25,667 nt of DNA from a virus, in IMG/VR virus record IMGVR_UViG_3300010885_000490, positions 1 through 25,667 of that record. One strand, 5' to 3'. The notes under the pieces were generated by a model. The model saw nothing but the letters and a program-made list of their open reading frames with translations, did not search any database and was not told the origin of the DNA. Positions 1 to 25,667 of the stretch are shown here, piece by piece. How positions within the stretch are numbered: the first letter of the stretch is position 1; every line of letters begins with the position of its first letter. The position numbers were made by a program, and so were the translations under genes.

Positions 1-21
1 AATCACCAGCCCATGTAAAAT

Positions 22-50
22 ACATTATTTTGGTAAAATGTTTTTGTAAA
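22..50 (-). promoter_or_regulatory. Possible weak sigma70-like promoter downstream of the terminator
   Basis: Reading the minus strand, TTTACA (complement of 45-50, five of six matches to the -35 consensus) is followed after exactly 17 bases by TAATGT (complement of 22-27, only three of six matches to the -10 consensus). It lies immediately beyond the terminator and points out of the window, where it could start the next transcription unit. The region is AT-rich, so a chance match is quite possible. Confidence 0.2.
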
Positions 51-95
51 CAGAAAAATGGCGGCTGCGGAATATTTTTCCACAAACCGCCATTT
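49..95 (-). terminator. Intrinsic terminator closing the structural transcription unit
   Basis: On the minus strand, just past the stop of the last ejection-protein gene (stop at 115-117), a 9-base arm (87-95) pairs perfectly with a second arm (56-64). A second, inner stem, GTGGAA pairing with TTCCGC around an AAATA loop, sits inside, giving a long two-tier hairpin. The distal arm runs directly into a T-run (complement of 54-58). This is the standard architecture of a Rho-independent terminator. Its position suggests it ends the long late transcript. The hairpin and T-run are seen directly; termination activity is inferred. Confidence 0.85.
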
Positions 96-114
96 ATCGT
101 TAATAATCAGTTAC

Positions 115-2118
115 TTACTGCCTAGATCCAAAAGCGCCACCAAGCAATCCTGGCACAAGTTGCTGGGCCTGTGACGGCATCCCATACTGCCCCTTCTTAG
201 CCATCTGATCCCTGATGGTATCCAAAGCCTGCTTCAATTCAGGCGCAGACTTGGCAAACAGCAGCTTCGAAAGTTCAGCATTGGTCTGCTCAACTCTAGC
301 CTGAGTTCCGCCTTTGCTGATGCGCTCTCCAACGCCAGATGCCATGCGGGATAGCAAACCTGGTGCATTGCCAGACGCCAGATCACGCGCAAAGTTGGCA
401 ACTGGTGAAAGCGCATCAAGATAGGATTGCTGTTCAAACTGCAATGGAGCTGTCTGCGATCCGCCTGTCAGTGCGTTCTTGGTCTTCGACATTTTGGCTT
501 CACGTTCAATGTTCGTGAACAGCCGTTCTGTGATTGCCTGTGCAACAGCCGGATCATCAGTCACACCTCTGATAGCCGACTCCATTTGCATCTTTGCCTT
601 GCCAGTGCGGAAAGCAGAAGTCACATCTCGATCAACAGCCTTACCCAGCATTGTGTTCTGGAACGCATCAAATACTCCAACAAGGTAAGCATCCTTGTCC
701 GCTTGCGTCATGTCTTTCAGTCTGCGTTCAGTCAGTTCAGCACGCTGCTTGAAGATGTTCTGACCTTCAGCCATTGCACGTTCAGCAGCCTTGGTGTCTG
801 CCCAGATAGAACGAGCCTGCCGATAATCAGAGTTTTTCTCTGCAATGCTTATGATGTCATTGCGGAGGTTTTCGTAGACCTTAGCCTGATTGTTTTTTCC
901 AAGGCGATAAAGCGATGACACCTGATCGTCCAAAGCTTTCTGGATCGAGTCAATTTCAGCGTAGGTGTAATCTCTAGCAATCGACTTTCCGCCTTTATCA
1001 GTCATCGCAACGATAGGTGCTGGAGAAGTTCCTTTGATCTGGGCAACCGCCTCAAGTTCATTGAAGACGTTTGACGGAACTTTTTTCAGTAGATCATCCA
1101 TCTGCGCAGATGCAGCAGACAGCGGATCAACCTTGGCATACAGCGGTTTGGCTTGCGCCATACGAGTGGCGGCCAGATCATCAAGTGCCATGAAGATGTT
1201 CTTCTGTTGCCCACCAAGCGCAGCTTCAATGTCAGCACCAAGACGCTCTTGCTGCCCCAATGTGCGCTGTTCCAAAAATGAGCCAATCTGTCCACGAGTT
1301 GCGCCGGGAGATTGTGCCAACAGTTTTGTCTGTGACATCAGGTTTGCACCACCAGGTATCACTTCTGCCGGGATTTCTGGCTTCACTCCTGCCGTCTGCC
1401 GCGCAAGATAAGCCTGCATCAACTGATCTGGCGTTATCTGATCCTTGGCAAGCAAACTGGTTGCCCGCTCTGCTGCCAGCATTTCAGGTGCCGCAGTTGC
1501 CGCTTTGTAAGCGCCAGTTGCAGCCGGTAACGCACCACCCAGAGCGCCGCCAAACATGCCACCCATCATTGCGCCTTCAGCAGCCTTATCAAGACGGGCG
1601 CCTGCTCCACCTTCACCCTTCAGGAAACCCTCAACACCTCCAGTTCCAGCGCCAACCGCAGCGCCAGTTCCAATGCCACGAGCAATCTGCGCCGCTAGTC
1701 CAGCCGTTCTTGCAGCAGCAACAGGAGCCGCAGCGCCACCAGATAGCAAGGTTGCCGCAGCCGCAGGAGCAAGAGCGCCACCAAACTCACCAACTGCCAT
1801 CTGGGTCGGACGTTCAGCTCTTGCTACTGCAAGTTCACTGCGCACCCTGGCAAGTTCTGATTCATATGGCGTCCCAGATATAAGAGAACGAGCATAGGCT
1901 TCTGCCTCATCGCCCCCACCCATTGCAAGACCTTGCCCGATAGCACTGCGGCCAACAACATCCCGCAGAAAGCTGCTGGAGGGTGCGGCTCCAAACTTGG
2001 ATCGCATCTGCGCAATTTGCAGCATCTCAGCCTGCGCAGCATCAGCACCACTAGGTGCTTCGCCCTGTCCCTGCGTTCGATAACCCTTCAGGCGATCAAG
2101 AATGTTGTCGTCAGCCAT
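115..2118 (-). CDS. Large ejection (internal virion) protein with Gly/Ala-rich hydrophobic segment
   Basis: This 667-residue protein is the last gene of the unit. Residues about 109-205 are a long Gly/Ala-rich low-complexity stretch with several hydrophobic runs that could insert in membranes. The rest (about 205-640) is mostly helical and charged. Large soluble-plus-hydrophobic proteins at the end of a podovirus tail module are typically packaged in the capsid and ejected with the DNA, like P22 gp16 or T7 gp15/gp16, forming a channel through the envelope. No enzymatic motif is visible. The ATG at 2118 is supported by a GAGGTG ribosome binding site (complement of 2123-2128) that contains part of the TGA stop of the upstream gene. 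Assignment rests on position and composition, not a recognised domain. Confidence 0.7.
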   Translation of the reverse strand: MADDNILDRLKGYRTQGQGEAPSGADAAQAEMLQIAQMRSKFGAAPSSSFLRDVVGRSAIGQGLAMGGGDEAEAYARSLISGTPYESELARVRSELAVARAERPTQMAVGEFGGALAPAAAATLLSGGAAAPVAAARTAGLAAQIARGIGTGAAVGAGTGGVEGFLKGEGGAGARLDKAAEGAMMGGMFGGALGGALPAATGAYKAATAAPEMLAAERATSLLAKDQITPDQLMQAYLARQTAGVKPEIPAEVIPGGANLMSQTKLLAQSPGATRGQIGSFLEQRTLGQQERLGADIEAALGGQQKNIFMALDDLAATRMAQAKPLYAKVDPLSAASAQMDDLLKKVPSNVFNELEAVAQIKGTSPAPIVAMTDKGGKSIARDYTYAEIDSIQKALDDQVSSLYRLGKNNQAKVYENLRNDIISIAEKNSDYRQARSIWADTKAAERAMAEGQNIFKQRAELTERRLKDMTQADKDAYLVGVFDAFQNTMLGKAVDRDVTSAFRTGKAKMQMESAIRGVTDDPAVAQAITERLFTNIEREAKMSKTKNALTGGSQTAPLQFEQQSYLDALSPVANFARDLASGNAPGLLSRMASGVGERISKGGTQARVEQTNAELSKLLFAKSAPELKQALDTIRDQMAKKGQYGMPSQAQQLVPGLLGGAFGSRQ

Positions 2119-2126
2119 AGATCACC

Positions 2127-3770
2127 TCAATATCCAACAGGAGGAAGCTGGTCTTCGCGCAGAAGGCCGCGAGGATATTTTTGCATTGCGCCACGCAGCG
2201 GGTTTTGACCTAGACCATAACCCTGCTGTGGTTGTTCAGTTGTAGCTACAGGGGGCGGAACCATTGCAGCTTTCATCAGCATATCAAGACGCGCCTTTAC
2301 GGCATCCCTTGCAGGCTTGGTCATTTTAGCCTGATCCAGATTGCCCAGGTCTTCAAGACCAAGCGTCAGAACTTCATTTGGCTTTATCTTGCTGGAGATG
2401 TCCGCCAGATCACGTTCACGAGTAACAGCCGCCATGATTTGTGGATCACGGACATCGGGAATTGCCCTGTTCGGATCAACAAACTCTTTGGCAGTTTCAC
2501 GAGCCTGTCCAAATGCTCGCTCATAGGAACTGTACTCCTGTTCGAACTTAGCCTTTGCAGCGTTGTAGAGATTGGTGCGCTGTTCAGGCGTTAACTGCTC
2601 GCCACTAATGAGACGGTTTGCAGCCTGCTCGCCATAACGGCTAACCAATCCAGTTGCGTTTGCGATCTGTCCAGTCTCGTTTGTAGAAACAACAGAGGTA
2701 GGATCAAAGATCTTGTAATAGGACAGGACCAAAGCATGATCCGCTACGCCATTCTTCAAGTCCTTCAATGAAGGCAAGGTGGCGTAGGCTGTCTGGATGG
2801 CGTTGTAGCGTTCAGCCTTGGGGTTAAACTCCTTGCGAAGTTCACCTTCTGCCTTCATCTGCTCTGCCTTGTTCTTCTCATTCAGATCCATCAACTTCTG
2901 GAGCGATGCCGCAACATCTCCACCAGTCTGAAGTTCAGAGATAGAACGGTTAACCGGGATATATGGGAATTGCTTTTGCAGTACCATCTGAGCCTGCGTT
3001 TGCGTTGGTGCAGCGGGCGCAGCCGGTGCAGCCTGTGCAGCCTCAACAGGCGCAGCCGTTGGAGCAGGCAGTTCAGTTGTTGTCACAGGCGCAGGTGCAG
3101 GAGCCGTCATAGGAGCCTGTGGAGCCTGTTGCATTGTTGATGGTGCAGCAGTTTGCGCCATCGTTGGAATCGTCTGTGCAGCCGTTGCAGGAGCAGCAAT
3201 AGACGCAGATACCGCAGATGGTGCCATACGAGTGATATATTGATTGTAAACATCCAACTGACGCTGAGATGCAGAGGTGTCCATACCCAAACTTTTGAGC
3301 GCCTGAATATTCTGTTCCAGTTTTGTTTTCTGTCCCATCAAGGTCAGAATGGCGGTTCCCTGCGCAATATCCTGCGCACCAACCTGACCCTGTAATTGCT
3401 GTTTTTGAAGCGGAAACAACTCATTCTGGCGCTGCGCTGCAAGCTTCTGCTGCTGGAGCAATGCTGCCCTAGAAACAGATTCCTCAATACTAGGACCAAT
3501 CTTGCCTAGTTGCGCCAATGCCTGCCCACGGCTTTCACCGCTCTGCTTCTGACCAGCAGCCATAAGAGTTGCACCAAGTTGACCAAGTGTTGAGAACATC
3601 AGCCGCTTCTGGTCAGCCGGTGAAAGCTGGGAAAGCATATCCTGCATCTGGTTTCCACCAGCAGGCGCCTGATCGCTGCCACCCAGAAGACCGGAGATGC
3701 CGCCATAGATCGAGCCGCCAACGTCTTTGACGTTGCCCAGCAAACCGCTCAGAAAATCATTCTCAGCCAT
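2127..3770 (-). CDS. Ejection / internal virion protein with Ala-Pro-Gln linker
   Basis: This 547-residue protein has three visible parts. The N-terminus (about 1-40) is Gly-rich with short hydrophobic segments. A Gln-rich helical region with coiled-coil character covers about 100-165. A low-complexity Ala/Pro/Thr/Gln linker covers about 190-260, followed by a charged, helical C-terminal half. It lies between the small protein at 3780 and the 667-residue ejection protein. Both flanking context and composition fit a protein stored in the capsid and ejected with DNA. Its ATG at 3770 follows a GAGGAT site that shares bases with the upstream TGA stop, suggesting coupled translation. I do not recognise a specific family. 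Confidence 0.65.
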   Translation of the reverse strand: MAENDFLSGLLGNVKDVGGSIYGGISGLLGGSDQAPAGGNQMQDMLSQLSPADQKRLMFSTLGQLGATLMAAGQKQSGESRGQALAQLGKIGPSIEESVSRAALLQQQKLAAQRQNELFPLQKQQLQGQVGAQDIAQGTAILTLMGQKTKLEQNIQALKSLGMDTSASQRQLDVYNQYITRMAPSAVSASIAAPATAAQTIPTMAQTAAPSTMQQAPQAPMTAPAPAPVTTTELPAPTAAPVEAAQAAPAAPAAPTQTQAQMVLQKQFPYIPVNRSISELQTGGDVAASLQKLMDLNEKNKAEQMKAEGELRKEFNPKAERYNAIQTAYATLPSLKDLKNGVADHALVLSYYKIFDPTSVVSTNETGQIANATGLVSRYGEQAANRLISGEQLTPEQRTNLYNAAKAKFEQEYSSYERAFGQARETAKEFVDPNRAIPDVRDPQIMAAVTRERDLADISSKIKPNEVLTLGLEDLGNLDQAKMTKPARDAVKARLDMLMKAAMVPPPVATTEQPQQGYGLGQNPLRGAMQKYPRGLLREDQLPPVGY

Positions 3771-3779
3771 GATTAATCC

Positions 3780-4139
3780 TCAGTCTTTCTTTGCCGCAGC
3801 TTCGGCAAGCCAAGCAGGCAATGCAGTAGCCCCAACATTGATGCGCTGCAATGCAGGCAATGCCGGGATGTTTACTGCATTCATAGCAAGCGGATTTTCC
3901 ATTCTGGAAGCAGCAGGCAACTGCGTCTGGTAGAGCAGAGACTGCATGAAAGCGTTGGCAATCTCAGGCGGAACCATGCGTTGCGATGTTTCACCACCAA
4001 GCAATCCAGCAGGCGGAGCAGCAACCTGCGGAGCTTTCTCAGCCGCCATTGCACTGTTGAGATAATCCTGTATCTGCGGATTAGCTGTGTTGCCAATCAA
4101 ACGCATATACAGATCGTTGATTTCTTCCATTGTTGCCAT
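3780..4139 (-). CDS. Small protein of the ejection cassette, unknown function
   Basis: This protein of 119 residues has an acidic helical start, a central Ala/Pro-rich stretch with a GLLGGE segment, and a helical C-terminus ending in Lys-Lys-Asp. The reading frame stays open to a GTG at 4148 that would overlap the upstream TGA by four bases. I prefer the ATG three codons later (4137-4139), because a GGGGT stretch lies at about the right distance before it. The GLLGG motif echoes the Gly/Leu segments near the N-terminus of the 547-residue neighbour and the C-terminus of the 667-residue one, which hints at shared assembly or packaging, but this is weak. Function is unknown; a minor virion protein is the likeliest role given its neighbours. 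Confidence 0.6.
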   Translation of the reverse strand: MATMEEINDLYMRLIGNTANPQIQDYLNSAMAAEKAPQVAAPPAGLLGGETSQRMVPPEIANAFMQSLLYQTQLPAASRMENPLAMNAVNIPALPALQRINVGATALPAWLAEAAAKKD

Positions 4140-4144
4140 GTCAT

Positions 4145-5047
4145 TCACCCCAACAAACCAGCAAAGATGTCGTCACGCCATTTACCGCGATGGATTTGAG
4201 CCGGTGCCATCATCGGAGCCGGTGCCTTCTTAGCGCCTGCCGCCATCAACGCACTTCCAAGGCTAGACAATCCAGAGAGTTCTTTCATGCTGGCTGCATC
4301 CATGCTCCAGCCGGTTGACGGTTGTGCCAATGGTACAGCAGCCATCGCCGCCTGACCACCTCCAGCCGTAGCCATGGGTCCAACACCGCCAGCCGGTTGC
4401 GATCCCATCAGAGATTGCGGGAGTGTTGCGCCCATCATCTGTTGAGGCTCAACAAAGCCAATCGGAGACGGCTCCTTGCTTTGAGGAACAGACATGCCAA
4501 GCAGGTTTGTGATTGGACTGGCAATGAAGCCAAGGCCACCATTGAGATACTTTTGATCCAGATTGCCAAGCGCACTGGCTGCGTTGGACCAAGGCGGTGT
4601 AGCACCAGCCGGCGGAGCCACAGAAGGCTGTCCACCATCTAGCCCAATCTGCTTGGCATACTGATCACCAATCTTGGTGATGTTCTCAACACCGCCTCGA
4701 TCACGGACGGCATACCAGTCGCCAGTTCCCTTGTTAGCCATGCGAGACAAAGAAAAATCTACCTGTTGCTGCCAGTTAGCAGCAGATGGTGCTTCCCCAT
4801 ATTGCTGGACAAACTCATGCGCCATTCCACCTGGTGCAATCTTGTTTGGATCGCTGGAGCCGGAATAAAGCTGAAACGGACCATATGAATAACCCTTGGC
4901 ATCCCTATTTCCAAAGGTAGGTGATTCAATGGTTTTCGGGTTTAGCCCTTCAGACTTTGCAATACCAAGCGCCATTGCAGGATTGACGTTAAAATCCCGC
5001 GCTCGCCGCCAGATATAAGATGCAATGTCATTGATGTCGTCAGCCAT
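4145..5047 (-). CDS. Virion protein with N-terminal lytic transglycosylase-like domain
   Basis: This 300-residue protein starts with a lysozyme-like (SLT-type) transglycosylase pattern. It has a helix with an Ala-Lys-Ser-Glu-Gly segment, with Glu33 as candidate catalytic residue, then SYGPFQL at about 54-60, matching the conserved Ser-x-Gly-x-x-Gln region of this fold, and a Gly-Asp-Trp-Tyr segment near 109. After about residue 140 the chain is Gly/Pro/Ala/Gln-rich and low-complexity, typical of a virion-embedded tail. In podoviruses such proteins locally cut peptidoglycan during DNA entry. The frame is open for 162 codons upstream, but that part is the shadow of the PP-loop gene; the real start is the ATG at 5045-5047, overlapping the upstream stop by eight bases. 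Confidence 0.75.
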   Translation of the reverse strand: MADDINDIASYIWRRARDFNVNPAMALGIAKSEGLNPKTIESPTFGNRDAKGYSYGPFQLYSGSSDPNKIAPGGMAHEFVQQYGEAPSAANWQQQVDFSLSRMANKGTGDWYAVRDRGGVENITKIGDQYAKQIGLDGGQPSVAPPAGATPPWSNAASALGNLDQKYLNGGLGFIASPITNLLGMSVPQSKEPSPIGFVEPQQMMGATLPQSLMGSQPAGGVGPMATAGGGQAAMAAVPLAQPSTGWSMDAASMKELSGLSSLGSALMAAGAKKAPAPMMAPAQIHRGKWRDDIFAGLLG

Positions 5048-5729
5048 GTCGCATCCTCTGATTGTCGATTGCGCTGTCAATGACAGCCAGACGGCGCAGC
5101 ATTTCCTCACGTTTGTCGGTCGGCAGATTGTCAATGCGCTTGCGGTTGTCGTCCAAAAAGCCAGTGCAATCCCAGCAATCCCGGCCAGTCTTCTCACCCA
5201 ATCCATAGCCAGGTGGCATGTCTGCCCCAACTGACTGGAGATATTCAAAGATCTGAGCCTCTGTCCAACTCTCAACCGGCATGATGTACTCGATGCCGTC
5301 GATGATCTGCCCATTCTTGGATGTTGACTTACGCCTGTCATCCATCCGCTGCCCCTTGATGATCTTGGTGACGCCCAGATCCTTGATCCCTTGGTAGAGC
5401 GGTATCCAGATGTTGATGGCGCAACACTCAAGACACGATTGCATGATTGGACCATCATTTCCGGTGATGACCTTTCCCAGCGCCGTGTTTTCAACTGGAA
5501 CAACATCAACCGGCCACCCTCTTTCTGCAACATTGGCCGGTTGATCTGATTTCAGGTGGACAAAATGCGGCAACCGTTTGGACCATCGATCCATATACTC
5601 GATCATCTCAGGATAGGACGCTCCGGTATCCAGCCAGACAACATACAGATCATCCCACCTCTCTCTGTAGAGGTAGAGACATGCAAGGCTATCCTTGCCA
5701 CCGCTGAACTGTAGCGCAGTGTCAATCAT
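5040..5729 (-). CDS. PAPS reductase-like PP-loop enzyme (adenine nucleotide alpha-hydrolase family)
   Basis: This 229-residue protein carries the PP-loop SGGKDS at residues 9-14, which binds the phosphates of ATP or a related nucleotide. It also has a Gly-Gln-Arg-Met-Asp-Asp-Arg-Arg-Lys-Ser segment near 126-135, similar to the substrate loop of phage PAPS-reductase-family proteins. Two CxxC pairs, CLEC (99-102) and CWDC (185-188), could bind an iron-sulfur cluster or zinc. The family includes phosphoadenylylsulfate reductases, which produce sulfite, and DndC-like sulfur-transfer proteins. The exact substrate cannot be read here. It sits between two virion/ejection genes with 4-base and 8-base overlaps, so it is expressed late with them. 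It may be an auxiliary metabolic gene or a modifying enzyme. Family confidence is high; function is uncertain. Confidence 0.85.
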   Translation of the reverse strand: MIDTALQFSGGKDSLACLYLYRERWDDLYVVWLDTGASYPEMIEYMDRWSKRLPHFVHLKSDQPANVAERGWPVDVVPVENTALGKVITGNDGPIMQSCLECCAINIWIPLYQGIKDLGVTKIIKGQRMDDRRKSTSKNGQIIDGIEYIMPVESWTEAQIFEYLQSVGADMPPGYGLGEKTGRDCWDCTGFLDDNRKRIDNLPTDKREEMLRRLAVIDSAIDNQRMRHG

Positions 5730-6661
5730 AGGGACGCCAGGGTTCCAAGGATTGATACCGCAGACGATGCAGCACCCAAGCCAGTCAGCAAGCCATTGCT
5801 GCTCTGCCCCGGTCCAGTCTGCGTCTGGGTTGAGCCATATGGTGTAGCACCCAAAGCCTGCAATGGTATCTGCAACTGCTGGAGCGGGAATTGCTGACGC
5901 TCTTTGTATGCCTGCTCCGCCGCCGCAAGTTCCTGCTGCTGCTGGCCTTGCAGGAGCTGCTGCGCACCAAGAGCGCCTGTCGCACCCGTCAGATAGGATT
6001 CCTGACCAGCGCCAGCCAACTGACCAAGTGTCTGCGCACCTTGAAGACCAAGGTTTGCACCTGTCAGACCAGCGGCCTGATTGAGTTGCTGGGCCTGCAT
6101 AGCACGAGCAATATCGGACTGCGCCGCCGTCTGCGCCTGCCCATAGTTTTGCGCCATCAGGTTTGCAACCAAAGATCCAGCTTGCTGCTGTGCAGCAGCA
6201 TTTACAACACCTTCTTGGATGGCCTGTCGCGATCCACCAAATGCTTTGGCCTTTGCCGCAGCATCATAAGCTTGCGTCAACCCAGCCTGTCGCTGCTGAT
6301 CTAGAGCACTCAGAGATGATCCAATAACCGCCTGAGTGTAAGGATTCATGTAGGCAGACAGATCCGTCCCAGCCAACTGACCAGCTTGCACCTGCTGCGG
6401 TTGATACTGTCCAGCCTGCGCCGCCATTCCCTGTGCCATCGCATATGCTGGCTGCGCCATGCCATAATTCTGGCTGATGTTGCCAATAATGCTTTCAGCG
6501 CCAGGCGTCAGACCAGCAACACGCTGCCCCTCATAGGGTCCAAGCATGTTTGCCGATACATCATAGGCTGAAGCAAGGTTTTTCTGCCCTGCTGCCTGCA
6601 CCCATTCAGGGATTTCCGTTTTCTGAACGGTTGTCTGAGTTCCGCCGCCACCACTAGGCAT
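5726..6661 (-). CDS. Gln/Ala-rich ejection / internal virion protein
   Basis: This 311-residue protein is very rich in Gln, Ala and Gly. After a short N-terminal segment ending near Pro-Glu-Trp-Val comes a long, mostly helical region. Near residues 140-150 there is an Ala-Phe-Gly-Gly-Ser-Arg-Gln motif that recurs in injection/tail proteins of aquatic podoviruses. The C-terminus is Gly/Ser/Ala-rich and hydrophobic. Position right after the GNAT-like protein and before the transglycosylase and other ejection proteins fits a DNA-ejection component. The ATG at 6661 overlaps the end of the upstream gene by eight bases and follows a GGAAGGAA site. The family role is inferred from composition and synteny. 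Confidence 0.7.
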   Translation of the reverse strand: MPSGGGGTQTTVQKTEIPEWVQAAGQKNLASAYDVSANMLGPYEGQRVAGLTPGAESIIGNISQNYGMAQPAYAMAQGMAAQAGQYQPQQVQAGQLAGTDLSAYMNPYTQAVIGSSLSALDQQRQAGLTQAYDAAAKAKAFGGSRQAIQEGVVNAAAQQQAGSLVANLMAQNYGQAQTAAQSDIARAMQAQQLNQAAGLTGANLGLQGAQTLGQLAGAGQESYLTGATGALGAQQLLQGQQQQELAAAEQAYKERQQFPLQQLQIPLQALGATPYGSTQTQTGPGQSSNGLLTGLGAASSAVSILGTLASL

Positions 6662-7022
6662 GTTGTATTCCTTCCATCAAGTCTAACTTGTAGGTCACAA
6701 ACTGTTTGGACCAGTCAGGATGCACGGCTTTTTCCCATCCCAGTCTACCGCCACCAAGGATAAAATCACAGCCCTGCTCTTTCGCGTAATTTACCACAGT
6801 TGGGTAGAGTTTGCGCAATGCTGGCAATCGACCTGCCAGCAAAAAAACACTCATGTATTTCTTCCTTGGAGCCTGCTTGATTTCAGTGATGCAGACGCCT
6901 TCCTCATTGGAAAATATCTGCATCTCTCCAGTTTCCAGACAACGGAAGACATCCGCCATTGTGTGTGTTTCCAAACCAACCTTGAGCGCCTTTTCCATCC
7001 GCTTTAGCAAAAACTCACTCAT
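6654..7022 (-). CDS. GNAT-fold protein similar to T7 gp13-type virion proteins
   Basis: This 122-residue protein has the pattern of small phage proteins with an acyltransferase (GNAT) fold. An N-terminal helix is followed by beta-strand segments around MQIFSN and CITEIKQ. A strand ending in a Leu-Ala-Gly-Arg segment (about 60-65) is followed by a helix with Leu-Arg-Lys-Leu and then a strand-rich C-terminus around GGGRLGWEK. T7 gp13 and its relatives are encoded just before the ejection proteins, and this gene has the same place. Catalytic acetyl transfer is not implied, since the T7 protein acts in virion assembly. The ATG shares one base with the upstream TAA (TAATG), so translation is probably coupled. 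Confidence 0.6.
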   Translation of the reverse strand: MSEFLLKRMEKALKVGLETHTMADVFRCLETGEMQIFSNEEGVCITEIKQAPRKKYMSVFLLAGRLPALRKLYPTVVNYAKEQGCDFILGGGRLGWEKAVHPDWSKQFVTYKLDLMEGIQHA

Positions 7023-7252
7023 TAGTAATTCGGTGCTCCAATTTGGCCCAGAGGAACCAGTGTTGTTGTGAGAGTCCCGGTATTTCCAACCGTAATTTTG
7101 TACACTGATCCATCAGGAGATTGTAGCAGAAGCGAATCCGCAGCCTCCATCGTCGAGACAGAGCGCCCAAAAATGCGATCGATGGCCGAAAACGCTCTGA
7201 TAAAGTAATCAGGCTCATATTTTGCCGGTGCTGGAGGAAGATTGATCCTCAT
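7022..7252 (-). CDS. Small conserved-type phage protein, unknown function
   Basis: This 76-residue protein begins with a Pro-rich segment, then an amphipathic helix containing Tyr-Phe-Ile-Arg-Ala-Phe, and ends with short predicted beta strands with Thr repeats. Small proteins of this shape are often found immediately after the gp10-like tail protein in aquatic podoviruses. Its ATG overlaps the stop of that gene by four bases (ATGA), with a GGGGGTGGG stretch in front. Its stop shares a base with the next ATG. Nothing in it indicates enzymatic activity; a tail or assembly role is inferred from location only. Confidence 0.65.
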   Translation of the reverse strand: MRINLPPAPAKYEPDYFIRAFSAIDRIFGRSVSTMEAADSLLLQSPDGSVYKITVGNTGTLTTTLVPLGQIGAPNY

Positions 7253-8991
7253 CGCCCACCCCCACTTGTCAGATCAATGCGCATTTCGCCAATGCTCCAC
7301 TCGGCATCTTGAGTTGATGCAATCTTCATTCTGAAGTCACGCCCAGTCACCCTGGTATCGCAGTATCCATTGGATCGCGGATTGAACGGTCCAGAAGTGT
7401 ATTCCGTCCCCTCAGGCGTAAAGCTGCTGAAATAGGTCAACTGGGTGCTTGCATATCCATAGCCACTATCCGTGATCGTCTGCTTTACATGGGAAAGTGC
7501 AGATCCGTTGGCGACATTGATGCTGGATGTTTCTGCATAACGGCCAGTTGTTATAGGAACACCAGCAGCCGTCCATCCATTCTCTTGAAAGTACAACTCT
7601 CCAGAACTGTTGCCAGTAACGGGATATTGGAAGATCCCAGCACCTTGCGCAGCCGTCCGTTCCATTTCTCCGATAGACCACCAGCTTTCCGCATAGTTGT
7701 AACAGACATATCGATTTGGATTGCCCTGTCCAATTTCTGGATACCAAAACCAGACTTCAGGAAAGACACTGTTGTCAGATCCATGCGTGTAAAGGATGCC
7801 TGCATCAGGATCAATGTTGTCGAAGACAAACGATCCAACGTCGCAAGGCAATGGCTTCACGACGCCACCATCATAGAGCCAGAAACCTTCACGCCCCATC
7901 CAAATGCAGCGACCTGCAAATGTGGCAAACGATCTTGGGGCGATCAAGCCGCAGCCAAACCCAATGCGCTCAATCGAGTAGATATAAGGCAAGCCAATGT
8001 AGCGCATCAGCCATGCTTCATCCTCAGTCCAAATGAGCGTTCCTTCGCGGACAGCCGCACACATGATGATGCCACTGGAAGTATCAAGGTCGAGATAACC
8101 GGCTGTCACATTTGGATCTGAATAGTTCCAGTTTGTGTAGTCCTCGCTTGCAGACCATGCCACCCGTCGATTATTGCCTCCCGCACCAAGCAAAACAGCA
8201 TAACGCTCTGGAGTAACTACCACTGCACGGTTGTTCAGCGGAGGAAGATCACCAGCCGCAGATTGTGCAGTTCCACCTGTTCCAGAGGCACTAGTGCCTG
8301 TGTTGCTGTATGTAAATGAGGAATCAGTTGGAACCGTTGCAATAGTAAATGTCCCATTCATGGAGCTAATGCTGGTTCCTGCAATGGTAACGCTCTGACC
8401 AACAATAAACCCGTGATGGTGATCTGTGGTGATTGTCACGATGTTGGACGCCCTGACCGCAGTTGCGATGCTGTTGTATCCAACAGGATGCGCCTGGTCT
8501 TCGCCCTCACCATAATGAAGTAGGCGACCATCGCTTGATGCAACAGCCAGAACATCGCCACCCCAGTTATCAAACGTCCATGAAAATGCTGGGATAAAAT
8601 AGTTAGATTGAGGACGTGGATATGTGACATCAGTGTCATCACCATAAAGCAGCGCACCATAGTTCCATGCACCATATCCGCCAACAGTGCTGACATTTTC
8701 ACCGACAAACCCTGTAGGTGTTACATTTGTGTAGATAGCACCCTCAAGTGCATAAAGAGTATCTCCGCACCCAACCATTGTCAGATGCGTTCCTGCATTT
8801 GTTGTCCATGTGAACAATGCACGAGGCGTGCTTGCAAGAGACGTTGCCGTGATGCGCTGCCACCCGCCAACTGGAAGAAGTTTGTTGGATCGCCAACGTA
8901 TAAGATTGGCATCCCAATAACGCCCCTTCACCTGTAGAGGTGTGGCTGTTTTGACAACGCCTGCTGGGATGCTCAGTGGTGCAAGTGGCAT
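7249..8991 (-). CDS. P22 gp10-like tail/DNA-stabilisation protein with inserted domain
   Basis: This 580-residue protein starts with the pattern seen in phage stabilisation and tail-nozzle proteins: residues about 22-45 contain Gly-Arg-Tyr-Trp-Asp then Trp-Arg-x-Asn-Lys and Gly-Gly-Trp-Gln-Arg. Strand-rich repeats follow, such as Trp-Ser-Ala-Ser-Glu-Asp-Tyr and Tyr-x-Leu-Asp-Asp-style blades, consistent with a beta-propeller. These proteins extend the portal and adaptor and seal the packaged genome. Residues about 174-246 form a Thr/Ser/Gly-rich beta domain that looks inserted, after which the core pattern resumes with Asn-Asn-Arg-Ala-Val-Val-Val-Thr-Pro-Glu-Arg. The start is ATG with a weak AAAGG site. 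The family call is firm; the exact role (gp10-like or nozzle) less so. Confidence 0.75.
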   Translation of the reverse strand: MPLAPLSIPAGVVKTATPLQVKGRYWDANLIRWRSNKLLPVGGWQRITATSLASTPRALFTWTTNAGTHLTMVGCGDTLYALEGAIYTNVTPTGFVGENVSTVGGYGAWNYGALLYGDDTDVTYPRPQSNYFIPAFSWTFDNWGGDVLAVASSDGRLLHYGEGEDQAHPVGYNSIATAVRASNIVTITTDHHHGFIVGQSVTIAGTSISSMNGTFTIATVPTDSSFTYSNTGTSASGTGGTAQSAAGDLPPLNNRAVVVTPERYAVLLGAGGNNRRVAWSASEDYTNWNYSDPNVTAGYLDLDTSSGIIMCAAVREGTLIWTEDEAWLMRYIGLPYIYSIERIGFGCGLIAPRSFATFAGRCIWMGREGFWLYDGGVVKPLPCDVGSFVFDNIDPDAGILYTHGSDNSVFPEVWFWYPEIGQGNPNRYVCYNYAESWWSIGEMERTAAQGAGIFQYPVTGNSSGELYFQENGWTAAGVPITTGRYAETSSINVANGSALSHVKQTITDSGYGYASTQLTYFSSFTPEGTEYTSGPFNPRSNGYCDTRVTGRDFRMKIASTQDAEWSIGEMRIDLTSGGGR

Positions 8992-8994
8992 TGT

Positions 8995-9261
8995 TTATGC
9001 CTTTCTAATGTTAACAAGTCGGCTGTCAGCCTCTAGAGCAACAAACTCATGCGGGTAGTTGATAGGCCAGTCAACCACATTCCCGCACACTAGCACTCTT
9101 TCCCAGCCATCACCGTGCGCCCTGAATGATCCCTTAGCCACAATGGATATATGCACATCCGCCTCAGTGTGCGTGTGCATGGGCAGTACGTCATCAATCT
9201 CAGGGAAGTCGTAGACTGTCCCTTTGACTATGCCATATTCAATCTGGATCGTTTTCATCAT
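8995..9261 (-). CDS. Small cupin-like protein
   Basis: This 88-residue protein contains a short cupin pattern: a His-x-His pair at residues 29-31 region (MHTHTEADVH), then a strand Ile-Ser-Ile-Val-Ala-Lys-Gly-Ser, and later His-Glu-Phe-Val-Ala-Leu. This matches single-domain cupins that occur near tail-fibre genes in many aquatic phages. Cupins can be metal-dependent enzymes or simple binding scaffolds; nothing here decides. It starts one base after the TGA of the 81-residue gene and is followed by the gp10-like tail gene, so a virion-assembly or fibre-associated role is plausible. Two adjacent ATG codons are possible starts; the outer one is used. Confidence 0.65.
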   Translation of the reverse strand: MMKTIQIEYGIVKGTVYDFPEIDDVLPMHTHTEADVHISIVAKGSFRAHGDGWERVLVCGNVVDWPINYPHEFVALEADSRLVNIRKA

Positions 9262-9262
9262 G

Positions 9263-9508
9263 TCAGATTACCACAGGGTCCGTTGTGGCAACTGGCGCTT
9301 TTTCCGGGGGTGGAACGTAGGGGGAAATTGCACCCCAGACACCATCAATGCAGGACTTATAAATTGCGCGGCCATGTTCCTCAACATCATTGATTGACGC
9401 TGTAAATGGCAATTCCTGCGCGACCGTATCAAACTTTATGACGCAGTCTACCGTACTCCCGTCTTCGCTGGAGTAGATAAGATTTTTGACATATTCAACA
9501 TTTGACAT
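9263..9508 (-). CDS. Small protein after the tail fibre, unknown function
   Basis: This 81-residue protein is acidic, with a beta-rich N-terminal part and a Pro-rich C-terminus (Pro-Pro-Pro-Glu-Lys-Ala-Pro). It has no signal peptide or membrane segment. It starts after a TAAGGAG sequence in which the upstream tail-fibre TAA stop forms part of a strong Shine-Dalgarno site. Position directly behind the tail fibre is where small fibre-assembly proteins are often encoded, but no specific chaperone motif is recognised. The function is unknown. Confidence 0.65.
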   Translation of the reverse strand: MSNVEYVKNLIYSSEDGSTVDCVIKFDTVAQELPFTASINDVEEHGRAIYKSCIDGVWGAISPYVPPPEKAPVATTDPVVI

Positions 9509-9518
9509 GTTTTTCTCC

Positions 9519-10478
9519 TTAAGCGATTCTGATCCATACAGAAATGGTGTGTATCACGCCACATGCAGGATCATATTCAATGGCACCATTCAGCTGCCAA
9601 GTTCCTGACGGTGAAGTTGCGCTAACGTAATAACCACCGCCGATGCCCGCATATTTTAAGTTTGACCCTGCAGAGGTAAATCCCGGCCCATATGTTCCGC
9701 CAGTGCCCTGATAAATCAAGAAAGCGTATGTACCAACTGCACCTACAGTTGTGACGAGTGAGATAGTCCCGCTGGTTGTGATGGTCCCGCCCGTCAATCC
9801 TGTTCCGGTGGCAACGGAAGTAACCGTTCCACCAGATGAATATGGAGCCACACTATTCCATGTGGTTCCATTGCTAGTCAGAATGTTTCCAGCGGTCCCT
9901 GGCGCCACAACCTGAACAGCGCTAGTCCCATTACCAAGTAAAACATTGTTGGCAGTTAACGTAGTAGCACCCGTGCCACCAGCCGCCACCGGCAAAGTTC
10001 CAGCAGTCATCGCAGACGATGACGTTGAATACAGCGCATTATTTGCCGCCGTCAGAGTTGCAAGGCCGGTTCCTCCATTTCCAACAACAAGAGTTCCTGT
10101 AACTCCTGTTGTAAGAGGCAATCCAGTAACATTGGTCATAACGCCAGATGCAGGCGTCCCAAGAGCAGGTGTTGTCATTGTCGGACTATTGATAGTCGGA
10201 TTGGTCAGCGTCTTATTAGTAAGCGTCTGCGTCCCTGTCAGTGTCACGTAACTAGAAAATGTAGATCCAGATAATGTACCTGAAACACTCAGTGTCCCGG
10301 CAACTGACAGGGTTTTACCAGCGCCAACATTTAATCCAACAGACGTTCCGGTTCCAGCAGCCGCAAAGAGAGCGTCAAGCGTATCCAAATCAGTATTGAG
10401 CTTGGTTCCCCATGTATCCTGTGACGCGCCAACCTGTGGCTTTGTCATGTTCAGATTGGCAGTAAATGTGTCAGCCAT
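9519..10478 (-). CDS. Tail fibre protein
   Basis: This 319-residue protein has a typical phage tail-fibre arrangement. Residues 1-35 carry the Asn-Leu-x-x-Thr-Lys-Pro...Gly-Ala...Asp-Thr-Trp-Gly-x-Lys-Leu-Asn N-terminal pattern that attaches many fibres to the tail. The middle has Leu-Thr-Asn-Lys-Thr-Leu-Thr-Asn-Pro and [17 protein letters not shown] repeats followed by GNGGTG and AGGTGATT turns, as in fibrous collar regions. The C-terminal about 80 residues are a compact beta domain, rich in Gly, Tyr and Trp, ending in a Trp-Ile-Arg-Ile strand, likely receptor binding. The ATG follows an AGGGGAT site overlapping the TAG of the preceding gene. Host-receptor recognition is a family-level inference. 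Confidence 0.85.
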
Positions 10479-10488
10479 CGCTTATCCC

Positions 10489-11355
10489 CTAAGCTGCAAT
10501 GTTCCAGGTTGAAGACAGCACTGGTTGAACTGTCCATGTATCTGATGCAACGGGTTGAACCGTCCAAGTGTCATCTGCAACAGGTTGCGTATGCCACGAG
10601 ATGTCTTTGCCCTCTGCAAAGGCGGTGCTAGTTCCAGCAGCAGACCCTGCCATAAATGCTGTGGCGCGGAAAACACCAGAGACAGAACAGGTTCCTTCAG
10701 CCAGTCCATTTGCAGCGTTTGTACTCCGCAAGACACCTGAAACTGTGCAAGTTCCAGCAGCAGATCCAACCGCAGCACGGATCAGAACGCCAACTGCACT
10801 AACTGTAGACGTTCCAGACGCAGAACCAACCGAGCTGATTATTCCCGTGGCGGTCGCAGTAGCTACTGATGTTCCAGTAGCAGTACCAACCATAGATGCT
10901 GTTGCAGTTGCCGTTCCGTTGACAGTCGATGTTCCAATAGCGTTGCCAACCACAGACACTATTGCAATGGACGTTCCATTAACCGTTGAGGTTCCTGCTG
11001 CGCTTCCTACGCCAGCAACCAAACGTAATGCAAACCCAACTCCTGAAACAGTTGATGTTCCAACTGCACTGCCTGCACCTGCAACAAACCGTAATGTTTG
11101 CCCAACTCCAGTAACACTGGATGTTCCAACTGCGTTTCCAGCGCGTGAAACAATGCCAGCTGCAAACCCAACACCAGAAACGGTTGATGTTCCAACCGCG
11201 CTACCAACCGCTTCAGATATTTTTGCTCCAACCGCAGAAGCAGTGCTAGTACCAGTAGCAAATCCAACAGCATCACCAGTCGGGAGAACAACCAAAGACC
11301 CACCCGCGATTGGGTAGGATGCTATTGGTAATGATGCGATCCCGTATTTTGCCAT
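10489..11355 (-). CDS. Short-repeat fibre-like protein with C-terminal Trp repeats
   Basis: This 288-residue protein consists mainly of about eleven tandem repeats of 20-22 residues starting near residue 31 and ending near 247, with consensus G-S-A-x-G-T-S-T-V-S-G followed by hydrophobic residues. The final 32 residues hold three 10-residue repeats with consensus QPVxSDTWTV. There is no signal peptide, enzymatic motif or clear membrane segment. Such Gly/Ser/Thr repeats suggest a repetitive beta structure, perhaps a solenoid shaft. It lies between the endolysin and tail-fibre genes, so it is probably a fibre or virion decoration. The ribosome site before the ATG is weak (GCAGGC). I do not recognise a named family. 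Confidence 0.75.
   Translation of the reverse strand: MAKYGIASLPIASYPIAGGSLVVLPTGDAVGFATGTSTASAVGAKISEAVGSAVGTSTVSGVGFAAGIVSRAGNAVGTSSVTGVGQTLRFVAGAGSAVGTSTVSGVGFALRLVAGVGSAAGTSTVNGTSIAIVSVVGNAIGTSTVNGTATATASMVGTATGTSVATATATGIISSVGSASGTSTVSAVGVLIRAAVGSAAGTCTVSGVLRSTNAANGLAEGTCSVSGVFRATAFMAGSAAGTSTAFAEGKDISWHTQPVADDTWTVQPVASDTWTVQPVLSSTWNIAA
10615..11265 (-). repeat. Tandem 60-66-base repeats encoding the G-x-A-x-G-T-S-T motif
   Basis: Eleven units start at residues 31, 51, 73, 95, 117, 137, 157, 177, 197, 217 and 237 of the 288-residue protein, so units are 20 residues except the second to fourth, which are 22. At the DNA level several units are near-identical, for example the recurring plus-strand stretch gttccaactgc and its close variants between about 11046 and 11205. 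The array has probably grown by unequal crossing-over or slippage. Confidence 0.85.
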
Positions 11356-11379
11356 TGGACGCCTGCTTGCCGTGTTAGA

Positions 11380-11892
11380 TCATTCTACCATAGAGGCTCC
11401 AGTTTCCGCTACAGCATCAACCCTAGCCTCCCATCCACGGCCAAATGTGGCAAAGTTGGAAAGTGATTTTAGAAACTCCAAGCGTTTGTCACAAAGTGAG
11501 TTAACAACATCTGCTGGATTTAGAGCGCAGATAGCACTGATTGATTTCTGGCCTATGGCGCCATCGTCAGCAACACCAGCAATCCGCTGCAAGAACTTGG
11601 CAGATCGGCCAACTCCGCTGTTCACCGCAAAATCATAGGCTGCATAATCCACCCCAGACGGAAGATCATCGCAGCGCATCTTGTCCCAGTACATGGCCTT
11701 GTAGAACGGCTTAACTGCTTCTGGCGTCAGAGCGCGCATTTCCACCTCTGTCACATCCCGGTTCAAATATGCCTGCCAAGCAGATCGAGTGACGCCCAGA
11801 TTGGTCATTCCACCTGGGTCTTTTGGATGGTTCACAAACCCGCCTTCATGCTTCAACACCATCTTGAAGCAATCATCCCAATTCTCTTTCAT
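11380..11892 (-). CDS. Endolysin, glycosyl hydrolase family 108 muramidase
   Basis: This 170-residue protein has the GH108 signature at residues about 14-35: Lys-His-Glu-Gly-Gly-Phe, then Asp-Pro-Gly-Gly-Met-Thr-Asn-x-Gly-Val-Thr. Glu16 is the expected catalytic residue. A Tyr-Trp pair (68-69) and the second region at about 83-103 (Tyr-Asp-Phe-Ala-Val-Asn-Ser-Gly) match the C-terminal peptidoglycan-binding part (PG_binding_3) usual for this family, and 170-190 residues is the usual length. It cleaves the glycan strands of peptidoglycan to lyse the cell. There is no signal peptide, so it needs the holin encoded just upstream, whose stop overlaps this ATG by four bases. Confidence is high. Confidence 0.9.
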   Translation of the reverse strand: MKENWDDCFKMVLKHEGGFVNHPKDPGGMTNLGVTRSAWQAYLNRDVTEVEMRALTPEAVKPFYKAMYWDKMRCDDLPSGVDYAAYDFAVNSGVGRSAKFLQRIAGVADDGAIGQKSISAICALNPADVVNSLCDKRLEFLKSLSNFATFGRGWEARVDAVAETGASMVE

Positions 11893-12413
11893 TTGCCGTC
11901 CCTCGCGGTAAGAGCATCCGTTTTAGCTTTCGACCCAAGACTGGAGCCATAATAGAACTGCGTCACGCCAGTCCATGAAGTGCTGAGAGACCCCAGCATC
12001 ATCAAGATGACTTCAGTTCCTGTCTTCGGAATCCCGAACACCAAAATGTAAACCAGCGCACCGAAGAACCCAAACGTGATGATGAAGGCCAGTGCCTTCG
12101 GGGTCCAGTCTTTGGTCTCGCGCTGCATCTGCCGTGCGCTGTTGCGATCACCGGCGGCGATGCGCTCAAGATCAATGTCCAGCTCTTTCATATGCGCTTT
12201 GAAGTCAGCATCGATCTTCTTCAGTGCCACAAGCTGGTCTGGCGATGCTGAAGCCATTGCTGTCTTCACCTCATCTTCAGAGCCGTTTTCATGGCCCAAT
12301 AGCACGTTGGATAGCGTCTTGACGGCAATGCCAGCCAGCGGCCCACCCAGAGCCGTAGCGATGGTAGGAGCGATCTGACCAAGCAGCGGTCCAAACTGAT
12401 CCAGTATGCTCAT
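11889..12413 (-). CDS. Holin, three-helix GTA type
   Basis: This 174-residue protein begins with a hydrophobic helix (about 10-38, PLLGQIAPTIATALGGPLAG region), followed by a charged soluble stretch with a Gly-Asp-Arg-Asn-Ser-Ala-Arg motif (88-94) and two membrane segments, about 107-128 and 134-152. This arrangement matches the holin family with three transmembrane segments found in gene transfer agents and phages of Alphaproteobacteria. The holin forms holes that let the neighbouring endolysin reach the cell wall. The adjacent endolysin supports it. Its ATG follows TAGGGGT, where the previous gene's TAG stop lies in the ribosome site. Confidence 0.8.
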   Translation of the reverse strand: MSILDQFGPLLGQIAPTIATALGGPLAGIAVKTLSNVLLGHENGSEDEVKTAMASASPDQLVALKKIDADFKAHMKELDIDLERIAAGDRNSARQMQRETKDWTPKALAFIITFGFFGALVYILVFGIPKTGTEVILMMLGSLSTSWTGVTQFYYGSSLGSKAKTDALTARDGK

Positions 12414-12422
12414 GTTAGACCC

Positions 12423-12890
12423 CTATCTGTGGAAAGCTGCAATCGCAAGAAGGGAAAATATAGCGGCAACCGTCAGGAACAAAATGATAACAACGCTCCA
12501 TTGAGCAATGTTGTCCATCAGTTCCGCCTGTTCATTTTCAGCCTGAATTTGCGCTGCTTTGATGTCTTTCTTGATCTTGGTTGTAGCTGCTACAACCTCA
12601 TCCCAAGCTGCTAGTCCAAACTCGCCAACGAAATGGTTCTTCAGATCGGCCATCATCTGGTCAGCTTCAGCCTTTGCGGCATAGGCTTCCATTGCCATCT
12701 GTTCTGCTGTTTTACCTGATAGCAAGCTGCCGTGATGCGGTTCTGCGGCAATGCGCGTCAGATGCGCAACACTATCAAACAGGGAACTGACATCCTTCGC
12801 CATTCCCTGAATTTCTTTGCCCACAGCAATGCCGCCCTTGATGGCTTCATAGCTGGCCTTTGCAATGGCTAGGATCGTGATCGGGTCCAT
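12423..12890 (-). CDS. Membrane-anchored small protein of the lysis region
   Basis: This 155-residue protein has an N-terminal hydrophobic/Gly-rich helix (about 5-27), a long charged helical middle with coiled-coil character including Lys/Glu-rich stretches (about 60-120), and a clear C-terminal membrane segment (about 131-152) followed by a short His-Arg tail. Proteins with this shape and Met-Asp-Pro start are common in aquatic phages but without defined function. Being one base away from the preceding 76-residue gene and 9 bases before the holin, it may belong to the lysis machinery, perhaps as a spanin-like or holin-accessory protein. No lipobox or Rz-type pairing was recognised, so this remains a guess. 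Confidence 0.65.
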   Translation of the reverse strand: MDPITILAIAKASYEAIKGGIAVGKEIQGMAKDVSSLFDSVAHLTRIAAEPHHGSLLSGKTAEQMAMEAYAAKAEADQMMADLKNHFVGEFGLAAWDEVVAATTKIKKDIKAAQIQAENEQAELMDNIAQWSVVIILFLTVAAIFSLLAIAAFHR

Positions 12891-13120
12891 TACTTGTCAG
12901 CCTTCCCATCCAGTTTGTCGTAGATGCGCTTGAACATGCTTTCAATGTGATCCATGCGCTTGTCTAGGTCATCCTTGCGGACATAGTTTATCGGAAGATC
13001 GACTTCAATCTTATGAAGATCTGATTTCAAAACTTGCACGGCTTCCCATAATATCCTGGCAAACCAGCCAGACGTGGCAAGCACGGCTCCAAAGATCATG
13101 TTGATGGTTGACTGGTCCAC
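12890..13120 (-). CDS. Small membrane protein with coiled-coil tail
   Basis: This 76-residue protein has a single N-terminal membrane segment at about 7-28 and a charged helical tail containing Asn-Tyr-Val-Arg-Lys-Asp-Asp and ending in Asp-Gly-Lys-Ala-Asp-Lys. It starts with GTG (13118-13120), supported by AGAGGGA a few bases upstream. It overlaps the next gene by one base (TAATG). Similar short TM-plus-coiled-coil proteins with the Val-Arg-Lys-Asp-Asp motif sit near phage lysis genes, often unannotated. A role in lysis or in membrane association of the virion is possible but not shown. Confidence 0.65.
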   Translation of the reverse strand: MDQSTINMIFGAVLATSGWFARILWEAVQVLKSDLHKIEVDLPINYVRKDDLDKRMDHIESMFKRIYDKLDGKADK

Positions 13121-13143
13121 TTTGAATCCCTCTTGCTTGCATT

Positions 13144-16100
13144 TCAGAACATGCGGAAGAAATTACCAATTCTAGGAGCCGCCGTGAAGATCCAGCCTAA
13201 TGTTCCACCATTCGTAGAGTTGGCACCAGCATACCATGTCGACGCAGTTGCATATGCTTTGATATTGTTAACTGCTAGGTAATTTGAGTCTATGGCTCCT
13301 GCTGTAATTAGCGTGGCAGGTGAAGCTGCGGATGTTCCTTGGATGGTTAGCAAATTGCCTGCGGTTCCTGCTGCGGTGAATTGCGAAACGGTTGTGCTGG
13401 TGGCGGCAAAGTTGATTGTTGCCGCGCCGGTCGCGCCATAGGTGTTGGTGATGTTTCCAAAAGTGTTGTTGCCGGTGATGTTGAGCTGCCCCGCACCGCC
13501 CTGATCCAACGTGATGTTGGCGTAAACAATACCGCCCCCGGCAAAGGTTTTGGTGGAGGCGCTGGTCAGTTTGATGGTTCCAGATCCGGTTACGGTAAGA
13601 TTGGTGGCGGTCGTTGCGTTCCACCCCGGCGTTCCAGACAATGTCCAAGTTCCAGTTCCAATAGCGACGGTTCTCACGTTTGAGTTAGAAGTGTTAAAAA
13701 ACACCGCGCTTACGTTGTAATTAACGGCGTTAAATGTGCCCGCAGTTAATATAACACCGTTGGCGCTAGTGCTGTTCATAGCATCCGCCAAAGTTACGGA
13801 CCCGCTAGGTGAATTGATTACAATTGGTTGCGTAAATGCTGGCGCGCCCGCACTTGTAATGGTTTGAGTTCCGCGCCCAGCAAATGTGATTGTGCCAGTC
13901 CCAGTGATTGATGTAATACCTGACCCATTGATCCAGTTGCCGTAGATTGTAGGCGGCGTCGAGCCAGTTGCTAATATCATTGTATTGGTCGTGCGGCCCG
14001 ACATATTAATAGTGCCGATATTATAACCGGTGTTTCCACCATTTATGGTGATGGTTGCGCCAGAATTAAGGCCGGTGGACTCAATCCATGCCGTATCTTG
14101 CGCCAATGGAAAATTGTTAATGGCGGGAGTTCCGCCGCTAGTCGTTGCCCATGAAGCTACGCCACCCCAGTTGCCACCAGCAGCAAGGTTCCAGTATTTG
14201 TTGACGCCAACGGGGAACGTTATGCCGCTATTGCCCTTGCAATCACCAAAGCGTGTGCCGCTGATAGGTGCGGCAGCGCCAGCAATGATAATGTCACAAA
14301 AATCAACATCAGCAGATCCTGCGGCAAATGTTCCAACTGTAAAAGTGCGCGGCGTTCCAATGGTATCAGACGAAATAAAATTGCGCATTGAGGCATCAGT
14401 CCCCGCAGAAATTGTAAGTGTGCCCGTAATAGTTTGATTGCCGCTAAAAGAAAAATTGCGAACACCAATGTTTATATAGCCAGCAATAGATAGATTAACA
14501 AAAGTGTTTGACCCAGTTATTGAAAGACCTGATGCTGTAGTTGACGTAATATTAAATGTTCCATATGAAAGCCCACCAAAACTTAATGTTCCGGTGGTAA
14601 GATTGCAATTAATAGTTGAAGATCCGGCACTAAAAGTTAAGTTTGTTGTTGTTGTAAAAGTAAATGCGGCGGTAGTGGTTACAGTGCTGGTGCCAAAAGT
14701 AATTGATCGCGTATTTGCATTGCTTGACGATAAGCTTGTGCAAGACAACGCAAAATTTGCGGTATCAAAAGATCCATTTGTAACTGTAAACGCGCCGCCA
14801 AATGTAGTTGCAAAACCAAGCGCCCACCCACATCCAACACCATTGACAGTCACGGCAGACGCCAGCGCCACACCATTTGTCGTAAACGTCTTGCCCGTTG
14901 CAGATCCGGTCAATGTAATTGCACCCGTATAGGTGCGCGTCATTCCGGTTGCAGGAAGCGTCACGTTGCCATGAATAGCCAGCGGTGCTGTGCCTGCAAA
15001 GGTAAGATTTCCAGTTGCTGGCCCTGCAATCGTCAGTGAGGCACAGCGCAACTGTGTTGCTGTGCAGGTGACGGTGTAGGCGGTGGCGTTAGAAACCGAG
15101 TCAAAAACGACATTGTCGGCAGATGTCGGAACAGATGCGGGACGAACGTCGCCGACACTTGATGACCAATTAGTTGTTGTTGTAGCGTCCCATGTGCCAT
15201 TACCGCCACGCCACCAACGTGTAACAGCCGCAGGCGCAGCAGTGAGAATGACGCCAGTGCCTGTACCAGTGCTGTTTGCGCCAGCGTAGAACTCGCCGGG
15301 CGAGGTTGTGCTGATAGCGGTTGTGCCCATCGCAAGGTAGTCTACGCCAGACACGCGAGCGCCTGCGATGGTCAGCGTGGCGGTGCCGGTGACGGTGACT
15401 ACGTTGCCAACGGTGCCGGTGATGGTCCATGCGCCAACTGTCTGTGTGGTAGTGCTCAACGCAATCGTGTGAGCAACAGTTTTGGTTGAAGCGAGTTCTG
15501 TAAATTGGTTGTTGCCACTGATGGTCAGTGTCGATGTGCCAGTTGCGCCGCCAATGGTCAGTTTATTGTACGACAATCCGTTTCCATCAAAAGACCTAGC
15601 AGAAGTAGCCGTGTTGGTGAGCAATATGTTGGCGGTGCCTTTTTGAAGCGTAAAACCTGAAGCACTCACGAGCCAAACACTACTACCTGTAGTTGTTAAA
15701 GACCACAAGCCGGAACCCATTTTAAGTATTGAAGAAGCGCCAGTTAACGCAATGGTAATAAAAGACCCAAGCGATACGTTAAACGTAACTGCGTCAAAAG
15801 TTCCATTGTAAAATGAAAATTGACCCGTCACCGAAAGCGCATCGCCTAACTGGAGTGTACCCGCACCGCAAGTTACAGAAAAGCTGTTAGGAAACGTTTT
15901 TCCGTTAGATGTGATTGTTTGTGTAGTCCGACCAAAAAAATTCATGGTTGAACTGGAACCGGACATTGTAAGTCCAGAACCGGAAGTCCAATTTTCGTGG
16001 ATATTTAAGCCAAAAGTAGCAAAGGAAAGCGTCATAGCGGTGGAGCGCGGGGACGCGTCAAACGATCCAATGTTCCATTGTGTGTCAACAGTAAGTGTTG

Positions 16101-17724
16101 TTGGGACAGTTCCAGCGTTGTCAAACGTAGCCGTGTCTTGTGCTAGAGGAAAATTGTTAACTGCGGGGGTGCCACCAGACGTTGCGGCCCAGCCTGTAGA
16201 TGACCAATTTGCAGAAGCGCCACCAAGGTTCCAGTACACCGTTTTGGTGCCTGGAAAAGTGATGCCGGAATTTCCACCGCAGTCGCCAACGCGCAGCGTG
16301 GAAGCGTTATAGGGTGCAGCAGCGCCTGCGATTGCAATGTCCCTGAAGTCGCAATCTTGTGCGGATACAGCGGCGCATGTCAGCGTGCGCTGAGTGTTGT
16401 TGGCTGAAGACTGCAAGAAAATGCGGCGTATGGCGGACGCGCCAGCGCACGTAAGAGTGCCGGTGATGGTTTGGTTGGCAGCAAATGTGCAACCCATAAG
16501 GCCGGTAGCGGCAGAAGCCGTAAACGTCAAATTTGCAAACGTATTTGCTCCCGTTATTGCATGAGTAGCCGCAGTGGTTCCGGTAAAGTTAACGTTGTTG
16601 AACGTAAGTCCGCCGCCATTAATTGTGACGGCAGAAGTGCTGGTGCAATTTATGGTGGATGTTCCGGCATTAAACGTCATGTTTGTTGAAGTTGTAAAAG
16701 CTATTGGGTTAGCCCCAACAAGCGTTATTGCGCTTGCACCAAGATTGATAGCGCGCACGTTAGAATTAGAAGAAGAAAAAGAGTTTGCAGATATTGCCTG
16801 CCCATTTGTAGCAAACGTGCCGTTAGTGACGGTCAGCGGATTTGCCCCGATGTTCAGTGCATCAATAAGCTGGACGGTGCCGCCGTAAGTATCAATGCTA
16901 ATACCAGCGCTATATGTTTTACCGGCACTTGTAATTGACTGTGTATTGCGCCCACTAAAAGTTAATGTAGCAGTACCGCCAAACGAAACGCCAGTGCCGT
17001 TCTTCCAATCACCGTAGATGGTGAAAGCTGTCGTTGACAACGTCATTGCGCTGCTGCGCGCAGACATGTCTACGGTTCCGGTGTACGGGATAGCAGCATC
17101 CATTGTTATGGTGCCGGTCACGCTGCCGGTATTATTAAACGTCGCAGTATCTTGAGCCAACGGAAAGTTAGTTGTAGCAGGAGACCCACCAGATGTAGCC
17201 GCCCAGCCAGTGGCCGACCAATTTTGCGCACCAGCAAGGTTCCAATAGACCGTTTTAGCCGCAGAAAACGTAACGCCCGTTACACCACGCAGATCGCCGA
17301 TGCGCGTCCCAGACAGCGGAGCCGCAGCACCAATAACCCGCAGGTCACGAAAATCAAGATCAGACAACCCAGACGTAGAATTGACCGAAAAATCAGTAGC
17401 TAGTCCATAGGTGGTGCCGCGGATCAAAAACCGCCTGTTGCCTGCCGTTCCAGACATAGAAAACAAATTTGTAACGGTCAAAGATACGGTAACTGCTATT
17501 GTTGAAAAGCCAACAGTAGCACTAGGCGTCAGCGTCAATGTGTCGATAGTTACCGCTGTGTCTACGGTTACGGTAAGGCCAACAAGGCCAGAACTAGCGT
17601 CAAATATAGCCGTATCGCCAGCGCCGGGAACTGTTGAGCCTGGTGCGCCGCCAGATGAAGCTGACCAATGATTTGTCCCATCAGACCAGGTGCCTGCCCC
17701 AGCAACCCAATACCGGATAGCCAT
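13144..17724 (-). CDS. Giant super-repeat adhesin / tail-spike-like protein
   Basis: This 1526-residue protein is the largest gene here. It is rich in Thr, Ser, Gly and Ala, low in charged residues, and built from repeated modules. Residues 1-157 form a shortened module; four full modules start near residues 158, 495, 836 and 1175. Each begins with a Trp-rich motif such as YWN-L-x-G...NWS...W-A-T-S-G-G, then contains G-R-x-T-Q-x-I-T-S-x-G, an N-G-T-F segment and an I-T-G-x-N-T-F segment. This suggests beta-rich repeats, possibly a beta-solenoid or chain of domains, as in adhesins and long tail fibres. There is no signal peptide or enzyme motif. Position between adaptor/decoration genes and lysis genes suggests a virion-attached receptor-binding fibre. 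An AGGAG site precedes the ATG. Confidence 0.8.
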   Translation of the reverse strand: MAIRYWVAGAGTWSDGTNHWSASSGGAPGSTVPGAGDTAIFDASSGLVGLTVTVDTAVTIDTLTLTPSATVGFSTIAVTVSLTVTNLFSMSGTAGNRRFLIRGTTYGLATDFSVNSTSGLSDLDFRDLRVIGAAAPLSGTRIGDLRGVTGVTFSAAKTVYWNLAGAQNWSATGWAATSGGSPATTNFPLAQDTATFNNTGSVTGTITMDAAIPYTGTVDMSARSSAMTLSTTAFTIYGDWKNGTGVSFGGTATLTFSGRNTQSITSAGKTYSAGISIDTYGGTVQLIDALNIGANPLTVTNGTFATNGQAISANSFSSSNSNVRAINLGASAITLVGANPIAFTTSTNMTFNAGTSTINCTSTSAVTINGGGLTFNNVNFTGTTAATHAITGANTFANLTFTASAATGLMGCTFAANQTITGTLTCAGASAIRRIFLQSSANNTQRTLTCAAVSAQDCDFRDIAIAGAAAPYNASTLRVGDCGGNSGITFPGTKTVYWNLGGASANWSSTGWAATSGGTPAVNNFPLAQDTATFDNAGTVPTTLTVDTQWNIGSFDASPRSTAMTLSFATFGLNIHENWTSGSGLTMSGSSSTMNFFGRTTQTITSNGKTFPNSFSVTCGAGTLQLGDALSVTGQFSFYNGTFDAVTFNVSLGSFITIALTGASSILKMGSGLWSLTTTGSSVWLVSASGFTLQKGTANILLTNTATSARSFDGNGLSYNKLTIGGATGTSTLTISGNNQFTELASTKTVAHTIALSTTTQTVGAWTITGTVGNVVTVTGTATLTIAGARVSGVDYLAMGTTAISTTSPGEFYAGANSTGTGTGVILTAAPAAVTRWWRGGNGTWDATTTTNWSSSVGDVRPASVPTSADNVVFDSVSNATAYTVTCTATQLRCASLTIAGPATGNLTFAGTAPLAIHGNVTLPATGMTRTYTGAITLTGSATGKTFTTNGVALASAVTVNGVGCGWALGFATTFGGAFTVTNGSFDTANFALSCTSLSSSNANTRSITFGTSTVTTTAAFTFTTTTNLTFSAGSSTINCNLTTGTLSFGGLSYGTFNITSTTASGLSITGSNTFVNLSIAGYINIGVRNFSFSGNQTITGTLTISAGTDASMRNFISSDTIGTPRTFTVGTFAAGSADVDFCDIIIAGAAAPISGTRFGDCKGNSGITFPVGVNKYWNLAAGGNWGGVASWATTSGGTPAINNFPLAQDTAWIESTGLNSGATITINGGNTGYNIGTINMSGRTTNTMILATGSTPPTIYGNWINGSGITSITGTGTITFAGRGTQTITSAGAPAFTQPIVINSPSGSVTLADAMNSTSANGVILTAGTFNAVNYNVSAVFFNTSNSNVRTVAIGTGTWTLSGTPGWNATTATNLTVTGSGTIKLTSASTKTFAGGGIVYANITLDQGGAGQLNITGNNTFGNITNTYGATGAATINFAATSTTVSQFTAAGTAGNLLTIQGTSAASPATLITAGAIDSNYLAVNNIKAYATASTWYAGANSTNGGTLGWIFTAAPRIGNFFRMF
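13144..17724 (-). repeat. Array of about 338-residue (about 1 kb) super-repeats in the adhesin
   Basis: Module boundaries by sequence motif: M0 at 17254-17724 (short), M1 at 16243-17253, M2 at 15220-16242, M3 at 14203-15219, M4 at 13144-14202. Intervals between the module-start motifs are 337, 341 and 339 residues. M0, M1 and M3 share one type of end (GAAAP...GTR.GD...GITF; in M1 the GTR site reads STL), while M2 and M4 share another (WYAGANST or FYAGANST followed by a TAAP). The array thus reads short-A, A, B, A, B. Confidence 0.85.
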
Positions 17725-17727
17725 TGA

Positions 17728-17946
17728 TTACTCCTGCGGAGCGTCAGAGGGGGCGTCAACAGGTGGCGCAGTGACAATGGCAATCCAGTTGTCATAACGC
17801 TGCTGCTTCATCGCCTCAATCTCTTGAGGCACCAGCTTCTCGTAATCCGCAGGCATCATCACCAGCGCATCGTGAAGAACGAAGGGTTCAGTTCCAATCT
17901 GAAACTGGTCTGCAATGCGACCATCTTCAAGCTGCACGATAGCCAT
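17728..17946 (-). CDS. Small acidic protein upstream of the adhesin
   Basis: This 72-residue protein is acidic, starts with a short strand-rich region (Ala-Ile-Val-Gln-Leu-Glu-Asp-Gly), contains a helical middle with a Met-Met-Pro-Ala-Asp-Tyr-Glu segment, and ends in a Pro/Asp/Ala-rich tail. It has no membrane segment or catalytic motif. Its ATG follows AGAGGAA, next to the stop of the 221-residue gene, and the next ATG lies three bases after its stop, so the three genes are probably co-translated. The role is unknown; a chaperone or small virion component for the neighbouring fibre genes is a guess. Confidence 0.6.
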   Translation of the reverse strand: MAIVQLEDGRIADQFQIGTEPFVLHDALVMMPADYEKLVPQEIEAMKQQRYDNWIAIVTAPPVDAPSDAPQE

Positions 17947-17957
17947 GGGATTCCTCT

Positions 17958-18623
17958 TTATGCAGTTGCAATACAGCGCCAGTCACTGGTAGCAAGATTG
18001 TACACAAACCCAACATCAAGCCGATTTGTTGAGACTGTTGTAGTAGGAAGCGCCACAGTTGATGACTCAAACGAAGCACCCCAGGTTATCGGGATTGCCG
18101 TTGTTCCGGTGATCGAAATCCAAAGCCTCTGACCATTCACAGGCGTACCTGTAAGATTGGTTGTAAACGATGTAATAGTATTGCTTTGGCCTGTAATCAC
18201 CATCATGTCGTAGTTGTCAGTGTTCAGTGTTGGAGTAGCGCTGTTAGCTGTGCTGGCAAGAACACGGATTGGAACGCGACCCAATGCGGTGACATTTCCA
18301 GACGCATCCAACTGAGGCGAACGAGTTGCCTCCATTGTAATGAATACATCTTTGGTTCCAGCAGAGAATGTTACCGCTGATCCAGCATTTGACGATGAAT
18401 AAATGGTTGTCCTGGCAAACACGTTCGCCGATGAATACGTCCCAAGTCCAACTTCCCACTCATTTAAAGATTGGTGCTGGATCGAATAATAGAACGTATC
18501 TCCAACGCTCAGGACAGCGGAAAACGTGCGATAGCCATTGGCAGGCGTCCCAGATACCGTAAACGATCCTGAACCTGCCGTGCTTGATGTATCGCTGACG
18601 CGATCCGCTGTCACAAAAGCCAT
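17958..18623 (-). CDS. Virion structural protein, fibre/decoration type
   Basis: This 221-residue protein is rich in Thr, Ser, Ala and Gly with regularly spaced hydrophobic residues, indicating an all-beta fold. The N-terminal half contains Gly-Tyr-Arg-Thr-Phe and Val-Gly-Asp-Thr-Phe-Tyr-Tyr, followed by Glu-Trp-Glu-Val-Gly-Leu-Gly-Thr-Tyr and Phe-Ala-Arg-Thr-Thr-Ile, a pattern frequent in tail or head decoration proteins of aquatic phages. The C-terminal half has strand-turn repeats ending in Tyr-Asn-Leu-x-x-x-x-Trp-Arg-Cys. It lies between another beta-rich structural gene and the adhesin. The ATG follows a GAGGAC site, with the upstream TAA in between. A surface role is likely, but which one is not known. 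Confidence 0.65.
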   Translation of the reverse strand: MAFVTADRVSDTSSTAGSGSFTVSGTPANGYRTFSAVLSVGDTFYYSIQHQSLNEWEVGLGTYSSANVFARTTIYSSSNAGSAVTFSAGTKDVFITMEATRSPQLDASGNVTALGRVPIRVLASTANSATPTLNTDNYDMMVITGQSNTITSFTTNLTGTPVNGQRLWISITGTTAIPITWGASFESSTVALPTTTVSTNRLDVGFVYNLATSDWRCIATA

Positions 18624-18628
18624 AGTGG

Positions 18629-19057
18629 TTAGTCCTCAGTGATCGTAGATGCGGTTGTCAAGCGAGGCGTTACGCCAGAAGTCACCGCAATGCTAGGAGA
18701 CACGGTGCCGCTGTAATAGAGAACGCCAGCGCCTGTAGATGCAGTTCCAACGCCAAAGTAGGTGACGGTGGATGAACCAGCCGTGCAGGCGCCAAAGTCG
18801 ATGTTGGCAACAGGTGAGACGCTATTAGCTGTAACAGTCCAGCCGCCTGTTGTACGGGCAACCGCAACACGCGCATATCCCGTGTAAGTTGCTTCGCTGG
18901 TAGACTGATCGCCAGCCTCGCCGGGATCAGCTGTATGGAGCGACACATACAGATTTGTTAGCGGTGATGACGCTGCGTTATCAGCCAGATTGGCAATCGC
19001 TGTTGCGTTGAAGATCAACTTCAACAGCGAATTTTCAAAGGCGTTTGATTTTGACAT
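18629..19057 (-). CDS. Phage tail-fibre/virion protein (gp80-like small beta protein)
   Basis: This 142-residue protein shows a pattern common in phage fibre-associated proteins: residues about 36-60 contain Leu-Tyr-Val-Ser-Leu-His-Thr-Ala-Asp-Pro-Gly-Glu-Ala-Gly-Asp-Gln, then Tyr-Thr-Gly-Tyr-Ala-Arg-Val-Ala-Val, and later Phe-Gly-Val-Gly. The N-terminal helix precedes a beta-rich body. It is well placed between the adaptor gene and the 221-residue structural gene. Its ribosome site TAAGGAG contains the TAA stop of the adaptor gene, a tight translational junction. The family is recognised by motif only; a virion-surface role is the likely function. Confidence 0.75.
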   Translation of the reverse strand: MSKSNAFENSLLKLIFNATAIANLADNAASSPLTNLYVSLHTADPGEAGDQSTSEATYTGYARVAVARTTGGWTVTANSVSPVANIDFGACTAGSSTVTYFGVGTASTGAGVLYYSGTVSPSIAVTSGVTPRLTTASTITED

Positions 19058-19069
19058 TGATCTTTCTCC

Positions 19070-19690
19070 TTAACCGTAGACGCGAGTTGTTCTCGCAATC
19101 AATGGTGATCCGCTGTGAAGTGCTTTCTGAGACTCGTCTTGCAAGGATTGAACGCGAGCCAGATAAATCTGACCAAAAACATTGACCCTTTGGTCATCCA
19201 TAAGGAATGGCGCTGCATGAGTCAGCGCTCCATAAAGATAAACATCAGGTGCCTTGGTTATGAGCCAGTTTGTGGTGACGGCATCAGACAGCGCCGGGAT
19301 TTTTGCATAGTAGACCATCTCTACTGTGATGTAGTCCCCAGGCGGAGGAACAAGCTCGATTGCGCCATCCATCAGCGAATAGAAACGTGTCTGCGTGTAG
19401 GTGTTGCTGGCATTGATAATGTCAGCCTCATCCAAAGTGATGTAACGCAGTGGACTCTGACCACCTTGGATCTGAAGGTTGATGCCTTCCAGCCAATCAG
19501 TCGGAAGTTTTACAAACTCATCGCTGTTGTTGGTTGTAGCGCGAACGATCATTTCGCGTGTTCGCAAACGTGTATTTAGGTCAGCCTCTGCAAACTGAAT
19601 AAACGTCTGGATCTGTGAAGTAAGATCTGCACGGTTGAGATAGTCAGCAATGGCTGACTGCAACGTGGCGTAATTTGTAATTGTGCCCAT
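19070..19690 (-). CDS. Head-tail adaptor protein (SU10/P22 gp4-like)
   Basis: This 206-residue protein fits the adaptor proteins that bind below the portal in podoviruses. An N-terminal helical region (Tyr-Leu-Asn-Arg-x-Asp-Leu...Phe-Ile-Gln-Phe-Ala-Glu-Ala) is followed by a segment Leu-Asn-x-Arg-Leu-Arg-x-Arg-Glu-Met (about 34-46). A beta-rich middle has Leu-Pro-x-Asp-Trp-Leu-Glu, and a helical C-terminus has Tyr-Leu-Tyr-Gly-Ala-Leu and ends in Arg-Val-Tyr-Gly. The ATG shares one base with the TGA of the preceding gene (TGATG). It lies one gene after the capsid gene, the expected location. Adaptors close the portal channel and attach the tail. Confidence 0.75.
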   Translation of the reverse strand: MGTITNYATLQSAIADYLNRADLTSQIQTFIQFAEADLNTRLRTREMIVRATTNNSDEFVKLPTDWLEGINLQIQGGQSPLRYITLDEADIINASNTYTQTRFYSLMDGAIELVPPPGDYITVEMVYYAKIPALSDAVTTNWLITKAPDVYLYGALTHAAPFLMDDQRVNVFGQIYLARVQSLQDESQKALHSGSPLIARTTRVYG

Positions 19691-20019
19691 CAGCTCGTCA
19701 TCCAGTGAGTTCGATAGGGAGCAGCCTCATCCGTTGCCAACCATTTCCGCAATGCAGCCTTGTCGCCAAGAATACCACGTTGGCGCAAATCCATATAGAG
19801 GACCATTGGAATTGATGCGACCTTCACCATTCCATCTGGAAGCTTGTCAGTCCGGCTGATTTCATTGCGGATTGTCTTGTTTTGTTCGGCAAGCTGGTCA
19901 ATTTCCACCGTGCTTTCCAGAACAATCTTGTTGTCTGTCGTAAAGTGCATCTGCTGGCGTGTGCCAGTGAGCGAGTCGTAGGCCAGATCAAATGATCCCG
20001 GCGCGAAATTCTCAGCCAT
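19690..20019 (-). CDS. Conserved-type small structural-module protein, unknown function
   Basis: This 109-residue protein resembles a family of short proteins encoded next to the capsid gene in aquatic podoviruses: a helix with Lys-x-Ile-Arg-Asn-Glu-Ile, a segment Val-Lys-Val-Ala-Ser-Ile-Pro-Met-Val-Leu, then Gly-Ile-Leu-Gly-Asp and Lys-Trp-Leu-Ala-Thr-Asp, ending in a Tyr-Arg-Thr-His motif. Its molecular role is not known; assembly or head completion is plausible. It is the first gene after the capsid-gene terminator, with GGGAG six bases before the ATG. It overlaps the adaptor start by one base. Confidence 0.6.
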   Translation of the reverse strand: MAENFAPGSFDLAYDSLTGTRQQMHFTTDNKIVLESTVEIDQLAEQNKTIRNEISRTDKLPDGMVKVASIPMVLYMDLRQRGILGDKAALRKWLATDEAAPYRTHWMTS

Positions 20020-20029
20020 TAGCTTCTCC

Positions 20030-20063
20030 CAAAAAGGTAGGAGCCGGAGATAACCCCGGCTCC
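20030..20063 (-). terminator. Intrinsic terminator after the major capsid gene
   Basis: Reading the minus strand, the 8-base arm GGAGCCGG (complement of 20056-20063) pairs with CCGGCTCC (complement of 20040-20047) around an 8-base loop. A TACC then runs into TTTTT (complement of 20031-20035). It lies in the only sizeable gap of the cluster, between capsid stop and the next gene. Partial termination here would make more capsid mRNA than downstream mRNA; read-through must occur because no promoter is obvious afterwards. Confidence 0.85.
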
Positions 20064-20072
20064 CTTGATTGC

Positions 20073-21056
20073 TTAGGAAGGAATGATGTTGGCGACAACC
20101 GCATTGGCCTTTTCAGACTTCATGCGCAGACCATACTCAACCACCATTTCCTTCTTGTCGAAGTCGCCGGTCTTGGCAATATCGAACGTCTGGAACGGAC
20201 GCAGGTACGAAACGCTGATGTACTCAGGGTCCAGCACGAACGCAAAGTTAGCAGGCTGGAAACGGTTAGGAACGATGGAGACTTCACCAAAGTCGCCAAG
20301 GTAGATGTCTGCCGTCGCGATGATCTTGAGAGGCGCAACACCAGTGTTGTTCATGCGCTGCGCAGCAAGACCGGCAAACGCAGACACAACGGTCTTGTTG
20401 TAAGCGTTCACCATCAACATCTTGGCATCGCCGCCCTGCTCCCAGACCTGCTGGATAGCAGTCTTGAGCATGGTTTCGGTGAAAGCCACGTCCGTAGAGG
20501 TGGAAAGACCAGTCCAAGCCGTGCCGGGATAGCCGTTGCCGCCAGAACCAGACATAGCCGAAACCGTCGCCGCATTGGCCTGCGAGTTAGTAATAAGCCA
20601 GGTAGGCAGACCGGCAGTCTTGCGGGCGGTGCTGCTGGAGTTGCCAGCCACGCCAGCCTGATTGCTGGTCATGATGGCTTCCATATCACGCTTCAGCTCT
20701 TTGGAAGCCTTGGCGGTCTGATAAGCCATCTGGGTGCGCATACCAGCGTTGTCCACGGCATCATCAGTACCAGAGACAGAGATCACCTTGGTGCTGATCT
20801 GGGTGTAGTTGGCAACACGGACGACATCCGTGAAGTCTGCATTGCCAGCCGCAGCGCCTTCGATGGCGGCATTGGACGTGCTTGCCGCAGCAAGAGCGTC
20901 AACCTGCCACTCAAAGTAGGTGGCCTTGCAGGTATCACGCCCAATGTTGGACATGAAAGGCGTATCTACGGGCGAAATGTCGTAGATGATATTTGACAGG
21001 TCTTCGCGGATTTCATTGGTCGCGTCGTAAGTGGTAACTTTGCTGAGAGATGCCAT
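20073..21056 (-). CDS. Major capsid protein (SU10 / DUF5309-type, HK97-like fold)
   Basis: This 327-residue protein matches the SU10-type major capsid family. Near the N-terminus is a segment with Asn-Ile-Ile-Tyr-Asp-Ile-Ser-Pro-Val-Asp-Thr-Pro-Phe (about 22-34) and Glu-Trp-Gln-Val-Asp. The middle carries Val-Ile-Ser-Val-Ser-Gly-Thr followed by a helical region with Lys-Glu-Leu-Lys-Arg-Asp-Met-Glu (about 125-140). The C-terminal half has Leu-Asp-Pro-Glu-Tyr-Ile-Ser-Val and Arg-Pro-Phe-Gln. It follows a scaffold gene, as expected, and its length fits. It builds the icosahedral shell. A strong AGGAGA site is coded by the last scaffold codons (Arg-Arg-Lys), seven bases from this ATG, and a terminator follows the gene. 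Confidence 0.9.
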   Translation of the reverse strand: MASLSKVTTYDATNEIREDLSNIIYDISPVDTPFMSNIGRDTCKATYFEWQVDALAAASTSNAAIEGAAAGNADFTDVVRVANYTQISTKVISVSGTDDAVDNAGMRTQMAYQTAKASKELKRDMEAIMTSNQAGVAGNSSSTARKTAGLPTWLITNSQANAATVSAMSGSGGNGYPGTAWTGLSTSTDVAFTETMLKTAIQQVWEQGGDAKMLMVNAYNKTVVSAFAGLAAQRMNNTGVAPLKIIATADIYLGDFGEVSIVPNRFQPANFAFVLDPEYISVSYLRPFQTFDIAKTGDFDKKEMVVEYGLRMKSEKANAVVANIIPS

Positions 21057-21057
21057 G

Positions 21058-22071
21058 TTATTTTCTCCTAGAGTCCATCAGACCAAATAAAGCAGCGGCA
21101 TCATTGACGCTGCCAGATGCTTTGAGACGCATTTGCATCCGCGACATATCATTTCCACGTTGTGGATTAGACGCTGTGGAACCTGCCCGCATTGGCCTTG
21201 GTCCTTCTGCCTGTTTTGGCTTTGGACGGTTAGCATTTAGCGCATCATATCGTCTGGCCTTTTCAAGGATGACGACATAACGAGGATCATACACCTGTGC
21301 CAATTCTTCAGCGGAAAAGCCAGATTTCTGGCCGTAATCGCGAAGGTTCTTGGTCCCAGCCTGCATTTTCTCTGGATCAGACCACTCCTTGAAGGTGGAA
21401 ACCAGATACTTCTGGCCTTCCTCTACAAGTTGCCGTCTAGCAGCCATTTCCTTTTCTTGATCCGCCATCTGTAGTCTGGCCTGCTCCTGCCGCATCATTG
21501 CAAGCTGGTTCTGCCGGTCTTTCCACTGATCGCGATAGAGAGGATAGTTGATTGGATCTTCCTGATGCACCCGCACCCAATCCGGTTCCTGTTCGATCTG
21601 CGCTTGCAGGATCGGGATTGCCGCACTGAGAGCCTGTTGCATCTGGCTCCGCTCAACATCTAGCTGCTGTTTCTCCTGTCTCAACTGGTTGAAATTACGC
21701 GAATAATCGGACTGCCTCTGGTAGCCTTCCAAAGCCTCCTTCAACGGAACCTCAACCGTCTTTCCGTCAATCTTGACGGTTACGAGTCGGTTCGGATCAA
21801 GAGGTTTATCCTTGCTACCTTTGTCGTCCGCGCCTGCGTCTGCCTCATCTTCACCATCGAACTCAGATGAATAGTCATCTGCTGCCTCGTTCTCTGGATC
21901 AAACGTCTCATCGGCATCATCAAGCGCCGCCTCTGTCTGATCGACTTCGGCATTAGCCCTCCGCCTTGGATCTGATCCGGTTTGGGTCTGTGGACCTTCC
22001 ATTGCAGATATACGGTCAGCGGCTTCTGCTAGGCTGATTTCGCTAGGCTGCGACTTCTCAGCATTGGACAT
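21058..22071 (-). CDS. Capsid scaffolding protein
   Basis: This 337-residue protein lies directly upstream of the capsid gene. Residues about 48-92 are strongly acidic, then Val-Lys-Ile-Asp-Gly-Lys-x-Val-Glu-Val-Pro-Leu-Lys-Glu-Ala (about 103-117) and Tyr-Gln-Arg-Gln-Ser-Asp-Tyr-Ser-Arg-Asn match a known scaffold pattern. A Gln/Glu-rich coiled-coil region follows (about 130-235), and the C-terminus is basic, ending in Ser-Arg-Arg-Lys, which probably binds the capsid protein. It directs prohead assembly and then leaves. The ATG follows GAGGTAA. Confidence 0.85.
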   Translation of the reverse strand: MSNAEKSQPSEISLAEAADRISAMEGPQTQTGSDPRRRANAEVDQTEAALDDADETFDPENEAADDYSSEFDGEDEADAGADDKGSKDKPLDPNRLVTVKIDGKTVEVPLKEALEGYQRQSDYSRNFNQLRQEKQQLDVERSQMQQALSAAIPILQAQIEQEPDWVRVHQEDPINYPLYRDQWKDRQNQLAMMRQEQARLQMADQEKEMAARRQLVEEGQKYLVSTFKEWSDPEKMQAGTKNLRDYGQKSGFSAEELAQVYDPRYVVILEKARRYDALNANRPKPKQAEGPRPMRAGSTASNPQRGNDMSRMQMRLKASGSVNDAAALFGLMDSRRK

Positions 22072-22084
22072 GTAAGTTACCTCA

Positions 22085-22342
22085 TCAGTTAGCTCGCTTC
22101 AAGCGGCTGTTAAATCGCGTAACGTCTGGCTCTGATGCAAGCGCAATCAGTTCAGCCCGAAACGCAGTTATGGCGCGTACCATGAAGAACGCGACATCTC
22201 TCCCACCCAGATCCTCTAGATCCGACTGTTTCCATTCGTCAATATAACGCTGCTCAAGGCGATCCAAGACTGAACTTGCAGCCTTGTCAGACGCCAGCGC
22301 CTTAGCGGATCGCCACAGTTCTTCCTGTTCAAAGGTGGACAT
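22085..22342 (-). CDS. Small helical protein between portal and scaffold, unknown function
   Basis: This 85-residue protein is predicted to be almost all helical, with charged residues (Glu-Gln-Glu-Glu-Leu-Trp at 5-10, Asp-Arg-Leu-Glu-Gln-Arg near 27). It has no membrane segment or motif. The TAA stop of the portal gene immediately precedes its ATG (TAAATG), and the scaffold gene follows. Genes of this size are often found between portal and scaffold in podoviruses without assigned function. A chaperone-like part in head assembly is plausible. Confidence 0.6.
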   Translation of the reverse strand: MSTFEQEELWRSAKALASDKAASSVLDRLEQRYIDEWKQSDLEDLGGRDVAFFMVRAITAFRAELIALASEPDVTRFNSRLKRAN

Positions 22343-24586
22343 TTACTGCATCCCCGGTGGCATCATGCCAGTCGGCATCATGGGCGCCTGCGGCATTGGA
22401 ACAGGAGGTGGCGCAGCAGGAGGTGCAAATGCCTGCGCTGTCTTGAATACCTCTTGGATTTCAGTTCGCTGGCGATCAACCTCTGCCTTGATGGTCGCCA
22501 TATCCACCTGCGCTCCATACTTGGCTTGGATTTCAGCAGATTTCAGCATGGCGTCGATGAACATCTGATCGCGCTTGTAATCGTTCTCAGCGATGGCCTT
22601 CTGACGATCCAGTTCCTGCTTTGCCGCATTGATGATGATGTCAGCCTTGACCTTTTCGGCCTCAACATCAGCCAACAACTGCGCTGGATCTGGCTTGTTG
22701 GAACCAGCCTGCATCTGCTGCATGAAAGCCTGAACTTCCTGCGGGTTAACTTCCTTCCAGAACTGAGATGCGTCTGGGAAGCCCTGCAAGGTAGTCATTT
22801 GCGCCAGCGTATTGCGGAACTGGGCAAGATCCACCAGCGGATTGTTGGGTCCATACTTCTCAATGGCTTGCTGCTGCATCTGGGCAATCTGCCCAAGACC
22901 CATCAGGCGTGTTTCGTCAGATCCACGCCCCAGCGCAATGTTGACCACCATATCCATGCTGGAATCCCAGCCACGAGGATCAACAGGCACGAACTTGTTG
23001 CGCAGGCGGATGATCTTGGCTTTGTCCTGGTGCTGAATGACCAGTTGCAAGACGCCCTGAAAGCACTGCTTCAAGCCATCTGCAAACAGGCGCGCAATCA
23101 TCTCGATGCGATCCTGCGAAGATGACAACTGTGCCTGAACCGCCGCCCGTGTAGTGGATTGCAGCACGTCAGCATCCAGCCCTTGCGAGGTGCGGGAGAT
23201 GCCGGTGCGCTGGGTCTTCACCTCATCAAGGTAGGCCATCACGCCAAGCGCCTGCTGCCCAACAAATGGTTCAACCAGAGGCGCGATCATGCCAGGAGCG
23301 CGAGCGCGAATGATGGCGCCTGTCTCCACATTCATCACATCGTCGATGTTGACCTGATTTTCCACGATGACCATGCGTGGATGGATCGACTGCGCCAGGC
23401 TATCAAGCGTGTTGCGCATGATAGAGGATTTGATTAGCTGCAAGTCCATCGTCTGGTCGGCAATCGACTTTCCAAAGATGGTGTGTGGTGTCGGATCAGG
23501 CTCCAGCAGCGAGAATGGCGCATATTGCACCACTTCATCGTGCAAAATATAAGAACCGTTGCCAACAGAGCAGACCTTATGCAGTTCTGCAATTCCATCT
23601 CCATCCTTGTCGATCCGCATATAGCTTTCGACGTAATAGACCTTGGTTGTGGCCTCATCATTTTGCGCGGTTAGCCCAAAGAACGATTGATCCGCAGGAT
23701 TTCTGGTGATTACCTCGTTGTTCATCTCAAAACCGCCAGTTCCAGCGTTTTCTTCGATGATTGTGCGGTCGTAACCCATCTCGACCAGCTCAGAAATGGT
23801 CGTAAGCTTGCGCCTTGCCACATAAATCGCGTCTGCAATGCAGGTGGCTTCATTGTCTATCAGGAATTGCTCAGGCGGAACGCACTCAACCACATAACGA
23901 GGCGTCTTTTTGGTCCGCTTGATGCGCATTGTGATGCGCTGCTCTCCAGTCATCATGTCTGTTTCTTCGGTGTATTCCTCAACCGATATATCAGGATCTT
24001 GGGCAATGAAATTTGCCTCTGCCTGCGTGATGCCGGAGTAGGAATAGTATTCCACCGTGTCATCTGTGCGGACATACCAAGTCAGAACGCCTGTTTTCAG
24101 GATCAGTGCATCTTTGATGGCGTCATGGAGGATGCGAAAACCGGGATTTTCCTGCATAAAGATGTAATTTATCAGATCAGTTGCCTGTTCTGCGCTCTCA
24201 ACATCCTCCGCAGACTTCGGGATAAACTCCAAAAGCTTGTCGCCGCCGGTAAAAATGCGCAGCAATGAAGGAAGCATCGACAAAACGGTGTCGCGTACCT
24301 CCGTCATGATGACTTGGGATCGACCTGATTCCTCATTCCCGAATAGATCGCCCAAATAAAACGACATTGCACGTTCACGCTCTGGCGCAATGTAGCTGTC
24401 GATGTAGGTTGTGGCGTCTTCAATGGCCTGGGCAACCCTGTAGCGAAATTCCTCATCCGTCATAGGCACTTCATAAGGCATCAAAAACCCAGTCTCACTG
24501 TTGTAAGCCGAGTGTTGAACGCCATCCGCATTGATCGGGATCAAGTCTGGATTGTAAGCGCCATATGACGTTGTAGGGTTCGCCAT
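22343..24586 (-). CDS. Portal protein, P22-like
   Basis: This 747-residue protein fits the large podoviral portal family. The N-terminal region contains Arg-Glu-Arg-Ala-Met-Ser-Phe-Tyr-Leu-Gly-Asp and Val-Arg-Asp-Thr-Val-Leu-Ser-Met-Leu-Pro-Ser-Leu-Leu-Arg-Ile-Phe. A stretch with Phe-Ile-Pro-Lys then Ala-Thr-Asp-Leu-Ile-Asn-Tyr-Ile-Phe leads into the beta-rich wing, followed by a helical stem with Thr-Gly-Ile-Ser-Arg-Thr-Ser-Gln-Gly-Leu-Asp. The C-terminal part (about 640-720) is a charged coiled coil, matching the P22 portal barrel, ending in a Pro/Met-rich tail. Portals form the dodecameric channel at one capsid vertex. The ATG follows TAAGGA, whose TAA is the stop of the preceding gene. 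Confidence 0.85.
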   Translation of the reverse strand: MANPTTSYGAYNPDLIPINADGVQHSAYNSETGFLMPYEVPMTDEEFRYRVAQAIEDATTYIDSYIAPERERAMSFYLGDLFGNEESGRSQVIMTEVRDTVLSMLPSLLRIFTGGDKLLEFIPKSAEDVESAEQATDLINYIFMQENPGFRILHDAIKDALILKTGVLTWYVRTDDTVEYYSYSGITQAEANFIAQDPDISVEEYTEETDMMTGEQRITMRIKRTKKTPRYVVECVPPEQFLIDNEATCIADAIYVARRKLTTISELVEMGYDRTIIEENAGTGGFEMNNEVITRNPADQSFFGLTAQNDEATTKVYYVESYMRIDKDGDGIAELHKVCSVGNGSYILHDEVVQYAPFSLLEPDPTPHTIFGKSIADQTMDLQLIKSSIMRNTLDSLAQSIHPRMVIVENQVNIDDVMNVETGAIIRARAPGMIAPLVEPFVGQQALGVMAYLDEVKTQRTGISRTSQGLDADVLQSTTRAAVQAQLSSSQDRIEMIARLFADGLKQCFQGVLQLVIQHQDKAKIIRLRNKFVPVDPRGWDSSMDMVVNIALGRGSDETRLMGLGQIAQMQQQAIEKYGPNNPLVDLAQFRNTLAQMTTLQGFPDASQFWKEVNPQEVQAFMQQMQAGSNKPDPAQLLADVEAEKVKADIIINAAKQELDRQKAIAENDYKRDQMFIDAMLKSAEIQAKYGAQVDMATIKAEVDRQRTEIQEVFKTAQAFAPPAAPPPVPMPQAPMMPTGMMPPGMQ

Positions 24587-24597
24587 GATTTCAATCC

Positions 24598-24774
24598 TTA
24601 TTTCTTCTTCGACTTGCCAGCTTCACTGAGCGCAATCGCGATTGCCTGCTTCCTGCTGCCAGCCATCGGAGCCTTCTTTGGTCCTTTTGGATTGACGCCA
24701 GCGTGAAGTGTTCCAGCCTTGTATTCGCCCATCACTTTGGCGACCTTGGCGTTTGATTTGCTCATCTTTTTCAT
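24598..24774 (-). CDS. Small basic protein, DUF6496-like
   Basis: This 58-residue basic protein begins Met-Lys-Lys-Met-Ser-Lys, carries Lys-Val-Met-Gly-Glu-Tyr-Lys-Ala-Gly-Thr-Leu (14-24), and ends with Lys-Gln-Ala-Ile-Ala-Ile-Ala-Leu-Ser-Glu-Ala-Gly and Lys-Ser-Lys-Lys-Lys. This matches a short uncharacterised phage/bacterial family in which KQAIAIALSEA is typical. The start overlaps the TGA of the cysteine-rich gene by four bases (ATGA); a second in-frame ATG is three codons further. Its function is unknown. The strong positive charge could allow nucleic-acid binding. Confidence 0.75.
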   Translation of the reverse strand: MKKMSKSNAKVAKVMGEYKAGTLHAGVNPKGPKKAPMAGSRKQAIAIALSEAGKSKKK

Positions 24775-25268
24775 CGTCTGCCCCCAATCATGATTTCTAC
24801 TTCAGAACCACTACCATCAGACCCTTCGGAGTTGTCATACTCATCCTGATTTTCACCATCGGCGCTGTCCGTAATCGGTCCACCGACAATCCACGCTGCG
24901 CACGTCCGCTTTGCAGCGCACTTGAAGTCAAACATTTCGCAGAAGCCCAAATCTCCAGCATCAATGACTTCCATCGCGTCATCTGCCATTCCATCTCCAA
25001 GACCCTCCTCAATGCAATCGATGATATGCTGCTTCTGGTTGAACGCAGCGCAGTTGCCGCAGAGCATACCCTTGGCCTCATCGCCGGCAACTTTCCACCT
25101 GCGACCCATCTTTGTCCAAAACTGATCGTTAGGCTGATTAGGGTCCATCGGCCCATAGTCCGCTTTGTCGATAGCCTTGCCACGGTTCTGCAAGTTCATC
25201 GTGACATCGCCGGTAGCCTTTGGGCATGTATCGCCGCGCTGGCTGTCTTCCATCATAAAGTCAGCCAT
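24771..25268 (-). CDS. Conserved cysteine-rich protein (HiPIP-like motif) upstream of the portal
   Basis: This 165-residue protein has seven cysteines (15, 70, 73, 85, 110, 117 and 123). The core CGNCAAF (70-76), then Cys85, Cys110, Cys117 and Cys123 followed by Ala-Trp-Ile-Val-Gly-Gly-Pro-Ile-Thr, fits a small cluster- or zinc-binding module seen in many aquatic phages, sometimes compared with high-potential iron-sulfur proteins. The C-terminus is acidic and Asp/Ser/Gly-rich. No export signal is present. The start shares a base with the upstream stop (TGATG). Metal binding is likely from cysteine spacing; the biological role is not known. Confidence 0.6.
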   Translation of the reverse strand: MADFMMEDSQRGDTCPKATGDVTMNLQNRGKAIDKADYGPMDPNQPNDQFWTKMGRRWKVAGDEAKGMLCGNCAAFNQKQHIIDCIEEGLGDGMADDAMEVIDAGDLGFCEMFDFKCAAKRTCAAWIVGGPITDSADGENQDEYDNSEGSDGSGSEVEIMIGGRR

Positions 25269-25591
25269 CAGATAATCTCCGTGACAGATACCGTGGATGA
25301 AGTAACGGCTGAATCCTTGATAACAGCCATTTTATCGCCGGGGTTTACAGCAAAAACCTCAGACCAGTTATTTGGAACCATCGGACTGGTTGTGATACTG
25401 GCGACAGGAGCCGCGCCAAATGCAACGTGACAGTGACCAAGAGAACAAGCCACACGAACCATTGTTGTAAACGGTCCAAAAGCCGTTGCCGTTGCAGAGC
25501 TGGTATTTCCAACAGTTATAACCTGCGTTGTGCCAGGAAAGGAAACAGTCGGCACAAGCTGACCATTACTGTCCTTGATGATTTTGCTCAT
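25268..25591 (-). CDS. Small beta-rich protein, possible head decoration/fibre protein
   Basis: This 107-residue protein is rich in Val, Thr, Ser and Ala, with alternation typical of beta strands, and one Cys-Ser-Leu-Gly-His-Cys-His-Val segment near 49-56. It lacks a signal peptide and membrane segment. It is the first complete gene of the head cluster, with a strong AAAGGAG site eight bases before the ATG, and shares a base with the next start. Small beta proteins like this next to portal genes are often virion surface or decoration proteins, which is my preferred but unproven reading. Confidence 0.65.
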   Translation of the reverse strand: MSKIIKDSNGQLVPTVSFPGTTQVITVGNTSSATATAFGPFTTMVRVACSLGHCHVAFGAAPVASITTSPMVPNNWSEVFAVNPGDKMAVIKDSAVTSSTVSVTEII

Positions 25592-25620
25592 GATCGTGCT
25601 CCTTTAGTCGTAACGCCTCT

Positions 25621-25667
25621 TCAAGGCTTCTTTCCACTATTTCTCGTCGAGATGGCTTTTGCCTTGG
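25621..25667 (-). CDS. Possible 3' end of an upstream gene (partial, frame uncertain)
   Basis: Only 76 bases remain upstream of the first complete gene. One minus-strand frame ends with KAKAISTRNSGKKP and a TGA at 25621-25623, 29 bases before the next ATG. A second frame reads a helix-like sequence (EIVERSLEEALRLKEH) that would run to a TAA at 25566-25568 and overlap the next gene by 26 bases. The first is more compatible with the spacing of the cluster, the second looks more protein-like. Neither can be assigned a product. Confidence 0.3.
   Translation of the reverse strand, partial: KAKAISTRNSGKKP

Follow-up and report, generated by a model that had tools for sequence, protein, structure and literature searches.

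A putative phage host-binding rod with a frozen five-module core and ends exchanged at a single joint

The window (the whole 25,667-nucleotide stretch of viral DNA analysed here) encodes a 1526-residue adhesin-like protein assembled from repeated modules. We tentatively propose, at somewhat less than even confidence, that this protein represents an undescribed and widespread group of host-binding rods with a frozen five-module core and exchangeable ends at one joint, and that roughly one-third of the complete five-module genes would yield their tail as a separate chain, through initiation coupled at an overlapping stop and start inside what relatives keep as a single continuous domain, so that one adhesin would be built from two polypeptides.

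A sequence-only reading of the same DNA had described the gene as built from four full modules starting near residues 158, 495, 836 and 1175 and preceded by a shortened copy. The open reading frame is present as described (Table 1), and a profile built from the ~60 residues that begin each module places Trp-rich caps (W..W..W....P...D) at residues 3–63, 158–218, 495–555, 835–897 and 1175–1239, with intervals of 337, 340 and 340 residues between the full-module caps in a profile search of the protein. The period of about 338 residues is also recovered by self-comparison: the score autocorrelation has maxima at lag 680 (z 6.3) and lag 340 (z 3.3), and every module pair aligns well beyond shuffled controls (z 6.4 to 29), the full modules within this protein being 29–47% identical. 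In module 0, residues 1–58 align to the cap and residues 57–157 to the final ~100 of module 1. Its missing interior, estimated earlier at ~180 residues, amounts to ~185 and is seen directly against orthologues with a full first module. The two types of module end, A and B, occur in the order proposed (short-A, A, B, A, B), and judged by sequence the protein is one block R-A-n-A-n-B followed by a second block R-A-n-B.

Table 1. Features of the adhesin locus and examples of split sites in relatives
Feature	Position	Strand	Description
Adhesin-like ORF	13144..17724	minus	1526 aa, ATG start
Module 0	17254..17724	minus	Residues 1–157, shortened: cap plus last ~100 residues; RYW cap, A end
Module 1	16243..17253	minus	Residues 158–494; YWNL cap, A end
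Module 2	15220..16242	minus	Residues 495–835; YWNL cap, B end (FYAGANST); closes block 1
Module 3	14203..15219	minus	Residues 836–1174; RWW cap, A end; opens block 2
Module 4	13147..14202	minus	Residues 1175–1526; YWNL cap, B end (WYAGANST); closes block 2
Equivalent of the conserved gene-fission/tail-exchange point of relatives	13237..13281	minus	Residues 1482–1496 (YLAVNNIKAYATAST); fused in the window
C-terminal hydrophobic peptide GNFFRMF	13147..13167	minus	NFF tail class; low pLDDT in model
72-aa partner gene	17728..17946	minus	Homologues directly upstream in 56/69 five-cap loci, gap mostly 0–3 nt
221-aa protein, phrog_3030 C-terminal domain	17958..18623	minus	Domain common to the gene preceding the P19250A relative
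Gp80-like (podophage GP4 fibre I)	18629..19057	minus	Family match
SU10-type adaptor	19070..19690	minus	Family match
288-aa protein	10489..11355	minus	GTSTVSGVG repeats and Trp-spaced tail like adhesin-fused tails of relatives (sequence)
Split-site examples in relatives	L003 9226-9229; L013 7717-7720; L029 10943-10947		Plus 19 further loci with overlapping stop/start

AlphaFold2 monomer predictions using family alignments gave confident all-beta models for both halves of the protein: residues 1–835 with pLDDT 91.3 and pTM 0.82, and residues 836–1526 with pLDDT 88.2 and pTM 0.80, the final nine residues being disordered. The best fold match in the viral library, to residues 1–835, is the 'Parallel beta-helix repeat' protein BFVD A0A6J5T8W4 of an uncultured Caudovirales phage (TM 0.84/0.93, 57% identity), which belongs to the same family and, as a predicted and uncharacterised record, provides neither function nor architecture. 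The fold search of the PDB returned nothing below E 0.001, with TM-scores of about 0.1–0.2; the weak neighbours (Foldseek probability ≤0.2) are all-beta, solenoid-like proteins without a significant match, namely beta-helix autotransporter passengers and podophage tailspikes (Hbp, Ag43, CBA120 TSP1), together with PL6 lyases. Together, the models and matches suggest that the modules are likely beta-helices, with a presumed handedness.

At the sequence level the 1526-residue protein has no match in Pfam, PHROGs or the PDB and nothing of substance in NCBIfam, and we found no description of the family in the literature searched, the coverage of which was incomplete. Relatives are nevertheless frequent in viral metagenomes, where pattern searches with the two cap types, in ~600 stretches each, confirmed at least 570 and at least 516. 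An alignment of all caps together (A1) was too heterogeneous to serve as a search pattern. To judge from these searches, the proteins form a widespread family that is without a description in the public family libraries searched. The loci read were the best 80 per query, a sampling that leans to sequences near the query, and among them are 71 distinct five-cap proteins, counting that of the window. Modules 1–4 of these 71 are mostly 331–353 residues long, and their first modules fall into length classes of 155–162, 281–287, 332–350 and 367 residues. The cap order R-A-n-A-n-B-R-A-n with ~340-residue spacing is found in 57 of the 91 complete cap proteins and is the one that the window fits. The search of metagenomes for other module numbers that had been suggested earlier does recover them: a two-cap R-A-n architecture in 13 of the 91, and one relative (L001) with an additional leading block, both apparently built by the same block grammar as the window protein. 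One further locus (L004, 4852-10830) combines a phage protease domain (phrog_20754) with three RYW-type caps that lack the usual B/R grammar; its repeats are propeller-like in appearance and are accompanied by Ser/Thr-rich stretches. A tblastn search of phages with a single cap gave no match, and a genome scan returned one locus only, on a contig that carries phage genes and was assigned to a Verrucomicrobia MAG; since this MAG-binned phage contig is the sole match, the host assignment is not firm. Locus L163, on a contig with phage structural genes in a Verrucomicrobia MAG, carries two cap proteins (5113-7650 and 8516-13108), one single-cap with a Trp tail and one five-cap ending in SSFFLMF.

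There is good support for the earlier reading as a large adhesin-like phage protein built from repeats, but its suggestion that whole units are shuffled as domains is not supported. In each of the 71 distinct five-module homologues, the closest relative of a module in another protein occupies the corresponding position, and this holds for all five positions (71/71 each). Mean identity is 53–66% between modules at the same position across orthologues, against 30–44% between different positions. On these position-specific nearest neighbours we reject whole-unit shuffling; they imply that the duplications are older than the divergence of the carrier phages. The module order thus appears, from these comparisons, to be an old and fixed duplication series that is inherited as a unit. 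The linkage noted earlier between start types (YWNL versus RYW/RWW) and end types holds here and in the relatives, where an A end is followed by a non-RYW start at 276 joints and a B end by an RYW-type start at 87; an A end precedes an RYW start in eight instances, about half of which are pattern misreadings. A simple reading is that of a block grammar, in which an RYW cap would open a block, A/YWNL joints would be optional inside it, and a B end would close it.

Variation is found instead within the modules and at the two ends of the protein. Two relatives (L090 and L126) have identities of 0.57, 0.65, 0.83, 0.96 and 1.00 over modules 0–4, and such mosaic pairwise identities point to in-register recombination within modules. 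Mapped on the core tree, which may itself be blurred by recombination, the tail class requires at least 25 changes and the first-module length class at least 19. In several sister pairs, DNA identity is ~0.8 near the joint and drops to background within ~100–200 nt past it; the profile of the pair L007/L163 is not valid, L007 having been on the opposite strand. The tails of the non-truncated multi-cap proteins, classed automatically and hence approximately, are short and hydrophobic (for example GNFFFMF) in 35, long with spaced Trp in 22, split in 22 and of other types in 14. These sequence patterns indicate that exchange does occur, in register within modules and at the two protein ends. The 288-aa protein encoded in the window is possibly a free-standing tail; a free-standing Trp-tail partner was seen near 3 of 25 NFF loci, the flanks of the loci often being cut.

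The split class comprises 22 distinct loci from independent assemblies, in all of which the gene is interrupted at the same codon position, right before the last cap. The core ORF ends with ..ITGVRAYPL or ..VRAY; its stop is overlapped by the ATG of another frame, which encodes M(T/S)WYAGxNSTNNGSLGW and the tail; in fused relatives, and in the window, the same region is a single uninterrupted segment. The break is a -1 frame change, which is what assembly or sequencing frameshifts would produce, with the stop/start overlap then meaningless. We nevertheless consider error highly improbable and reject it on the recurrence at a single site, the identical codon being affected in every one of these loci and ATGA, TGATG or TAATG being present every time (30 of 30 split junctions, a count that includes overlapping loci). 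The arginine codons just upstream likewise turn to AGR in 15 of 18 split genes, against 9 of 43 fused ones (Fisher p 8e-6, an optimistic value given that the sequences are related); this shift is consistent with a ribosome-binding role, though confounded by kinship, and the contrast in Shine-Dalgarno energy at the split is weak (median -3.8 vs -3.3). Joining of tail to core by programmed frameshifting, rather than separate translation, would agree with the second frame being open for 3–16 codons 5' of its own ATG, but it is an unlikely explanation: a canonical slippery heptamer X_XXY_YYZ is absent from all 30 junctions (overlapping loci again included), on which ground we rejected it, and the junction sequence varies among clades while the stop/start overlap is kept. 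Our best inference from the junctions is that the split tail would be made by separate translation coupled through the overlapping stop and start.

The window phage, a freshwater-type phage, is an SU10/GP4-type podophage whose virion and lysis genes form a cassette that includes the adhesin gene. The genes upstream, on the same strand, code for a portal and a major capsid protein, both of the SU10 type, the SU10 adaptor, the Gp80 relative, the phrog_3030-domain protein and the 72-aa protein. On the downstream side come a small gene of lipoprotein-like type, two genes with matches to PHROGs of unknown function and the gene for a GH108 endolysin, beyond which follow the 288-aa repeat protein, a virion structural protein and a DNA ejection protein. 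The adhesin gene is thus located in a virion structural cluster, between adaptor, Gp80 and fibre genes on one side and lysis, ejection and virion genes on the other. The 221-aa protein is likely a fibre component. The 72-aa protein is a candidate chaperone or adaptor; a representative relative had no PHROGs or PDB match, and relatives share the motif DALHLPDDHTFTDAEIQAMKQQRxDNWIAIVTAPP. A PADLOC search found nothing.

Related proteins occur in phages of other types. Limnohabitans phage DC31 (PQ492658), the host of which is cultured (PMC12195039), encodes an ORF of at least 1373 aa that is 54% identical over residues 88–1187, with the same cap order and the same small gene upstream; DC31 differs in its Mu-type portal, and its adhesin ORF runs off the record edge. 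In that record (L005, PQ492658 1-3331) the adhesin ORF is without annotation, only small antisense ORFs being annotated. The 'PE family protein' of Methylophilaceae phage P19250A (KX815270) has one RYW cap, the C-terminal peptide GNFFFMF and a phrog_3030 fibre gene before it; it differs in combining a single cap with a Gly-rich region, and its phage encodes a tape measure and the host-specificity protein J. A further relative (L003) adjoins a P22-type portal and coat. That one adhesin type is found next to a P22 portal and coat, next to a Mu-type portal and also where tape measure and protein J are encoded is as expected of an exchangeable host-range module. The BACON-domain protein of crAssphage also has tandem repeats, but of a different domain; the abstract of that study describes tandem repeats as hotspots of evolution (PMC6949934), and the frozen order of the adhesin array contrasts with this. 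No autotransporter passenger or translocator domain was matched in Pfam or NCBIfam, and the adhesin gene is part of a phage late operon.

We infer both virion location and receptor binding, and consider it rather probable that the protein forms a rod-like fibre which is attached to the virion and binds the host. An enzymatic tailspike, in which at least one beta-helix module cleaves host surface polysaccharide, would also agree with the presence of PL6 alginate lyases and tailspikes among the weak PDB fold neighbours; we think this alternative unlikely, as Pfam, PHROGs and NCBIfam give no lyase or hydrolase family match or other catalytic signature, Glu and Asp are few (4 E and 43 D of 1526 residues) and the Foldseek probabilities against the PDB are low. 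Somewhat less improbable, though still rather unlikely, is a passive structural or decoration fibre, acting as a spacer or as capsid or tail decoration, that sets the reach while the exchanged tail or another fibre binds. The rigid order and lengths of the core, the restriction of swapping to the tails and the other fibre candidates in the window (the 221-aa and Gp80-like proteins) all fit such a spacer; the divergence of the core modules between orthologues, with its in-register mosaics, goes beyond what a pure spacer would be expected to show.

For the host-binding fibre that we favour, we envisage five beta-helix modules, each with a Trp cap at its start and an A or B end at its close, that would form two blocks placed end to end and make up a rod on the virion touching the host surface. 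The core would set length and geometry, with its internal order structurally fixed, and its surface would vary by sequence drift and in-register recombination. Variation in host recognition may further arise from changes in first-module length and from C-terminal tails being exchanged at a single joint just ahead of the last cap, the options being a fused hydrophobic NFF tail, a fused Trp-spaced tail, a second overlapping frame and perhaps a free-standing tail such as the 288-aa protein of the window. A typical N-terminal virion anchor was not found, the first cap starting at residue 3; given this and the highly varied C-terminal tails, the rod could attach to the virion by either end.

The frozen order runs counter to the expectation of free shuffling among the tandem modules of phage fibres. 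Instead, a fixed joint, whether fused or split, appears to mark where nature swaps fibre tails and leaves the core undisturbed. The present description would supply a name and a testable architecture for these probable host-binding proteins, a large family that lacks annotation and of which at least one carrier, Limnohabitans phage DC31, is in culture.
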